DNA of 64,000 nt from Paenibacillus dendritiformis. GTDB lineage: Bacteria > Bacillota > Bacilli > Paenibacillales > Paenibacillaceae. The DNA is taken from positions 5,882,001-5,946,000 of the forward strand of contig NZ_OX216966.1 of the NCBI RefSeq assembly GCF_945605565.1. The letters run 5' to 3'. Below, piece by piece: positions 1-64,000 of this stretch (its first letter is position 1; each line of letters begins with the position of its first letter). The notes under the pieces are model-generated. The model worked only from the letters and a program-made list of their open reading frames with translations, was not told the origin of the DNA and ran no database searches. The position numbers and the translations under genes were made by a program.

Positions 1-142
1 ACGGCGCAATGAATAGATAGGAAAGACGGTATCTCCACATTTCCTTGCGCAGGTGGCGCAGCTTGCGCCCGAATCGGCTCCCCATCCGCGGACGAGTGGC
101 GGCAAGCGGCTGCGGAATGGCCGGCTGTGCTTCATTCGACAA
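1..142 (-). CDS. Sugar ABC transporter permease, N-terminal fragment (runs off the window)
   Basis: Only about 47 codons are visible, reading off the left edge. The deduced start is a TTG at 140-142 preceded by AAAGGGG, overlapping the 3' end of the binding-protein gene by 11 bases; an in-frame ATG at 83-85 is an alternative. The visible product is a basic cytoplasmic leader (RKLRHLRKEMWRYR) running into a hydrophobic LSYLFIAP stretch, the usual start of MalF/LplB-type inner-membrane permeases, which open with a basic tail and first helix. The overlap with the upstream binding protein and ATPase genes supports translational coupling in one operon. The family call rests on a short segment and on context. 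Confidence 0.6.
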   Translation of the reverse strand, partial: MSNEAQPAIPQPLAATRPRMGSRFGRKLRHLRKEMWRYRLSYLFIAP

Positions 143-3134
143 GTTGATCGACCCCTTTCCACGGTTGTTGGATGACCGGCAGATCAAGCGTCTTCCGAAC
201 CTCGCCGTTCGGTCCGATAATATCGAATTCCTGCTGCTTTCTTCTCAGCTCGCGCTTGATCTCCTTAATGGCCTTTTCCAGCGAGATGCGCGAATTCTCC
301 GCGTCGACCACGGTCCGGTTCCAGGCGAAGCCGATCTCGCGATCCGTCATATAACCGCCCGGCACCTGAGGGACCTCCTTCGTCCATGCCCACTGCTGCA
401 GGATGATGCCGAGATCGTCCGGCTTCCACGGCATCTGGGCGAAGGCCTGCACATTGGCCGTGTTCCAGCGGAACGTCTCCCCGTGATACTGCTCCAGATT
501 GAGACCGAACTCGGTCTGCATCTCGGTCGACGTATACCATTGCAGGAACTCCCATGCCTGCTGCTGCTTCTCCGGAGTGGAGCTCTTGAACAGCATGGCG
601 TTCGACGGGTTCGATCCGCCGGACCATCTCACGATGCGGCCATCCGGCTGCTTCGTGCCCGGAATCGGCGCGATCGCCCAATCATTAGCGATCTCCGGAG
701 CCGCGACCAGCAGCTGCATGTACATGTTGAAATCGGAGATCCCGATCGGGATGTCGCCTCGCCTGAACTGGTTGTAGAAGCTCTGCACGACCCGCTCCAG
801 CCCCTGCACATTGTAGAAATCGGTCCACATTTTATAAGCCTTGAACGCTTCCGGCGTATCGAGGCCGGTCGTCAATCCGGTCTGCGCATACATCTCGACC
901 CCGTTCTGGAACAGGATCGGGGTATAGTCCACCGGATCCATATAGAAGTTGTATTGATTCTGCAGCAGCGTCGGCAGCATCTGATACACGTCATCCCAAG
1001 TGTCAGGCACGCCCAATCCCAGCTGCTGCAAAATATCCTTGCGGTAGAACAGCACCTTGAAGCTGACGGTCTCCGGCACGCCGTAGTAACCGCCGTCATA
1101 ATACAGCGGCTGCAGCATGCCCGGACTGTAACGGGAGAAGAAGTCATCCGCTCCCGGAAGCTCGCTCAGATTCAAGGCCGCATTCCGCAGCGCCATATCG
1201 AACGGCACGTTCGACGGGACGCCCAGGGCGACATCAGGCATCATGCCCGACGCATTGGCCAGCGTCAGCATCTGCGCATTCTGAATCAGGTTGATATGCA
1301 CCTTGATTCCGGTCTCCGGGGTAAAACGGTCATTGACCAGATGCTGGAGCTCATCGACATAATCCCGGCCCCAGATCATCCACACATTCAGCACACTGTC
1401 GTCCTTATCGCTGAATCCGGTCCGGTCCTCGAACGAGTAGGCGAGTGACTGGAACATGCCTCCGGCCTTCTCCCAGAAGTTCGAGGTCATGCGCGGCAGC
1501 TCCGCGTCGAGCGGCGCCAGATAGATCTGGTCGAGCTGCAGCGGACTGTTCATCAGCGTCGCGCGGTTCGACTCAAGCGATTCCTGCACCGAGGCAATCC
1601 GTTCCTGGGAATAAGGAATTTGATTCGGCTTCTTCAAAATGCTTTTGATGTCTTCGGCCCCGTTCTTCAGCATTTGCGCCACATCGTCGGTACGCGGGTT
1701 AATCTGCTTCATATCGGTCTGGAGCTGAACGAACTGCTCCCGAATTCGCTCCAGCCGATCGGTCAGGCCCGGAATATCCTTCTCTACATTCCACACCCGG
1801 TATTTGTCTTCGCGGTTACCGGTCACCATCCGGAGCTCCAGCAATATCGCGCGCAGCTCGCGCGAGATATGATCCATGCGGATGATGATGGACATGTACG
1901 GCGCATACGTCGCCTCCATCGTGAGCGTGTGCTGTCCCTTCGTGAGATAAAAAGCGTAAGGCTCCCCGTCCGCCTCCGACAGCGTGACGCCTTGCCAGCC
2001 GGAATCATACGGGAACTGCACCTGCTCCATCTCGCGGAACGGAAGCTTGCCGTCAATCGTGATCGTGCGGAAGACGGACATATTTTTGACCGTATTCTGG
2101 TTGGCGCGCAGAGCCAGCTTGTAGAGGCCATCCTGCGGCACATCGAGAGTCCAGGTGACCGCCTGCCCGCCTTTCGTCCAGCGGGCTCCGCCAAGCGTGT
2201 TGTACACGATAGCATTCATTGACGCGGGGTGGGAAAAAGGATCGCGGTCATACACATTCTGAATCGAGGTGGAATTTTTGGCGCTGTACTGCTCGGCTTC
2301 CATCGTCAGCACGGCCCCGTCCCGCGCCGCGGCGGCCGGATATTGCGCCTTCACCTCGTCATACGTCGGCGTCGCGTCCGGCGGCAGCAGCGTGAACTGG
2401 CGGAATGCGACGGGCTGCTGCTGCATTTCCAGCCGAATCTTGTTCTTCCCCTGCTTCAAATGCCATAGCAACGGTGTCGAATAGGCTCCGTTCGATTCCG
2501 TCACCATTTTCTCCTTCCAGCCCTTGAGCTCTTCCACTTGAGCCCGAATCTGGTTGCCCTGATCGTCGAAGCGGGGCGGCTGGATGTCGCGGTACTCGCG
2601 CTCGAACACGATTGAACGCGCCTCGTTGAACGGATAATCGCCATTGATGCGTGCCGATAGCATCACCGGCTGACGGCCGCCTCCTTCAGCTCCGGGCAGC
2701 GGATAATATTCCGCCTTGATCTGATAGAGGCCGGCTTGGCTCACTTCCACCTCATATTCAAGCCAACCGCGCTGATTGGACCAGATCAACGCATCGCTCT
2801 CGCCTTCATAGGGACCTGTGCGGATTCCGGCATCCTCCGAGGCGGCCGCATACCGCGAAGCAGGGATGACGAGCATCTCCGTTCCGGCCGGAACGCCTTC
2901 CTGCTGCCATTGCCCGAGAACTTCCTGGTAATACGGCTCAATTCGGTTCTCCTCCGACTCGCCGAAGAGCGATTGCGATCCGGCCGGCTTCGCGGAAGCT
3001 TCTGCCCCGTACACGGCTCCGGCTCCGTTATCCGAAGGGAGCAGGCCGTACCCAAGCCCGGCAGCGATCAGAATGGCAATAGCGATGGCAAGCCAGACGC
3101 AAGCCGACAGCCCGCGATATTTACGTTTCTCCAT
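132..3134 (-). CDS. Oversized membrane-anchored sugar ABC solute-binding protein
   Basis: A 1000-residue protein, about twice the length of a usual family 1 solute-binding protein. It has an N-terminal hydrophobic helix (about residues 12-32) with no lipobox cysteine, so it is probably anchored outside the membrane by an uncleaved signal. Two beta-sandwich-like regions follow (about 65-260 and 270-430, the second with MEAEQYS and GLYKLALRAN stretches resembling carbohydrate-binding modules), then a helical linker with charged heptad-like segments (430-560). The classical binding-protein fold begins near 575 (VLNVWMIWGRD) and runs to about 960. It lies 13 bp after the ATPase gene and overlaps a permease. 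Sugar identity cannot be read; polysaccharide-derived oligomers are an inference from the sandwich modules. Confidence 0.85.
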   Translation of the reverse strand: MEKRKYRGLSACVWLAIAIAILIAAGLGYGLLPSDNGAGAVYGAEASAKPAGSQSLFGESEENRIEPYYQEVLGQWQQEGVPAGTEMLVIPASRYAAASEDAGIRTGPYEGESDALIWSNQRGWLEYEVEVSQAGLYQIKAEYYPLPGAEGGGRQPVMLSARINGDYPFNEARSIVFEREYRDIQPPRFDDQGNQIRAQVEELKGWKEKMVTESNGAYSTPLLWHLKQGKNKIRLEMQQQPVAFRQFTLLPPDATPTYDEVKAQYPAAAARDGAVLTMEAEQYSAKNSTSIQNVYDRDPFSHPASMNAIVYNTLGGARWTKGGQAVTWTLDVPQDGLYKLALRANQNTVKNMSVFRTITIDGKLPFREMEQVQFPYDSGWQGVTLSEADGEPYAFYLTKGQHTLTMEATYAPYMSIIIRMDHISRELRAILLELRMVTGNREDKYRVWNVEKDIPGLTDRLERIREQFVQLQTDMKQINPRTDDVAQMLKNGAEDIKSILKKPNQIPYSQERIASVQESLESNRATLMNSPLQLDQIYLAPLDAELPRMTSNFWEKAGGMFQSLAYSFEDRTGFSDKDDSVLNVWMIWGRDYVDELQHLVNDRFTPETGIKVHINLIQNAQMLTLANASGMMPDVALGVPSNVPFDMALRNAALNLSELPGADDFFSRYSPGMLQPLYYDGGYYGVPETVSFKVLFYRKDILQQLGLGVPDTWDDVYQMLPTLLQNQYNFYMDPVDYTPILFQNGVEMYAQTGLTTGLDTPEAFKAYKMWTDFYNVQGLERVVQSFYNQFRRGDIPIGISDFNMYMQLLVAAPEIANDWAIAPIPGTKQPDGRIVRWSGGSNPSNAMLFKSSTPEKQQQAWEFLQWYTSTEMQTEFGLNLEQYHGETFRWNTANVQAFAQMPWKPDDLGIILQQWAWTKEVPQVPGGYMTDREIGFAWNRTVVDAENSRISLEKAIKEIKRELRRKQQEFDIIGPNGEVRKTLDLPVIQQPWKGVDQLVE

Positions 3135-3147
3135 GCTTCATCACCCC

Positions 3148-4266
3148 TCAATCCGTAAGGAGCATTTCCGTATCTTTATTGAAAAAAAGCGCCTTTTCCA
3201 TATTGATCGCAGCCGACACTTGCGTCCCCTCGTCACAGTGCAGCCCTTCACTGGCCCGAATGACTAGCGGGCGCTCCTGCTTGATGTCGACATGGTAATA
3301 CCGGTCCGAGCCGACGAACTCATTGAACTGGAGCGTCCCCGTCACGATGGAATGCGGTGAAGCCTCCAACCGGTGGGCTTCGAAGCTGATATGCTCCGGG
3401 CGGATTCCCATGATGACAGTCCGATCGACCAGCCGCTGCCTTCTGATAGCGCTTTCATGTTGTGGGGCAAGGCGGATAATGAACCTGCGCGTATGGAACT
3501 CCAAATGCCCGTCATGGTGATGCAGCCGCCCTTCGATGAAGTTCATCGGCGGGTTGCCAATGAAGTTGGCGACGAACATGTTGACCGGACGGTTGTAGAT
3601 CATCTCGGGCGTATCGACCTGCTGCACCACGCCCCTGTTCATGACGACGACCCGATCTCCCATCGTCATCGCCTCAATCTGATCATGAGTAACGTAGATG
3701 GTCGTCACTTCGATCTTTTTGTGAAGGCTGATGATTTCGGAACGCATCTGCACGCGCAGCTTCGCATCGAGGTTGGACAACGGTTCGTCCATCAGGAACA
3801 CCTGCGGCGTCCGGACAATCGCGCGGCCGAGCGCCACGCGTTGGCGCTGGCCCCCGGACAGCTCCCGCGGCTTGCGCTCCAGGAAATTCTCGATCTCGAG
3901 CACCCGAGCCGCCCGCTTCACCGCCAGATCAATCTCATGCTTCGGCTGCTTGCGGAGGCGCAGGCCGAAGGCGATATTTTCATAGACGCTCATATTGGGA
4001 TACAGGGCATAGTTCTGAAACACCATCGAGATGTCCCTGTTCTTCGGAGGTATGTCGTTGACAATCGTATCGCCGATGTAAATATCGCCTTCCGACACGT
4101 CCTCCAATCCCGCCAGCATGCGAAGTGTCGTCGACTTCCCGCACCCGGACGGCCCGACCAGCACGATGAACTCCGTATCGTCGACACTCAGGTTGAAATC
4201 GCTTACAGCAATCTCTTTGTACTTGCCGTACCGTTTGTACACATGGTTAAACAATATATTGGCCAT
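3148..4266 (-). CDS. MsmK/UgpC-type sugar ABC transporter ATPase
   Basis: A 372-residue ATPase that would power a sugar importer from the cytoplasmic face. Visible motifs are Walker [10 protein letters not shown] (about 37-45), Q-loop [11 protein letters not shown], signature [14 protein letters not shown], Walker B VFLMDEP with D-loop SNLDAKLR, and the switch histidine in [11 protein letters not shown]. The last 130 residues form the TOBE/MalK-like regulatory domain ([11 protein letters not shown]). Length fits the MalK/UgpC/MsmK subfamily, whose members often serve several importers at once. The start ATG is preceded by GGGAGGGATCATC. Being first in the operon with a binding protein and permease suggests a dedicated role, but sharing with the other sugar systems in the window is possible. 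Confidence 0.92.
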
Positions 4267-4589
4267 GATGATCCCTCCCGGTTTAACGTCATCTTACAGG
4301 GAAACCTGTTAATTTGGTGTTAAGAAACATGAAAACGGTTATTTTTTTGAAGAATGGGCAGGGGCGTGATGGTTCCTGGATAAAAACACCGGGAGCGCAC
4401 GCGGGAAGCAGAAATGTAAAAGAGGGGGGTCGTGGGCCCGGGCATGCTGGCGGGATCGCGGAGGACCCGGGAGGCAAGAATGAAAAAGGAGAGGGGGTGG
4501 CGGCATACTGGCGGGAACGCGAGATAAACATGAGAAGAATGGCGGGACAAGAGGAAAATGTGAGTTGGAAAAGCGCCGAATGAGCCCGA
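4267..4589. other. Intergenic stretch, no gene seen
   Basis: Upstream region of the ABC operon. It is rich in short G-rich phrases repeated with variation, such as a pair reading GCATGCTGGCGGGA (near 4443) and GCATACTGGCGGGA (near 4502), and it grades into the mosaic repeat. The open frames here have no recognisable protein character. Promoter elements for the ATPase gene must lie here, but I cannot pick a convincing pair. Confidence 0.5.
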
Positions 4590-4889
4590 GGAACACAAAA
4601 TTCCTGCATGCCTGCAGCTTTTTGCCACGATCCACGGGGGGAAACGGGAAAATCTGCAAAAATCAGGCTGTTGGAAAACCCCTGTTTTTACGATGGGGTG
4701 GAGATGTCCAGTTACACAATCAAAACTTGGCACTCTTCTCAACGGCCTTATTTTACGGAACCAAGAGACCGCGTCGGATCCTGGGGGCATCATCGCCTTC
4801 AGGAGGCATCGTTGCCTCCTGCGGCTTGAACATGTGGAGGGAATTGCTGCTATTTTACAGTAATTTCGGCTCAATGAATCAACATCCCG
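4590..4889 (+). repeat. Mosaic non-coding repeat, copy A, left part
   Basis: Non-coding segment with clear sequence similarity, in reverse complement, to 54287-54690. Shared landmarks are GGTGGAGAT, CAAAACTTGGCAC, AACGGCCT, AAGAGACCGCGTCGGAT and GGAGGGAATTGCTGCTATTT. It carries a perfect hairpin AGGAGGCA-TCGT-TGCCTCCT at about 4802-4821 and degenerate short dyads of the type AATTCCTGCA..TGCAG. A 38-base phrase at about 4669-4706 recurs with few mismatches at about 6527-6564 in the right part. The element continues at 6262 after the IS256 insertion. Confidence 0.85.
4881..4889 (+). repeat. 9-bp target-site duplication of the IS256 element
   Basis: AACATCCCG at 4881-4889 is repeated exactly at 6262-6270, directly outside the inverted ends of the element. 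IS256-family transposition usually duplicates 8 or 9 bp, so this marks a simple, fairly recent insertion. Removing the element and one copy rejoins the mosaic repeat into the same order as its partner copy near 52.8/54.3 kb. Confidence 0.9.
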
Positions 4890-6261
4890 GTCAAGTCCAA
4901 ATTTATGTGTAAATTCCTCAATGAGATTGCCAGAGCAAAAAGATGCCTAAGCTGCAGGCTTGTTTAGCTTCTTCCTCCACTCATGGTACTCTTTCATCTC
5001 GATATACTTTTTCCCAGCAGACCACTTTTCGTCCTGCTCAATCAACAAGGCTCCAAAAAGACGAAGGACAGAGGCTCGGTTGGGAAAAATGCGAATGACG
5101 CGTTCTCGCCGCCGCAACTCGCCATTTAGACGTTCTACGGCATTTGTGGTGCGCGTACGTATCCGACAGGCAGCCGGAAGTGCCAAGATCGCTGTCGCAT
5201 CGTCAAAGCCCTCTTCCAAGACCCTCATGGCTTTTGGAGCTTTATTTTCAAATGCTTCTTGTGTCCGCTTCAGCAGTGTACGGGCACTGGTCTCGTCCGC
5301 AGCTTCGTAGATGGCCCTTATATGGGCCTTCAATTCATCACGGCATGATTTAGGAGCAGCGTCCAGAATATTACGCATAAAGTGGGTTTGACACCGTTGC
5401 CAGGTTACACCTTGGAAATGTTGCCGAATCGCACTTACCAAACCACCGTGATGGTCACTTGTAATGACATCAACACCGTGCAACCCGCGACTTTTGAGGT
5501 GCGTAAAGAAAGCCCCCCACGTTGCTGCTGACTCGGTATCATCTACGGTAAGTCCAAGCAGTTCCCGATAGCCCTCCGAATTAATCCCTGTGGCAATCAT
5601 CACGCCACGTGAGCGCACACGGCCGTCTTCCCGGACTTTAACGTACAGGGCGTCGACAATAAGAAAAGGGTAGGCCTTGTCCAGTTTTCGGTTATTCCAC
5701 TCTTCTACGAGGGGATCCAGCTGTTTGCAGAGCTCACTAACTGTTGATTTGGAGAACTCTGTCCCGCACAGTTCTTCTGTGATATTGCTTACTTTTCGTG
5801 TTGACACACCATTGAGTACCATCTCCATCATGGCTAAGACAAGGGCCTGCTCGCTTCGTTGGTAACGAGCAAAGAGTTCCGTAGAGAACTGACCGTTGCG
5901 GAAACGCGGTACTTGCAGGGTTAATTGACCCACCCGTGTTGTCAGCCGATGAGGGTATGTTCCATTACGGTAACCTGCACGCTCTTCTGAGCGCTCGTAG
6001 TGTCCTGCCTTCAACTGTTCCGTTGCCTGCGCCTGCAAAACTTGATTCAAGATAGATTCTAATAAGGTCGCTATCCCCTCATCTCTTGATTCGGATAAAA
6101 ACAGTTGATGCAAAAGTTGTGAATCTAGGGTAATCTGGTATTGAGTCATAGCTAGATCCTCCTTTGGAATGTTGTCTCGACAACCTCATTCTATACGAGG
6201 ATCCTTGCTATGGCTCTACTTTTTTGCCATTTTCTTTTTACACAATTATATGGACTTAGCT
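4890..6261 (-). mobile_element. Complete IS256-family insertion sequence (1372 bp)
   Basis: The ends are imperfect inverted repeats of about 24 bp: GTCAAGTCCA...TGTGTAAA on the left and, read inward from the right, GCTAAGTCCA...TGTGTAAA. A 9-bp direct repeat flanks the element and a single full-length transposase gene fills it, so the element looks intact and potentially active. It sits inside the mosaic repeat, not in a gene. Confidence 0.92.
4947..6149 (-). CDS. IS256-family transposase
   Basis: A 400-residue mutator-type transposase that would cut and join the ends of the surrounding element. The DDE triad is visible as the Asp in FLIVDALYVKV (about 166), the Asp in VITSDHHGG (about 231) and the Glu in TTNAVERLNGELRRRER (about 339). 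The C/H pair of the family is present in WQRCQTHFMRN. Length matches the usual 390-410 residues and no frameshift is present. It is the only gene in the element; the ATG start has AGGAGG-like sequence just upstream inside the right end. Confidence 0.95.
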   Translation of the reverse strand: MTQYQITLDSQLLHQLFLSESRDEGIATLLESILNQVLQAQATEQLKAGHYERSEERAGYRNGTYPHRLTTRVGQLTLQVPRFRNGQFSTELFARYQRSEQALVLAMMEMVLNGVSTRKVSNITEELCGTEFSKSTVSELCKQLDPLVEEWNNRKLDKAYPFLIVDALYVKVREDGRVRSRGVMIATGINSEGYRELLGLTVDDTESAATWGAFFTHLKSRGLHGVDVITSDHHGGLVSAIRQHFQGVTWQRCQTHFMRNILDAAPKSCRDELKAHIRAIYEAADETSARTLLKRTQEAFENKAPKAMRVLEEGFDDATAILALPAACRIRTRTTNAVERLNGELRRRERVIRIFPNRASVLRLFGALLIEQDEKWSAGKKYIEMKEYHEWRKKLNKPAA

Positions 6262-6815
6262 AACATCCCGAGGAATTGCTGCAAATCTACATCATTTTAG
6301 GCCCTTTTGCTTCAAGCCGAAGCGAAACGGGTGAAATTCCTGCATTTTTGCAGGATTCCCATTCTGGTAAAGTCGTCCATATCGAATTGCTGTATTTACG
6401 CAGGATTTCGCTTACCGAATAGGCGTGTCTGGAGAAATCGTGCAGTTTTGCGGATTTCGCCTACCGGATAGACGTGTCTTTCGCCTACCGGATAGACGTG
6501 TCTAGGGAAATGGTGCAGTTTTCAGGCCGTTGGAAAACCCCTGTTTTTACGAAGGGGTGGAGATTATCCATTTTCCTGCTCAAAACTCGGCACCCATAGC
6601 GTTTTAAATCGATTTTTTCTACGGAGAGACGAGATCCACCACATAAAAAATGAAGTGCCAAAAAATCCCTTGGACTTTCTCAACAGCCTGAAAAATACAG
6701 GAATTTCAGGGCATAAGAGGTTAAGTTGAGGAAAAACTGATAAAAAGGTGTATTTTTGCATTAATGTAAGAGAAAAGAGTCACTTTAAGGAGAAAATACT
6801 GTATTATTGCAGGAT
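6262..6815 (+). repeat. Mosaic non-coding repeat, copy A, right part
   Basis: Continues the mosaic broken by the IS256 insertion. In reverse complement it matches 52500-52890, for example CAGGCTGTTGAGAAAGTCC here against CAGGCTGTCGAGAAAGTCC there, and the phrase GAAACGGGTGAAATT in both. It contains a string of short dyads at roughly 50-75 base intervals (near 6271, 6330, 6381, 6436, 6511, 6690 and 6796), of the type AAATTCCTGCATTTTTGCAG, plus a 29-base local tandem duplication ending GGATAGACGTGTCT (about 6450-6502). No coding frame here looks protein-like. Confidence 0.85.
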
Positions 6816-6930
6816 TCCCCTAACGGACTGCCGCACTCGCTGCGAGCCTTACAGCCTTACCGGAAAGGCCGTCGTGCCCCGAGCATTATACAACATCCCT
6901 TGCCACTTTGATGATCAAGGGAAACGCAAT

Positions 6931-7152
6931 GTTTTTGTACTCCCAGAGCGGAAAAACATCACAATTGTCCATACAAAGGTGGACATAAAGGGATTATTCC
7001 TCTTACGAGGTCATTTTCTATATGTAGAGATATCATTACAAAAAAACTACATATAGTTTCATTTCAAATAAGCGCAAACTATCTCCTTCACAGAAATGTG
7101 TCTACTATTTGGAAGACATTCTCTCTTTGTTTTCCACTGTAGAAGGACAATT
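6931..7152 (+). repeat. Direct repeat II, first copy (about 220 bp)
   Basis: Aligns over its whole length with 8230-8450 in the same orientation. Shared landmarks are a hairpin TGTCCATACAAAGGTGGACA, a second dyad (CTATATGTAG..CTACATATAG), and TCTACTATTTGGAAGACATT followed by TTTTCCACT. The pair brackets the AT-rich Nudix cassette. From 7153 to 7297 I see only a modest hairpin ACCGCC..GGCGGT near 7256-7275, which may end transcription of the Nudix gene. Confidence 0.8.
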
Positions 7153-7297
7153 TCATAAGATGAGCAAAAATAGGACATGCCTCTCCTATCGAGCTCCCGC
7201 AAGTTTGCAACCCTCCGGCCCGTTCAGGGGAACATCAGACGTTAGCAGAATGAACCGCCCTTCAGGAAAGGCGGTCATATAAAAGTGTTATCCTTCG

Positions 7298-7732
7298 TTA
7301 AACTTGAACTGTTTCATCCGCTAATAATTTGTCTTTGCTCATCTTCACTTGCTCAATCATGTGCCCAATATTGCCTTCACCCGCAAATAAGGTCATGTCA
7401 AAAAAGTTTTGATTTAAATCAACAGACCAGTATAATTCATTTTCATCCCCTGAAATCACAACATCACACTTCAATTTGCCCACATAAACTTCAACATAGC
7501 AATCATGCACATAGTATGTAAAATCCATGAGATGATGCAAAGTAATATTTTCTTGTGAAATGTTTGTTTCTTCAAGCAGTTCTCTGTATGCAGCTTCCAT
7601 CCCAGTTTCTCCACGCTCGATTTTGCCGCCCACCAGATTACTTAATCCTTTGTAAGGGTCTTTTAATCGTTTGCACATCAGCAACCGATCCATATCTTTA
7701 TTATAGATCATAAGAACATTATATCCTTGCAT
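7298..7732 (-). CDS. Nudix hydrolase, MutT-like
   Basis: A 144-residue single-domain Nudix protein, expected to hydrolyse a nucleoside diphosphate linked to another group, using Mg2+. The Nudix box reads GGKIERGETGMEAAYRELLEE, with the metal-binding REL-EE core intact, but the conserved glycine after the EE pair is Asn (EETNI). Substrate is not predictable; similar short proteins are annotated as 8-oxo-dGTP pyrophosphatases. Base composition is visibly AT-richer than the ilv-leu and ABC genes around it, and the gene lies between two direct repeats, both signs of a transferred cassette. The ATG start is preceded by AAGGAGACCCG. Confidence 0.85.
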   Translation of the reverse strand: MQGYNVLMIYNKDMDRLLMCKRLKDPYKGLSNLVGGKIERGETGMEAAYRELLEETNISQENITLHHLMDFTYYVHDCYVEVYVGKLKCDVVISGDENELYWSVDLNQNFFDMTLFAGEGNIGHMIEQVKMSKDKLLADETVQV

Positions 7733-7829
7733 GATCGGGTCTCCTTATTTTACATTTTGGCTCTATCAATATTCGATAATGTTACGATATTCCCCTCCCT
7801 GGCGACCACGCTTGCTTGTCCCTGCGCAA

Positions 7830-8117
7830 TCATACATCATCGGGCATCGGCTCAATTGAAACCAGTGTCGGACGCGTAAACCAGCGGCTTTCATAGACAA
7901 TAAAATAGTTTTTTGTAACTTGGAGAGCCTGGAGATCTTCCTCTTGACCATACACCGTAACCTGCTCTTTCGCCCTATCAACAATTCGGATTGAATCCGG
8001 ATTGATTTGGATGATTGTCACGACCGCTGCTGTTTTCTCCGTACTGAGCAGCCAGGGGGAGAGGAGGATAAGGCAGCTTGCAATAGTAATGATCCACTTT
8101 CTTTTCATACGTATCAC
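7830..8117 (-). CDS. Small secreted or membrane-anchored protein, unknown
   Basis: A 95-residue protein with a classic signal segment (basic MIRMKRK, then a hydrophobic stretch IITIASCLILLSPWLL) followed by about 70 residues of mixed beta-like sequence (VVTIIQINPDSIRIVD, QVTVYGQ). A cysteine within the hydrophobic part is not in a lipobox. The start has GAGGAGTGATACGTATG spacing typical of a good ribosome site. I do not recognise the family. It shares orientation and low GC with the Nudix gene 97 bp downstream and may be its cassette partner. Confidence 0.6.
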   Translation of the reverse strand: MIRMKRKWIITIASCLILLSPWLLSTEKTAAVVTIIQINPDSIRIVDRAKEQVTVYGQEEDLQALQVTKNYFIVYESRWFTRPTLVSIEPMPDDV

Positions 8118-8229
8118 TCCTCGCTATTCCGAATAGCAATCGGCTCTACAGCCATTTTACTATAATATTACTAAAAAACCGGAATGCAGAGAAAAACGGT
8201 GGTTGTTCAAAATGGCGGATGAGCAGTAG

Positions 8230-8450
8230 TTTGTACTTCATGAGTGGAAAAACAGCATATTTGTCCATACAAATGTGGACATGAAGGGGTTATTCTCTTA
8301 ACGAGGTAAAATATCTGTATATAGAGAAGTGATCGCAGGAATACACTATATATAGTATCGTTTCATATAAGCACAATCTATCTCTCTCATAGAAAAGCGT
8401 CTACTATTTGGAAGACATTTCCTCGCGATTTTCCACTATGGAAGGACATT
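8230..8450 (+). repeat. Direct repeat II, second copy (about 220 bp)
   Basis: Partner of 6931-7152, same orientation. It keeps the hairpin TGTCCATACAAATGTGGACA, the dyad TGTATATAG..CTATATATAG, and TCTACTATTTGGAAGACATT. Copies differ at scattered positions, so duplication is not recent. Between 8118 and 8229 I see only a probable promoter region of the small secreted protein. Confidence 0.8.
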
Positions 8451-8475
8451 GTGCAGCTCAGGGGCATCTTATGGA

Positions 8476-8509
8476 TAAAAAAGGATGACCCCCTGTTCAG
8501 AGGTCATCT
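8476..8509 (-). terminator. Terminator of the ilv-leu operon
   Basis: On the minus strand GATGACC-TCTGAACAG-GGGGTCATC is followed by CTTTTTT, a standard intrinsic terminator about 40 bases beyond the leuA stop. Confidence 0.85.
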
Positions 8510-8549
8510 GCAGGCCGAATGGGCCGAAACCAACTATGCTGAGAAAATA

Positions 8550-10100
8550 TTAGATCAACCCGATCTTGTCGCGGCGGCTGCTCCCGCCGAGCTTGCGCTT
8601 CTCGATGAGGCGGTTGAGCGCATCCACGTACGCGCGGGCGCTCGCCTCGAGAATGTCCGTGCTGACGCCGCGGCCCAGCGCGGGCAGGCCGTCCTGGGTC
8701 AGGACGACATGAACTTCGCCGAGGGCGTCCTTGCCGTGCGTAACCGATTTGATAGAGTAATCGGTCAGCTCGACGTTTTCCTGCGACGCCTTGTCAATCG
8801 CCATATAGATGGCGTCGACGGAGCCGTTGCCGCTCGCTTCCTCTTCCAGCACGTTGCCGTCGATCGTGACGAGGCGAACCTTCGCCGATGGAACGGATTG
8901 GTTGCCGTACTCCACATAGACGGTCTCCAGCTTGAACATTTCCGGCGTGTCGCTCAGCTTCTCCTCGATCATGGCGCGAATGTCTTCGTCCGACACTTCT
9001 TTCTTCTTGTCCGCGACATCCTTGAACTTGGCGAAGGCGGCATTGACCTGTTCTTCGCTGAGCGTGTAGCCCAGATCGATCAGCTTCTCGCGGAACGCAT
9101 GGCGGCCCGAATGCTTGCCGAGTACGAGCTTGCTCTCCTTCAGGCCGATCGTCTCCGGAGAAATAATCTCGTACGTCGTCTTCTCCTTCAGCATGCCGTC
9201 CTGGTGAATGCCCGATTCATGGGCGAAGGCATTGGCGCCGACAATCGCCTTGTTCCCCGGTACGACCATCCCTGTCAGCTTGCTGACCAGGCGGCTCGTG
9301 CGCGCAATCTCGCTCAGGACGAGCGATGTCTTCGCCTGATAGAAATCTTGGCGCGTCTCCAGCGCCAGCGCCACCTCTTCGAGGGCCGTATTGCCCGCGC
9401 GCTCGCCGATGCCGTTGATCGTGCCTTCGATCTGATCGGCCCCGTTCAGCACCGCCGCCAGCGCATTCGCCGTCGCCATGCCGAGATCGTCATGGCAATG
9501 CGCGCTAAGCTGAATCTTCTCAATGCCCGGAACATTCTCCTTCAACGTCTTGAAGATGTTGCCATACTCATACGGCGTCAAGTAACCGACCGTGTCCGGA
9601 ATGTTGACGACCGTCGCCCCGGCGCGAATTGCCATCTCGGTCACTTGACAGAGGAAGTCGAGCTCGGTCCGTCCAGCGTCCTCCGGAGAGAACTCCACCT
9701 TCGAGAAATATTTCTTCGCATAACGAATCGCCGCTTCGGCCGTCTCCAGCACCTGCTCCTTCTCCATACGCAGCTTATGCTTGCGGTGAATCGGCGAAGA
9801 AGCAAGGAACAGATGCAGGCACGGATCCTGCGCGTTCTTCAAGGCTTCGTAAGCGGCGTCGATGTCCTGCGTCCGCGCCCGCGACAGCCCGACGATCGTC
9901 GCATTCTTCACTGCGGCGGCGACGGCCCCCACCGCGGCCGAATCACCCGGAGATGCCGCAGGAAACCCCGCTTCGATGCGGTCGACACCGAGGCGCTCCA
10001 ATTGGTAGGCGATCTCGAGCTTCTCCTTCGTATTCAAGTTCACGCCCGGAGATTGCTCCCCGTCTCTTAACGTCGTGTCAAAAATATAAATTTTACGCAT
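8550..10100 (-). CDS. leuA: 2-isopropylmalate synthase
   Basis: Condenses acetyl-CoA with 2-ketoisovalerate, the first committed step of leucine synthesis. The 516-residue product has the HMGL-type TIM barrel with [13 protein letters not shown] (about 6-18) and the metal-binding HCHDDLGMA, then the C-terminal LeuA regulatory domain that binds leucine for feedback inhibition (from about 390). The frame stays open far upstream, but the ATG at 10098-10100 is chosen because GGAGGTG precedes it and the family begins [11 protein letters not shown]. It is the last gene of the operon: leuB, leuC and leuD do not follow, and the next DNA is a terminator and repeats. Confidence 0.96.
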
Positions 10101-10158
10101 CGCTGCACCTCCGTTAGTCTCTCGCCATATTACTATTCCAGTGTATGCACATAAAAGA

Positions 10159-10195
10159 ACAGCGCCATCCCGCCTTGACGACGGGCGGGCGCTGT
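10159..10195. other. Intercistronic hairpin between ilvC and leuA
   Basis: ACAGCGCC and GGCGCTGT pair around an inner CCCGCC/GGGCGG stem. No U-run follows on the minus strand, so it looks more like an mRNA-stabilising or processing hairpin than a terminator. Confidence 0.6.
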
Positions 10196-10266
10196 GCGAT
10201 ATCGCCTTCCGGCCTTTAAGTCCTCGGCCTGCCGCTTGTCCGGCCCGGCTGGCGCAACTCACATCA

Positions 10267-11283
<1,017 letters not shown>

Positions 11284-11310
11284 CTATTAATAAAGTGAGA
11301 TAATAATCAA

Positions 11311-11424
11311 CCCCGAATGAATGAGGGTATTTCAAGGGACAATCGCTCGTTCCGGTTCTGCCTGACTTATCCCCTGAGAGACCCCCTCATTCGGGGAATG
11401 CCCGCGGCCGGCGCGACGCCGGCC
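11311..11424. other. Inverted repeats in the ilvN-ilvC gap
   Basis: CCCCGAATGA at 11311-11320 pairs with TCATTCGGGG at 11387-11396 across a 66-base loop, and GGCCGGCG-CGA-CGCCGGCC forms a compact hairpin at 11406-11424. Neither is followed by a U-run on the minus strand. They may set relative mRNA stability of ilvBN and ilvC-leuA; that is inference. Confidence 0.6.
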
Positions 11425-11446
11425 GGGTCCAGCACAGAGGTACCGG

Positions 11447-11947
11447 TTACTTCCCGTCCGCCGCCTGCCCGCGAACCATCGCTGTCACGCCGGTGCGGCT
11501 GATCTCGCGGATGCCGTAAGGCTTAAGCAGCTCGACCATCGCTTCGATTTTCTGCGACTCGCCCACGACTTGGACGATGATCGTGCCCGGTCCGATATCG
11601 ACCACCGTCGCGCGGAACGTCTCGACGACGCCGAGTATCTCCGGACGCTCCCGCGGCTCCGCCTTGACCTTGATCAAGGCCAGTTCGCGGGATACCATCG
11701 GTTGAGAGCTCAAATCGACGACTTTGATAACATCGATAATCTTATACAACTGCTTCTCTACTTGCTCCAGCGTATGCTCGTCGCCGGTCGTCACGATGAC
11801 CATGCGGGAGAGGCCTTCTTCCTCCGAGGCTCCTACCGTAATGCTGTCAATGTTGAATCCGCGGCGGCCGAACAAGCCGGACACGCGCTGCAGAACGCCA
11901 GGCTGATCGTTGACGATGACGGCGATGGTATGCTTCATCGGTTTCAT
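11447..11947 (-). CDS. ilvN: Acetolactate synthase regulatory subunit
   Basis: The 166-residue small subunit that binds valine and activates the catalytic subunit. It has an N-terminal ACT domain ([31 protein letters not shown], about 5-35) and the C-terminal ACT-like ALS_ss domain ([17 protein letters not shown] onward). ATG at 11945-11947 overlaps the ilvB stop as ATGA, so translation is probably coupled; a TTG two codons upstream is a weaker alternative. Length is normal for Firmicutes. Confidence 0.95.
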
Positions 11948-13689
11948 TCGCAATCCCCCATTATCATTTGGTCAATGGTGCAGCCCTGGGTTACCATCGG
12001 GTAGACGTTCTCGTGCTTGCGTACGACGAACTCGACGACGGCCGGCCCAGGCGTGTTCAACGCCTCCGTCCAGGCTTGCTCCGCTTCTTCCTTCGTCGTC
12101 GCCCGGAAGCCGCGCACGCCGTAGGCTTCCGCCAGCTTGACGAAATCCGGGCTGCCTGCCAAATCGATATGGCTGTACCGGTGATCGTAAATCAGCTCCT
12201 GCCATTGACGCACCATGCCGAGCACCCGGTTATTGATGATGGCCACCTTGACCGGAATGTTGTGGATAGCGCAGATGGCGAGCTCCTGCGCGCACATTTG
12301 CATCCCGCCGTCGCCGTTGATGGAGACGACCGTCCGATCCGGGAACGCCATCTGCGCGCCGATCGCGGACGGGAAGCCGAAGCCCATCGTGCCGAGGCCG
12401 CCGGATGTAATCCAGGAGCGCGGGTGGTTGAAGCGATAGTACTGGGCCGCCCACATCTGATGCTGGCCGACATCCGTCGTCACGATCGCATTGCCTTGGG
12501 TCGTGTCATTGATCATCTGAATGACCCATTGCGGCTTCAGCTCCGAATCGGAGTCGATGAACGCCAGCGGCTTCTCCGCCTTCCATTTCTGCACCTGCTC
12601 GCGCCACGCGTCTGCTTTATCGTTGTGAACCGCCGTAGCATTAGCCAATTGAAGCGTCGACTTAATATCGCCCACAATCGGAATGTCTGTCGGCACATTT
12701 TTGCCAATCTCGGCCGGGTCGATGTCAATATGCACAATCTTCGCCTTCGGGGCGAATCCGTCCAGCTTCATCGTTACGCGGTCATCGAAGCGGGCGCCGA
12801 TGTTGATAAGCAGGTCTGCTTGCTGTATAGCCATGTTCGACGTGTACGTTCCATGCATGCCGGGCATGCCCATCCACAATTCGTTCCCGCTCGGGAAGCC
12901 GCCGAGTCCGAGCAAGGTCGTCGTCACCGGAATCTTCGTCTTGGTTACGAACTCAAGCAATTCCTCATGCGCGCCGGAATGGATAACGCCGGCTCCGGCC
13001 AGAATGACGGGCGACTCCGCTTCCGCGATGGCCTTCAGCATCTTATCCACCTGATACTTGTTCGGCTGGACCGTCGGGTTATATCCGCGGATATTCACTT
13101 CTGTCACCGGCTGGAACAAGGTCGTTGCTGCGGACACATCCTTCGGAATATCGATGAGCACCGGCCCCTTGCGGCCCGTATTCGCGATGTGGAACGCTTC
13201 ATGAATGACCCGCGGCAGGTCCTCCACGTTCCGCACCAGATAGCTGTGCTTCGTAATCGGCATCGTGATGCCGGTAATATCCGCCTCCTGGAAGGCGTCT
13301 GTTCCGATAAACGTCGTCGCTACGTTGCCGGTAATGACGACGAGCGGAACCGAATCCATATATGCCGTAGCGATGCCTGTGACCAGGTTCGTTGCACCGG
13401 GACCCGATGTCGCGATGCAGACGCCGACCTTGCCGCTTGCCCGCGCATAACCGTCGGCAGCGTGAATGGCGCCTTGCTCATGCCGGGTCAGGACATGATG
13501 GAAATCCTCGCGGCCGTGCATCGCGTCGTAGATGTAGAGCACGGCGCCGCCCGGATAGCCGAACACGCACTCCACACCTTCCAACAACAAGCTGCGAAGC
13601 AAAATTTCGGAGCCTGTAATCACTTCAGGCTTCATCCATTTTTCTTTTAATTCATCGGTTGAGCGCATTGTCGTTTGATGTGTGCTCAT
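11944..13689 (-). CDS. ilvB: Acetolactate synthase catalytic subunit
   Basis: TPP- and FAD-dependent large subunit, 581 residues, which forms acetolactate or acetohydroxybutyrate from pyruvate. The catalytic Glu is in [15 protein letters not shown], and the TPP motif runs from GDGGMQM to IINN (about 485-515). The frame is open upstream into the T-box, but the ATG at 13687-13689 has AAGGAGGATGGCAAA before it and gives the expected start. It is first in the operon, directly after the leader, and its stop overlaps ilvN. Confidence 0.96.
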
Positions 13690-13776
13690 TTTGCCATCCT
13701 CCTTACGCATCTTGTCGATTTCCAATCGGGCTTGGTTGTCATGGTGTGTTGTGCCTGGCCAGGCTTGTAATACAAC

Positions 13777-13828
13777 AAAAAAACCTTCCGCCCCCGCAGC
13801 TTGCTCGCTGCCTAAGGGACGAAAGGTT
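13777..13828 (-). terminator. T-box regulated terminator
   Basis: On the minus strand AACCTTTCGTCCC pairs with GGGGGCGGAAGGTT around GGCAGC..GCTGC, followed by a seven-U run. It competes with the antiterminator formed by the T-box sequence just upstream. Confidence 0.9.
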
Positions 13829-14115
13829 GTGCTTCCGTGGTACCACCCATGTTCATTCCACATCTCGCGATGTGAAATCTCTGCAAGTATACGCCGATAC
13901 AGTTATCCATGACATGTATGGACAGCGCATACTCTGGACGCCTAACGCGCGCCTGACGATTCCCCCTACTGACATATCGGCCATGGCCTGATATCCGTTC
14001 AGGAGAACAGCTCCGAGGTGAGCTCGCCTATAAGGGATTATGGCGCCGGTCTCAGCAAGACTTCCATGCGCTCTCTGTTCATAAGGGCCCTTATGCTTCG
14101 TCCTCTTCATTGCCG
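13777..14115 (-). ncRNA. T-box riboswitch with leucine specifier, ilv-leu leader
   Basis: Reading the minus strand, Stem I begins near GAAGAGGACGAAGC and holds the AGAGAG motif. The specifier loop reads GAG-CTC-ACCTCGGAGC, where CTC (14020-14022) sits directly before the conserved ACC, so it should read tRNA-Leu(GAG). The antiterminator T-box is GGGTGGTACCACGG (13835-13848); its UGGU matches an ACCA tRNA end. A terminator overlaps it. Uncharged leucine tRNA would stabilise the antiterminator and switch on ilvB-ilvN-ilvC-leuA. Confidence 0.93.
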
Positions 14116-14154
14116 TTGTAAAATATGGTCAATGTCTTTCAAATGTTTAGAAAC

Positions 14155-14183
14155 ATTATATTCCTACGATATGCAGGAGTCAA
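14155..14183 (-). promoter_or_regulatory. SigA-type promoter of the ilv-leu operon
   Basis: On the minus strand TTGACT, a 17-base spacer and TATAAT. Transcription would begin about 35 bases before Stem I of the T-box. Confidence 0.85.
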
Positions 14184-14414
14184 GAGGCGGTACCAAAAAA
14201 TTTTGTAAACCGGTCATCCGGCAAAAAGGCAGCATAGCTTGGCGAAATGCCCGAAATCGGTAAAAACCGCAGCTTTTTTCCGTACTATAACGTTTTTGAA
14301 CCGTTGGTTCATTCGTAGTTCCACAAGGGCTCGGAAGGGAGTTGAAATCGGCACGGGAGACGAAGGCAGCACATATAATACATCATTCACGATGCCGCAA
14401 AGGGGGAATCGGGC

Positions 14415-14864
14415 ATGAACATCCGGCTTCGGCACCCCGCTTCCGATGACCGCATCATCCGCCGCCTCATTTTGGAAGAATTACTCCCTCATTCCAACCT
14501 CGTCTGGGAAGAGAGCCAGTTGCTGAAGGATATTCCGGTTCGGCTTCGGGACGGCGTCACCTTCATCGCCGCGAACCGCAGAAATCAGGCTGTCGGCTTC
14601 GCACTTGTCCAAGCCAAGAACGACATCCTGCTGATTGATCTGCTCGCCGTCAGCAGCGCCTCCCAAGGCAAGGGATGCGGCGCCGCGCTCCTGGAACGGG
14701 CAGAAAGATATGGGCGCACGCAGCGCTGCCTCCGCTCCCGCGTCTATGTAGATCAAGGCAACGGCGCCGCGCAGCGATTCTACGAGCGGCATGGCTACCG
14801 AATAAAGCGGTACATCATGCATATCGCCTGCCATGAGATGGAGAAGCCGCTGGACAGGCGCTGA
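14415..14864 (+). CDS. GNAT family N-acetyltransferase
   Basis: A 149-residue single-domain acetyl-CoA-dependent acyltransferase. Motif A, which binds the CoA pyrophosphate, is visible as VSSASQGKGCGAALLERAE (about 76-94), with the preceding strand ILLIDLLAV and the later VYVDQGNGAAQRFYERHGYR that is typical of motif B. The ATG start has AAGGGGGAATCGGGC before it. It stands alone between the T-box operon, transcribed away from it, and a terminator. Substrate is not predictable from sequence. Confidence 0.88.
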   Translation: MNIRLRHPASDDRIIRRLILEELLPHSNLVWEESQLLKDIPVRLRDGVTFIAANRRNQAVGFALVQAKNDILLIDLLAVSSASQGKGCGAALLERAERYGRTQRCLRSRVYVDQGNGAAQRFYERHGYRIKRYIMHIACHEMEKPLDRR

Positions 14865-14896
14865 CATCCGCCTAATCCGTCTAAGGACAGCATGAA

Positions 14897-14917
14897 AGCC
14901 TGGGGTCCCCCCAGGCT
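14897..14917 (+). terminator. Hairpin after the GNAT gene
   Basis: AGCCTGGGG-TCC-CCCCAGGCT forms a perfect 9-bp stem 32 bases after the stop. No long U-run follows, so termination efficiency is uncertain. Confidence 0.65.
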
Positions 14918-14977
14918 CTCCGCTCCCATATCCTCATGTGGCCGCTCGTCTTGGATGTGATGGTTGGCCGAATTCGT

Positions 14978-15247
14978 TTACCAGAAATAACCGTACGGAT
15001 AGCCCCCAAACCCGTACCCCCCATATCCCCCAAAGGCGTAAGGGGCTGTGCCGATGGCGAGAAGATCGAATAAAACCAATGGAATGATCGCTTTTGTTTT
15101 TACTTTCTTCCCCTTCGATTGCTCCAGCACCAGCCGGTTGCCGGATATGCGAATCAGCTTGCCGGACACGACAGAGCCGTTTTTGTGCAGCGCATAGATC
15201 CGTTTGCCGACAAGCTTGGATGCCTGTGCTTTCGTAACACCCCGCAT
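14978..15247 (-). CDS. Small basic protein with Gly/Tyr-rich tail, unknown
   Basis: An 89-residue protein. The first 55 residues (VGKRIYALHKNGSVVSGKLIRISGNRLVLEQ split over two strands) resemble a small beta-barrel of the Sm/KOW kind, by eye only. A hydrophobic segment AIIPLVLFDLLAIG follows, then a tail built of Gly, Tyr and Phe (GGYGGYGFGGYPYGYFW), a composition seen in spore coat and surface-associated proteins of Bacillales. The ATG at 15245-15247 is chosen for its GAAGGAGGGATTCGC site, 11 codons inside the longest frame. A coat or membrane-surface role is a guess. Confidence 0.7.
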   Translation of the reverse strand: MRGVTKAQASKLVGKRIYALHKNGSVVSGKLIRISGNRLVLEQSKGKKVKTKAIIPLVLFDLLAIGTAPYAFGGYGGYGFGGYPYGYFW

Positions 15248-15373
15248 GCGAATCCCTCCTTCACGGTTGATTCCATACAAGGTATTCTATCCTGCTCCTT
15301 CCCGTCTGTATGATGGCCCTTCTTTCTTCAAATCTGGGTCTCGCAAGCTCTCAAACGTGCGCCAAGCCCGATT

Positions 15374-16438
15374 CTATTCCTCCTCGTTATAGAAAACTTT
15401 ATAGTAGTGCATGCCCCGCTCTTCATCGAAGCCCTTCTCCACGTAAGCGAAGCTCTCGCTCTTCAGCTTCAACTCGACGCCCGTATCGGTCCGGATATTG
15501 TTTTTATACGTTCGCTTCGCCTTTTTCAAGGCAGCCTGGGAGATCGGAAATTCATTCAGCGGAGGCAGCTCGTTCGCTTCCTCGTAGGTCTCCTTGTACG
15601 CCTTGAAGATCGGCACAATCTCCGGCTGCACGATAACCTCCTCGGCAAAGGCCTCCTCCTCGAACTGCTCGTGCTTGGCGAAGTACTCCATCGTATGGTG
15701 AATGAACTCCAGCTTCTCTTTCTTCTCCGGCGGTTCCTCCGCCGAGGCGGCGATGACATCCTCATAGAAATGCGTGCACATTTCGATATATTTATCCGTC
15801 AAATAATGCTCGTCCTCCAGCAGCCGCACATTCAAAAAATCTTCCTGCCAATAGCGGGCCGCTTCGTTGTTCTTGCCTGCCGAAGTATCGACGATGCCGA
15901 CGGAATAACCCGCTTCCGCCCGCACGTTGAGAATGAGACAGCCCTTGTCCAGCTTGCGAATGTTCGTTCCTTCCTGGATGCTGACCTGCAGTTCTTCCGG
16001 CTTGCGCTCCTGCACCTGCAGAAAGACGTCCTTATGCTCGGATTTCATGATGCCGATGGCGTCGATGCTGAAGTTGTTGTACAAAATGTTGTTCAGATGA
16101 ACGACATACAGCTCCCCCGGCTTAATCTGCGGATGAGAGGACTGCTCGTACAAATGATGCAGCAAATGAACCGACTGCTCATGAAAGGAATCGGCCTGCT
16201 GAAACATGCGGCTCACGTAGGTGTATACCTCATTCAACGGCAGCTCGGCCTCGTGATGGAAGCGGTAGAAGGCGTCGAATTTGAAGCCGGAAATGAAGTA
16301 CTTCATCAGCGTCGCCTTCACTTCGTCGCTCGGCACATCATACAGCGCGTGAGAGACGCGAACCCCCTCTTCGCGTGCTTTGCTTCCGACCTGATGGACA
16401 ACCATTTGCTGGATTTCCGCTTTGGATAAATCGATCAT
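15374..16438 (-). CDS. Nucleoid-associated protein, NdpA/YejK type
   Basis: A 354-residue cytoplasmic protein related to the 37-kDa nucleoid-associated family (YejK/NdpA). Matching features are the N-terminal MIDLSKAEIQQMVVHQVGSK, the ELYVVHLNNILYNNFSIDAIGIMKSE core region and the charged C-terminal region. The exact molecular role in the family is not settled; members bind or associate with DNA. The start at 16436-16438 follows AGAGGGAATGTT; the frame stays open upstream without good sites. Head-to-head with the thioesterase gene, so a divergent promoter region lies between 16439 and 16719. Confidence 0.8.
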   Translation of the reverse strand: MIDLSKAEIQQMVVHQVGSKAREEGVRVSHALYDVPSDEVKATLMKYFISGFKFDAFYRFHHEAELPLNEVYTYVSRMFQQADSFHEQSVHLLHHLYEQSSHPQIKPGELYVVHLNNILYNNFSIDAIGIMKSEHKDVFLQVQERKPEELQVSIQEGTNIRKLDKGCLILNVRAEAGYSVGIVDTSAGKNNEAARYWQEDFLNVRLLEDEHYLTDKYIEMCTHFYEDVIAASAEEPPEKKEKLEFIHHTMEYFAKHEQFEEEAFAEEVIVQPEIVPIFKAYKETYEEANELPPLNEFPISQAALKKAKRTYKNNIRTDTGVELKLKSESFAYVEKGFDEERGMHYYKVFYNEEE

Positions 16439-16719
16439 AACATTCCCTCTTTTCTCGAAGTCGCATCTCTCTATTGTATCGAAAATGCGCGCCGATGAAA
16501 ACGGAAACCGAAGGCAGTTCCGCACGGAATGCCGCCGTATCTCCCCTTCTCCCCGCAGACCGGGGATGGGCGGATCTGGTATCGGATACGGGCGTCCGCC
16601 CTGGAACTGATTTGGCTTCTCCCCCGCTCTGGAGTACAATAGAAGGATGAGAAGCGGCAGCCGTCCAGGCTGCCCCGCCTTCGTGCGGAAGAGTTGTTGC
16701 ATGGAAAGGACGATTGATT

Positions 16720-17265
16720 GTGAAGAAAGATACGGATGTTCATCAATCCGGGCTTGCCCCCAAGCTATGCCGCGAATCCCGCGTGTTCAAGACGAGCCGC
16801 GTATTTCCGAACGATGTCAATAACCACGATTCCCTGTTCGGCGGCAAACTGATGAGCGCCATCGACGAATTGGCCTCCATCTCGGCCGTACGGCATTGCC
16901 GGTACAACGTGATCACCGCTTCGACCGATTCGGTTGATTTCCTGCGTCCGATACTGCAGTCCGATTCCGTCTGTCTGGAATCGTATGTAACCTGGACGGG
17001 ACGGACGAGTATGGAAGTATTCGTCAAGGTCGTCTCGGAGAATCTGTTCTCCGGCGAGCGCGCTATCGCAGCGACGTCCTTCCTGACGTTCGTGGCGGTG
17101 GATGAACATGGCCGGCCGATGGTCGTGCCGCCCGTCATCCCCGATTCCGAGGAAGAGAAGCTGCTTCACGAATCGGCGCAGGAGCGGGCAGAGCTGCGGA
17201 AGAAGAGACGGGCGGGAAGCAAGCAGCTCGCCAGCCAGCTGTCGACCCGCAAATATTGGGAGTAG
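16720..17265 (+). CDS. Acyl-CoA thioesterase, hotdog fold (YkhA-like)
   Basis: A 181-residue hotdog-fold enzyme expected to hydrolyse acyl-CoA to free acid and CoA. The diagnostic stretch is SRVFPNDVNNHDSLFGGKLM, with the FGG turn and the acidic residue in AIDELASI that polarises the nucleophilic water. Strands such as VDFLRPILQSDSVCLESYV follow. The C-terminus is basic (RKKRRAGSKQ). The start is taken as GTG at 16720 with AAAGGA nine bases before; TTG at 16714 is possible. A hairpin shared with rplT follows. Confidence 0.88.
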   Translation: MKKDTDVHQSGLAPKLCRESRVFKTSRVFPNDVNNHDSLFGGKLMSAIDELASISAVRHCRYNVITASTDSVDFLRPILQSDSVCLESYVTWTGRTSMEVFVKVVSENLFSGERAIAATSFLTFVAVDEHGRPMVVPPVIPDSEEEKLLHESAQERAELRKKRRAGSKQLASQLSTRKYWE

Positions 17266-17274
17266 AATCCATTG

Positions 17275-17310
17275 CAAAAAGCCCGGGTTGCTCGCAACCG
17301 GGGCTTGTCT
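17275..17310 (-). terminator. Terminator between the thioesterase gene and rplT
   Basis: AAGCCCGGGTTGC and GCAACCGGGGCTT pair perfectly apart from one bulge. On the minus strand TTTTTGC follows, so it ends the infC-rpmI-rplT operon; it may also act for the plus-strand thioesterase gene. Confidence 0.8.
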
Positions 17311-17366
17311 TATAACGAACGCCGCACTGCCGTTGACGGCGATGCGGCGCTCTATATGAATCCAGC

Positions 17367-17726
17367 TTACGCGTTTACTTTTTCTTTGGCTACCGCTGCA
17401 AGAGAGCTGAATGCATTGGCATCGTTGACTGCCATGTCAGCCAGCATTTTGCGGTTGATGTCCACGCCTGCCAGCTTCAAGCCGTGCATCATTTTGCTGT
17501 AGGACAGTCCGTTCATGCGAGCTGCCGCGTTGATGCGGGCGATCCACAGCTTGCGGAAGTCACGCTTCCGTTGACGGCGATCGCGGTATGCATACAGCAA
17601 CGATTTCATAACTTGCTCGTTCGCTGTTTTGAAGATGCGGTGTTTGGAACCGAAGTATCCTTTTGCCAGTTTCAATACTTTCTTATGACGACGACGTGTC
17701 GTAAATCCGCCTTTTACTCGTGCCAT
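17367..17726 (-). CDS. rplT: 50S ribosomal protein L20
   Basis: A 119-residue, strongly basic protein of normal length that binds 23S rRNA early in large-subunit assembly. Typical sequence is visible throughout: [23 protein letters not shown] and [20 protein letters not shown]. In Bacillus, L20 also represses its own operon by binding the leader, and the leader here has a terminator that could serve this. It follows rpmI after 37 bases with a clear GGGAGG site. Confidence 0.98.
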
Positions 17727-17763
17727 TTCGTATTAACCTCCCGATTCGATGTCTCCGAATTGC

Positions 17764-17964
17764 TTATTTCAAGTTTTTCAATTGCTGCTTCATGCGGTTA
17801 ACGTCGCCTGCTGCCATCACTGGGCTCGTTGCCAGGTTGCGCTTTTGGCGTTGCGATTTATGGGAAAGCAAATGGTTGCGGTACGCTTTGTAGCGACGCA
17901 CTTTACCAGTACCCGTAATTTTGAAGCGGCCCTTCAAGCTGCTATGCGTTTTCATCTTAGGCAT
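17764..17964 (-). CDS. rpmI: 50S ribosomal protein L35
   Basis: A 66-residue basic protein with the family pattern PKMKTHSSLKGRFKITGTG and a C-terminal NRMKQQLKNLK. The second ATG of the frame is used, giving the usual MPKMKTH start with GAGGAGGATAATT before it. Middle gene of the infC-rpmI-rplT operon. Confidence 0.98.
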   Translation of the reverse strand: MPKMKTHSSLKGRFKITGTGKVRRYKAYRNHLLSHKSQRQKRNLATSPVMAAGDVNRMKQQLKNLK

Positions 17965-18030
17965 AATCAATTATCCTCCTCAAGTTCGGTGTTCATCCAT
18001 CCCGCCGCCTTCTCCAGCGCGGCAGGTCGC

Positions 18031-18543
18031 TTAGGTGCTCTTCGGCGCCAAAATCATAATCATGCTGCGGCCTTCCAGCTTCGGAACGCGTTCTACGATG
18101 CACAGTTCATTCGCTTCGACGAGAACACGGTCAAGAACCTTCTTGCCGATATCCGCATGGGCAATCTCGCGTCCGCGGAAGCGGACCGAGCATTTGACCT
18201 TATCGCCTTCACGCAGGAACTTCAAGACGTTGCGCAGCTTCGTCTGGAAATCATGCTCGTCAATGTTCGCGCGGAACCAGACTTCCTTGATATCGACCGT
18301 CTTCTGATTCTTGCGCGCTTCTTTCTCTTTCTTCTGCTGCTCGTAGCGGAACTTGCCGTAGTCCATAATCCGGCATACGGGCGGCTTCGCCTGCGGAGCC
18401 ACATTCACCAGGTCCAAGTTCGCGTCATAAGCCATCTGCAGCGCTTCGCGGAACGGCTTGATGCCGATCTGCTCGCCTTCCGGGCCGACCAGTCGAACTT
18501 CCTTCGCACGAATCTCCTCGTTAACCAAATGATCTTTGCTAAT
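18031..18543 (-). CDS. infC: Translation initiation factor IF-3 (ATT start)
   Basis: A 170-residue IF-3, which binds the 30S subunit and checks start codons. N-domain SKDHLVNEEIRAKEVRLVGPEGEQIG, linker QQKKEKEARKNQK, C-domain from VDIKEVWFRANIDEHDFQTKLR to the end. No ATG, GTG or TTG fits; the start is the ATT at 18541-18543 preceded by GGAGGTGGCACACC. A rare AUU start is known in infC of E. coli and Bacillus, where IF-3 rejects its own non-standard codon and so limits its synthesis. First gene of the operon. Confidence 0.96.
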   Translation of the reverse strand: MSKDHLVNEEIRAKEVRLVGPEGEQIGIKPFREALQMAYDANLDLVNVAPQAKPPVCRIMDYGKFRYEQQKKEKEARKNQKTVDIKEVWFRANIDEHDFQTKLRNVLKFLREGDKVKCSVRFRGREIAHADIGKKVLDRVLVEANELCIVERVPKLEGRSMIMILAPKST

Positions 18544-18601
18544 GGTGTGCCACCTCCATAATCGAATTCCCACTTCACTCTTGCAAACTTCTATTGTATG
18601 C

Positions 18602-18634
18602 AAAAAGGGATGCGGACTCAAGAGCCCACATCCC
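18602..18634 (-). terminator. Attenuator hairpin in the infC leader
   Basis: GGGATGTGGGC and its partner GTCCGCATCCC form a stem on the minus strand followed by TTTTTG, about 60 bases before the infC start. Confidence 0.85.
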
Positions 18635-18768
18635 TCACATAGACTAATTATCATCATGTGAAACACCGCCAACGCGGCAAATCGTCAGAACCAGCCAACC
18701 TACGTTGGACAGGTGAGAAGCGGGCGCTCCTGCTTAATACAAATCATATGCAATTTGAACACTCAATT
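18602..18768 (-). ncRNA. infC-rpmI-rplT leader, probable L20-type attenuator
   Basis: A leader of roughly 220 bases separates the promoter from infC. It contains several short dyads (for example CGCCAACGCGG region near 18668) and ends in a terminator hairpin. In Bacillus, L20 binds a structure mimicking its 23S rRNA site in this leader and favours termination. Position, operon and terminator match that arrangement; the binding structure itself I have not resolved. Confidence 0.7.
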
Positions 18769-18798
18769 ACTATATCACTCTTGCGGATTCATTGTCAA
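18769..18798 (-). promoter_or_regulatory. Promoter of the infC operon
   Basis: On the minus strand TTGACA, an 18-base spacer and TATAGT. Confidence 0.75.
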
Positions 18799-18829
18799 GA
18801 CATTTTTTCCGCTCCGGGATAACCCCGAA

Positions 18830-20071
18830 TCAGGACACCTGCTTGCCCTGCATTTCCTCCAGGCGCACGACTCGCGTATGCTCGGTATGGCTCCATACTT
18901 TGTTGTTCTGCGTGAAGAACGCATAGAACGTAATCGGCCACCAGGACAGCAGATAGATCGGGAACGTAATGAGCGACGCGTAGATGCGCCACGACTTGAC
19001 GCCCTCCAGCATGAGCGCCAGCACGAACACGCTGCATGTCAGAACCATCGACACGACCGGCACCCATGACGGCAAATATTGAAAGAACGTAGCCACGTTC
19101 GGCCCGTTGAAAATCGCCGCGTCCACCCACAAGAAGGCGGTCATAAGAAACGTCAGCAGCACGGTGTAAACCGTAATCGTATAGAGCGCCATATCGAACT
19201 TCGCCATATTGCGCTCCTTGATGCTCTTCCACAGCAGCGGGAAGAAATAGCGGCGCGCCACCGTAAAGTGGCCCTGCATCCAGCGGAGACGCTGTCGTGC
19301 CGACGCCTTGAAAGTCAACGGCTTCTCGTCGTATACGCGCGCATTGTAATTCAGCACCGGATTGATGCCGTTCATGACGCAGCGCGCCGTGAATTCCAGA
19401 TCCTCGACCAGGCTCGTCGCGCCCCAGCCCATATCCTTCAGCAGCTGGCTCTCGAAGCACATGCCGGTTCCGCCGAGGAAGTTCGCCAGCTTCAGATTTT
19501 TGCGGGACAGCTGCCACAGCCGGTTGCAGTACCAGTAAGTGACCCCGTAAGCGGCCGTAATCCACGAGTCATGCGGGTTCTTCGTATCGATATACCCCTG
19601 GATAACGCGCGCGCCGGAGCACAGATCATTGTTCATTTCACGCAGGAAATCCATGCTGACCAGATTGTCCGCGTCGAGCATGACGATCGCATCGTATTGG
19701 CGCGGCATCTCCCACAGATTCTTCAGCATCCACTCAATGGCATAGCCTTTGCCGCGCTGATGGGGATTGTGGCGCTCGCATGCCGTCACGCCATGCTCTC
19801 TTACGATGTCCGCCGTGTTGTCGGTACAGTTATCGCAAATGACAAAGATGTCATACATTTCCTTCGGATAGTCGAGCTGCTTCAAGTTCTCGACAAGCGC
19901 TCCAATTACCGCTTCCTCGTTATGTGCGGCCACAATGACGGCGAACGATTTCTGCGGGTCGTAGGCTTTTCGTTTCTTTTCACGGTAAATGCCGAACAGC
20001 GACAAGGTGAATTGATACACACCGAGCGCGGCCAACAACACCTGCAAGCCGATAAATAAATTATCCACCAT
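18830..20071 (-). CDS. Processive family 2 glycosyltransferase
   Basis: A 413-residue membrane glycosyltransferase. It has an N-terminal helix (about 4-24), a GT-A domain beginning SFAVIVAAHNEEAVIGALV, the nucleotide/metal motif MLDADN (about 134), the acceptor-side LVEDLEFT (about 220), and the QRLRW motif (about 258-262) that marks processive enzymes such as cellulose, hyaluronan and PNAG synthases. Four or so C-terminal helices follow (from about 295). It would build a surface polysaccharide from a UDP-sugar. No partner synthase, deacetylase or export gene lies beside it, so the polymer cannot be named. Start has AAAGGGGGACACCAAC. Confidence 0.88.
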   Translation of the reverse strand: MVDNLFIGLQVLLAALGVYQFTLSLFGIYREKKRKAYDPQKSFAVIVAAHNEEAVIGALVENLKQLDYPKEMYDIFVICDNCTDNTADIVREHGVTACERHNPHQRGKGYAIEWMLKNLWEMPRQYDAIVMLDADNLVSMDFLREMNNDLCSGARVIQGYIDTKNPHDSWITAAYGVTYWYCNRLWQLSRKNLKLANFLGGTGMCFESQLLKDMGWGATSLVEDLEFTARCVMNGINPVLNYNARVYDEKPLTFKASARQRLRWMQGHFTVARRYFFPLLWKSIKERNMAKFDMALYTITVYTVLLTFLMTAFLWVDAAIFNGPNVATFFQYLPSWVPVVSMVLTCSVFVLALMLEGVKSWRIYASLITFPIYLLSWWPITFYAFFTQNNKVWSHTEHTRVVRLEEMQGKQVS

Positions 20072-20812
20072 GTTGGTGTCCCCCTTTTAACCCCTGATGA
20101 TATTTCACTTTTTTTGTAAGCATGCCTTTTCTTTGTTTTTCATGGCATGGCTTTGTCATGTTTACCCCGGCAGAAAACGGTCGATCCCGATTTTCTAACG
20201 TTTCCATCCGTTTGTCAAAAACCTAATATTGGCTTTCACACGTTAATTACTTCATTTTCATGCAAGAATGATCGTGAAGTGGCAGGCGTTCGGGCTCTGA
20301 CGGGGTATTTTCTTTATTTTCGTCCAAATGCTAAGAAATTATGGCTTTGGACCCCCATTTCGTCAAAAAAAGTTAAGGAACCCGAGCATAAAGGCATTCC
20401 GCCTTGCCTTGGACCGCATGGGCATACGTCTACATCATATTATAACGTAACAGCCCGCGCAAAGGTTGCTGTCCAAAATCAACCTGCCGAGGCTGACTTG
20501 CAGCTATCACCATGTTACCCGGAGCGTCCGAAAGTGAAACATCCATCAGGTGCCCCCGCTGCAATCAGGAGAAACGTCCTAGTGACAGGAAGAGGGAACC
20601 GGAAGATGGGACATCATTCGTCAAGCTTCGCCGCCGATCTGCACGCGTCTTCCCACAATATTTATTGAAATCATGCGCAAATATAAATATGATTAAGTAT
20701 GCTTCTCGGTTCCAATGGAAGGGGTACATGAAAAATTCACAAATTCCTTATCTTCTGTTAATGTAAAGTTGTTACGATCGCATCAAAATCTATCGCATAA
20801 CGGAGGGGTAAC
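20072..20812. other. 741-bp intergenic region, no gene recognised
   Basis: Lies between two divergently transcribed genes, so it must hold both promoters. Open frames here have no protein-like composition or good start sites. A TATAAT-like box on the minus strand near 20440 may serve the glycosyltransferase, giving it a long leader. I searched by eye for cyclic-dinucleotide riboswitch motifs and found none I could support. Confidence 0.4.
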
Positions 20813-21343
20813 ATGTTGACCCGTGTTATCGCGTGGCTTGGATACCGTGAACGGCAGTTGTTTCTATGGATTAATCAGCGTCTTCATCATCACTGGATGA
20901 ACATGGTACTCTATACAATGACTCATCTCGGAGGAGCGACATTCACGATCGCATTCTCGCTTATCCTCGGCCTGTTCGCGCCTGACCCTTGGAGCCGGAT
21001 TGGCTGGCAGTGTCTGGTTGCGCTGGCTGTAAGCCATATTCCTGTTTTTCTTATCAAAAAATGGTACCCGCGGGTTCGCCCCCATCTGGCGCTGCCCGAT
21101 ATACGAACATTCCGCAAGCCGCTCATCGACCATTCGTTCCCGTCGGGACATACGACGGCCATCTTTTCGATCGTTATGCCGATTATGATGGCTTTTCCGA
21201 TTCTGACCTGGGCACTGCTTCCCGTCGCCTTCATCGTGGCGATGTCCCGGATGTATCTTGGCCTTCATTATCCTTCCGATTGCTTGGCAGGGGCCTTGAT
21301 CGGAACCGGGGCGGCCGTAGGCACGGTCTCCTTCTGGACATAA
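20813..21343 (+). CDS. PAP2-family membrane phosphatase
   Basis: A 176-residue integral membrane protein with about five helices. The three phosphatase motifs are complete: KKWYPRVRP (about 82-90), HSFPSGHT (about 104-111) and SRMYLGLHYPSD (about 144-155), whose histidines form the phospho-enzyme and activate it. Substrate could be phosphatidic acid, phosphatidylglycerol phosphate or undecaprenyl diphosphate. The next gene, 58 bp on, resembles a diacylglycerol glucosyltransferase, so supplying diacylglycerol for glycolipid synthesis is an attractive inference. Start has GGAGGGGTAAC. Confidence 0.93.
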   Translation: MLTRVIAWLGYRERQLFLWINQRLHHHWMNMVLYTMTHLGGATFTIAFSLILGLFAPDPWSRIGWQCLVALAVSHIPVFLIKKWYPRVRPHLALPDIRTFRKPLIDHSFPSGHTTAIFSIVMPIMMAFPILTWALLPVAFIVAMSRMYLGLHYPSDCLAGALIGTGAAVGTVSFWT

Positions 21344-21401
21344 TGGAGCGGCAGGTCGTCAACCAAGCAGTAACACTAATTAGGATAGAAGGGTGACCAA
21401 C

Positions 21402-22613
21402 ATGCAGGAACCTGTCACATGGACAGTACCGGCAGGCTTCGCTTTTGCGAACGATAACGAAGGCAAGAAGCGGGTTCTCGTCCTGTCGGAACGCTTCGGG
21501 GCCGGACACACCCAGGCCGCGCACGCGCTGGCCGTCAGCCTCCGGAAGCTGTCTCCGCATGTGCAGACGCGCGTGATTGAGCTGGGCAGCTTTTTGAATC
21601 CGCGGACGGCGCCGCTCATTATCGAGGCCTATCGCAAGACTGTCTCCGTGCAGCCAAGACTGGTCGGCTTCATGTACAGGACCCAGTATCACAAATCGTT
21701 GAACCGGCTGACCACGATGGCGCTGCACCGCGTCTTTTATACGCAGGCGATGACGGTCATGCGCCAGCTGAGGCCAGACATGATCGTATGCACGCATCCG
21801 ATTCCGAATGCCGTCATCTCGCGGCTGCGCCGGTTGGGCCTGAATGTGCCGCTCTGCACGGTCATTACCGATTATGACGCGCATGCGACCTGGGTCAGCC
21901 CCGGGGTAAGCCGCTATCTCGTATCGACGCCCGAAGTGCAGGCGAAGCTGGAAGCCCATGGCGTGCCGTCCCATCGCATCATGGTCACCGGCATCCCCGT
22001 CCATCCGAAGTTCTGGGAGACGCATGACCGCAATACGAAGGCGGCCATCCGCCGGCGCTTCGGACTGAAGGAGATCCCGACCGTCCTCGTCATGGGCGGA
22101 GGATGGGGACTGATTGACCCGAGCCGCTCCAGCGAGCTGCTGACCCGTTGGCGCAATGACATCCAGTTATTGTTCTGCATCGGCGACAATGAGAAGCTTC
22201 GCCAGCGCCTGCTGGACAACCCGAGATTCCGTCATGAGAACATCCATCTCATCGGCTATACGCAAGAAATCGATCAGCTGATGGACGTATCCGATCTGCT
22301 CATCACGAAGCCGGGCGGAATGACCTGCACCGAAGCGATGGCGAAGGGCATTCCGATGCTGTTCTACGAACCGCTGCCGGGCCAGGAAGAAGAGAACTTG
22401 CATTATTTTACGGAAAAAGGGTACGGCGAGCCGATCGAGAGCGCCCATACGATAACGAACTGGATGAATAAGCTGGCCTATCACTATGAGGAGGTCGCTT
22501 CGCGCCGGCGCGAATTCGAGCTGAACGCCTCGCGCTATCATCCGAAGGCGTGTGCCGACGCCATTTTGAGCATGCTGTACGAGAAGCCGCCAACCGGCAG
22601 CTCCTCAGCCTGA
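21402..22613 (+). CDS. UgtP/MGDG-synthase-like glycolipid glycosyltransferase
   Basis: A 403-residue GT28-type (GT-B) enzyme. The N-terminal half has the MGDG synthase pattern RVLVLSERFGAGHTQAAHALA (split, about 26-46), the C-terminal half the donor site LVMGGGWGLID and ITKPGGMTCTEAMAKGIPML. In Bacillus, UgtP adds glucose from UDP-glucose to diacylglycerol at the inner leaflet, forming glycolipid anchors for lipoteichoic acid. Placed directly after a PAP2 phosphatase. Start taken as ATG with GAAGGGTG upstream; GTG three codons earlier is an alternative. Sugar and acceptor are not proven by sequence. Confidence 0.88.
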   Translation: MQEPVTWTVPAGFAFANDNEGKKRVLVLSERFGAGHTQAAHALAVSLRKLSPHVQTRVIELGSFLNPRTAPLIIEAYRKTVSVQPRLVGFMYRTQYHKSLNRLTTMALHRVFYTQAMTVMRQLRPDMIVCTHPIPNAVISRLRRLGLNVPLCTVITDYDAHATWVSPGVSRYLVSTPEVQAKLEAHGVPSHRIMVTGIPVHPKFWETHDRNTKAAIRRRFGLKEIPTVLVMGGGWGLIDPSRSSELLTRWRNDIQLLFCIGDNEKLRQRLLDNPRFRHENIHLIGYTQEIDQLMDVSDLLITKPGGMTCTEAMAKGIPMLFYEPLPGQEEENLHYFTEKGYGEPIESAHTITNWMNKLAYHYEEVASRRREFELNASRYHPKACADAILSMLYEKPPTGSSSA

Positions 22614-22644
22614 CTTATCATTTCTTCATGAAACGCCTTTCCCC

Positions 22645-22680
22645 GCCCGGTCCTGGTCTCGCGTCCAGGACCGGGCTTTG
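22645..22680 (+). terminator. Terminator of the PAP2-glycosyltransferase unit
   Basis: CCCGGTCCTGG-TCTCGCGT-CCAGGACCGGG followed by CTTTG; perfect 11-bp stem 32 bases after the stop. Confidence 0.8.
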
Positions 22681-22698
22681 TGCTGCGGGCGGACATGA

Positions 22699-22738
22699 CA
22701 AAGCCGCCGGCTTCCGGGCATCGCCCAAGCCGGCGGCT
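22699..22738 (-). terminator. Terminator of trmB
   Basis: On the minus strand GCCGCCGGCTT and AAGCCGGCGGC pair perfectly and are followed by TTTGTC, directly after the trmB stop. Confidence 0.8.
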
Positions 22739-22749
22739 AACCTGGCGCA

Positions 22750-23478
22750 TTATGGCTGCGGGACGGGCTGTCCTCCATTGCCGTACGGCAGCGAAGCCCG
22801 GTACTGCTCGTAAGCCTCGCGCCCCGCCAGAACTTCCACGCGATGAATGTTCATGCCTCTGCTCGAGAACTTCTCCTCGTATTCTGTCATCACATGCTCC
22901 GGATGAGGGCCGTCCCGGTGCAGATCGAGCGAGATGTTCCGCATCTGAAGACCGACCTCGGCGTAGGAATTCAAGGAATATTCGAACAGCGTCACCGAGT
23001 CTGTCTTCTGGTGGATCTCTCCGCGTTCATTCAGAACGTGCTTATATTTCTCGATAAAACGGGGATGAGTCAAGCGCCGGCGCGCATGGCGCTTCTTCGG
23101 CCACGGATCGCTGAAATTCAGAAAAATACGCTCGATCTCGCCCTCCGCAAAAATCGATTCCAAATATTCAATGTTCGCCCGCACGAGCCTTAAGTTCGCC
23201 TCGTTGTCCACGCCCAGCTCGCCGCGGATCGTCTCGGCCTTCTCGCAGGCGCGCGCGATTAATTCATCGTACATATCGATGCCGATGAAGTTCACATCCG
23301 GGTACCGCCGGCTCATCGTGCTGATGAACTGGCCTTTGCCCATGCCCAGCTCCACATGGATCGGGCGGCCGTTGCCGAAGATATCATGCCAGCGGCCTCG
23401 TGCCGATTGAGGGTCCAGGATCGCAATCTTCGATTGCTGCAGCAGCTCCGGAGCCCCTTTTTTGCCTCGTAAACGCAT
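22750..23478 (-). CDS. trmB: tRNA (guanine-N7)-methyltransferase
   Basis: A 242-residue SAM-dependent enzyme that methylates G46 in the variable loop of tRNAs. Characteristic stretches are the SAM site HVELGMGKGQFISTMSRRYPD, ANIEYLESIF, and NFSDPWPKKRHARRRLTHPRF, which holds catalytic and tRNA-contact residues. The start at 23476-23478 gives the usual MRLRGKKGA opening and has GGAGGAAAACAG before it; the frame stays open upstream but without such a site. Single gene with its own terminator. Confidence 0.97.
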   Translation of the reverse strand: MRLRGKKGAPELLQQSKIAILDPQSARGRWHDIFGNGRPIHVELGMGKGQFISTMSRRYPDVNFIGIDMYDELIARACEKAETIRGELGVDNEANLRLVRANIEYLESIFAEGEIERIFLNFSDPWPKKRHARRRLTHPRFIEKYKHVLNERGEIHQKTDSVTLFEYSLNSYAEVGLQMRNISLDLHRDGPHPEHVMTEYEEKFSSRGMNIHRVEVLAGREAYEQYRASLPYGNGGQPVPQP

Positions 23479-23705
23479 CTGTTTTCCTCCAACCTCAGTA
23501 TGCTCTAATCCTCTATTCTGCATGACCGGCACGCAATTGTAAAGAGCCGCCTGCCATCACCCGGCGTTGCGCTTCCCAGGCGCGTCAGCCAAGCGTCGGC
23601 TGCCTCAAACGTTAACACTAAATTAACAGCGGCCTTTCTATAATGAGGGTAGCGGTAACTATCCCGCCCATACCTATCCTCCACTGTGAAAGGGGATCAT
23701 CGTAA

Positions 23706-25073
23706 ATGAAGAAACGAAAGCGTTTCCATTTAATGCTGTCCGTCCTGCTTGCCCTCCTGCTTGCTATCGCAGGCTGCAGCTCTTCCAGCAGCCCTCCGCC
23801 AGTTGCCGAACCTGCTCCGGCCGCTGTCGAGCCGGAGACCTCCGTTCCCGACGAAGAGACTGGCGGGGAACCGGTTACGATCAAAATTTTGTACCCTTGG
23901 GGAGAAGGCGCCTTCGAGGAACGGTACCGCGGCATTGAATCGCTGCTGCCGAACGTGAAGCTGGAGCTGGTCGATTCCCGGGCGGAATTGGAGCCGCTGC
24001 AGGAGCTGAACGCGCAGCAGATCGTTCCGGACATCATCTTCGCCAACTGGGGGCTCGATCCGCTCTACGAGCTCGATATGATCGAGCCGCTGGACGATCT
24101 GATCGCCAAGCATCAATTCGATATCCATACGCTGGATGACTCGCTTATCGCTTCGATTCGGGCCATGGACAAGGACGGCCAGGGCCGCATGATGGGCATT
24201 CCGATTCAATACAGCCCTTACGGCATCTGGTACAACAAAGAAGTCTTCGATAAATTCGGGCTCGAATATCCGACAGAGCAGATGACCTGGGACGAAGTCA
24301 TCGAGATGGCGAAGCAGATGACCGCCGAGCGGGACGGGATTCAATATCGCGGTCTCGAAATGGGGCCCGGCATAGCCTCGGGCGAGGTGACGGTGCCGCT
24401 GCAGCAGCTGGCGGTCAATCTGACCGATCCCGATACCGGCGAGGTGCTGATCGCCAAGGAACCGGCCGTAGCGAAGTACCTGGAACTGATGAAGCGCATT
24501 TACAGCATTCCGGGCATCGTGAACCCGGATCCGGAAGCGCGCAAAGATTATGAATTTCCGAAAAAGAACGTCGCCATGATCGTATCCTGGATCGAGTATC
24601 TTCGTTGGGGCGTCGGCGATCCGGACGTCGCCGCCAACATGGAAGCTGCCCCGCTGCCGGTATGGCCGGATGCCCCGGACGCCGCCCCGCCTGCGGGCAG
24701 CAACCTGCTCGTCATCAACAAATACAGCCCGCATAAGGATGAAGCGTTCCGGGTGCTGATGGCGTATTTGTCGCCTGAGCATCAGACGGAGCTGGCCAAG
24801 ATCGGCGATGCCCCGCCGTTGTTCAACAATCCCGACGTCGTCCGCCATTTCGGCGAGAGCGTGGAAATCTTCAACGGCAAAAACGTCTCCGCGTTCTATG
24901 TGCGCAAGCCTGCCCTGCCGCCGGCTAAAATCAGCCCCTGGGACAAATATGTCAATATCGGCGGCAGCATGCTCAAATTTTCGCAATCGAATATGGATAT
25001 CGCCGAGTTCCTGCGGGTATTGAAGGAGGAATCGGAGATTAAGATCAAAGAAGCGAAGAGCCAGAGCAGTTAA
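23706..25073 (+). CDS. Orphan sugar ABC solute-binding lipoprotein
   Basis: A 455-residue family 1 solute-binding protein. Lipobox LAIAGC places the mature N-terminal Cys at about residue 23, followed by a Ser/Pro/Ala-rich tether, so it is a membrane-held receptor outside the cell. Binding-fold sequences such as ILYPWGEGAFEERY, PDIIFANWGLDPLYEL, GIPIQYSPYGIWYNKEVFDKFGL and MTWDEVIEMAKQM are typical. No permease or ATPase is adjacent, so it probably works with a distant or shared transporter. It is followed after 71 bp by a DUF4091 protein, suggesting a joint role in glycan or sugar use. TATAAT lies about 65 bases upstream of the start. Confidence 0.9.
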   Translation: MKKRKRFHLMLSVLLALLLAIAGCSSSSSPPPVAEPAPAAVEPETSVPDEETGGEPVTIKILYPWGEGAFEERYRGIESLLPNVKLELVDSRAELEPLQELNAQQIVPDIIFANWGLDPLYELDMIEPLDDLIAKHQFDIHTLDDSLIASIRAMDKDGQGRMMGIPIQYSPYGIWYNKEVFDKFGLEYPTEQMTWDEVIEMAKQMTAERDGIQYRGLEMGPGIASGEVTVPLQQLAVNLTDPDTGEVLIAKEPAVAKYLELMKRIYSIPGIVNPDPEARKDYEFPKKNVAMIVSWIEYLRWGVGDPDVAANMEAAPLPVWPDAPDAAPPAGSNLLVINKYSPHKDEAFRVLMAYLSPEHQTELAKIGDAPPLFNNPDVVRHFGESVEIFNGKNVSAFYVRKPALPPAKISPWDKYVNIGGSMLKFSQSNMDIAEFLRVLKEESEIKIKEAKSQSS

Positions 25074-25144
25074 TCGGCCTGTAGCCTGCACCCTGCCCGG
25101 AGGCAGGAAAGACATATCACATCGCATGCAGAAAGGAGACCCCG

Positions 25145-26755
25145 ATGAAGTACGAAGTATACAGCGCCAACGAATGGCTGTACCCCGATAGCGAAATAGC
25201 ACATCCGTATGCGCACAGCGTCTCGCTGGCGAGCGCCCGCGGCTCGTATGCGAGCTGCCAGATTCTGTTCAACGGCGTGCCTGCGAACGCCTCCATCGCC
25301 TGGACATTTCAGCCGCGCGGCGAGCGGCGCCTTCCCGGCTCCGTGGAGGTCTATCAGCTGTTGGATGTACAGGTGAACGAGAATACGGATGTGGATGTCT
25401 CGACGATCCCGGCAGGCAGTCCCGCCCCGCCCTATGTAACGCGGCAGGCGCCGTTCCGCGTCTATGACGCGCTCCGCCCGGTGAAGGACCGCTATACGGC
25501 CCGGGCCGCTACCGAGGCGGCGTATCTATGCTGGCCCATCCCTGTCTCGGCAGACCCAGGCTTATATGAAGGAGAGCTGACGTTCGAGATCGGCGGCGAG
25601 CGCGGTGTCATCCCGGTCCGGATCGAGGTGTTCCCCGCCGCGGTTCCCGCACGAGGACGGCTGGCCGTCACGAACTGGTACTCCGTGCGCAATATTGCGG
25701 ACCGCCACGGGCTTGAGATGTGGTCGGAGCCCTATTGGGAGATGCTGTACCGCTACGGAGCCGCCATGCGCCGCGGCAGACAGACCCACTTCATGGTCGG
25801 CGCTCCGTTCATCGAGATTCATCCGCAAGGCGGAGGCCGCTATTCCTTCGATTTCTCCAAGGCGGAACGGCTGATCACGATGTTCCTGGAGCTCGGCTTC
25901 ACCCATATCGAAGGCGGTCATATCGCCGGCCGCACCCATTGGGAGGACCCCCGCTTCATGCTGAATGCCGATCGGAAGATTCCCGCGACATCGCCGGAGG
26001 GGTACGCTTTTCTGTCGCAATTTGTGCCGGCATGGCGCGACTGGCTGCGAAGCAAGGGCTGGCTGGACCGGCTCGTGCAGCATATCGCCGACGAACCGAT
26101 TGCCCCATCGGCCGACGATTACCGCATCCTGTCCGGCATCGTCAGGAAATGGATGCCTGGCGTGCCGCTCATCGACGCGGTCATTCATACCGGCGTCGGG
26201 GGCGCGGTCGATATCTGGGTTCCGACGAACAAGGACTACGAGCTGAACCGGGATGCATACGAAGCGTACCGCCAATCCGGAGACGCGCTCTGGTTCTATA
26301 CCTGCTGGAATCCCGGCGGCGAGTACTTGAACCGGTTCCTCGATTTTCCGCTGCTGAAAACGCGGTATCTTCATTGGGGCAATTACTTGTACGGGCTGGA
26401 CGGGTATTTGCATTGGGGCTTCAATTATTTTTTCCCGGATCAGGATCCGATGGAGCTGACCAATCCGCTGCTCGCCCCTGATGTTCACGACCGCCGGGTG
26501 CCGGCCGGAGATACACATATCGTCTATCCGGGAGACGGCGGACCTATGCTCAGCATGCGGCTGGAAGCGATGCGGGCCGGCGTGGAGGATTATGAGCTGC
26601 TCTCGATCCTCTCCGAGCACGACCGGCCGCTGGCGGACAGCATCCTGGCCTCCTGCATGGGCAGCTTCCGCCAGGTCAATACGGACCCGGCCCATTTCGA
26701 AGCGGCCCACCGCAGGCTGCTCGAAGCTGCCTCAGCTTATTGCCGTTCCACCTGA
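25145..26755 (+). CDS. DUF4091 domain protein, probable glycoside hydrolase-like
   Basis: A 536-residue protein with a beta-sandwich N-terminal third (to about 170) and a TIM-barrel-like remainder carrying conserved aromatic and acidic stretches such as TNWYSVRNIADRHGLEMWSE, HIADEPIAPSADDYR, WFYTCWNPGGEYLNRF, LHWGFNYFFPDQDP and MRLEAMRAGVEDYELL. The last two are typical of DUF4091 proteins, which are commonly found in glycan-use clusters. The acidic ADEP motif could be catalytic. There is no signal peptide, so it should be cytoplasmic and act on an imported oligosaccharide, perhaps delivered via the binding protein upstream. Start has GAAAGGAGACCCCG. Confidence 0.8.
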   Translation: MKYEVYSANEWLYPDSEIAHPYAHSVSLASARGSYASCQILFNGVPANASIAWTFQPRGERRLPGSVEVYQLLDVQVNENTDVDVSTIPAGSPAPPYVTRQAPFRVYDALRPVKDRYTARAATEAAYLCWPIPVSADPGLYEGELTFEIGGERGVIPVRIEVFPAAVPARGRLAVTNWYSVRNIADRHGLEMWSEPYWEMLYRYGAAMRRGRQTHFMVGAPFIEIHPQGGGRYSFDFSKAERLITMFLELGFTHIEGGHIAGRTHWEDPRFMLNADRKIPATSPEGYAFLSQFVPAWRDWLRSKGWLDRLVQHIADEPIAPSADDYRILSGIVRKWMPGVPLIDAVIHTGVGGAVDIWVPTNKDYELNRDAYEAYRQSGDALWFYTCWNPGGEYLNRFLDFPLLKTRYLHWGNYLYGLDGYLHWGFNYFFPDQDPMELTNPLLAPDVHDRRVPAGDTHIVYPGDGGPMLSMRLEAMRAGVEDYELLSILSEHDRPLADSILASCMGSFRQVNTDPAHFEAAHRRLLEAASAYCRST

Positions 26756-26814
26756 TGTCATTCCCCGGCGGTGGCGGGGAGCCTCGCGGACTCTCCTTCC
26801 CCGCGCATGCGATG

Positions 26815-26862
26815 CACCCCGGGCGGCCATGACAGGCATACAGCCGCCCGGGGTGTCTTCGC
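26815..26862 (+). terminator. Terminator after the DUF4091 gene
   Basis: CACCCCGGGCGGC and GCCGCCCGGGGTG form a perfect 13-bp stem with a 15-base loop, followed by TCTTCGCTTGTC. Confidence 0.75.
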
Positions 26863-27078
26863 TTGTCTGGCCGCCTCTCTCCCGCTTCGCCCGCGCGGTG
26901 CCGTATCTTCGCTTTTCGAGCGAGATCTGCTACAATAAAACCACGGCCGCCTGCCGCCCGCCAAGCGCGCTACGGCAGGCTGGCGGCGGCTTGCGACCCG
27001 GCGCAACCGCGCCACGGACATCTGGAAGCTGCCGCTTCCCTCATTGGCCGACTTAGATTAGGAAAGGGCTTGTCATCA

Positions 27079-28041
27079 TTGAAATATCCGAAGCTCGAAC
27101 GGCCGCCTGTCCCCCTCGATTGGGGAGACAAGCGGTTCCATACATGGAACGCCGAGATGCGCCGCCAGTTCGGGGGCAAAGTATTCAAGGTGATGCTGGA
27201 TGCCGGCTTCACCTGCCCGAACCGGGACGGACGCATCGCCATCGGCGGCTGCACCTTCTGCAGCTCGCGGGGCTCCGGCGATTTCGCGGGCTCCCGCCGC
27301 AACGATCTCGTGACCCAGTTCAACACGATTCGCGACCGCCAGCACGCGAAATGGCCGAATGCAAGCTATATCGGCTACTTCCAGGCCTACACGAATACGT
27401 ATGCGCCGGTCGATACGCTGCGCGACTATTTCGAGGTCATCCTGGAGCAGCCGGGGGTCGTCGGCCTGTCCGTCGCCACCCGTCCCGACTGCTTGCCGGA
27501 CGATGTCGTCGAATATTTGGCCGAGCTGAACGAGCGCACGTATCTCTGGCTGGAGATGGGCCTGCAGACGATTCACGAATCGACCTCGAACCTCATCAAC
27601 AGGGCACATGACACCGCCTGCTATGAGGAGGCGGTCGCTAAGCTGCGCAAGCACAATATCCGCATCTGCACCCATATTATATATGGACTGCCGCAGGAGA
27701 CGCATGAGATGATGATGGAGACGGCCGCAGCAGTCGCCCGCATGGATGTGCAGGGCATCAAGCTCCATCTGCTCCATCTCATGCGCAAGACGCCGATGGT
27801 GAAGCAATATGAAGCGGGCCTGCTCCGCTTCCTGGAGATGGACGAATATGTGAAGCTCATCGTCGACACGCTGGAGATCCTGCCGCCCGAGATGATCGTG
27901 CACCGCGTGACGGGCGATGCCCCGCGCGACCTCTTGATCGGGCCGCTGTGGAGCCTGCGCAAGTGGGAAGTGCTGAACGCGATCGACGCCGAGCTGCGCC
28001 GCCGCGATACGTGGCAGGGCAAGCTGTGGAGGGAGAGCTAA
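27079..28041 (+). CDS. mnmL: Radical SAM protein, YtqA/MnmL type (TTG start)
   Basis: A 320-residue TIGR01212-type radical SAM enzyme, ortholog-like to Bacillus YtqA. The cluster-binding cysteines are in TCPNRDGRIAIGGCTFCSSRG: C-x11-C-x2-C, the spacing of this subfamily. Other conserved parts are YFQAYTNTYAP, LWLEMGLQTIHESTSNLINR and the C-terminal PPEMIVHRVTGDAPRDLLIGP. Work in Bacillus links YtqA (MnmL) and YtqB (MnmM) to synthesis of the mnm5s2U tRNA wobble base. The next gene is the YtqB type, two bases downstream, which supports the assignment. Start is TTG at 27079-27081, ten bases after GGAAAGGG; the open frame upstream is not gene-like. Confidence 0.85.
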   Translation: MKYPKLERPPVPLDWGDKRFHTWNAEMRRQFGGKVFKVMLDAGFTCPNRDGRIAIGGCTFCSSRGSGDFAGSRRNDLVTQFNTIRDRQHAKWPNASYIGYFQAYTNTYAPVDTLRDYFEVILEQPGVVGLSVATRPDCLPDDVVEYLAELNERTYLWLEMGLQTIHESTSNLINRAHDTACYEEAVAKLRKHNIRICTHIIYGLPQETHEMMMETAAAVARMDVQGIKLHLLHLMRKTPMVKQYEAGLLRFLEMDEYVKLIVDTLEILPPEMIVHRVTGDAPRDLLIGPLWSLRKWEVLNAIDAELRRRDTWQGKLWRES

Positions 28042-28042
28042 T

Positions 28043-28648
28043 ATGGGATTCCTCTCCGTCCTCAGCTTCGCGCAGCAGGCCGTGAAGGAGCGCGTGCAGC
28101 CGGGCGACCGCGCCGTGGACGCGACGATGGGCACCGGCGTGGACACGCTCTTCCTCGCCCGGCTCGTCGGGCCGCGCGGGGCGATCGCGGCCTTCGATAT
28201 CCAGGCGGCGGCGCTCGAGCTGACCCACCGCCGCCTGGAGGACGCCTTCGGCGCGGACGGCGGCGCGCAGGTCGAGCTGCTGCAGCACAGCCATGCAGCG
28301 ATGACCCGCGCGCTGCCCCCGGCATGGCACGGGACGACGGCAGCCGTCATGTTCAACCTCGGCTATCTGCCGACGGTTGACGCGGACAAGCGCGTCATGA
28401 CGGAGCCGTCCACGACGCTGGCGGCGCTGGAGGACGCCCTGACGCTGCTGCGTCCGGGCGGGGTGCTGACCGCCGTCGTGTATCCGGGCCATGCCGGGGG
28501 CGACCGCGAAGCGGACGCCGTCCGCGCCTGGGCGGAGGCGCTGCCCGCCGCCAGAGGCCAGGCGGTCGTCTACCGCATGCTCCAGCGGCCGGAGGCGCCT
28601 TACGTCATTGCGGTCGAGAAGGCACGCTCCCGAAGCGCGGAGCAGTAA
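28043..28648 (+). CDS. mnmM: tRNA methyltransferase, YtqB/MnmM type
   Basis: A 201-residue class I SAM methyltransferase. Motif I is DATMGTGVDTLFLARLVG (about 28-45), the acidic end of strand 2 is AAFDIQ, and the diagnostic MFNLGYLPTVD (about 102-112) with DKRVMTEPSTT follows, as in Bacillus YtqB. That protein (MnmM) methylates 5-aminomethyl-2-thiouridine in tRNA anticodons. It starts two bases after the mnmL-type gene stop with GGAGGGAG inside the mnmL end, so the two are translationally coupled. The pair forms a dedicated wobble-uridine modification unit. Confidence 0.88.
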   Translation: MGFLSVLSFAQQAVKERVQPGDRAVDATMGTGVDTLFLARLVGPRGAIAAFDIQAAALELTHRRLEDAFGADGGAQVELLQHSHAAMTRALPPAWHGTTAAVMFNLGYLPTVDADKRVMTEPSTTLAALEDALTLLRPGGVLTAVVYPGHAGGDREADAVRAWAEALPAARGQAVVYRMLQRPEAPYVIAVEKARSRSAEQ

Positions 28649-28713
28649 ACATAGAAGACCGAGCGGTTCCGATCGCGGCGACGCGCAGAACCGCCGATAA
28701 GGAGATGAACGAG

Positions 28714-29109
28714 ATGGCTGTCCGCAAGATCGAACATACCGGCATCATGGTCAAGCAGTTGGAGACGTCGATCCGCTTCTATGAAGAAGTGATCGGCATG
28801 AAGCTAAAACATACGCTGACACATACGAACGGCGTCCTTCGCCTCGCTTTTCTCGGCTTCCCGGGAGCGGACGAATCCGAGATCGAACTGATCGAAGGCT
28901 ATAGCGACAGGCTCCCTGCCGAAGGGCTCGTTCATCATATCGCCTTCACCGTCGACGATATCGATGCCGAATTCGCCCGCATTCTGTCGCTCGGCTCCGT
29001 CGAGCTTATCGATCAGGAAATCGTCATTTTGCCGAACGGCAGCCGCTACTTCTTTTTCAAGGGGCCGGACGGCGAGTGGCTTGAATTTTTCCATACGACC
29101 ACCAAATAG
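28714..29109 (+). CDS. VOC-family (glyoxalase-like) protein
   Basis: A 131-residue protein with two paired beta-alpha-beta-beta-beta halves of the vicinal oxygen chelate fold: IEHTGIMVKQLETSIRFYEEVIGMKL at the start and HHIAFTVDDIDAEF in the middle. Potential metal ligands are His (IEHTG), Glu (IELIEG), His (VHHIAF) and Glu (GEWLEFF), the set used by glyoxalase I-type enzymes. Substrate is not predictable. ATG at 28714 is chosen for its spacing from AAGGAG; an in-frame ATG three codons earlier touches the site. The next gene, manA, begins 23 bases on. Confidence 0.85.
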   Translation: MAVRKIEHTGIMVKQLETSIRFYEEVIGMKLKHTLTHTNGVLRLAFLGFPGADESEIELIEGYSDRLPAEGLVHHIAFTVDDIDAEFARILSLGSVELIDQEIVILPNGSRYFFFKGPDGEWLEFFHTTTK

Positions 29110-29132
29110 AGATAACGGGAGTGAGAGACAAC

Positions 29133-30101
29133 ATGACAACACCATACCCACTGAAGTTTCAACCTGAGTTCAAGGAACGCGTCTGGGGCGGCCGCGCGCT
29201 GACGCAATTCGGCCTGGATCTGCCGGAAGGGCATATCGGCGAAGGCTGGATGATCGGAGACCATCCGAACGGAACGACCAAGGTCATCAACGGCGAACTG
29301 GCCGGCCAAGGTCTCGATCAAGTGCGGGAGCAATACGGCAAGGAATGGTTCGGCGCGAAGGGCTTCTCCGAGAAGAACGGCCGCTTCCCGCTGCTCATCA
29401 AGCTGCTCGATTGCAATGATGATCTGTCGGTGCAGGTGCATCCGACTGACGATTATGAAGGGCTGCCGGAAGGCGAGCTCGGCAAGACCGAGATGTGGTA
29501 CGTGCTCGACGCCAAGCCAGGAGCCAAAATCATCTATGGCTTGAAGGAAGGAATCGATCGCGAGGCGCTGGCGGCGGCGATCGCGGAAGGCCGCATCATG
29601 GAGGCGCTGCAGGAGGTTCCCGTCCAAGCCGGCGATTCCTTCTACATCCCGGCCGGCACGGTGCATGCGCTGTGCGCCGGCGTCGTCGTCGCCGAGGTGC
29701 AGCAGAACTCCGACACGACATACCGCCTGTATGACTATAACCGTCCGGGCCTGGACGGCAAGCCGCGCGAGCTGCACATCGAGGATTCCTTGAATGTCAT
29801 CGCCTATGAAGGCGCCGGCGCGACCCGGATGAAGACCGACAACGCGAAGCCGAATGAATGGCTGACGCTGGCGGAATCGCCATACTTCCGGGTAGAAAAA
29901 GGCATCGTGAAGCAGCCGTGGAGCCTGTCGACGACGGCGGACAGCTTCGTCATCCTCGTCGTATGCGAAGGCACGGGCACGCTGCGCTGGGCCGATCAAG
30001 AGCTGACGCTGGCGGCCGGAGAATGCTTCCTTCTGCCGGCGAACCTCGGCGCGTACACGCTGGAAGGCGACTGCACGGTGCTCCGCTCCGTTGCCCCTTA
30101 A
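29133..30101 (+). CDS. manA: Mannose-6-phosphate isomerase, class I
   Basis: Interconverts mannose-6-phosphate and fructose-6-phosphate with a zinc ion, feeding mannose into glycolysis or GDP-mannose synthesis. The 322-residue length is that of the short Firmicute type. Zinc ligands are visible in SVQVHPTDDY (Gln and His), KTEMWYVLDA (Glu) and IPAGTVHALCAG (His). The N-terminal FKERVWGGRALTQFG is typical of the family. ATG at 29133 is chosen with GGGAGTGAGAGACAAC upstream; the frame begins at a GTG four codons earlier. Confidence 0.95.
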   Translation: MTTPYPLKFQPEFKERVWGGRALTQFGLDLPEGHIGEGWMIGDHPNGTTKVINGELAGQGLDQVREQYGKEWFGAKGFSEKNGRFPLLIKLLDCNDDLSVQVHPTDDYEGLPEGELGKTEMWYVLDAKPGAKIIYGLKEGIDREALAAAIAEGRIMEALQEVPVQAGDSFYIPAGTVHALCAGVVVAEVQQNSDTTYRLYDYNRPGLDGKPRELHIEDSLNVIAYEGAGATRMKTDNAKPNEWLTLAESPYFRVEKGIVKQPWSLSTTADSFVILVVCEGTGTLRWADQELTLAAGECFLLPANLGAYTLEGDCTVLRSVAP

Positions 30102-30170
30102 TGCGATAGGAATCAGAGCGCTCTTCTCCTTGCGAGCGGAGCGGATAATAGATAGGCACAGCACAGCAAA

Positions 30171-30198
30171 GAAGCCGGGGATTCCCCGGCTTCTTGTC
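30171..30198. terminator. Bidirectional terminator between manA and the kinase-regulator gene
   Basis: GAAGCCGGGG-ATT-CCCCGGCTTC is followed by TTGTCAT on the plus strand and TTTGCTG on the minus strand, suiting the two convergent genes. Confidence 0.75.
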
Positions 30199-30233
30199 AT
30201 ATTCATGGTTTAAGACTCGTGATCGTGATGCCG

Positions 30234-32138
30234 CTATCCCCCGTCCCGCAGCAGTCCGGCCTCGCGCCCGACGTTCGCGGCCGACTGGCGATCGCGGACG
30301 CCGAGCTTCGCATACAGCGTGGAGATGTAATTGCGCACGGTCCCCTCCGACAAATACAACCGCTCGGCAATTTCCCGGTACTTCAAGCCTTGCGCCAATC
30401 CGTCCAGCACCTCGCGTTCCCGCTCGGTCAATCCGAACGGGTCCTCGGCCGCATCGGCATGAAGCGGAACATCCTGCGCTTCCCGCTCCTCCTCTGACTG
30501 CCGCAGCTGCTTCATCTCGGCGATCAGCGTGCGCGCCATCGCCTGATCGACCAAGGTTCCTCCTTGATACAGCATGCGCACGCTCGCCAGCAGCTCCCGG
30601 GGATGAATTGATTTGAGCAAATATCCTTCCGCGCCGGCTTCGATCGCGGCGACGGCTAAGTCGACCTCGTCCACGGTCGTAATTAGAATCACCTTCACCT
30701 GCGGAAAGCAGGCCTTCGCCTCCCTCGTGCAGGCAAGACCGTCCATCTCGGGCATGCGGACATCCATCAGCAGCACATCGGGCTGCTCCCGCTCCAGCAT
30801 GGCGAGAACCTCTTTTCCATGAGCTGCCGTACCCATCACCTCGATGCCGTCTTCCTGGGCGAACAGGAAATGAAGACTTTCTCTCACCAGCTGCTCGTCA
30901 TCGGCGATAAGAATGCGAACCGGGCGCGGGCGCTCTTTCTTCTCGTGAGGCATATTCGGCAGCGGCAGCGCACAGCGAATGGAGATGCCGGACTCTCGCC
31001 CGGAATGAATGTCCAATGAACCGCCATAAGCCTGCAGCCGCTCGCGCATCGAGGATAAGCCGAAGCCCGGCTCCAGTTGCTCCGTGCCCCGTCCGTCATC
31101 CCGGACACACACCGCAACCTCATCCTTCGTATAGGTAAGCAGGCAGTCCACCTGCCTCGCCTGACCATGCTTGACCGCATTCGTCATCGCTTCCTGGGCG
31201 CAGCGGATCAGCAGCAGCTGATGGGAAGAAGGGACGGGCAGCCGTTCCCCTTCCACCGCGAACGTGCCCGCTATTCCGGTGTTCTCCTGCAGCTGCTCCA
31301 TCATCCGGCGCAGCGCCGCCGCCAGCTCCTCCCCGTCTGCCGGCGCCATACCGTGAATATGGCTGCGGATAGAGCCGAAGCTGTCTCTCGCATGCTCCAG
31401 CATCAAGCCCAACCGCTGCTGCGCCTGCGCGGGATCGCGCACAATAGCCGACTGAACCGTCTCCAGCCCCATCACCAGCGAGACATGGGCATGTCCGATC
31501 GCGTCATGCAGCTCCGCCGCCACCCGCGTGCGTTCCTCCTGCAGCGTAAGACGCTCCACCTGCTCGGCATACTGCCGAATGATGCGGTACTGCCGCTCAT
31601 TGTCATGAAGCAGCTGCTTCAATCGCGATTGCGTATGGATAAGGAGATTGAATCCGATGCCAATCCCGTACAGCACAAAATGATTCACGCTCTGATCGAC
31701 GGCTTGGGGCACGGACAACTTGCCGCTGAACAGCCCGATAAGCGGGAACAAAATCAGAATGGGAGCTGACCAACGAACGGACCGCGTCGTTGCCAGATAC
31801 CCCGCCAGCAGCGTTGCCAGCACCATATTATCGAGATACTCTCCGGAGGAGAAATGCATCATCAGATTGATGCTTCCGAAGCCGATTATTTCCGAGGCAA
31901 TAAACCATTCCGCCCGGATATGCGACGGCCGCCAGAATAGCAGCGGAACGATGCTGGAGATGAGGAACAGCGTTACCGCCGGCCACTTCGGATCCTCGAC
32001 CACTGCAGAGAACGCAGCCACGTAGACGGCACTTGTCGCTATCCAGAACAAGTACAATCCAAATAATGACCAGTCTATCCACTGCCACGGACGATCGGCC
32101 GCAATCCGATCAGGCAGTGACAATCGTTGTCTATCCAT
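30234..32138 (-). CDS. Histidine kinase fused to its LuxR-type response regulator
   Basis: A single 634-residue frame holding both halves of a DesK/NarL-like two-component system. About five N-terminal helices (30-180) form the sensor. The HisKA_3 box is RVAAELHDAIGHAHVSL (phospho-His in ELHDAIG). The ATPase has EAMTNAVKHG and VRDDGRG..GFGLSSMRERL. After a short linker (PHEKKERPRPV) comes a receiver with DDEQ, phospho-Asp in LLMDVRMPEMDG and GYLLKS, then a NarL helix-turn-helix (LTEREREVLDGLAQGLKYREIAERL). These parts are normally two genes. An internal ATG at the junction lacks a good ribosome site. DNA binding by a membrane-tethered regulator is implied. Start has AAGGAGCGCCTC. Confidence 0.9.
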   Translation of the reverse strand: MDRQRLSLPDRIAADRPWQWIDWSLFGLYLFWIATSAVYVAAFSAVVEDPKWPAVTLFLISSIVPLLFWRPSHIRAEWFIASEIIGFGSINLMMHFSSGEYLDNMVLATLLAGYLATTRSVRWSAPILILFPLIGLFSGKLSVPQAVDQSVNHFVLYGIGIGFNLLIHTQSRLKQLLHDNERQYRIIRQYAEQVERLTLQEERTRVAAELHDAIGHAHVSLVMGLETVQSAIVRDPAQAQQRLGLMLEHARDSFGSIRSHIHGMAPADGEELAAALRRMMEQLQENTGIAGTFAVEGERLPVPSSHQLLLIRCAQEAMTNAVKHGQARQVDCLLTYTKDEVAVCVRDDGRGTEQLEPGFGLSSMRERLQAYGGSLDIHSGRESGISIRCALPLPNMPHEKKERPRPVRILIADDEQLVRESLHFLFAQEDGIEVMGTAAHGKEVLAMLEREQPDVLLMDVRMPEMDGLACTREAKACFPQVKVILITTVDEVDLAVAAIEAGAEGYLLKSIHPRELLASVRMLYQGGTLVDQAMARTLIAEMKQLRQSEEEREAQDVPLHADAAEDPFGLTEREREVLDGLAQGLKYREIAERLYLSEGTVRNYISTLYAKLGVRDRQSAANVGREAGLLRDGG

Positions 32139-32263
32139 GAGGCGCTCCTTCTTCACAATCATATATTCGTATGGTTACAGACACGATATTCCTCACTATG
32201 ACTGCATTCCCCATTGTAATATGCTGTCTCTGCGAACAAAAGCAAAACTTTGGAGGAATGCAC

Positions 32264-32275
32264 ATGTTTCCATGA
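32264..32275 (+). other. Three-codon mini-ORF before the CPBP gene
   Basis: ATG TTT CCA TGA starts seven bases after TGGAGG. Its stop is immediately followed by the ATG of the CPBP gene, which itself is about 19 bases from the ribosome site. Translation of the main gene probably depends on reinitiation or ribosome sliding. Confidence 0.5.
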
Positions 32276-33100
32276 ATGAATGACACCATAAAAGCACTTA
32301 CCTATGGCGCGATCGTACTGCTGCTCGGCATCTGCTTCGCCTTGCTGCCGCAGATGAACACACTGCTCTATATGATGACGCCGGCGATCGCCGCGCTTCT
32401 CATGATGTTCCTCGTTACCGGAGAGGGCTGGCGCAAGCCAGGCTGGGCAAGTCTTGGCCTGTTCCGCTTCGGCTGGACGGGAATGCTTCCGGCCCTGGTG
32501 ATCCCCCTCGCCATCATGCTCCTGAGCTATGGCACCGTCTGGCTGGCCGGTCTCGCGGACGTCCGTATCCCCGGCCAGTTCGCCGGTTATCCATGGAGCT
32601 ATTCCCCGCTCATCCTCTTCGTCACGTTCCTCGGAAATATTCTGACAACCTCGCTGGGCGAAGAATTGGGCTGGCGCGGATATTGGCTTCCAGCGCTAGT
32701 CCGGGCATTCGGGGAGCGTCGCGCCTATCTTATCAACGGCTTCGTCCACGGCCTATGGCATCTGCCGATCATGTGGCTGACCGGCCTGTATCATTCGGAG
32801 CAAGCGCTCTGGCTCGCTTCCCTCATGATTGTGCTCAGCTGCATGACCCTCGCTCCGGTTATCGGCAGCTTGAGGCTGCGCACGGACAGCGTCTGGCCGG
32901 CTTCTGTGCTGCATACGGCGCATAATCTGTCCTGGAATGTGCTGTCCGGCCTGACGGTTGCCAGCTCGCCGCTTGTCTACTACATTAGCGGGGATAATAG
33001 CATCCTGATTACGCTCTGTTATGGAATGATAAGTCTGTTCGTATGGGCACGCTCCGGAACGGAACGCACCGGAATGGCCTCCCAATCCGTCGTCCATTGA
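32276..33100 (+). CDS. CPBP-family intramembrane protease (CAAX/Abi type)
   Basis: A 274-residue protein with about eight helices. The three motifs of the family are GEELGWRGYWLP (Glu-Glu and Arg, about 125-136), FVHGLWHLPIMW (His pairs, about 154-165) and AHNLSWN (His, about 222). Bacterial members have roles in bacteriocin self-immunity, peptide maturation and regulated proteolysis. It is divergent from the kinase-regulator gene, which makes it a candidate target of that regulator. The unusual start region contains a mini-ORF. Confidence 0.88.
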   Translation: MNDTIKALTYGAIVLLLGICFALLPQMNTLLYMMTPAIAALLMMFLVTGEGWRKPGWASLGLFRFGWTGMLPALVIPLAIMLLSYGTVWLAGLADVRIPGQFAGYPWSYSPLILFVTFLGNILTTSLGEELGWRGYWLPALVRAFGERRAYLINGFVHGLWHLPIMWLTGLYHSEQALWLASLMIVLSCMTLAPVIGSLRLRTDSVWPASVLHTAHNLSWNVLSGLTVASSPLVYYISGDNSILITLCYGMISLFVWARSGTERTGMASQSVVH

Positions 33101-33208
33101 TCCGCGAGCTCCAATTTCTGGATGATGCAACTTATTCTCTCCCTTGCCCGTCTACAATTTTGCATATAGGAAACATCAATACGACCTTAGAAGAAAGAGG
33201 GGATCAAG

Positions 33209-33697
33209 ATGAGAAAATGGCTGGCGGTGATGATCGTACTTGCGATTGCTGTCGCGGGATGCACCACGAAAAAAGAAGAGGCTGTTCAAGTGCCTGTGGC
33301 CGATATTATGGCGAAATTAAAGGAAAGCGCGGAGTTCCCTCCCATGGCCGAGGAGATTGATCTGAAGGCCGATGCGGATATGGCCGGAAAGCTTCATATC
33401 GATCCGGCCCAATTGGCCGAGGGGCGGATGCTGAAGGCGATGATCAACGTCAAAGCGGACGAAATCATTGTGCTCAAAGCGGCAGATGAGAAATATATCG
33501 AAGATCTGAAAAAAGCGCTGGAAGAGGAAGGCGCGGCACAGGAACAGCAATGGAGCACCTACCTTCCTGATCAACACGAGATTGTCAAAAACCGGATCAT
33601 CAAACAGGAAGGCCTTTATCTGGCGTTGATCATTTCGGAAAAAGCGGAAGATATCGAGAAAGCATTCACAGCAGCGCTGAAGCCGGACGGCAAGTAA
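33209..33697 (+). CDS. DUF4358 lipoprotein
   Basis: A 162-residue secreted lipoprotein: signal MRKWLAVMIVLAIAVAGC gives an acylated Cys at 18. The mature part has a repeating alternation of ADIMAKLKES, IDPAQLAEGRMLKAMINVKADEIIVLKA and HEIVKNRIIKQEGLYLALIISEKAEDIEKAF, the DUF4358 pattern. These proteins commonly lie beside MBOAT acyltransferases, as here (55 bp before the MBOAT gene), so a role in the surface acetylation machinery is likely. Function is not established. Start has GAAAGAGGGGATCAAG. Confidence 0.85.
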   Translation: MRKWLAVMIVLAIAVAGCTTKKEEAVQVPVADIMAKLKESAEFPPMAEEIDLKADADMAGKLHIDPAQLAEGRMLKAMINVKADEIIVLKAADEKYIEDLKKALEEEGAAQEQQWSTYLPDQHEIVKNRIIKQEGLYLALIISEKAEDIEKAFTAALKPDGK

Positions 33698-33751
33698 TGT
33701 TCCTGCCTTGCGCATGCGCATGTCGGCAGACTTGGAGGGGAGGAACGGCAA

Positions 33752-35161
33752 GTGGTATTTAGCTCGATCGTCTTTCTGTTTACGTTTCTCCCCGCGGCGC
33801 TGCTGCTCTACTATGCGTCTCCCCGGCGCGGGAAGAACGCGGCGCTCTTGCTTATCAGTCTTCTTTTCTATGCGTGGGGCGAGCCGGTATATATTGTGCT
33901 GCTGCTGTTCTCCGCTGTCACCGATTATGCGAACGGACTGCTGATCGAACGGTTCCGGGGCAGAACGGGGCTGCAGCGCCTCACGCTCATCTTCTCCCTC
34001 GCGGTGAATGTGGGCGTGCTTTGCTTTTTCAAATATGCCGATTTCCTGATCCAATCGCTGAACGGCGCATTCGGGACGTCGATCGCTCCCCTTGATCTGC
34101 CGCTTCCGATCGGGATCTCCTTCTATACGTTCCAGACGATGTCCTACACGATTGACGTATACCGCGGCCGATGCAAGGCGCAGCGCAGCTTTATTGATTT
34201 TGCCGCCTTCGTGTCGATGTTCCCTCAGCTTGTCGCCGGGCCTATCGTGCGCTACGACGAAGTGGAGAAGCAACTGACGGAGCGAAGCATCACACTGGAG
34301 CAGTTCGGATACGGGGTAAGGCGCTTTATTATCGGACTGGGCAAAAAGGTGCTGCTTGCCAACAATATCGGCATGCTGTGGGATATGAGCCGCAGCGGAA
34401 TCGATGATCTGACGACGGCGGGCGCATGGATGGGAATCATCGCTTTCGCGTTCCAGATTTATTTCGACTTCAGCGGGTATTCCGATATGGCCATCGGACT
34501 GGGAAGCATGCTCGGCTTCCGCTTTCCGGAGAACTTCAACTATCCGTACATTTCCGCCAGCGCTTCGGAATTTTGGCGCCGCTGGCATATGACGCTTGGC
34601 TCCTGGTTCCGTGACTATGTCTATTTCCCGTTGGGCGGAAGCCGCACCAGCAAGCCGAGGCTCCTATTGAATCTGTTCGTCGTCTGGTTCCTGACCGGAT
34701 TATGGCATGGCGCGAGCTGGAATTTTGTGTTGTGGGGGCTCTATTTCGGCCTGCTGATCGGATTGGAGAAGCTGTTCCTGGGCTCATGGCTGGAACGGTT
34801 ATGGCGGCCACTCCGGCATGCCTACCTGATCGCGGCGGCCCTGTTCGGCTGGGTGCTGTTCGGACTCGAAGACATTGCTTCGATCGCGAACTATATGAGA
34901 ACGATGCTTGGACTCGGAGACAGCGCTCTCCTTAACGGAACGGATATGTACAATCTGCGGAATTACGGCTTGCTGCTGGTCATCCTTGTCATCAGCGCGA
35001 CGCCTCTCGCCGCCCGGGTGACCGCCCTGCTGCAGCGCCGGACCTCTCTGCAAGCCGCCGTCTCGGTTGCCGATTACGCGCTGCTAGCGGGAATGCTGCT
35101 CGCCAGTACCGCTTATTTGATTGACGGCACGTATAACCCCTTTCTCTATTTCCGGTTCTAA
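33752..35161 (+). CDS. MBOAT-family O-acyltransferase (AlgI/PatA type, GTG start)
   Basis: A 469-residue membrane protein with about ten helices, expected to carry an acetyl group across the membrane for surface polysaccharide acetylation. Characteristic stretches are KYADFLIQSLN, PIGISFYTFQTMSYTIDVYRG, FPQLVAGPIVRYDE, FQIYFDFSGYSDMAIGLG, FWRRWHMTLGSWFRDYVYFPLGGSR and the catalytic His region FLTGLWHGASWNFVLWG. It begins with GTG after GGGGAGGAACGGCAA. Followed 42 bp on by a DHHW protein, the likely acetyl acceptor or transferase partner outside. Confidence 0.94.
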   Translation: MVFSSIVFLFTFLPAALLLYYASPRRGKNAALLLISLLFYAWGEPVYIVLLLFSAVTDYANGLLIERFRGRTGLQRLTLIFSLAVNVGVLCFFKYADFLIQSLNGAFGTSIAPLDLPLPIGISFYTFQTMSYTIDVYRGRCKAQRSFIDFAAFVSMFPQLVAGPIVRYDEVEKQLTERSITLEQFGYGVRRFIIGLGKKVLLANNIGMLWDMSRSGIDDLTTAGAWMGIIAFAFQIYFDFSGYSDMAIGLGSMLGFRFPENFNYPYISASASEFWRRWHMTLGSWFRDYVYFPLGGSRTSKPRLLLNLFVVWFLTGLWHGASWNFVLWGLYFGLLIGLEKLFLGSWLERLWRPLRHAYLIAAALFGWVLFGLEDIASIANYMRTMLGLGDSALLNGTDMYNLRNYGLLLVILVISATPLAARVTALLQRRTSLQAAVSVADYALLAGMLLASTAYLIDGTYNPFLYFRF

Positions 35162-35203
35162 CGGCGCGGCATACCCCGATCATTTCAGGAAGGAGGAGAG
35201 AAC

Positions 35204-36331
35204 ATGACCAACAGACGCGCCGTCTGGCTTACTGCCGGCTTTGTCGCCTATATCGCCTTGCTCAGTCTGTGGAGCATCGCGCAGCCGGACCGCAAGCTAT
35301 CCGAGTTCGAGAACCGGACGCTGCAGCAGTTCCCTTCCTTCTCCGCCGCGAAGCTCTGGGATGGACGCTATACGGAGCAGTTAGGGAATTATTTCGCAGA
35401 TCAATTCGCTGCCCGCGACGCTTGGGTCGGCCTCAAGTCGGATTTGGAGCGCGTTAGCGGCAAGACGGAGAATCGCCACGTCTTTTTCGGCAAAGACGAT
35501 TATTTATTCGAGCGCTTCCGGACGCCAGGGGCACAGTACGAAGCCAATGTGAACGAGATCCGCCGGTTCGCCGCCCGGCATGCCGGCTCCCCGATGCATA
35601 TGCTGCTCGTCCCTTATTCGCAAGCCGTATACGCCGACAAGCTTCCGGCATACGCCGAGGCGACCAGCTATGATACTGCGGAATTCATTCGCGGCACGTA
35701 TGATGCGCTGGGCAGCGCTGTAACGCCCGTGTCCGTGTTGGAAGCACTGAAGCAGCACAAGTCCGATTCGGTCTTCTTCCGCACCGACCATCATTGGACG
35801 ATGCGCGGCGCTTATTGGGGCTATGCGGAATTCGCCCGCGCGGCCGGCTTCGAGCCGATTCCGCTGGAGAGCATGGCATCCCGCGTCATTAGCAGCAGCT
35901 TTTACGGAACCTATTACACGAAGGCGAACAACCGCCATCTGCCTCCTGACAAGCTGGAGCTGCTGGAACAGCCGCTGACGCCCTATACGGTCTGTTATTC
36001 CGACGCCTCCGCTTGCTCGGATTCCTTCTATCATATGGAGGCGCTGTCCGTCCGTGATCATTATCAGGTATTCTTCAATGGCAACCACGCATGGACGACG
36101 ATAGAGACCGGGGCCGGGACCGGCCGCAGCATTGCCATATTCAAAGATTCGTATGCCAATGCGTTCGTTCCGCTGCTCGCTCAGCACTATTCCAGCATCC
36201 ATATGATTGACCTGCGTTTTTTCCATGAATCGGTAGACGACTATTTGTCCAGGCATAACTTCGATCACATTCTGTTCCTGTATGGCGTGAAGACGGTTGC
36301 GGAAGAGGATATTTTCAAATGGCTCAATTAA
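35204..36331 (+). CDS. DHHW-family (AlgX/AlgJ-like) acetyltransfer protein
   Basis: A 375-residue protein with one N-terminal helix (about 5-25) and an external SGNH-like domain. Family landmarks are LSEFENRTLQQFPSFSAAKLWDG, ENRHVFFGKDDYLFE, VFFRTDHHWTMRGAYWGY (the DHHW signature, about 187-204) and IAIFKDSYANAFVPLL, which carries the Asp-Ser pair of the SGNH active site. It would complete acetyl transfer from the MBOAT protein to a glycan at the cell surface. No polymer synthase is adjacent, so the acceptor polymer is unknown. Confidence 0.92.
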   Translation: MTNRRAVWLTAGFVAYIALLSLWSIAQPDRKLSEFENRTLQQFPSFSAAKLWDGRYTEQLGNYFADQFAARDAWVGLKSDLERVSGKTENRHVFFGKDDYLFERFRTPGAQYEANVNEIRRFAARHAGSPMHMLLVPYSQAVYADKLPAYAEATSYDTAEFIRGTYDALGSAVTPVSVLEALKQHKSDSVFFRTDHHWTMRGAYWGYAEFARAAGFEPIPLESMASRVISSSFYGTYYTKANNRHLPPDKLELLEQPLTPYTVCYSDASACSDSFYHMEALSVRDHYQVFFNGNHAWTTIETGAGTGRSIAIFKDSYANAFVPLLAQHYSSIHMIDLRFFHESVDDYLSRHNFDHILFLYGVKTVAEEDIFKWLN

Positions 36332-36357
36332 TCAGGAAACTTCTCATCCCGCCGCTT

Positions 36358-36386
36358 TTGATTGCATCGCTGAAATGAGTTATATT
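36358..36386 (+). promoter_or_regulatory. Promoter of the aminopeptidase gene
   Basis: TTGATT, a 17-base spacer and TATATT, 39 bases before the start codon. Confidence 0.7.
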
Positions 36387-36424
36387 GGAAACATAGGTCC
36401 ATTTTTATATTGAGGAGGATTCCG

Positions 36425-37663
36425 ATGACTTCAGCAACATTCGAACAGAATTTGAAAAAATATGCCAACCTCATCGTCAAGGTCGGTGTTAACGTGCAGC
36501 CGGGACAAGAAGTGTATGTATCGGCTTCTACCGAAGTCGCTCCGCTGGCCCGCCTGGTGGCGCGCGAAGCGTATGAAGCCGGCGCTTCCAACGTTCATGT
36601 CGATTGGATCGACGAAGAACTGTCCCGCTTGAAGTATGAAAAGGCCGCTGACGAAATGTTCACGGAGTACCCGGAATACGAGGCTTTGAAGCGGAATACG
36701 TTCGTCGACAAGCGCGCCGCCTTCATCGCTATCGTCTCATCCAACCCGGATCTGCTCAAAGGAATCGATCCGAAGCGCATCGGCAGCTTCCAGAAGGCTT
36801 CCGGCCAGGCGCTGGACCATTACCGCAAGGCGGTGCAATCGGATAAGGTCAGCTGGACGGTCGTCGGCGCAGCCAGCGCAGACTGGGCAGCCAAAGTATT
36901 CCCGGACGCGGGACGCGAAGAAGCGGTAGAGAAGCTGTGGGACGCGATTTTCGCTTCCGTGCGTCTCCATGCGGACGATCCGGTGCAAGCCTGGGAAGAG
37001 CATAATGCCACCTTACATAAAAAGGTCGATATCTTGAACGGCCATCATTTCCACAAGCTGCATTACCGCGCTCCGGGAACCGACCTGACTATCGAGCTTC
37101 CGGACAAGCATCTGTGGGTAGGCGCAGGCAGCACGAACGAGAAGGAGATCCCGTTCATGGCGAACATGCCGACGGAGGAAGTGTTCACCGTGCCGCAGAA
37201 GGAAGGCGTGAACGGATATGTGTCCAGCACGAAGCCGCTCAGCTACGGCGGCAATCTGATCGACAACTTCAAGCTCACGTTCGAGAACGGACGCATCGTC
37301 CAAGTTGAAGCCGAGCAAGGCCAGGAGATTTTGCAGCATCTGGTCGATACGGACGAAGGCTCGCATTACTTGGGCGAGGTGGCGCTTGTGCCGCATCATT
37401 CGCCGATTTCGGAGTCCAATATTTTGTTCTACAATACGCTGTTCGACGAAAATGCCTCCAACCACCTGGCCATCGGCAGCGGCTATGCCTTCAACATCGA
37501 AGGCGGCAAAAAAATGTCCCGCGAAGAGCTGGACGCGAACGGCGTCAACAACAGCATTACGCATGTTGACTTCATGATCGGCTCCGGCGAGATGGACATC
37601 GACGGCATCCTGAAGGATGGCACCGTGGTTCCGGTGTTCCGCAACGGCAACTGGGCCATCTAA
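36425..37663 (+). CDS. M29-family metallo-aminopeptidase (AmpS/PepS type)
   Basis: A 412-residue cytoplasmic aminopeptidase with a two-metal centre. The N-terminal domain opens NLKKYANLIVKVGVNVQPGQEV. The catalytic domain holds the metal ligands in FMANMPTEEVFT (Glu), LGEVALVPHHSPI (Glu), NHLAIGSGYAF (His) and THVDFMIGSGEMDIDG (His and Asp). Length and order match thermophilic AmpS/AmpT. ATG at 36425 is chosen, with TTGAGGAGGATTCCG before it. Single gene with its own promoter and terminator. Confidence 0.94.
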   Translation: MTSATFEQNLKKYANLIVKVGVNVQPGQEVYVSASTEVAPLARLVAREAYEAGASNVHVDWIDEELSRLKYEKAADEMFTEYPEYEALKRNTFVDKRAAFIAIVSSNPDLLKGIDPKRIGSFQKASGQALDHYRKAVQSDKVSWTVVGAASADWAAKVFPDAGREEAVEKLWDAIFASVRLHADDPVQAWEEHNATLHKKVDILNGHHFHKLHYRAPGTDLTIELPDKHLWVGAGSTNEKEIPFMANMPTEEVFTVPQKEGVNGYVSSTKPLSYGGNLIDNFKLTFENGRIVQVEAEQGQEILQHLVDTDEGSHYLGEVALVPHHSPISESNILFYNTLFDENASNHLAIGSGYAFNIEGGKKMSREELDANGVNNSITHVDFMIGSGEMDIDGILKDGTVVPVFRNGNWAI

Positions 37664-37690
37664 TCGCTCCGCGAAGCGAGGGATTCACGG

Positions 37691-37760
37691 AACAGCGCCC
37701 CTGCACCGGGCGGCCAAGAGATGTTCTCCGGCTGCCCGTACGCAGGGGCGCTGTATTTTC
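37691..37760. terminator. Bidirectional terminator after the aminopeptidase gene
   Basis: ACAGCGCCCCTGC at 37692-37704 pairs with GCAGGGGCGCTGT at 37742-37754, followed by ATTTTCTT. It also lies at the end of the convergent gene starting at 38234. Confidence 0.75.
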
Positions 37761-37766
37761 TTCATC

Positions 37767-38234
37767 TTAGATCGTCTGCAAATCGGCCAGAAGGTGCTTC
37801 AGCCCCTCTTCGTCGTCCACATGACGGGCAAGCTCCTCCGCCCTCATTTTGTATCCGGCCGCATCTTCGGCCTTGTTCATCAGACTGGCGGCTCGCGCCA
37901 GCGCTTCATAAGCATAAGCGGTGTCGAACGCCCCCAAGCTGAACTTGCGGCAAATATCCATGCACCGTCTGGCATGATACATGGACGCTTCCGCCATGCC
38001 CGCGACAGCATAGACGCGGGAGATCTGCCACTCCCCGCGGGCGAACTGGAGCTCGCGTCCAACGACGCCCCAATGGTACCGCGATGCATGCGCCGCATGG
38101 ATCATCATATCCGTCTCCTCCGGCGTACGATCCGTCTTCTCCATCCATTCCCATACCTTGTTGAATAATTGCTTTGCGCTTTGCTCATGGCTGTCCAGGT
38201 CGGTTTGCGCCGGGTAGTTCATCATGGCGGTCAT
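37767..38234 (-). CDS. Helical cytoplasmic protein, unknown
   Basis: A 155-residue protein that looks all-helical, with HAAHASRYHWGVVGRELQFARGEWQISRVYAVAGMAEASMYHARRCMDIC in the centre and a C-terminal AYEALARAASLMNKAEDAAGYKMRAEELA that resembles a tetratricopeptide-like pair of helices. No signal or membrane segment. I recognise it only as a conserved Bacillales-type hypothetical. ATG at 38232-38234 has AAGGAGCA at good spacing; an ATG two codons upstream is too close to that site. Confidence 0.7.
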   Translation of the reverse strand: MTAMMNYPAQTDLDSHEQSAKQLFNKVWEWMEKTDRTPEETDMMIHAAHASRYHWGVVGRELQFARGEWQISRVYAVAGMAEASMYHARRCMDICRKFSLGAFDTAYAYEALARAASLMNKAEDAAGYKMRAEELARHVDDEEGLKHLLADLQTI

Positions 38235-38293
38235 GGACATTGCTCCTTCTTCAATTTAAGTGGCCATGCTTGTTATGCTTACTCCCGGTTCGG

Positions 38294-39226
38294 TCACGTT
38301 GCCGGCGGAGGCGGTGTATTGTTGTCCCGGACCGACTCGCTCTGAATCTCGTTCTGCATCTCGTTCTGTGCCTCGGCCGGCTCTTCCTGTTTCTTTTTCT
38401 TACCGGTGATGAGACGCCATACGCCGACGATAGCCGCGACAATGACGATCCAGAACTTCTTCAGCAGGGCAAGGAAACCAAGCTTCTTGGCGACGGCCAC
38501 ACCAGCACCGCCCAGGACAAGTCCGGTTAATCCGTACTCCGCTTTTTTGTCCGTCGACTTGTCGTAGTCTTCATACCGCTTGCCTGCCGTAACCTGGAAA
38601 GTAGACAGCACCCGCTGCTCCAGTTCCTTCCGATCGGCCTGCAAATGCTCGGGATCGGAGACGAGAATAATCGATATATAACCGCTCCGCGTCAATACCC
38701 GCATATTGTAGTTAATAATTTTCTCATTCCGCGCATTATGCGCTAGCAGTGACCAGACGAGTCTGTTGCTGTCCGCATCATAGGTTGGCTTGACATCCCA
38801 GTCATCGACGAACAGATGCATGCTCGGATCCTTTTCCTTATTATCCTCTGCCGTTCCTTCCTTATAACTGTCAAGAAGGGCATCCGCGTCAATGTTGTCT
38901 TTCTCGCTGTCTTCGATATATCCGGAATCCGTATATTCGAAAATCGCAATCCAGGTCGAGTCCTCGTCATCAGGAATGACTGTGCCGATTTCTTCTTCGC
39001 TTGGCACCGACTGGATCTGCTTTTTCCAAGCCCTCGTATTATTGCCGTCCAGGAACATCAAGCCCTCTTCCAGCTTAAATGAAGCGATTCCGTTATCCAG
39101 TTGAACTTGCTGTCCCTCGCCATCGACCCATTGGACTTCTTCCTCCGCTGCCGCGGGCATGGCTCCGCCGAGCAGCAGCACAAGGGCAATCAGGGCTGCC
39201 GCGCCTTTATGAATCCATCGTTTCAA
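38294..39226 (-). CDS. DUF2167-like secreted membrane protein (TTG start)
   Basis: A 310-residue protein with a signal peptide (MKRWIHKGAAALIALVLLLGGAMPAAAEE), an extracytoplasmic domain (about 30-225) with stretches ISTFKLEEG-like GIASFKLEEGLMFLDG, DEDSTWIAIFEYTDSGYI and WSLLAHNARNEKIINYNMRVLTRSGYISIILV, then two C-terminal membrane segments (about 225-280) and a polar tail ending in prolines. This order fits the DUF2167 family, whose function is unknown. The start is TTG with GGAGGTAAACAAC upstream. A 495-bp gap without a gene precedes it. Confidence 0.8.
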   Translation of the reverse strand: MKRWIHKGAAALIALVLLLGGAMPAAAEEEVQWVDGEGQQVQLDNGIASFKLEEGLMFLDGNNTRAWKKQIQSVPSEEEIGTVIPDDEDSTWIAIFEYTDSGYIEDSEKDNIDADALLDSYKEGTAEDNKEKDPSMHLFVDDWDVKPTYDADSNRLVWSLLAHNARNEKIINYNMRVLTRSGYISIILVSDPEHLQADRKELEQRVLSTFQVTAGKRYEDYDKSTDKKAEYGLTGLVLGGAGVAVAKKLGFLALLKKFWIVIVAAIVGVWRLITGKKKKQEEPAEAQNEMQNEIQSESVRDNNTPPPPAT

Positions 39227-39720
39227 GTTGTTTACCTCCAGAACATGGTATTATGTATTTTTCCAAATACATACTATACAGGATTGTACAAACCTTGAAT
39301 ATCCTCTGTTCGCAAATTGTTCCTATTGACGCAGGTGATGCAGCACGGTTTTCACATAAAGCATGACTATATAATCAAGCCTTTAGAACCATTTGTGAAA
39401 AAAGGAGCTATTCTGGGACGGAAAAGTGACAGGCTGTTACATGCCTCCCTTCTTTACGTCAATATCCCGTTGGCTCAGGTTCGTACTTCTTCATTCGCGG
39501 CTTCCATTGTCCCTCCGAGCCAAGTTATCCTCGTCTGCCCTTTGCACCACTCTCCCCTTGAGTCAGAATCGGTCCTTATTATCGAAAACAAACAAATATT
39601 TCCTTTCCGCTGGCATTTTTCAAGCTTCCTTCCCCTGCTGACGTCGAGGGACGGAACATATCAAAAAAATGAAGCTAACGCGCTGCACCTAATGTCTGAG
39701 TGAGTGGGAAAATGCTTATA
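39227..39720. other. Intergenic region upstream of the DUF2167 gene, no gene seen
   Basis: Holds the promoter side of the DUF2167 gene, including an AT-rich dyad TGTATTT..AAATACATA near 39252-39272. A 128-codon open frame on the plus strand has no recognisable protein features or good start site. Confidence 0.4.
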
Positions 39721-40018
39721 AGGAGGACATATATGCTTATTCCTGACCGGCGGGGATAGCGCCTGTAAGGACGCAGTACATATGCTCTTTCCTGAACTGT
39801 AGGGATACTGGCTATAAGGGATGCAGTACATATGCTCTTCCCTGAACTGTGGGGATACTGGCTATAAGGGATGCAGTACATATGCTCTTTCCTGAACTGT
39901 GGGGATACTGGCTATAAGGACGCAGTACATATGCTCTTTCCTGATCTGTGGGGATACTGGTTATAAGGGACGCAGTACATATGCTCTTTCCTCAACTGTG
40001 GGGATATTGCTAAAAGGG
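39721..40018 (+). repeat. Tandem repeat, about six 50-bp units
   Basis: Units begin at about 39721, 39771, 39821, 39871, 39920 and 39970. The consensus opens ACGCAGTACATATGCTCTTT and ends GGGGATACTGGCTATAAGGG. The four middle units are nearly identical; the first is degenerate and the last two vary slightly. Lengths are 49 or 50 bp, so the array cannot encode a regular peptide repeat. Neighbouring sequence to 40177 holds nothing recognisable. Confidence 0.92.
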
Positions 40019-40177
40019 TCTCGCATACAGATCCCATCACAATAAATAACGGACGGCACGCCGCCCCCCACGTATATACATCATGTTAAAAACACCGCTG
40101 TCCGATACAACGGTGTTTCTCGCCGAAAACGATGCTCTTCTGTTATGGCTGCATGTAGCGGCTTGCGATAAGCTTCC

Positions 40178-40819
40178 TTACTCCCTAACCGGCTGCAGGC
40201 CGCACAGCGTCTCCATCATCTCCCGGAAGGAATTGAACAGTTCTCTCTCCCAAGGCTGCACCCGTTCCCGAATTCGGCTCTGTTCCTCCCCCAATTCATG
40301 CAAATGGTCATGCAGAAACCAGACGACAGGATAATCCCCGTTGTCATCGTTCCGGGTCATGTCGAAGCAGACCGGCCCCTGACTGTCTTCTGCTTCCGTA
40401 AAGGGAAGGTAACCGGCCGCGAGCAGCGGTTCCCATGCCTGGATAATATCCCGATAGCGGGTCAGCCTGTCCTGGGAGGACATCGGAGGCAGCTCAATGA
40501 ACTGGCAATCTCCCCTGTGCCCCGTCTCATCCTCAACATTTTTAAAATGCAAATCAACATAATGATAGGTACGGAACAGAGCTCTCATCAATGGCGGAAA
40601 AGAGATGGAGAATTCGTTCTCCAGTTCCTCAATCTCCTCTTCAGTAATGGAAGAGGGGATGCATTTCCAACATACCCAGCCATCCTCGTCCATGTCGCCG
40701 ACTCTCATCTCCGCGGGAACCCCTTCGGCTACCGACTGGAACAACACCGGATGCACATGCGCGAGATGCAGGTCCAACTGCCTTCTGATAAAATCGATAT
40801 CCTCCTTCATTAGAAACAT
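40178..40819 (-). CDS. SMI1/KNR4-like (SUKH) protein
   Basis: A 213-residue cytoplasmic protein. The core ITEEEIEELENEFSISFPPLMRALFRTYHYVDL resembles the SMI1/KNR4 opening (acidic helix followed by FPPxxR), and later CFDMTRNDDNGDYPVVWFLHDH fits the D-x-x-D..YPV pattern of the fold. SUKH proteins are often immunity partners of contact-dependent or polymorphic toxins, but no toxin gene is adjacent here; other members are general regulators. Start taken at 40819 with GAGGAAGGAGAC before it; ATG three codons later is also possible. Confidence 0.8.
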   Translation of the reverse strand: MFLMKEDIDFIRRQLDLHLAHVHPVLFQSVAEGVPAEMRVGDMDEDGWVCWKCIPSSITEEEIEELENEFSISFPPLMRALFRTYHYVDLHFKNVEDETGHRGDCQFIELPPMSSQDRLTRYRDIIQAWEPLLAAGYLPFTEAEDSQGPVCFDMTRNDDNGDYPVVWFLHDHLHELGEEQSRIRERVQPWERELFNSFREMMETLCGLQPVRE

Positions 40820-40871
40820 GTCTCCTTCCTCACCTGCTAGATTATGTCTATTATTATAGTAGCTGTGTCCA

Positions 40872-40905
40872 AAGACAACAAACCCAGCGCCGTATGGCAC
40901 TGGGT
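40872..40905 (-). terminator. Terminator of the lipoprotein gene at 40925-41500
   Basis: On the minus strand ACCCAGTGCC-ATAC-GGCGCTGGGT followed by TTGTTGTCTTT, 20 bases after the stop. Confidence 0.8.
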
Positions 40906-40924
40906 CTGCCCGTTCATTCCTTCG

Positions 40925-41500
40925 TCAGGGACGGACGGCTTCCACTTGATCGATAAGAAGCTTATCCGCCAAAATCGTTACCGTTTCCTCAACCTGTACC
41001 TCTATCAGTTCTTCCAGGCTGTCGCTATACTGTCCGGAGATATGAATCCGATAGCGCCCGTCCGCCTCTGTCTTGCTGGACTTCAAGCCGAAATGAATCG
41101 AGGACAGAACGCCGAATGATTCCTGCTCTTTGAAGGAGTAGTTCCCTTCAGAGCCTGCTTGGAAATACGAATCGAACAAGCGATTGGCCTGCTCTTTGCT
41201 GTAATAGCGGCCTAGCGCAGACAGGAAAGCTTGTTTGTCCTCTTCATTCAGGATCAGGCGCTGCGAGTAGCGAAGCAGTCCGTTCGTCCACGTCTCCACA
41301 TCGCGCAGCCATAGAAAAAGCGGGATAGCGGAACTGTGTTCCAGCGTCTCCTTCGTCAACGGCGGGGGCGCGGTCTCCTCCATCACCTGCAGGACCGTCT
41401 GAACCGTTACCTTCTTGCCCTCCTTCCCCGAAGAAGAAGGCGACGTGCATGCTGTTAATAACAAGATGACGGAGATGAGTGCCAGCACAGTTTTTTTCAT
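40925..41500 (-). CDS. Secreted lipoprotein, unknown
   Basis: A 191-residue lipoprotein: MKKTVLALISVILLLTACTS places the acylated Cys at 18, followed by a Ser/Gly/Lys tether. The mature domain includes RYSQRLILNEEDKQAFLSALGRYYSKEQANRLFDSYF and ends in alternating strands (RYRIHISGQYSDSLEELIEVQVEETVTIL). I do not recognise the family. The gene has its own terminator and lies in the same orientation as the M23 peptidase upstream. Confidence 0.75.
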   Translation of the reverse strand: MKKTVLALISVILLLTACTSPSSSGKEGKKVTVQTVLQVMEETAPPPLTKETLEHSSAIPLFLWLRDVETWTNGLLRYSQRLILNEEDKQAFLSALGRYYSKEQANRLFDSYFQAGSEGNYSFKEQESFGVLSSIHFGLKSSKTEADGRYRIHISGQYSDSLEELIEVQVEETVTILADKLLIDQVEAVRP

Positions 41501-41541
41501 CGGTTAACTCCTCTGTGTGTAATAGGTTCCATAGCGTATCG

Positions 41542-42183
41542 CTATTCTAGCGGAATTCCCTTCGATAACCGCTCGTCAGCGGTCATGTTCAGAATCTCCT
41601 CCACACTATAGAAGATGTCATCCAGCAAATCATTGACATGCTCCGGGTCTGTCTCTCCAAGCTCAATTGATTTCGGGACTTTGCCGGCATGTTCAGGAAA
41701 GAAATTCGTGATGGGATTGACCGGATTGGAGGAATTGTCTGTTTTGCAAACGCCCGTACATTTTCTTGTCTCGAAATGAAGGTGAACTCCCGTCGCATCT
41801 CCCGTCTTACCCATATACCCGAGCGTGGCCCCTTTTCCTACCTTCTGGTTGGAAGACACGGCAGGCGTCTTATTCATATGAGCGTAGCGGGATTGATAGT
41901 TGGCCCTGTTGATGACATGATGAACGTAGACGACCCAGCCATAGCTGTTGGACCAGCCTGATCGGGCTACGGTACCGCCATAGAAGGCGACGATCCGATC
42001 GCCGGCAACGCCGGCCTTCTTCGCCCCAATGTCGATTCCTTTGTGCGTGCTGCTTTTGAAGCCTTGGGTGATTCGCGTGGAGTCAGGTACGGGCCAGGTG
42101 TATTTACTGTTAGCGGAAGCAATCGTGGAGAGCGAGGCAATGCATAAAGCAACTACGGATAACATCGTTACCAACCTCTTCAT
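41542..42183 (-). CDS. Secreted M23-family peptidase
   Basis: A 213-residue exported zinc peptidase of the lysostaphin/LytM type. The signal peptide ends near SANS. The catalytic domain shows SSTHKGIDIGAK (H-x3-D zinc ligands), YGWVVYVHHVINRANYQSRYAHMNKTPAV and GVHLHFETRKC (H-x-H). A 60-residue tail (IELGETDPEHVNDLLDDIFYSVEEILNMTADERL) is unusual. Substrate would be peptidoglycan cross-bridges. Two Cys in the C-T-G-V-C loop may form a disulfide. Start taken at the ATG of MKRLVTML; an ATG four codons upstream is an alternative. Confidence 0.9.
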   Translation of the reverse strand: MKRLVTMLSVVALCIASLSTIASANSKYTWPVPDSTRITQGFKSSTHKGIDIGAKKAGVAGDRIVAFYGGTVARSGWSNSYGWVVYVHHVINRANYQSRYAHMNKTPAVSSNQKVGKGATLGYMGKTGDATGVHLHFETRKCTGVCKTDNSSNPVNPITNFFPEHAGKVPKSIELGETDPEHVNDLLDDIFYSVEEILNMTADERLSKGIPLE

Positions 42184-42308
42184 TACTCCAATCATCCCCT
42201 TTTTTAGGTAAATACACTTTAACCATAACATAATTTTTCCGCTTGTAAATATATGTAATTATTAACATTTGGTGTTCGGACAGAACCACGACGATGTCAC
42301 AGCCCCAT

Positions 42309-42338
42309 AAAAAAACAGACCGCCATATGGACAGTCTG
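42309..42338 (-). terminator. Terminator of the GNAT-Nudix gene
   Basis: On the minus strand CAGACTGTCCATATGGCGGTCTG followed by seven U residues; imperfect stem with a CATATG centre. Confidence 0.8.
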
Positions 42339-42389
42339 CCGTGAGCGAAGCGAGAATTTTTCCGCTGTAACGGTTATTGATGACGATGT

Positions 42390-43523
42390 CTATTCGATAA
42401 GATTCTGCAAATGATGCAGAATAAACGTAAAATAAGCCGGCTCATGGGGGACGATATCGGTCATTGTCAGCTTGATCCCCGTCCCGCGTTCGCCATGTCC
42501 CCGACTGAACTCCTCTGCGGGAGCGGAGTCCGCTTCGCCGAGGCAAAGCTTGCGGAATGCTTCCGCTTCGAGCCGGACGATGGAGTCGACCTCATCTTCC
42601 TGCAGGCGAAAATCGGAGATTGCTCCATTATGCCGATAGAAAAAGACATGGCAGAACTCATTATCGATCATGTCCGGCTGCAAGATGGAGTCGGCGATTA
42701 CGCCGGCATAAACCAGCCTCCCCGGTTCCGGTTCGATGCCCAACTCCTCGCGCAGCTCCCGCACGCCGTCCTGCGGCGTCTCCCCCGCTTCCAGATGGCC
42801 TGCCGACGTAATATCCAGCATGCCAGGATAATCCTTCTTATGTACATATCTGCGCTGCAACAACAGATAGGCCGTACCCTGCTCCTCCATCCACACCCAG
42901 CAGTGGAACGTCTGATGCCATAGCCCCTCGGCATGAACCTCATCTCTTGTCCTCACGCCGGCCGGCTTCATGGCGTCCGTAAACGTGTCAATATACTCTA
43001 TGTCTTCCGGCTTGCTCTTCTGCATTGGGGTTCGCGCTCCGTCCTGCATATCATATGCAATAAGCCAGCAATCGCGCATCTCGCCCTCATGGTATTCATG
43101 CTTCGGCAGCAGGGCCAGCTTGCGGAAGCCGCATATCTCATATACATGGAGCGCGCGCTCATTCCACGTCTGCGGATCCATCATGATCCGGACCGCTTGA
43201 TGTTGCGCGATCAAGTAATTCACCATCGTCTTAATCAGCTTCGTGCCGATGCCCCTGCCCCAATAGGCGGTCTCCCCGATAAATTGATCCATGCCGAACA
43301 CACGGTTCATCGGTGCCTTGATGCCGTATTGGGCTTGATCCTCATGCGACAGCGGGTAGAACTGGAGATATCCGATCGCCTGTCCCTCGTACAGAATAAT
43401 GCAAGGTGTTATCTCCTCCTGCCGGTCATAGAAATGCTTCCTTACCATCTCCATGTCATGCGGGCGATCCCGGCCTTCGTAATAACGGAGAACCTCCGGA
43501 TCCGACAGCCAGCGGACGAGCAA
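42390..43523 (-). CDS. GNAT-Nudix fusion protein, probably frameshifted near its start
   Basis: As read, 377 residues from a TTG. Residues 1-165 are an aminoglycoside 6'-acetyltransferase-like GNAT domain (WLSDPEVLRYYEGRDRPHD, GETAYWGRGIGTKLIKTM). Residues about 200-377 are a Nudix domain (GHLEAGETPQDGVRELREELGI), whose box is one residue short between the Glu and the REL core. The TTG start drops the first strand of the GNAT fold. A strong start (GGAGGAAGGGAAG-ATG at 43583-43585) overlaps the preceding stop but ends after seven codons (MTHVRER). The expected strand WRVRRLQAADASLL is encoded just below in the other frame, so one base appears lost near 43565. Either a pseudogene in the making or a sequence error. 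Confidence 0.75.
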   Translation of the reverse strand: MLVRWLSDPEVLRYYEGRDRPHDMEMVRKHFYDRQEEITPCIILYEGQAIGYLQFYPLSHEDQAQYGIKAPMNRVFGMDQFIGETAYWGRGIGTKLIKTMVNYLIAQHQAVRIMMDPQTWNERALHVYEICGFRKLALLPKHEYHEGEMRDCWLIAYDMQDGARTPMQKSKPEDIEYIDTFTDAMKPAGVRTRDEVHAEGLWHQTFHCWVWMEEQGTAYLLLQRRYVHKKDYPGMLDITSAGHLEAGETPQDGVRELREELGIEPEPGRLVYAGVIADSILQPDMIDNEFCHVFFYRHNGAISDFRLQEDEVDSIVRLEAEAFRKLCLGEADSAPAEEFSRGHGERGTGIKLTMTDIVPHEPAYFTFILHHLQNLIE

Positions 43524-43581
43524 GGAAGCATCGGCAGCCTGCAGCCTTCGAACCCGCCAGCTTACCGCTCTCGAACATGGG

Positions 43582-43782
43582 TCATCTTCCCTTCCTCCGC
43601 TTGCAGACCGCGATCACGTCCCGCGATTGGCCTTGACTCAGACTCGTATCGAAGCAGGACACCAGCTCCCATCCGTCCAGTCCGAGCCGGTTCAGTTCCT
43701 CCTCGAATTCCTGTTCGTCAACCTTTCCTCCCAGAAATCCTCCAGTTTTAATCTTGAGCGTCTTATATTCCCATTGTTCCAT
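43582..43782 (-). CDS. DUF4177 small protein
   Basis: A 66-residue protein with the DUF4177 pattern: MEQWEYKTLKIKT at the start and ELNRLGLDGWELVSCFDT in the middle, then a basic end CKRRKGR. Function of the family is unknown. Its stop overlaps the probable true ATG of the GNAT-Nudix gene as ATGA. Start has AAGGAGGAGAAAGT. Confidence 0.88.
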   Translation of the reverse strand: MEQWEYKTLKIKTGGFLGGKVDEQEFEEELNRLGLDGWELVSCFDTSLSQGQSRDVIAVCKRRKGR

Positions 43783-43825
43783 ACTTTCTCCTCCTTGGGG
43801 CTAGCAATCTTCACTCCATTCTATC

Positions 43826-44392
43826 TTACGTCCGGACGATCGCTTCTGTCCATGCCCGCCGCTCGATCTCCCGGACCGTCTCTTCCGGCGTCAGGTCGGA
43901 CGTATCCAGCCACATGCCGACCTGAGGCGAATCCTGGCGCAGAATGCGATCGAGCGCTTCCACGGTCCATATGCCATAGCCTTGCTTGGAGCGGGACGAC
44001 TCCCTTGCCGCCACGACTTCCGCCCGCGGGCAGAGCACGACCACATATAACGGCCGCGTATTGACGAATTCAATAAATGTGCTTAATTCGGGACCGACGA
44101 TGACATCCTGCACAACCGTGCTGAATCCCGCCTCGATGTAAGCATCAGCAGCCGCAGCCGCCATGCGGTAGCGCAGATGAAGCTGACGGAGCGCTTCGTC
44201 CGATGGCTCGGGAAGCATCTCTTCCCGGCCGCTCACGATCATGCGGCGGAAGATGTCGCCGCGGACATGAACGCCTCGCTCGAACCGTTCGGCAAGCATC
44301 TGTGCGACCGTAGATTTGCCTGATGCCATAATGCCTGTAATGAGGAATAGGCTTGGATGCGTCGGTACAGCAATCGGATTCGGGTTCATCAT
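43826..44392 (-). CDS. P-loop small-molecule kinase
   Basis: A 188-residue ATP-dependent kinase of the AAA_33/chloramphenicol phosphotransferase-like type. Walker A is GIMASGKSTVAQ (about 21-32); a substrate-side pattern VHVRGDIFRRMI follows, then VVQDVIVGP and VVLCPRAEVVAARESSR, and a late LDTSDLTPEETVREI. Such proteins phosphorylate small hydroxylated compounds or antibiotics; the substrate here is unknown. The start has AGGAGGTTT before ATGATG, and the second ATG is an alternative. Confidence 0.82.
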   Translation of the reverse strand: MMNPNPIAVPTHPSLFLITGIMASGKSTVAQMLAERFERGVHVRGDIFRRMIVSGREEMLPEPSDEALRQLHLRYRMAAAAADAYIEAGFSTVVQDVIVGPELSTFIEFVNTRPLYVVVLCPRAEVVAARESSRSKQGYGIWTVEALDRILRQDSPQVGMWLDTSDLTPEETVREIERRAWTEAIVRT

Positions 44393-44492
44393 AAACCTCC
44401 TGCGTAGGGAATGGTTATCTGCTGAATGATAATGAAACATCTGGATACACTACCTCCAACGACTTGGATCAGTTGATGCGGTGGAGGCAGAA

Positions 44493-45218
44493 ATGAAGCA
44501 TTCAGTACCAAGCTATCGATATCGGGCCCTTATTATTGCTATGGCGGTCGTCCTTCTGAGTCTGACTGCGGGGATACATCATATCTCTGCTTATGCGGAT
44601 TCCTCCCAGCCGGAGGATCCGCTTCCGATTGTCGCCGACCAAGGCTTATATTCGATAGATATTTATCCGGAACGTCATAAGCTGATCGTACGGGCACAAG
44701 GTGAAAAATTCAAGACGTATACTGTCGCCGTCGGCAATCCGGCTACCCCTACTCCTGCCGGAGAATACAAGATTGTATATAAAGGAAAGGATTGGGGGCC
44801 TTCCTTCGGTCCCCGCTGGCTCGGATTAAATGTCCCGTGGGGATATTACGGCATTCACGGGACGAACAAGCCTTATTCCATCGGGCAGCATCTGAGCCAC
44901 GGCTGCGTCCGGATGCGCAATCGGGATGTCATCGAGCTGTTCGAGCTCGTTCCGGTCGGCACGAAGGTGACGATTCACGGGCATGTGTTGGGCGGGCTGA
45001 AGCATGATCCGAGAGTCGTAGCCGAAGGCGACGTAGGCGGAGATGTGCAGTTGATCCAGTCCCGGTTGAAAAGCGCGGGCTACTTCAAGGGCGTCTGCAA
45101 CGGGAAGTTCCGCGCGGATACAACCTATGCGGTCAAGCGGTTCCAGCGCGACCGGCAATTGCCCCAGGACGGAGTCGTAACCATTCGAGTCTATGAGGAA
45201 CTGGGGCTGTACGAGTAA
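44493..45218 (+). CDS. L,D-transpeptidase with peptidoglycan-binding domain
   Basis: A 241-residue exported enzyme that makes 3-3 cross-links in peptidoglycan. N-terminal signal or anchor (about 13-35), YkuD domain from [18 protein letters not shown] to the active site [25 protein letters not shown] (His and Cys, about 130-154), then a C-terminal PG_binding_1 domain ([24 protein letters not shown]). ATG at 44493 is chosen with GTGGAGGCAGAA before it. A perfect hairpin follows the stop. Confidence 0.94.
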
Positions 45219-45219
45219 A

Positions 45220-45274
45220 AAGAAGGAATCGACCGGAGCAAGCGCAACAGCGCTGCCTTAGTCCATTCCTTCTT
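45220..45274. terminator. Bidirectional terminator between the transpeptidase and dehydrogenase genes
   Basis: AAGAAGGAAT and ATTCCTTCTT pair over 10 bp with an inner AGCG/CGCT stem. Convergent genes end on both sides. Confidence 0.65.
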
Positions 45275-45314
45275 CCCTGCTTGGGCCCCCGTGCAGGCCG
45301 CATATGGTCTGCCG

Positions 45315-46595
45315 TTATACTCCCGCAGAAGCCAATGCTTTGGCAGAGGATAACCGATAACGCATGATCATCTCCTGAATCTCGACCGGCATGCCCTGGC
45401 TCAACCGGGATTCCTCCGCCGCGAACGCCATCATATGGCTCTGCAGGGAGCCGCGCAGGGATTCGATCGTATGGGGGTTGTCCGGTTCGGCGGCAAGCTG
45501 GCAGAACTCCCGCATCATCTGGGTGCAGCCTTCGCTGCCTTCATCATGAACCCGAACATCCCGCGCCGTCCCGCTGACAAAGTCGTAGACGGTAAAGGCC
45601 TGATCGGTCATATTGCCCCGAATCTCCCCGCGCGTTCCCGAGATATGAACGGTGCGCGTGCTGTCATGCGTGAAGGCTGACAGCGTGAATGAAGCGGTCG
45701 CTCCGTTGACGAATTCCATGTTGATGACTTGATGGTCGACAACGTCGTTATCGCATTGGTAGACGCAGCGGCCAAAAGGCGTACTCCGGATCGTCTCCCG
45801 GATGCTCTCGTCCGATCCGTCCTGCGTAAAGTGCAGCGCGCGGCGGCGTCCTTCTCCCAAATAAAAACGCAAATCGGAGTAGCAGCATTTGTCCACGTGA
45901 ATGCAGCCGTCTGTACAATATTCGGTTGCGCCCTCCGGCATATTTTCCTTTTTGAAATGAAAGAGGGAACCGAATGACGTCAGCCTTCTGCAATCCTGGT
46001 TCATCAGCCACAGGATGATGTCCAGATCGTGGCATGACTTCGCCAGCACAAGCGGGCTCGACTCCGCCGTATTGCGCCATGGGCCCCGCACATAGCTGTG
46101 CGCCATATGGCCGAAGCCGATATTTTCGCGCAGCTGGATATTCACAACCTTCCCGATACCGCCCTCCTCGATGACTTGACGGATTCCCGACCAGAACGGC
46201 GTATACCGGAGAACATAGCATATGGTCAGCACCCGCTGATTGCGGCGGGCGGCGGCTTCAATCTCAATGCATTCGGTCGGAGAAGGCGACATCGGCTTCT
46301 CCAGCAGCACATGGTAACCTTGCTCCAGAGCTGCCATTGCGGCTTCGTAGTGCATCCGATCCTGCGTGCAAATCAACACCGCATCGGCAAACCGCGGCCG
46401 TTCTAACACTTCCCGCCAATCTTCATACGCTTGCCCGGCATCGATATGATGCGAGCGCGCAAACGCCTCACGTTTCTCCGCATCCGGCTCCGCGACGGCG
46501 ACGAATTCCAGTTCTTCCGGGTACTGCAGCGCATGCTTGGCATATACTTCGGCGCCCCGGACTCCTGCCCCGAGCAAGATTGCCTTGATACTCAT
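45315..46595 (-). CDS. Gfo/Idh/MocA-family oxidoreductase
   Basis: A 426-residue NAD(P)-dependent sugar or cyclitol dehydrogenase. The Rossmann motif is LLGAGVRGAEVYAKHA, the conserved EKP is in HVLLEKPMSPSPTE, and the catalytic-domain Asp/His region is SCHDLDIILWLM. A Cys-rich insert (YCTDGCIHVDKCCYSDLRFY) in the C-terminal part could bind a metal and is not common to all members. Length is at the long end of the family. No sugar genes are adjacent, so the substrate cannot be inferred. Start has AAGAGGTGTTGACCCA. Confidence 0.9.
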   Translation of the reverse strand: MSIKAILLGAGVRGAEVYAKHALQYPEELEFVAVAEPDAEKREAFARSHHIDAGQAYEDWREVLERPRFADAVLICTQDRMHYEAAMAALEQGYHVLLEKPMSPSPTECIEIEAAARRNQRVLTICYVLRYTPFWSGIRQVIEEGGIGKVVNIQLRENIGFGHMAHSYVRGPWRNTAESSPLVLAKSCHDLDIILWLMNQDCRRLTSFGSLFHFKKENMPEGATEYCTDGCIHVDKCCYSDLRFYLGEGRRRALHFTQDGSDESIRETIRSTPFGRCVYQCDNDVVDHQVINMEFVNGATASFTLSAFTHDSTRTVHISGTRGEIRGNMTDQAFTVYDFVSGTARDVRVHDEGSEGCTQMMREFCQLAAEPDNPHTIESLRGSLQSHMMAFAAEESRLSQGMPVEIQEMIMRYRLSSAKALASAGV

Positions 46596-46786
46596 TGGGT
46601 CAACACCTCTTTGCAGGCTATCTGCGTTGTCAATTGGTATGGAACTTCGGTTGAAGTATCTCTACCATAACAAATGATTCGGATCGGTACTATAATTATC
46701 TTCCGAAATATTTGCACAAACAGCCTGCCGCTGAACTTCGTTGCGTAAGCGCATGCACCAGCTGCCCCAACTGCCGGGGCGTCCCG

Positions 46787-47719
46787 TTAGACCGTTCCTT
46801 TCGACTTAGGCTCCCGCATCATCGTTTGCTTCACCCGTTCAAGCTGAGCGGCATCAAGCCCTGTGATGCGGCTGATAAAGGCCGCCTCCATCCCTTCCTT
46901 CAGCATATTTACTGCCGTTTGATAGATTCCTTTTTCAATACCTTGCTCAATCCCTTGCTCGATCCCTTCCTGGAACCCGGCCGTACGCGCATCGTGAAGC
47001 AGGCTGGCATGATCATGCAAGGCCTTTTCCCGCAGGGCATAGCGGCGGCGCGTCTCCGCGTCGCTCGCCAAGCGGGCTAGACGATCTTCGGCTTCGTTGA
47101 ATACCTTATCCACCATCATCAACTCCTCCAATTGTTCGGCTGTTGCTTTCTGTTCCAAAAACCGCAGCCAGCGATGCAGCGGATCATGGATGTCAAAGGG
47201 CAGCTGCCGGAATTTCGGGCATTCGATAAAATGGAGCTCCAAAATATCTGTCAGCATATAGTGACGCTCTTCATCCTCATATAAATGAAAGGTGTTGTGA
47301 TATTTTTTCAGCGGAAGATAGTAGTGGTCGAGAATATTGATTCCAATAGAGCGCTGCAAACGGTCATAAGGTTCGCCATAGTGAAGCGACTCGGTCAGCA
47401 GCTTGCCCACATAGAACAGGCTCCGGTAATCCATCCGCACAAAGCGGCGCACTTGCATTTCGACATTCACTTTTTCCCGGCCATCCACTTCACATAAAAT
47501 GTCGAGAACGGCTTCCTTATCTTCTACTAATTCACGGGCGAGCTTCGTATCTTCCAGAATAGACACATCGGTGATCTGCCGAGCGCCTTCACGTCGGAGT
47601 ATCGCATTGAGCAAGCTTATTAGAAGCGGTTTGCCTTCTTCTTCACCAAACAACCGTTTGAACAAAAAATCATTTTTCGGGTTAAGTCTTTCCGTTTGCT
47701 GCAAATTGGCGGCTCTCAC
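46787..47719 (-). CDS. Rpn/PD-(D/E)XK-family putative transposase-nuclease
   Basis: A 310-residue protein of the recombination-promoting nuclease (Rpn) type. Landmarks are LNPKNDFLFKRLFGEEEGKPLLISLLNAIL near the start, the nuclease core VLDILCEVDGREKVNVEMQVRR (Asp and Glu-x-Gln), and YRSLFYVGKLLTESLHYGEPY. The C-terminal part carries the degenerate short repeat EGIEQGIEQGIEKGI and a helix QTAVNMLKEGM, common in this group. Rpn proteins cleave DNA and affect recombination; many copies occur in Bacillales genomes. The start is a GTG after GGGAGGAAATCAG; no mobile-element ends flank it. Confidence 0.88.
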   Translation of the reverse strand: MRAANLQQTERLNPKNDFLFKRLFGEEEGKPLLISLLNAILRREGARQITDVSILEDTKLARELVEDKEAVLDILCEVDGREKVNVEMQVRRFVRMDYRSLFYVGKLLTESLHYGEPYDRLQRSIGINILDHYYLPLKKYHNTFHLYEDEERHYMLTDILELHFIECPKFRQLPFDIHDPLHRWLRFLEQKATAEQLEELMMVDKVFNEAEDRLARLASDAETRRRYALREKALHDHASLLHDARTAGFQEGIEQGIEQGIEKGIYQTAVNMLKEGMEAAFISRITGLDAAQLERVKQTMMREPKSKGTV

Positions 47720-47778
47720 CTGATTTCCTCCCCATTGTATCATATTTGACTTCTCTTTCCATGCGAATCCAAACATGT

Positions 47779-47837
47779 AAAAAAGCACGCGCTATCCACA
47801 GCTCCTGGTTATAAGGAGACGCGGACAACGCGTGCTT
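47779..47837 (-). terminator. Terminator of the sigma/anti-sigma operon
   Basis: On the minus strand AAGCACGCG and CGCGTGCTT pair around an inner TCCTTAT..AGGAGC hairpin, followed by TTTTTT. Confidence 0.82.
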
Positions 47838-47905
47838 CGCGGTTGTCATTCAGCTATGATCTTTACTTCAAAAGTCGTTATCTCAAGCGGCTTATTTCCA
47901 GTATA

Positions 47906-49795
47906 TCACATATTAGGTGTTGGGGCGTAATCAAAGAACACATCGCGCCCTTCCCATTCCACGTAGAAGCTCAGGGTGCTTCCCTTCCACAAACGAATGC
48001 CGAGATTCTGATAGGGAGCCGGCCCATGCAGCTTTGCGGACAAATAGACCGGAACGGAGTCCCCTTCCGTTAGCGGCAGCACCGCAATATCGTACATGTC
48101 TCCTTCTCGCTCAACCTCCATCGCCGCCCATTGCTTCGCGTCGTCCACGATCATCATCGCGGACTGACTTGCCCCATCGAGGATCCCCAAAGGCTGGAAC
48201 GTCCCTTGATCCCAATCATAGCGCATCAGGCGCAGCCGGCTGCGCTCCTCCTGCTGCTGCTTGAGGAGGAACCAGATGTGACGGCCGCTGTCCGACTCGC
48301 GGTAGACGAGATTCCCGAGGCCGGCATTCGTCCAGCCGCTGTCAACCGGCACCTGATCAGGACGGAAAATCAATTGATCGCGTTGTTCGTCTTCCATCGT
48401 CGTCACCATCTCGCCGCCCCATTCCGTGATACGGATGCTGTCGACCTCTTCCATCTCGTCGATCCGATATCCGTCGCTTCCTCTTGTCAGCGTGAACCGA
48501 TACGTCTCCACCTTATAGTACGGATCCTGATAAGAGTAGTCGATCTTGGCGGTTACGATCATTTTCCCGTCCGATTCGGCCGCTTTATTTACAATCGTAT
48601 AGCCAACCTGACGCGGGGACGTCCCCTTCAGATACCCTGGATCATAGCTGAAAAACTGATGCGCATGCCGTTCATCCCGGTAGATGAGCGCCTCTATCGC
48701 CTGGCCCACCACCTCTTCCGGCTTGGCCTCCTGCGCCGCCAACGCATAACGGACAAGCTGCCTCCTTGTACTGTTCGTCTCGGTGACCTGATACATCGCG
48801 ATGCTCTGGCCGTCGGCGCTCCAGGCGAGACTCTCCAGCCGATACGACGGCTGGAACGCTCCTTCCTTCGGTTCGCCGTGCTCCCAGGCGTCCATCGGGC
48901 GGTTGCGCGTAATCTGCTGCTCGGTCTGGCGATCGAGATCGGCGAGCCAGGCATCCTCCAGCTTCAGTTCGCCGCCGCTCTTCCGGACATAGAGCACATA
49001 GCTGCCGTCCGGAGAGATAACCGGCGACTGTCCCTCGCCCCACAACTTCTCCGTGCCGGAGGCCAGATCGAGCGTAAAGATCTGCTGCTGCTTCGCATAC
49101 AGGATCTGCTCTCCATCCGGGTAATAGGAAGGCGAGCTGCCCTTCGCCAAATAGCGTTGTTCCCCGGATGCCAGCTGCGCCTCCCAGACCGTGTCCGTAG
49201 CCGGATCATGCCGTACATAGGCAAGCAGCTCCCCGTCATGCGACCAGGCTGGCTGACTTAGCGGGACTGGCGCCTCTACGGCCAGCTTCGTCCGCTTCGT
49301 ATCCGCATCCCAGATATGAAGCTCATGCTCCGTGATATAAGCGAGCCGCTTCCCGTCCGGAGAGAGCGCAATCGCCGAGACATCCCCCGTCACGATCCGT
49401 TCATAGGTGAGCCCTTGCTGCCGATAGACCCCCTGTCCCGGCACCGCATAATAGATCGTGTCCTTGTCTATCGCCGCCGCTATGCTCGGCTCTTGCCCGA
49501 GCTGCTGCACCGTATTGAATTGCAGCTTCAGCCGGAGATCGGCCGCATACACGCGCGGCACGGCCTGATCGGCGAGCAGATTCCAGAGCAGAACGGCCGC
49601 TGCGATGACCGCCGCGGCAGCGCCCCATGCCCAATATCCCCGCTTCCGCTTACCTCCCGGGCGGTTCATCTCCCGGTTCTGCCTTCCCTCCTCGACGAGG
49701 GACCGCCGCAGTTCCGCCTTGAACGTCTCATCGACTTCCAACTGGTCATGAACTTTTTTCAAATCATCCACCCACTTCGGATTCCGTTCAGGCAT
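47906..49795 (-). CDS. Membrane anti-sigma-like protein with TolB-type beta-propeller
   Basis: A 629-residue protein. Residues 1-55 are a charged helical cytoplasmic segment (WVDDLKKVHDQLEVDETFKAELRRSLVEEG) of the kind that holds ECF sigma factors, followed by a helix (about 58-75, WAWGAAAAVIAAAVLLWNLL). The outer part contains at least five propeller-like blades (AIALSPDGKRLAYI, PAWSHDGELLAYV, PSYYPDGEQILYAK, PVISPDGSYVLYV, LAWSADGQSIAMY) and a C-terminal beta-rich region. It starts two bases after the sigma gene stop with GAGGAGGGGTGACC. A role in sensing an external ligand through the propeller is inference. Confidence 0.85.
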   Translation of the reverse strand: MPERNPKWVDDLKKVHDQLEVDETFKAELRRSLVEEGRQNREMNRPGGKRKRGYWAWGAAAAVIAAAVLLWNLLADQAVPRVYAADLRLKLQFNTVQQLGQEPSIAAAIDKDTIYYAVPGQGVYRQQGLTYERIVTGDVSAIALSPDGKRLAYITEHELHIWDADTKRTKLAVEAPVPLSQPAWSHDGELLAYVRHDPATDTVWEAQLASGEQRYLAKGSSPSYYPDGEQILYAKQQQIFTLDLASGTEKLWGEGQSPVISPDGSYVLYVRKSGGELKLEDAWLADLDRQTEQQITRNRPMDAWEHGEPKEGAFQPSYRLESLAWSADGQSIAMYQVTETNSTRRQLVRYALAAQEAKPEEVVGQAIEALIYRDERHAHQFFSYDPGYLKGTSPRQVGYTIVNKAAESDGKMIVTAKIDYSYQDPYYKVETYRFTLTRGSDGYRIDEMEEVDSIRITEWGGEMVTTMEDEQRDQLIFRPDQVPVDSGWTNAGLGNLVYRESDSGRHIWFLLKQQQEERSRLRLMRYDWDQGTFQPLGILDGASQSAMMIVDDAKQWAAMEVEREGDMYDIAVLPLTEGDSVPVYLSAKLHGPAPYQNLGIRLWKGSTLSFYVEWEGRDVFFDYAPTPNM

Positions 49796-49797
49796 GG

Positions 49798-50298
49798 TCA
49801 CCCCTCCTCCAGGCAGCGATCGATATCGACTGCAAGCTTCTTCCGTATCCGGTGCACGCGCGTCCGCAGCCAGCCTTCCGTCTTGCCCAGCATCCGGCTC
49901 ATCTCCTGATAGGCGAAGCCGACCATATACTTCAGATGCACCATCTCCCGCTCCTCCTGCTTCAGTTGGAGCAGCGCCTCCTCCAGGCAGTCGTTCTGCA
50001 CCGACGCCTCCCGGAACATCTCCCGGATATGCTCGTAGCCGCCCCGCTCCGGATCGATGCCGTAGGCTTTCTCCGTCTTCCGCCGGTAGTGGTCGATTAT
50101 CCGGTTGTGCGCAATCGCGAACAGCCAGGCCCGATCATATTCCGGGATCGCCCCTTCATGCTTGCGGCTGTATTCTAAGGCCTTGCGGAAAATATCGCTG
50201 ACCAGATCGTCCGCATCCCATCGGTTGCCGACCCGGAAGAGAACATAGCGGTATAGATCCTCAAAATAGCGGTCATATAACTCTAAAAACGCGTCCAC
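49798..50298 (-). CDS. ECF-type RNA polymerase sigma factor (GTG start)
   Basis: A 166-residue sigma-70 family protein with region 2 (DLYRYVLFRVGNRWDADDLVSDIFRKALEY, then AWLFAIAHNRIIDHYRR) and region 4 (QEEREMVHLKYMVGFAYQEMSRMLGKTEGWLRTRVHRIRKKL). It would direct a small regulon and its own operon. It is directly followed by the anti-sigma-like gene with 2 bp between. Starts with GTG, with AAAGGAAGTGAGAGG before it. The signal and regulon are unknown. Confidence 0.94.
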   Translation of the reverse strand: MDAFLELYDRYFEDLYRYVLFRVGNRWDADDLVSDIFRKALEYSRKHEGAIPEYDRAWLFAIAHNRIIDHYRRKTEKAYGIDPERGGYEHIREMFREASVQNDCLEEALLQLKQEEREMVHLKYMVGFAYQEMSRMLGKTEGWLRTRVHRIRKKLAVDIDRCLEEG

Positions 50299-50472
50299 CC
50301 TCTCACTTCCTTTCCCTCGTCATGAGAAGTAACGATGGAGCCCCCTTTTTTGTATCATGATTGCACAAAAAATTTTCCCAATGATACCGATTCGTCCACG
50401 GGCCTGTAAAATAAATCCTTGTCGTTCGCCCAAGATTGGCCGCATAATGGTAGGTGAAGTCTCACTCAATAA

Positions 50473-50644
50473 AGGTTCAAAAGGCCGGTTTTCAGCACCG
50501 AGAAGGTTGCTTGAACTCGAAGAAGGAGCAGCGCAGTGTATCCAAGAATACATGAGCAGCGGACTTCGAGAGAGAATGCAAGATTCGATGCTGAGTTACT
50601 TCCTGACTCGCTTCGTGATCAAAAGCGGACTTTTTGAACTACCT
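50473..50644 (+). repeat. 172-bp element with inverted ends and nested hairpins
   Basis: The ends AGGTTCAAAAGGCCGGTTTT and, read inward from the right, AGGTAGTTCAAAAAGTCCGC pair as an interrupted stem of about 18 bp. Inside, CTCGAAG (50516-50522) pairs with CTTCGAG (50564-50570), enclosing TGTAT/ATACA (50537-50541/50548-50552). It lies 34 bases before the MFS start, so it is either the leader RNA of that gene or a small mobile non-coding element. Both strands are open but no recognisable protein is encoded. Confidence 0.7.
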
Positions 50645-50677
50645 CTAAAAGCGCTTCCAGGAAGGAGTTTCTCTCCC

Positions 50678-51868
50678 ATGCGTATATGGCATGATTTCAA
50701 CGTGTTTGTCAAAATTCCGGGGGCTTGGCTGCTCGTGCTTACCCTCTTCCTGTACGGAATCGGAACCGGGATTCTCGCTCCGATGAATGCTGTCTATCTG
50801 CAGGAGTCGGTGCAGTTGGGCAAAATCGAAATCGTCTCGATCTTCGCCATCTCGCTCTTCCTCAATATGGTGCTGACGATTACGGTCGGCATCGTGAGCG
50901 ACCGCATCAAGCGGAAGAAGACGATTCCGATGATCGCGTCCCTGCTGTGCATCGGCGGCCTGCTTATCTATATGAATGCAGACGGCTACGCCACGGCCCT
51001 CGTCGGGATGGCGCTCGCCACCGCGCCTTCGGGCATGATTATGGGGCAATTGTTCGCGATGGCGCGCAATCACTTCACGCGCCTCGCGCCCGACGTCGTC
51101 GAGATTGCGCAGATCTGGCTGCGCGCCACATACAGCGTCGGCTTCTTCACCGGCCTGCTGCTCGGCGCCAATCTGTATCTGGCTGCCACGTTCCAGGGCG
51201 TCCTCTGGGGCAATCTGGCGGGCTACGCCGCCTTGTTCCTGCTGCTGCTGTTCTACCGGGAGATTACGGCCTCGCCGCTGACGGCGAAGCAGTCCAGCAC
51301 AGGGGAGCCGTTCTCGCTCATCATGCTGTTCGCCATTCTGCTGCTCTCCTGTGCGGACGCGATCCGGGGCTTGTATCTTCCGCTCGTCGTGCACGAGTTG
51401 TTCGGCGATCCCCGGCTCATGTCCTACATCTGGAGCACACAGGCCGTCTTCGAGCTGTTGTTCATGACGATGGCCGGCTACTGGGCGGCCAAATACGGCA
51501 GCAAGCGGATTCTGCTGCTCGGCAGCGCCTTCGCGCTTGTGACGTATTTGACGTACAGCATGAGCGGATCGCTGCCTGTCTTTTTCCTGGTGCAGCCGCT
51601 CTATTCCTTCTTCGTCTCGGTGCTGTACGGCGTCGGGATGGGCTATGTGCAGCGCATGTTCATCCATCGGGCGGGCTTCGGGGCCAGTCTTTATGTGTTC
51701 ATCTCGCAAACCGCTTCCTTGATCGGATACTTCCTGCCGCTCCTGATCGAAGGGGTGTCGCCAACGATTTTCTGGATTCCGTCGCTGCTCATCGCCGCCT
51801 CGATGGGGCTGATGATCAAGGTGCTGTATACAGATCGGAGGCTGAACCGGCAGCAGCTCACCATGTAA
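50678..51868 (+). CDS. MFS transporter, sugar-efflux (SetA-like) type
   Basis: A 396-residue, 12-helix major facilitator. The loop between helices 2 and 3 is VGIVSDRIKRKKTI, the MFS signature loop, and a second copy WAAKYGSKRILLLG marks the other half. General resemblance is to SetA-type sugar efflux proteins. The start ATG at 50678 has GAAGGAG ten bases before; the frame stays open far upstream through the inverted-repeat element and that part is not considered coding. Substrate not predictable. Confidence 0.88.
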   Translation: MRIWHDFNVFVKIPGAWLLVLTLFLYGIGTGILAPMNAVYLQESVQLGKIEIVSIFAISLFLNMVLTITVGIVSDRIKRKKTIPMIASLLCIGGLLIYMNADGYATALVGMALATAPSGMIMGQLFAMARNHFTRLAPDVVEIAQIWLRATYSVGFFTGLLLGANLYLAATFQGVLWGNLAGYAALFLLLLFYREITASPLTAKQSSTGEPFSLIMLFAILLLSCADAIRGLYLPLVVHELFGDPRLMSYIWSTQAVFELLFMTMAGYWAAKYGSKRILLLGSAFALVTYLTYSMSGSLPVFFLVQPLYSFFVSVLYGVGMGYVQRMFIHRAGFGASLYVFISQTASLIGYFLPLLIEGVSPTIFWIPSLLIAASMGLMIKVLYTDRRLNRQQLTM

Positions 51869-51933
51869 CCCATGGAAAAAGGAGGGCCGAAGTCCGCGGG
51901 CGGGCGGTGAGCCGGCTGCCGGATACAACAGCT

Positions 51934-52305
51934 TTAGTTCATCATCGGCATTCGATCGGTCAAAAACCGCTGCAGGACGACCGCCTGATTATGCTGCTCA
52001 TCTTTGGCGGCATACAGCAGCGTCACATCGCTCTCCTGTACCCAGGATATCAATTGCCAGATATCGTCCTGCAGCGCCGCACTCGTCAATTCGGCTTCAT
52101 ACCGGCGCTGGAATTCCGGGAATTTCGAAGGAATATGGTTGAACCATTTGCGCAGTTCGGCGCTTGGAGCAATGTCTTTCATCCACGCCGTCAGATGCGC
52201 GTGTTCCTTGGACACTCCTCGTGGCCAGATCCGATCCACCAGTACGCGGATGCCGTCGCTGCGGTCTGCCTGCTCGTAGATCCGTTTGGTTTTGAATGTA
52301 TGCAT
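51934..52305 (-). CDS. DUF488 (YeaO-like) protein
   Basis: A 123-residue cytoplasmic protein with the DUF488 pattern: RIYEQADRSDGIRVLVDRIWPRGVSKEHAHL, MKDIAPSAELRKWFNH and DVTLLYAAKDEQHNQAVVL. Function of the family is not settled. ATG at 52303-52305 has GGGAGGAAGTTGGTC upstream. Convergent with the MFS gene. Confidence 0.92.
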   Translation of the reverse strand: MHTFKTKRIYEQADRSDGIRVLVDRIWPRGVSKEHAHLTAWMKDIAPSAELRKWFNHIPSKFPEFQRRYEAELTSAALQDDIWQLISWVQESDVTLLYAAKDEQHNQAVVLQRFLTDRMPMMN

Positions 52306-52399
52306 GACCAACTTCCTCCCTGTCCGAACCTAATCGGGCTGAACTTATAATCCAGTCCTGATACTTGTTGCCAGCTTCGTTATCAAACCAATAAAAGGG

Positions 52400-52890
52400 A
52401 TGAAAAATGAGGAGGGGCAAGACGGGACGAGCGGCGAATTGCAGAGGCGGGACAACGGGGAGATGTGACGAATGTGGGGTATGGAGACGGCCGCGGGACG
52501 AGCGGCGAATGAGGAGGAAGCAGCGAATTTCTGCATATGTGCAGGCTGTCGAGAAAGTCCAGAGGATTTTGGGGCACTTCATCAGGACTTGTCTCTCAGT
52601 AGAAAAATTTGTTCTGATCGAGTGCCTGAAAGCTGCAAAATGAAATGTCTATCCGATAGGCGAAGTCCTCCAAACGGCACGGTTTCTCAAGACATGTTGA
52701 TTCAGCTGGCAAAATCCTGCAGAAATACAGCAATTCTGTAGGGACGACTTCACCAGAAGGGGAATCCTGCAAAACGGCAGCAATTTCACCCGTTTCTCTT
52801 CCACTTCGCTCAAAAGGGCCTAAAATGATGCAACTGTGCAGCAATTCCTTGAAATGTGGACTCGTTGAGCCGAAATTCCTGTAAAATCGG
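52400..52890 (-). repeat. Mosaic non-coding repeat, copy B, left part
   Basis: Reverse complement of the right part of copy A (6262-6740), including GAAACGGGTGAAATT, TGGTGAAGTCGTCC against TGGTAAAGTCGTCC, and the CTGTCGAGAAAGTCC phrase. The outermost part, 52400-52520, is a pair of phrases GCGGGACGAGCGGCGAAT. Short dyads occur near 52520, 52711, 52765 and 52829. The element is broken at 52891 by the IS3-family insertion and continues at 54283. Confidence 0.82.
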
Positions 52891-52963
52891 CTAGGCCCCC
52901 TATATCCGGAGTCCTGCCCACCAAAAAATATGCGTTCTTAGAATTGCTTCCTATTTCGCGTAA

Positions 52964-53935
52964 TTACATGGCCCGATGATATTTTGATCGGTCTTCCAGC
53001 GTCATGACCCACTTCGAGAATTGCGATGGTGACATGCTCTTTAGGCTACCATGCATTCTGCGGTTGTTGTAGAAATCCATATAACGATCAAGTGCTTCAT
53101 AGGCCTCTTCAAATGTCATAAATTCCGTCAGGCTGAACAGATCACGTTCGAGTATGCTATGAAATGACTCAATGTACGCGTTCATATTCGGGCTACGCGG
53201 CGGGATCCGTTCATGGACGATCTCCAGACTCTCGCACGTATCACCAAACAGCTTGCTGACAAACTGAGGCCCGTTGTCGGTGCGGATGGTAGGTAAGTCA
53301 TCGCCGGGATTCAGACGTTCTTGCAGCGCACGGCATAGGGTCTGCACGACGTGCTTGGCCTCACACACGGAACCCCGGTATTGTCCGACGACGACGCGGT
53401 CAAATACGTCGATGATACTGAGTACGAAAAAGAATCGCTGACGCCCAACCACGTACCCATATTTAATGTCAATTTGCCATAGCTGGTTCACCCCGGTTAC
53501 CGTTCGGTTTCTCGGTACTCTGCGAGGATGTTTGCTTGTTTTCTTTCGTTGTTTCTGAAGAATTCCTAACTCCTTGCAAATGCGGTACGCCTTTTTCTTG
53601 TTTAGGATCAAGCCACGTTGTCTGCGGAGGCACAGCGCCAAATTCTTGTACCCATACACGTGCTCTTCTCCTTCCAGGAGTTCGAGCATCCATTCTTTAA
53701 TCTGTTCATCTGCAACTTTCCGGCCCGTGTTCGTAGAGGAAAATCCAGGTACAGGACGCCCTTTTAGGCCGCATGAAGCACGTTCTTCGGTGTTGCATGC
53801 CTCTCGTTTCTTCCGGCCATAGTACGTCGATTCGTGAACTTTCAGGATACGCAGAACCTTAGCTGTTGCATGCCCCCGCTTAATAAACGATTCTGCTACT
53901 TCAAGTCTTTCAGATAAGCGGGGTTCTTCTTTTTT
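52964..53935 (-). CDS. IS3-family transposase OrfB (DDE integrase part)
   Basis: Read from the frameshift site, about 323 residues. The DDE triad is visible as Asp in LWQIDIKYG, Asp in IRTDNGPQFVSKLF and Glu in NMNAYIESFHSILERDLFS, the last two separated by about 35 residues as expected. The upstream part (RLEVAESFIKRGHATAKVLRILKVHESTYYGRKKREA split over two stretches) has no ATG near its start, so expression depends on -1 slippage from orfA to make the OrfAB transposase; the first ATG in frame is far inside the domain (53689). Confidence 0.92.
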   Translation of the reverse strand, partial: KKEEPRLSERLEVAESFIKRGHATAKVLRILKVHESTYYGRKKREACNTEERASCGLKGRPVPGFSSTNTGRKVADEQIKEWMLELLEGEEHVYGYKNLALCLRRQRGLILNKKKAYRICKELGILQKQRKKTSKHPRRVPRNRTVTGVNQLWQIDIKYGYVVGRQRFFFVLSIIDVFDRVVVGQYRGSVCEAKHVVQTLCRALQERLNPGDDLPTIRTDNGPQFVSKLFGDTCESLEIVHERIPPRSPNMNAYIESFHSILERDLFSLTEFMTFEEAYEALDRYMDFYNNRRMHGSLKSMSPSQFSKWVMTLEDRSKYHRAM

Positions 53936-54216
53936 ACGAGTTCTCGCAGGATTTCGATCTCAAGTTCTTTTTCACCCAGGAGCTTTTTTGCCTGTTCAAA
54001 CTTGGCCTCCACCTCTTGAAGTCGACGGAGTTCTTGAAGATGCTCGTCTGCTGCAGGTATCTCCTCTTGACTAATTTCGTCACGGTGGTCTCTAACCCAA
54101 ACACGTACAGTCTCCGGATGTACACCGTACATTCGGGCGAGAGTTCCCACCTTAATGCCGGCCAGTGCTTCCTTTACGATTTCCAAGCGTATTTCTTTGC
54201 TAAAGTGCTTTCCCAT
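53896..54216 (-). CDS. IS3-family transposase OrfA (HTH protein)
   Basis: A 106-residue DNA-binding protein with a helix-turn-helix (EIRLEIVKEALAGIKVGTLARMYGVHPETVRVWVRDHRDE, in two stretches, about 7-48) and a leucine-zipper-like C-terminal helix (LRRLQEVEAKFEQAKKLLGEKELEIEILRELVKKK) used for dimerisation. It binds the element ends. Translating ribosomes that slip at A-AAA-AAG near its end make the fused transposase. Confidence 0.92.
   Translation of the reverse strand: MGKHFSKEIRLEIVKEALAGIKVGTLARMYGVHPETVRVWVRDHRDEISQEEIPAADEHLQELRRLQEVEAKFEQAKKLLGEKELEIEILRELVKKKNPAYLKDLK
53929..53935 (-). promoter_or_regulatory. Programmed -1 frameshift heptamer of the IS3 element
   Basis: On the minus strand A-AAA-AAG in the orfA frame (GTA AAA AAG AAG), slipping back one base to CGT AAA AAA GAA in the orfB frame. 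It lies 30-40 bases before the orfA stop. Confidence 0.85.
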
Positions 54217-54286
54217 ACTTATTGCCCCCTCTGATAACAGCTTATAATATTGGGGCCAAGAGCTCCAGTTTAATTAGGGGGCCTAG

Positions 54287-54690
54287 GAGAAATAGCAGCA
54301 ATTCCCTCCACACGTACAAGCCCCAGGAGGCCATGATGCCTCCCGAAGGGAACGATGCCTCCTAAAGGCAATAATGCCTCCAGTATCCGACGCGGTCTCT
54401 TGGATCCCGTAAAATCAGGCCGTTAAGAAGTCTATGGGAATTTGGGCCGCTTCATTTTTTATAGGGCGGATCTCGTCTCTCAGTAGAAAAAATCGACTTA
54501 AAACGCTCTGCGTGCCAAGTTTTGAGTAGAAATATGCATAATCTCCACCCCTTCGTAAAAAACAGAGCGTGTCCACCAGCCTGCGGTATTGCAGGAATTC
54601 CTTTAACGGTGGAAACTTCACCAGAGAAAACTGTAATTTCGCAGTAATTTTTGGCAAGTCGTGTTGTGAGAAGCAAGCGGGGTTGTCTCC
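54287..54690 (-). repeat. Mosaic non-coding repeat, copy B, right part
   Basis: Reverse complement matches both the left part of copy A (AAGAGACCGCGTCGGAT, GGAGGGAATTGCTGCTATTT) and a stretch at 6548-6655 of copy A (GGGGTGGAGATTAT, ATAAAAAATGAAG, TCGATTTTTTCTAC). It carries three related 25-30 base phrases with ATGCCTCC or AGGAGGC, and short dyads near 54587 and 54629. No gene is seen up to 54746. Confidence 0.82.
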
Positions 54691-54746
54691 GTGCAGCTAA
54701 AAACTACTTATGGGACAACCCCTGCATACATGGAACTGCCTGCCGA

Positions 54747-55481
54747 TCACTTGAACGGCAAACCGATATTTTCGCGTCTGGCGAAATCAACAAACCTGAA
54801 TTTATCGGGCCGATGCCTCGACTCGGTATACTGCAACAAGGCGGCATCATTCAAGTAGACATGGTTCCTGACGACAACGACATACGTGTGTTCGCCTAAA
54901 TCCATGTATTCCCGATCGGCCTCGGTCGCCTGCTCCACCGTGATTTCTTTTTTGGCGAAGCTGATGACAAGTCCCAGCTGCGACTCGAAATACGCGTATA
55001 GCGAATGCTCCACAATATCTTTTGTAATCGTGGGGACAAACTCTTTGTTCACATAATCGATATCTAAAATAATCCGCTCGCCGGCGATTTCTCTCGAACG
55101 GACAATTTTCCATACTTCCGCTTTATTGTTAATTTTAAGCTGCTTCTGAATAAAGCTATCCGGCTTGGCAAGGACCAATTCGTGTACAATCGTACGCCAT
55201 TCCTTCCTTGACCGGTTAGCGATCTCCTTGAAGCTGACCAGCCCCGAAATGGGAAAGTTGAATTTCTCGATATCCAGGACGACAGAGCCTTTTCCTCTTA
55301 CCTTGTGGATATAGCCGTTCTGCGACAATTGGTTCAACGCCTTGCGAATCGTCTCGCGAGAAGCATCGTACATCTTGGCTAATTCATGCTCCGAGGGCAG
55401 CAAACTATTGGATTTCATTTCGCCTGATTGAATTTTTGTGGCGAGATCATAATAAATCCCGGAAAATTTATTGTTTCTCAT
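54747..55481 (-). CDS. treR: Trehalose operon repressor, GntR family
   Basis: A 244-residue repressor: winged-helix DNA-binding domain (KFSGIYYDLATKIQSGEMKSNSLLPSEHELAKMYDASRETIRKALNQLSQNGYI, in stretches) and a UTRA ligand domain from about 85, expected to bind trehalose-6-phosphate. Two matching palindromes lie in front of treP. The start is taken at the ATG of MRNNKFSG (Bacillus TreR begins similarly); earlier in-frame ATGs lack good sites. Third gene of the treP-treA-treR operon. Confidence 0.92.
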   Translation of the reverse strand: MRNNKFSGIYYDLATKIQSGEMKSNSLLPSEHELAKMYDASRETIRKALNQLSQNGYIHKVRGKGSVVLDIEKFNFPISGLVSFKEIANRSRKEWRTIVHELVLAKPDSFIQKQLKINNKAEVWKIVRSREIAGERIILDIDYVNKEFVPTITKDIVEHSLYAYFESQLGLVISFAKKEITVEQATEADREYMDLGEHTYVVVVRNHVYLNDAALLQYTESRHRPDKFRFVDFARRENIGLPFK

Positions 55482-55616
55482 TCCATTTCTCACCATTTCT
55501 CCAATAGCATATTCATTATTATTAGCATATACCCTTTTATTCCATGAATCAACGGATGACGTGCTTGGGCGATCTGTGTGCGTCCTGTAAAAGCACAAGC
55601 TTGCGTCGGACTGGTC

Positions 55617-57305
55617 TTACTCTCCCGTCCAATAATAAACGATGGATTCGTAAGGCCGCAGTTGAAGAGCCCGGAATTCTTCCGGTGAATCGGCATAATT
55701 GGATAGTAAAATCTCGCTTTTCCCGTGCTCAGGTGACATTCCGATCTCGTCGGCTGTGAGCGTAACCGGTTCGCGATAAAAGTTATTGACGACGAGAAGC
55801 GTTTCATTTTGCCATTGTCGCGCATAAGCGAATATCTGTTCATGGTCCGCAAGCAGCAGCCGATAATCTCCATAGGTGATAATGTCATATTGTTTGCGCA
55901 GTTGGATTAGTTTTTGATAATGATAAAAAATCGAGTCCTGATCTTGTAGCGCAGCTTCTACGTTGATGTCCGGATAATTCGGAGCCGCTTGTATCCAAGG
56001 CGTGCCCTTCGTGAATCCCCCGTGGGCGCTGCGATTCCATTGCATCGGCGTTCTCGAATTATCGCGGGATTTCTGCTTCAATATGTCCATGATCGTGTCA
56101 TGGCTTTTTCCCTGTTCGCGCATTAGGTTGTACATATTGAGGGATTCGACATCACGGTAATCCGCAATCTGATCAAATTCCGGATTCGTCATTCCGATTT
56201 CTTCACCTTGGTATATATAAGGCGTCCCTTGCAGCATGTGGATCGTTGTACCGAGCATTTTCGCCGATTCTACGCGATACTTGCCGCTGTCGCCGAATCT
56301 CGATACAATGCGCGGCTGATCATGGTTACACCAGAACAGCGCGTTCCAGCCTTCGCCATCATGCATTCGAATTTGCCATTCCGACAAGATTTGCTTCAAT
56401 TTGATAAAATCAAACTCGGCTTTCGCCCATTTCTCGCCACCCGGATAATCGACCTTGAGATGGTGGAAGTTAAAGGTCATATTTAATTCCTGCCGCTCGG
56501 GATTCGTATACTTGATGCATTCCTCGATCGAAGTGGAAGACATTTCCCCCACGGTCATCGTTTCCCGGTTGGCAAAGACCTCTTGATTCATTTCATGCAA
56601 ATATTCATGAACGCGTGGCCCGTCGGTATAATATTTCCGTCCGTCCGCCTGTGCGTTTTCACCGCTGTCATTCGGGAAATTCTGATCTTTCGAAATTAAA
56701 TTAATGACATCCAAGCGGAACCCATCGACTCCTTTGGCGAGCCAAAAATTCATCATTTGATAGACTTCCTGGCGCACGTCGGTGTTTTCCCAGTTGAGAT
56801 CCGCCTGCGTGACATCAAAAAGATGCAAATAATACTGCTTCGTCTTTTCATCGTATTTCCAGGCGCTTCCGCCGAATTTCGACTGCCAATTGTTCGGTTC
56901 CTGTCCGTTGTTCGGTTCTCTCCATATATAGTAATCCCGGTATGGATTATCGAGGGAAGAGCAGGACTGTTGAAACCACGGATGCTCCGTCGAGGTGTGG
57001 TTCACCACAATGTCCATGATCACCTTAATCCCTCTGCGGTGAGCTTCGTCTAATAGCTTGTCGAAGTCCTCCATCGTTCCATACTGCGGGTTAACCGCGT
57101 AATAATCGCTAATATCATAGCCATTATCTTTTTCCGGCGATGCATAAATCGGGGTTAACCAGATCACATCCACGCCCAGGTCGCGAAGATAATCCAATTG
57201 GGCCATAATCCCGTTAATATCTCCAAGACCGTTGCCTGTCGTATCCAGAAAACTTTTCGGATAGATTTGATAGACGGCCGCTCTTTTCCACCAAGGTTCT
57301 TGCAT
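55617..57305 (-). CDS. treA: Trehalose-6-phosphate hydrolase
   Basis: A 562-residue GH13 enzyme that splits trehalose-6-phosphate from the phosphotransferase system into glucose and glucose-6-phosphate. The catalytic residues are the Asp in GFRLDVINLI (about 200), the Glu in TVGEMSSTS (about 255) and the Asp in WCNHDQPR (about 328). DIVVNHTSTEHPWF is typical of the oligo-1,6-glucosidase subfamily. Length is standard. Start has GAGGAGTGTAACG upstream. Named treA after Bacillus; treC in E. coli. Confidence 0.96.
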   Translation of the reverse strand: MQEPWWKRAAVYQIYPKSFLDTTGNGLGDINGIMAQLDYLRDLGVDVIWLTPIYASPEKDNGYDISDYYAVNPQYGTMEDFDKLLDEAHRRGIKVIMDIVVNHTSTEHPWFQQSCSSLDNPYRDYYIWREPNNGQEPNNWQSKFGGSAWKYDEKTKQYYLHLFDVTQADLNWENTDVRQEVYQMMNFWLAKGVDGFRLDVINLISKDQNFPNDSGENAQADGRKYYTDGPRVHEYLHEMNQEVFANRETMTVGEMSSTSIEECIKYTNPERQELNMTFNFHHLKVDYPGGEKWAKAEFDFIKLKQILSEWQIRMHDGEGWNALFWCNHDQPRIVSRFGDSGKYRVESAKMLGTTIHMLQGTPYIYQGEEIGMTNPEFDQIADYRDVESLNMYNLMREQGKSHDTIMDILKQKSRDNSRTPMQWNRSAHGGFTKGTPWIQAAPNYPDINVEAALQDQDSIFYHYQKLIQLRKQYDIITYGDYRLLLADHEQIFAYARQWQNETLLVVNNFYREPVTLTADEIGMSPEHGKSEILLSNYADSPEEFRALQLRPYESIVYYWTGE

Positions 57306-57380
57306 CGTTACACTCCTCTACTGTAATCCGCTCAAAGGCCTGCATGAATTCCCGCGCACACGCCCATTCTTGCCTGTCTC

Positions 57381-58802
57381 TTACTTTCCGGTTCCTTTTA
57401 CTTTGGCAAACAGAAGGGTCAGCACAAACGGGACGGCAACGGCGATGCCCATAGCTATAAAGTAAATGCCCCAAAAGTCAGTGAAGATAGACAAAAATGC
57501 CGGAATTCCGCCAATTCCGATCGAAGAAGCCGTGACATGCTTCCAGGCGACCAGCATTCCCGCACAAGCCGCGCCGATCATAGCGCTGATAAAAGGAAAC
57601 TTAAAGCGTATATTCACGCCGAACATCGCAGGTTCCGTCACGCCCAGGAAGGCGGAAATGCCCGAGGTAAGCGCCGTCCCTCGCAATTTGTCGTCTTTGC
57701 TGGCGAACATCATCGCAAGCGCCGCCGCTCCTTGCGCGATATTGGACATAACAATCACCGGCCACAGGTAGGTTGTGCCGATACTCGAAATCAGCTGCAA
57801 ATCAAGCGCCAGGAACGTATGGTGCATCCCCGTCATGACAAGCAATGCGCCAATTCCGGCATAGATAAACCCTGCCAGCCAGCCGAAATGATGGAACATC
57901 GCGACGACGGCATCGCTAATGGCGTTGCCAATGTGAAACGTAATCGGCCCGATAACCGCAAAGGTAATAAAACCGGTGACCAGCAGCGCGATGGGCGCCA
58001 CCAGCAGCAATTGAATCGAGTCAGGAATGCGTTTTCTTAACAAGAGTTCGATTCGGGCAAGCAAAAAGGATGAGAGCAGGACAGGTATGACTTGTCCCTG
58101 ATAACCGATTTTATTGATAGACAATCCAAACAAATCCCAGCGAGGAATGTCCCCGCTGCTTAACGCGTCGCTTGCAGAGGAGAGACTCGGGTGAATGAGC
58201 ATCAACCCTAACACAATGCCGAGGAGCGGGCTCCCGCCGAAGCGCTTCACCGCGGACCATCCAATCAATCCCGGCAAAAAGGTAAATGCCGTGCTCGCAA
58301 TCAAGCTGACAATGTCGGCAAATCCTTCCCAGGCCGGATAAACTTCAATCAACGACTTTTCCGCGTAAAAAATGCCCGGTCCCACCAGCAAATTATTGAG
58401 TCCAAGCAGCAAACCGGATGTGACAATGGCGGGAAGAAGCGGAATAAAAATATCTCCCAGCACCTTCACGAATCGTTGCAGCGGATTTATTTTTTTCGCT
58501 TCGCCGACTGGCGCCGTCCCCTGTGCCGGAGCGGGCGTGGAAGTCCCCGCCATCCCTGCGATTTGCACCAATTCCTTGTGCACTTTATCCACGAGTCCCT
58601 GGCCAATGACAACCTGAAATTGACCATTTGTGGAAAAGCTTCCTTTCACTAAATCGTTCTTGTCCAGTGCTTCTTTATTGACTTTCCCCTCATCCCTCAA
58701 GGAAAATCGCAGTCTGGTAATGCAGTGTATAACATCTGAAATATTGTCCGAGCCTCCAACAGCCTCAATAATCTGTTCCACGGACTTTCTCTTTATTGCC
58801 AT
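57381..58802 (-). CDS. treP: Trehalose-specific PTS permease, IIBC
   Basis: A 473-residue membrane protein that takes up trehalose and phosphorylates it. The IIB domain (about 1-85) has the phospho-Cys in VIHCITRLRFSL. The IIC domain (about 110-473) has roughly ten helices, with GLLLGLNNLLVGPGIF and the conserved GVTEPAMFGVNIRFKFPF. No IIA domain is fused, so the glucose-type IIA must be supplied in trans. The ATG start at 58800-58802 has TTTGGAGGAGCTAGCG. First gene of the operon, about 180 bases after the operator region. Confidence 0.94.
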   Translation of the reverse strand: MAIKRKSVEQIIEAVGGSDNISDVIHCITRLRFSLRDEGKVNKEALDKNDLVKGSFSTNGQFQVVIGQGLVDKVHKELVQIAGMAGTSTPAPAQGTAPVGEAKKINPLQRFVKVLGDIFIPLLPAIVTSGLLLGLNNLLVGPGIFYAEKSLIEVYPAWEGFADIVSLIASTAFTFLPGLIGWSAVKRFGGSPLLGIVLGLMLIHPSLSSASDALSSGDIPRWDLFGLSINKIGYQGQVIPVLLSSFLLARIELLLRKRIPDSIQLLLVAPIALLVTGFITFAVIGPITFHIGNAISDAVVAMFHHFGWLAGFIYAGIGALLVMTGMHHTFLALDLQLISSIGTTYLWPVIVMSNIAQGAAALAMMFASKDDKLRGTALTSGISAFLGVTEPAMFGVNIRFKFPFISAMIGAACAGMLVAWKHVTASSIGIGGIPAFLSIFTDFWGIYFIAMGIAVAVPFVLTLLFAKVKGTGK

Positions 58803-58978
58803 CGCTAGCTCCTCCAAAACTCTATGATGCGGTATATATTGCTGAAAAAATATCCAACTGTCCAATTGGAGCAACGTTTTTTCATCGTTATCGCATCCGC
58901 GATCTTACGTGAATCATTTCACTTCCCTTGCCTCGCTCTGTCTTCCATTTTTCACCTACATCATCTCATCTATCCCCC

Positions 58979-58992
58979 TAGTAACGCTTACA
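58979..58992 (-). promoter_or_regulatory. Probable cre site (CcpA) before treP
   Basis: Minus strand TGTAAGCGTTACTA matches the Bacillus cre consensus TGWAARCGYTWNCW at 13 of 14 positions, giving carbon catabolite repression of trehalose use. Confidence 0.8.
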
Positions 58993-59013
58993 ATCTCTTT
59001 TTTCCGCAAAGCC

Positions 59014-59056
59014 TGTATATACAAATTACAGAGAAATGATATCATGTATATACATG
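59014..59056. promoter_or_regulatory. Pair of TreR operators
   Basis: TGTATATACA at 59014-59023 and CATGTATATACATG at 59043-59056. The centres are 31 bp apart, close to three helical turns, suiting cooperative binding of two dimers. The core matches the Bacillus TreR operator TTGTATATACAA. Confidence 0.85.
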
Positions 59057-59087
59057 TTGGTCAACCGCCGAGTAGGAGTCCGGCTCC

Positions 59088-59112
59088 AAAAAAAGCTTCC
59101 GCTATGGGAAGC
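59088..59112 (-). terminator. Terminator of the AraC-type regulator gene
   Basis: On the minus strand GCTTCC-CATAGC-GGAAGC followed by TTTTTTT, 25 bases after the stop. Confidence 0.85.
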
Positions 59113-59136
59113 TGGAAGCTGGTCGTCTTTCGCCGG

Positions 59137-61464
59137 TCATCCTTCCCGTACCGCGTTCCGGTACTGGATCGGGGTTAGGCCCTCGCTCTTCTTGAACTTG
59201 CGGATAAAATTCGTCGGGTCGTTGTAGCCGACCTCGCTCATAATATCTCGCAGCGGAACATCGGTATGCTTCAGCAATTCCTTCACCTTCTCCATCCGCA
59301 GCGTGTCGATATAGCGCATCAGCGTATGGCCGGTGCTGTCCTTGAACACACGCGTGACATAGGAAGGCGAGAGCGAGAACTGCTGCGCGATGCTCTCCAG
59401 CGAGAGGCCGTTGTCCCGGTAATGCTTGGCGACGTAGTCGCGGAGTTTGTCGGCGAGGCCGGCGCCCTTGGCCGCGGTCTGCTGTTCCATATAGACGCAC
59501 AGTTCCTGGCACAAGCGGGCGATCGAGGCCTCCAGCGCCTCCATCGTCTCAACCTCTTCCGTCGCCAGGGCGTTAATCAGGTCGCGGAAGCGGTCATCCG
59601 ATTCTATGCCGAGCTCCATCAGCGTCTTAATCAGCGTGTTCACCAGATTGAAGCAGATCAGCTCGGCTGCCCGGAGCGGGATATGCCGTTCCGCGATATC
59701 CTGCAGCATGGCGGCGACGATATGCCGCGCGTCGTCTCCCCGCGCCTGCCTCAGCGCCAGCACCAGCTCCCGCTCCTGCTCGAGCGCCTGCCAGTACGGG
59801 CTCTGTCCGTTCGGCTGAACATCTTCATAGCTGATGATTCGTCCCCCGCCCTTGATGAAGCGGTAGCGCACCGCCTGGCTCGCTTCGAGGAAGGAGCCGT
59901 GCGCGAGGGCGATGTCCTCGCAGCAGGAGCCGATGCCGACTGTGACCGACAGTTGCCAGTAATGGCTGAGGAACTGCCGCAGCTTCTCGGCCAGCCTGAC
60001 CGGCTGCCCGCTCTCTATCGCCGCCTCGTCCAGATTGAGCAGCAGGGCGAAGGTCCGGTTGTCCGGCAGCTCCACGCTATAGCCAATCCCTATCTCCTCC
60101 GAGAGCTCCTCCAGCATTTTCACCAGACTGTACTTGAGCAGATGCTGGGTCGATGCCGAGTGAAGCCGCTGGAACCCGGCATAGTCATCGATATGGAACA
60201 GAAGGACGACCGCCTGCTCGTGCTCGAAGCGCATCGATGCGAGCGCCAGCCGCTCCTCCCATGGTCCGCTCATCATGCGGCCATGCAGCAGCGAGAGAAT
60301 GATCTGCTCCTTCAGTTCACTCGCCTGGCTCTTCAACTGATGGAGCAGGCCTTCCTTCTGGGCCTCCATCTCTCCGACCGCTCGGGAGATGAGGTCATAT
60401 TCATCCGCTCCCGCGGCCGCGGCCTGCAGCGAATGATGCGGCTCCAGCTTCTTCACCAGCCGCTGCAGCGGGCGGTAATTGTTCACCGAGAAGGAGAAGG
60501 CAATGATCAGTCCGATGACAAATACGGCCCCAACCGTATATTCGAACCACCGCTTGCTCTTCTGAACCTGGCTCATGAATTGATCGGTCGGCATGACGGT
60601 AATATAGGACCAATAGTTGTGGTCGGATTGCATGCGCACGATGGAATACGGATGTCCCTCGATGGACACGCTCTGGAGCGTATCATCCGCCTCCGCCGCG
60701 GCCGCGTTCCGAACCGCGGTCCACACGGCGGATTCCGCCGCTCGCGTTCCGGGGTTCTCGAGCCGGTAGAGCGGCTCCTGCTGCTCGCTGACGATGTAGG
60801 TGAAGCCATAGTAATCCTGAAGCGCTTGCTGCATAATCGTCCGGATGCTGGTCTCCTCGATGAAGAACAGCACCGCCCCGTAGCGCTCGTCCCGATTATG
60901 TGACAGCGGTTCGATATAGACATATCTTTGCAGCGGCGGGGCTCCCTTCATGACGGTCGTCTGCAGCGCTTGAAGCACGGGGATTTCCAAGCTCTCCAGC
61001 GTCTTGTCCAGGTCTTTCAGCCGGTAGTTGTCGAATTTGTAAACGGATTCAAAAAACGCGTCTGCATCGTACGTCCCGCTGGCCGCATACAGCCGGTCGG
61101 GATGCTGGGAAGGATAGTACAGCATCACGTCATAGATGAAGGAGTTGGTTGATTTGTATTTTTTGAGTTCGGACACGGTCCGGTACAGGGCGTAGCCGTT
61201 CTCCTCCACCATGAACGGCGTCAGCTCGGAGTTGGAGGAGATCTGAAGCGCCATCCGGTTCATCTCGTTCACTTTCGCATCCATAATGTCCTTAATCTGC
61301 GTCAGCCGGGCGACCGTGCTGTCCCGAATCTCATCCCCCAGCGTCGCGACGAAGCCCTGATAGACGATCCCGCCCATAATCATCAGAATAATGACGACGA
61401 GCAGCATATAAGAAAAGAAATAGTTATAAAACCTGGACTTGACCCTGCGGCTCCACAACCTCAT
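59137..61464 (-). CDS. Membrane-bound AraC-type regulator (YesN/LplR-like)
   Basis: A 775-residue regulator. Two helices (about 16-38 and about 290-310) bracket a 250-residue external sensor region (KDIMDAKVNEMNRMALQISSN..VYIEPLSHNRDERYGAVLFFIE..SYITVMPTDQF), a HAMP-like segment with PLQRLVKKLEPHHSL, a middle domain resembling a degenerate GGDEF/nucleotide-binding region (VGIGSCCEDIALAHGSFLEASQAV), and a C-terminal AraC double helix-turn-helix (about 675-775, LSLESIAQQFSLSPSYVTRVFKDSTG and EVGYNDPTNFIRKFKKSEGLTP). It follows an Lpl-type sugar ABC set and is expected to activate it. No histidine kinase is needed for this class. Confidence 0.92.
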   Translation of the reverse strand: MRLWSRRVKSRFYNYFFSYMLLVVIILMIMGGIVYQGFVATLGDEIRDSTVARLTQIKDIMDAKVNEMNRMALQISSNSELTPFMVEENGYALYRTVSELKKYKSTNSFIYDVMLYYPSQHPDRLYAASGTYDADAFFESVYKFDNYRLKDLDKTLESLEIPVLQALQTTVMKGAPPLQRYVYIEPLSHNRDERYGAVLFFIEETSIRTIMQQALQDYYGFTYIVSEQQEPLYRLENPGTRAAESAVWTAVRNAAAAEADDTLQSVSIEGHPYSIVRMQSDHNYWSYITVMPTDQFMSQVQKSKRWFEYTVGAVFVIGLIIAFSFSVNNYRPLQRLVKKLEPHHSLQAAAAGADEYDLISRAVGEMEAQKEGLLHQLKSQASELKEQIILSLLHGRMMSGPWEERLALASMRFEHEQAVVLLFHIDDYAGFQRLHSASTQHLLKYSLVKMLEELSEEIGIGYSVELPDNRTFALLLNLDEAAIESGQPVRLAEKLRQFLSHYWQLSVTVGIGSCCEDIALAHGSFLEASQAVRYRFIKGGGRIISYEDVQPNGQSPYWQALEQERELVLALRQARGDDARHIVAAMLQDIAERHIPLRAAELICFNLVNTLIKTLMELGIESDDRFRDLINALATEEVETMEALEASIARLCQELCVYMEQQTAAKGAGLADKLRDYVAKHYRDNGLSLESIAQQFSLSPSYVTRVFKDSTGHTLMRYIDTLRMEKVKELLKHTDVPLRDIMSEVGYNDPTNFIRKFKKSEGLTPIQYRNAVREG

Positions 61465-61522
61465 GCCCCCGCCCTCCTCCAGCTCTAGTCATCCAGAACC
61501 GCTCGTATCCGATTCATGCGGC

Positions 61523-61564
61523 GACTGCCAAAGGAAGACGGATGCGTCTTACCCTTTGGCAGTC
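61523..61564. other. Long perfect hairpin between the binding protein and regulator genes
   Basis: GACTGCCAAAGG pairs fully with CCTTTGGCAGTC, with an inner AAGACG/CGTCTT stem and a four-base loop: 18 bp in 42 bases. No U-run follows on the minus strand, so it may act in mRNA processing to set different levels of the transporter and regulator. Confidence 0.65.
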
Positions 61565-61676
61565 AATCGTGCAGCCCGTGCGTACAGCATACACACCCGG
61601 CAGTCGCTTGACAATCCGCGATTTCGGCATCGGCGTTGATAAAATAGCAAGCAAGCCCCAGTTCCACGTCCACCGC

Positions 61677-63281
61677 TTATTGCTTATACCGCTCATACCC
61701 CGCCTTGTAAATGTCCATATATTCCTTCAGGCCCATCTTGTTCAGCGTAGCGACGTAGTTGTCCCACTCGCCGAAGGAGGCTCCTCCGGTAATGAATTTG
61801 GTCGTCATCTCCTTGACATACGTCTCGATGTCGGTCTTGAGCACCGTCATGCGTTCGGTCTCTTCCTTCGTATAGTTGAACGGCGGCCAGATCTCCTTGA
61901 TGAGGTACGGCTCCACCTTCTTCGCCGCCTCAATCGATCCGGGCATTCCTTCGGCTCCCTTGAAATACGCCTGCTTCAGCATGCTCGGGTAACCGACGCC
62001 CGGCCAGACGAGATATTGCGACACCGCCTGATCCTGGGTCAAGCCGTCGGGATGATGCTTGATTTCGTCCGTATAATCGACCTCGCCATTGGCCTTCTCG
62101 ACGAACGTCTTATCCTTGAAGCCCATGAAGAACATTTTGATGCCTTCCTCGCTGTACAGATGGTCCACCCAACGCACAGTCGCTTCCGGATGCTTGTTCT
62201 TGTCCGTAATGACGAACTGTCCCGGATTGCCAACCGGCGATCCGATATAGGAATAGATCTTGTCGCCATGCGGCCCGGCAAGCGCCGAGGCGCCGACATA
62301 GCCCTTCAGATTGCTGTAGACGGCCTCCGGATTGTAATCGGCAATCACGGCGTATACGCCCTGGGAGCCTTTGGCGATGATCTGATCGGCATTGGCGGTG
62401 AAAAAATCTTTGTCGATCAAGCCTTCGCTGTAGATTTTGTTCACATATTGGAGCATCTCCTTGTAGCGATCGTCTGCCGGGAAGAAACGCAATTCGTTGC
62501 TTGCCGGGTCGACATCCACATACGGATGGGATACGCCGCGGTTGCCCAGCCCCCACGCGCCGTACAAGTAGTTCCCTAAGTAATTCCAGCCCGGGCCGCC
62601 GCCAAGCGGGATGATGTTCGGATCCGCCTGCTTGATCGCCTTCAAGTACTCGTAGAATTCCTCCGTCGTCTGCGGCTCCGGCTTCCCGACCCGGTCCAGC
62701 CATTCCTGGCTGTACCACATGAAGGCTCCCGTCAGCATCGAAGTGAAGCCCGGATCCGTCACGGTAGGGAAGGAGTAAATATTGCCGTCCGGCATCGTTA
62801 TCGCCTTGCGCACTTCCGGATTCTCGTCCAGCAGCTTTTTGAAATTCGGCGCATAATCGTCAATCAGCTGATTGAGCGGGATAAAGACGCCCTGTTCGCC
62901 GTACAGCATCAGATCGGATGGCGTGAACCGGTTCCCGTAGAACGCATCCGGATAATCGCCGCCCGCAAGCAAAATGTTGCGCTTCTCGACCAGATTATCG
63001 CGATCGACCGTATTCCATGTGATATGAATATTGCTCATCTTCTCGAACTCCTGCCACAGCAGCAGGTTGTTCCAGTCCGAGGCCGCGAACCGCTTCGGCG
63101 CGAAGAACTCCAGTTCGATCCTGTCCTGCGCGATCGGCATCCCTTCCTTGTTCACGCCGGCGGATTCCTTCGAGCCGCCGTCTTCTCCCCCTCCTCCGCT
63201 CTGGCTGCCGCAGCCCGCGAGCGCGGTAGCCCACGCCAGCATCAAGACGAGAAGCAGCACGGCACAACGTCGGTTTTTCAT
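61677..63281 (-). CDS. LplA-type sugar ABC solute-binding lipoprotein
   Basis: A 534-residue lipoprotein. Lipobox LALAGC at about 19-24, followed by a Gly/Ser tether. The fold shows AFYGNRFTPSDLMLYGEQGVFIPLNQLIDDYAPNFKKLL and PDGNIYSFP, typical of the large LplA/YtcQ group of Paenibacillus and Bacillus that bind oligosaccharides or glycan fragments. The start at 63279-63281 has TAGGGGGTTACGTG. It follows the LplC-type permease by about 30 bases, and the AraC-type regulator follows it: permease, binding protein, regulator in one direction. Confidence 0.93.
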   Translation of the reverse strand: MKNRRCAVLLLVLMLAWATALAGCGSQSGGGGEDGGSKESAGVNKEGMPIAQDRIELEFFAPKRFAASDWNNLLLWQEFEKMSNIHITWNTVDRDNLVEKRNILLAGGDYPDAFYGNRFTPSDLMLYGEQGVFIPLNQLIDDYAPNFKKLLDENPEVRKAITMPDGNIYSFPTVTDPGFTSMLTGAFMWYSQEWLDRVGKPEPQTTEEFYEYLKAIKQADPNIIPLGGGPGWNYLGNYLYGAWGLGNRGVSHPYVDVDPASNELRFFPADDRYKEMLQYVNKIYSEGLIDKDFFTANADQIIAKGSQGVYAVIADYNPEAVYSNLKGYVGASALAGPHGDKIYSYIGSPVGNPGQFVITDKNKHPEATVRWVDHLYSEEGIKMFFMGFKDKTFVEKANGEVDYTDEIKHHPDGLTQDQAVSQYLVWPGVGYPSMLKQAYFKGAEGMPGSIEAAKKVEPYLIKEIWPPFNYTKEETERMTVLKTDIETYVKEMTTKFITGGASFGEWDNYVATLNKMGLKEYMDIYKAGYERYKQ

Positions 63282-63312
63282 CACGTAACCCCCTATATTC
63301 AAATATGTCGTG

Positions 63313-64000
63313 TTACCCTTTGATTGCGCCGATCGTCATCCCTTTGACGAAGTAGCGCTGCAGGAACGGATACAGTAGGAAGACCGGCAGATTCGCGACA
63401 ATGACGACCGCATATTTAATCGCCTGGCCGTACATGATCTGTTCGGACAGTGCCGAAGCGCCCCCGGCCATTTTATCCATCTGGTTCTGTATCAGAATTT
63501 CGCGCAGGATGAGCTGCAGCGGGAATTTGTCGCGATCGGTCAAATAAATGAGCGCGCTGAAGTACGAGTTCCAATGATCGACGCTATAGAACAGCACCAT
63601 GACCGCGATAATCGGCATCGACAGCGGAAGCATGATGCGATACAGAATCTGGAGCGTCGTGCAGCCGTCGATCATCGCCGCCTCCTGCACTTCATACGGC
63701 ACGCTCGTGCGGAAGAAGGTCCGCATGATGATGATGTTATAGACGGAGACGGCCCCCGGCAGCACGAGCGCCCACATGCTGTTCAGCAGGCCGAGCTTCT
63801 TCACGACGAGATAGGAAGGAATGAGGCCGCCGCTGAAGAACATCGTGAACACGAGCGCGAACATGATGACGTTGCGGCCGGGAAGATTGGTTCGCGACAA
63901 TGGAAACGCCGCCAATATGGTCATCAGCAGATTGATCGATGTCCCGACAACCGTATAGAGGATGGTATTGCCGTACCCCGTCAATATTTCCCGATTCTGA
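63313..64000 (-). CDS. LplC/MalG-type sugar ABC permease, partial (N-terminus beyond window)
   Basis: About 229 codons are visible; the frame continues off the right edge (QNREILTGYGNT). About five helices remain. The EAA loop that docks the ATPase is VQEAAMIDGCTTLQILYRIMLPLSMP. The C-terminus ends in RYFVKGMTIGAIKG, typical of LplC-type proteins. A TTG at 63982-63984 could be mistaken for a start but the upstream residues fit the family. Forms the transporter with the binding protein downstream and, presumably, an LplB-type permease beyond the window. Confidence 0.93.
   Translation of the reverse strand, partial: QNREILTGYGNTILYTVVGTSINLLMTILAAFPLSRTNLPGRNVIMFALVFTMFFSGGLIPSYLVVKKLGLLNSMWALVLPGAVSVYNIIIMRTFFRTSVPYEVQEAAMIDGCTTLQILYRIMLPLSMPIIAVMVLFYSVDHWNSYFSALIYLTDRDKFPLQLILREILIQNQMDKMAGGASALSEQIMYGQAIKYAVVIVANLPVFLLYPFLQRYFVKGMTIGAIKG

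Follow-up and report, generated by a model that had tools for sequence, protein, structure and literature searches.

What kind of DNA forms the two similar stretches that face each other in the window, and how did it come to be there? The window is a stretch of 64,000 nucleotides (bases 5882001-5946000) from the 6.72-Mb single-contig genome of Paenibacillus dendritiformis, referred to here as G000. A preliminary description had taken the two stretches for diverged, non-coding members of a dispersed element family, not gene remnants, and had suggested that recombination between them could invert the intervening 46 kb. We call the element E and its two copies in the window A and B (Table 1).

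Copies and anatomy of the element

With the inserted insertion sequences (IS) left out, DNA alignment matches A with B in opposite orientation over 393 bp at 78% identity (E value 1e-94) and over another 170 bp at 83%, and the longest exact word common to both is no longer than 24 bp. The homology first described is thus genuine, and the landmark phrases on which it had been based are found in both copies in the same order. The extents given at that time did contain the element but were too wide at the edges, because neighbouring REP-like palindromes had been taken in; the mosaic look of the copies stems from one damaged terminal repeat (R) in each, the left one in A and the right one in B. 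Also as described earlier, each copy contains an IS. Copy A is interrupted by an IS256-family IS, whose transposase matches NF033543 with 396.6 bits (cut-off 150) and also PF00872, and copy B by an IS3-family IS, whose ORFs match PF01527 and PF00665; against NF033516 (cut-off 160) the second ORF scores 172.4 bits and the first 34.6, which is below the cut-off. The terminal R repeats, the targeting of palindromes, the target duplications, the empty sites and the likely IS1182 parent had been missed. The left end of copy B lies in one REP palindrome and its right end in a different one. A separate local repeat of about 78% identity was seen between positions 6934-7096 and 8230-8395 of the window.

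Table 1. Positions in the window of copies A and B of element E and of the features associated with them
Feature	Position	Strand	Remark
Target duplication AAAAAT, left of copy A	4658..4663	+	empty site CCTGC-AAAATT-ACAGG in G015
Copy A of element E, split by IS256-family IS	4664..6690	+	
Left R repeat of copy A, about half deleted internally	4664..4749	+	
9-bp duplication AACATCCCG from IS256-family insertion, first copy	4881..4889	+	
IS256-family IS	4890..6261	-	transposase 4947-6149
9-bp duplication AACATCCCG, second copy	6262..6270	+	
Right R repeat of copy A, complete	6523..6690	+	
Target duplication AAAAAT, right of copy A	6691..6696	+	
Junction palindrome, copy B right end	52530..52545	.	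sequence reading
Copy B of element E, split by IS3-family IS	52542..54583	-	
Right R repeat of copy B, about half deleted internally	52542..52628	-	B-type subfamily end
ATTT adjoining IS3-family insertion, second copy	52884..52887	-	
IS3-family IS	52888..54289	-	ORFs 53896-54216 and 52964-53689
ATTT adjoining IS3-family insertion, first copy	54290..54293	-	in palindrome loop
Left R repeat of copy B	54416..54583	-	
Junction palindrome, copy B left end (REP half-arm + element tip CAGG)	54580..54595	.	sequence reading

DNA searches of G000 with one query per copy returned at least 48 and at least 80 matching places, which cluster into at least 45 loci; adding matches to a right-end pattern brings this to at least 62 loci with whole or partial E. 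All 17 loci added through right-end matches were retrieved and contain E sequence. These counts are lower bounds, obtained with the best 40 candidates scored per search and with loci within 3.5 kb merged; right ends with two mismatches were excluded, save for that at 140612, where an R match is present. The locus count took in 41 of the 48 and 40 of the 80 search rows, and the remaining rows fall within the same loci. Many of the copies in G000 are only partial. E also occurs in numbers in four other genomes of the genus, which makes five of 19 (G000, G007, G008, G015 and G018), and G002 and G011 have one R match each. E has dispersed and has been mobile in the past.

A clean copy (G000:C1:6200071-6200807) has 737 bp, and uninterrupted copies range from 680 to 781 bp (n = 20). 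E begins with CAGGCTGTTGGAAAACCCCTG and finishes with CTTTCTCAACAGCCTG. The R segments of the clean copy, residues 1-168 and 569-737, are direct repeats that are 87.6% identical, and each R (about 169 bp) has CAGG..CCTG tips of its own. The roughly 400 bp between them contain, as we read the sequence, palindromes of the type GAATTCCTGCA-N4-TGCAGGATTC. Two subfamilies were recognized: a short form with a right R of about 55 bp, and a B-type of about 475 bp that resembles copy B. With homologous direct repeats at both ends, each with its own tips, and with R also existing alone (see below), E has a composite structure, and it probably arose by the joining of two R.

The longest ATG-initiated ORF per copy has a median of 61.5 aa (range 42-185; 20 copies), against 55 aa in shuffled sequences, whose 95th percentile is 101; at least one of the 20 copies, with an ORF of 185 aa, lies beyond that percentile. 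ORFs of more than 200 aa within the window copies all belong to the inserted IS. ORF length thus gives no coding signal for E and, as expected of a MITE, E has no transposase gene. An Rfam search of the window returned no family at gathering scores. Together with the further copies, these results support the earlier view of a non-coding, dispersed family rather than gene remnants. Being intergenic in the window and containing internal hairpins, E might also be a family of conserved regulatory or structural RNA loci, retained for function and not spread as a parasite. We rejected this possibility on the lack of an Rfam match; it is made still more improbable by copies that are truncated and interrupted by IS and by the varying presence of E between orthologous loci.

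Several kinds of IS are nested in E. The palindromes that it carries are landing sites for other IS. An IS110-family IS occupies one position in seven copies (its frame was read in one of them), located in G000:C1 near 508k, 1266k, 2911k, 4132k, 5354k, 6387k and 6459k. In five of these both E ends adjoin other DNA, two of them (508k and 2911k) with a matching 6-bp duplication around E, and one IS110-bearing E sits inside another E. IS256-family copies are located between palindromes of E, three at one site and that of window copy A elsewhere. The three, at G000:C1:949k, 753k and 983k, share an identical position in E and the same 9-bp duplication CTCAATGAG, pointing to either target choice or copying of an IS-bearing E. 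Judged by its ends, an IS1182-like IS is present in three E copies, in one of which a frame of 486 aa was read. It was set aside as mobiliser of E because its ends read AAGTCAATTTC and because, at 202.3, it stays under the cut-off of 270 for NF033551.

The proposed inversion was not seen and was rejected on collinearity in relatives. G018 and G015 have both loci on one strand and in the order of the window, spanning about 57 and 49 kb. For G008 the comparison covers the inner flank of A alone, which agrees with B in orientation; G007 was left out of this comparison as too fragmented.

Targets, empty sites and the presumed parent

Among the 23 E copies with both ends, 15 are flanked by an exact duplication of 6-8 bp, four by a duplication with one mismatch and four by none. 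In 20 of the 23, CTGC lies no more than 14 bases away on the left side or GCAG no more than 14 bases away on the right side; the three with neither nearby are at 1474802, 2891870 and 6345132. With the boundary fixed at 6 bp, only 11 of the 23 copies have the exact duplication; 10 have CTGC to the left, 12 have GCAG to the right and only five have both. Beyond these 6 bp, the flanks pair at 4.7 of 8 positions, compared with 2.1 when shuffled. E usually lands in a REP-like palindrome, CCTGC-N6-GCAGG, whose loop forms the duplication. The half-arms on either side are met by the element tips CAGG and CCTG, so that a CCTG/CAGG hairpin could re-form at each junction.

Sister genomes have vacant sites. 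Locus A, which reads CCTGC-AAAATT-ACAGGAATTTC where vacant in G015, is occupied in G000 as CTGC-AAAAAT, E, AAAAAT-ACAGGAATTTC; in G018 the right end appears to lie in the next palindrome downstream. Locus B is vacant in G007 and G008, where two perfect palindromes, 112 bp apart, enclose a third that is imperfect. The insertion in G000 and G015 has its left end in the first of these palindromes and its right end in the last, and the DNA that lay between them is gone; G015 has a tandem double element there. G018 shares the position of the left end in the first palindrome but has a truncated right part. Copies of this sort, which lack matching duplications, probably stem from recombination between neighbouring insertions or from adjacent deletion. 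E therefore shows both the target site duplication and the empty sites typical of a MITE.

An IS with matching ends was found in G008 (Paenibacillus sp. 2.1). It is present in 26 copies with 99-100% protein identity, one of which has a stop codon, and measures 1564 bp. Its transposase of 452 aa belongs to the IS1182 family (NF033551, 432.5 bits, cut-off 270; PF05598 and PF13751). The left 33 bp of this IS equal the left end of E with one mismatch, and the right tips differ by two bases; E thus shares its terminal inverted repeats (CAGGCTGTTGGAAAACCCCTG.. and ..CTTTCTCAACAGCCTG) with an autonomous element, as a MITE would, and the likeness is limited to the ends. Of 26 loci retrieved by pattern, the 23 with the whole IS in the retrieved stretch are the basis of the target counts. 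An exact 6-bp duplication flanks 19 of the 23; 15 lie between CTGC and GCAG, and 22 have one or both of these motifs. Their flanks pair at 6.4 of 8 positions, compared with 2.2 when shuffled. The presumed parent thus uses palindromic targets, as reported for some IS1182 members. At three loci (S229609, S3430787 and S5338116), by alignment limits, G008 has the IS where G000 has E. An IS of this type is likely to be the mover of E. No parent-like transposase was found at E ≤ 1e-20 in G000, G015 and G018, so E looks orphaned there; G007 has fragments of such a transposase, up to 95% identical.

The targets raise the question of whether E is instead a REP/BIME array that has grown larger and owes its spread to a RAYT (Y1 transposase) and not to an IS1182 enzyme, given that it is rich in REP-like palindromes and located among them. 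CCTGC-N6-GCAGG cores number 69-103 per genome in the five E-rich genomes and 4-20 in the other 14 (0-20 per genome with a reversed control core), counts that are partly inflated by E, which itself carries such a core. Matches to Y1_Tnp number 32 in the E-rich G007, two in G000 (one with stop codons, one partial) and one in G008, and none was found in the E-rich G015 and G018; an associated RAYT is thus lacking in two of the genomes concerned. E moreover has fixed ends that match those of an IS1182-family IS and makes target duplications. We rejected a RAYT or REPIN origin on the genome distribution of Y1_Tnp and consider it highly unlikely. The palindromes are worth recording in their own right, as an abundant REP-like family in G000, G007, G008, G015 and G018 with no matching RAYT distribution.

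Solo repeats and duplicated hairpins in relatives

R alone exists as a MITE of about 170 bp in G002, G011 and other genera of the Paenibacillaceae. A search with the 169-bp solo R of G011, with the best two candidates scored per genome, gave matches in 33 of 295 genomes of the family and in 11 of 19 genera, E-rich genomes included. At least 30 loci were returned, five of them from E-rich genomes. Among the 25 others, nine have repeats of at least 12 bp at both ends, and for 13 a repeat was sought and none found; weaker repeats at L166, L176, L184, L196 and L205 were excluded from the count. In 20 further stretches, clear repeats were seen at L201 and L203. Many other solo R loci match at the right end only; the upstream frames inspected at these look like ordinary genes, and no transposase was recognized among them.

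G121, G021, G079 and G181 contain multicopy IS1182 elements that measure 1554-1562 bp and have similar ends. All 16 copies examined, which were not preselected for long repeats and for which repeats from 4 bp were allowed, are flanked by exact duplications of 16-33 bp. With strict boundaries, the duplications are hairpins in these 16 copies and in nine of 11 solo MITEs (16-47 bp overall), with a mean pairing of 0.95 (range 0.78-1.00) in the 25 cases; this test returns repeats of at least 14 bp only, and L157 and L177 were not returned. As the solo MITEs had been picked for long repeats, their hairpin nature is a test for them and their length is not. Runs of T come after many of the duplicated hairpins, in the manner of intrinsic terminators.

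An IS in G003 with a transposase 60% identical has a 6-bp duplication between ACTGC and GCAGT in both copies seen (L105 and L111). The palindrome targeted by this IS1182 relative, ACTGC-N6-GCAGT, is a different one. An IS in G201 has a 7-bp duplication with no clear hairpin, in our reading. In a tree of transposase C-termini, G008, G003 and G201 form one group with support of 94/99, just under the strong-branch mark of the tool, apart from G121, G021, G079, G181, G293 and G019; of the seven inner branches of this small tree, five lack resolution, and G012 is a long branch. Duplication of the loop or of the whole hairpin is apparently divided by transposase lineage, the type being scored in the second set for G121, G021, G079 and G181, leaving out G293 and G019. 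The IS1182-type transposase is encoded in two overlapping frames in G079, G121, G021 and G293 (L208-L211 and others), which suggests programmed frameshifting rather than decay.

Proposed mechanism and comparison with known systems

The copy family, the ends shared with an IS, the palindromic targets, the short duplications and the empty sites are best explained, at a probability of about 0.9, if E is a composite MITE of large size, moved in trans by a transposase of the IS1182 family that joins the element ends around the loop of a REP hairpin. Two R MITEs of about 170 bp would have trapped some 400 bp of REP-like palindromes between them, and the outermost R ends would then have been mobile as a single unit. 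The transposase would join these ends on either side of the CCTGC-N6-GCAGG hairpin loop, which becomes duplicated upon insertion, and the tips CAGG..CCTG would rebuild a small hairpin at each junction.

With a DDE enzyme, the length of the duplication is the spacing of the two joining points, and a stagger of 6 bp is ordinary. The target of E could accordingly be picked by primary sequence alone, CTGC-N6-GCAG read by a dimeric transposase, with hairpin formation irrelevant. Most loop-type insertions are indeed at CTGC or GCAG (22/23 copies of the G008 IS and 2/2 of the G003 IS), and the 7-bp duplication in G201 has no clear hairpin. The sister clade, however, duplicates hairpins of 16-47 bp of unrelated sequence, which an enzyme with a fixed stagger that reads sequence would explain poorly; we regard this alternative as possible and lean against it. 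That the duplication length tracks unrelated hairpins is hard to obtain on linear DNA and fits joins at the feet of an extruded hairpin, and in the 6-bp case the joins would be made at its loop. Four such targets form structures when their single strands are folded; the fold of the vacant G015 locus A is weak (-1.4 kcal/mol).

Duplication of the loop and of the whole hairpin within one family, beside the published hairpin deletion by IS1272, suggests that cutting is set by structure. In a broader form, on which we are evenly divided, IS1182-type transposases would measure their target by the hairpin, cutting at its foot or loop, so that structure sets the duplication length; lineages would differ in using terminators (16-47 bp), REP loops (6 bp) or deletion as in IS1272, and E would carry its own landing sites. 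If the hairpin is measured in this way, one is left at both ends of the element, so the flanking genes keep their terminator and the landing site is renewed. Whole-hairpin duplication would leave a terminator on both sides, and such elements may therefore do little harm. In this Paenibacillus clade, REP palindromes, MITEs, composites and further IS form a nested repeat landscape that seems to have arisen by the same logic.

The nearest known systems are IS1272 and TnSha1 of Staphylococcus, described here from excerpts of two papers (PMC5678879 and PMC4923244). Like the elements studied here, they are of the IS1182 family and target hairpins that include transcription terminators, and TnSha1 uses an extra IS1272-type end to carry DNA, in which it resembles E. 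Insertion in hairpins, several confirmed as terminators, was accompanied by deletion (Furi et al. 2016, PMC4923244). For IS1272 the hairpin is lost, and in the excerpts loop and whole-hairpin duplication are drawn only as hypothetical pathways c and b, respectively (Wan et al. 2017, PMC5678879); a preference of some IS1182 members for palindromic targets is also stated there. In contrast to this deletion or replacement of the hairpin with no duplication, the insertions studied here duplicate either the 6-bp loop or a whole hairpin of 16-47 bp, and E encodes nothing recognizable. The palindrome preference of some IS1182 members was thus already known; the present data add both duplication outcomes, which the excerpts give as possibilities, in dozens of natural insertions, and these make structure-directed transposition directly testable.

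In titles and abstract openings of the open literature, ISfinder aside, we recognized no description of E, of its parent or of whole-hairpin duplication by IS1182. As far as excerpts of two Paenibacillus papers go, one (PMC3961195) names IS1182 once, as a common family, and mentions neither palindromes nor MITEs, and in the other (PMC8370563) it has a single mention, in a table. Neither IS1182 nor Paenibacillus appears as a word in the main text of a review of bacterial MITEs (PMC10969869). The MITEs in the sections of that review used here share with E their short, gene-less form, terminal inverted repeats and target duplication, their many intergenic copies and a likely mobilisation in trans; E differs in its length (680-781 bp) and in its composite build, two terminal MITEs enclosing a core rich in palindromes. 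From the same sections comes the case of IS1111 in the REP of QMITE2 in Coxiella, an IS in a MITE-borne REP-like palindrome, as found inside E. There the IS family and the host are others, whereas three kinds of IS (IS1182-like, IS110 and IS3) use the palindromes of E, and E itself also inserts in such palindromes. Finally, as far as consulted accounts go, E has short dispersed palindromes in common with REP, BIME and REPIN sequences, and it is set apart from them by its IS-type ends and duplications and by the lack of a matching RAYT distribution. E is thus gene-less mobile DNA of a kind already known, in a form that is new.
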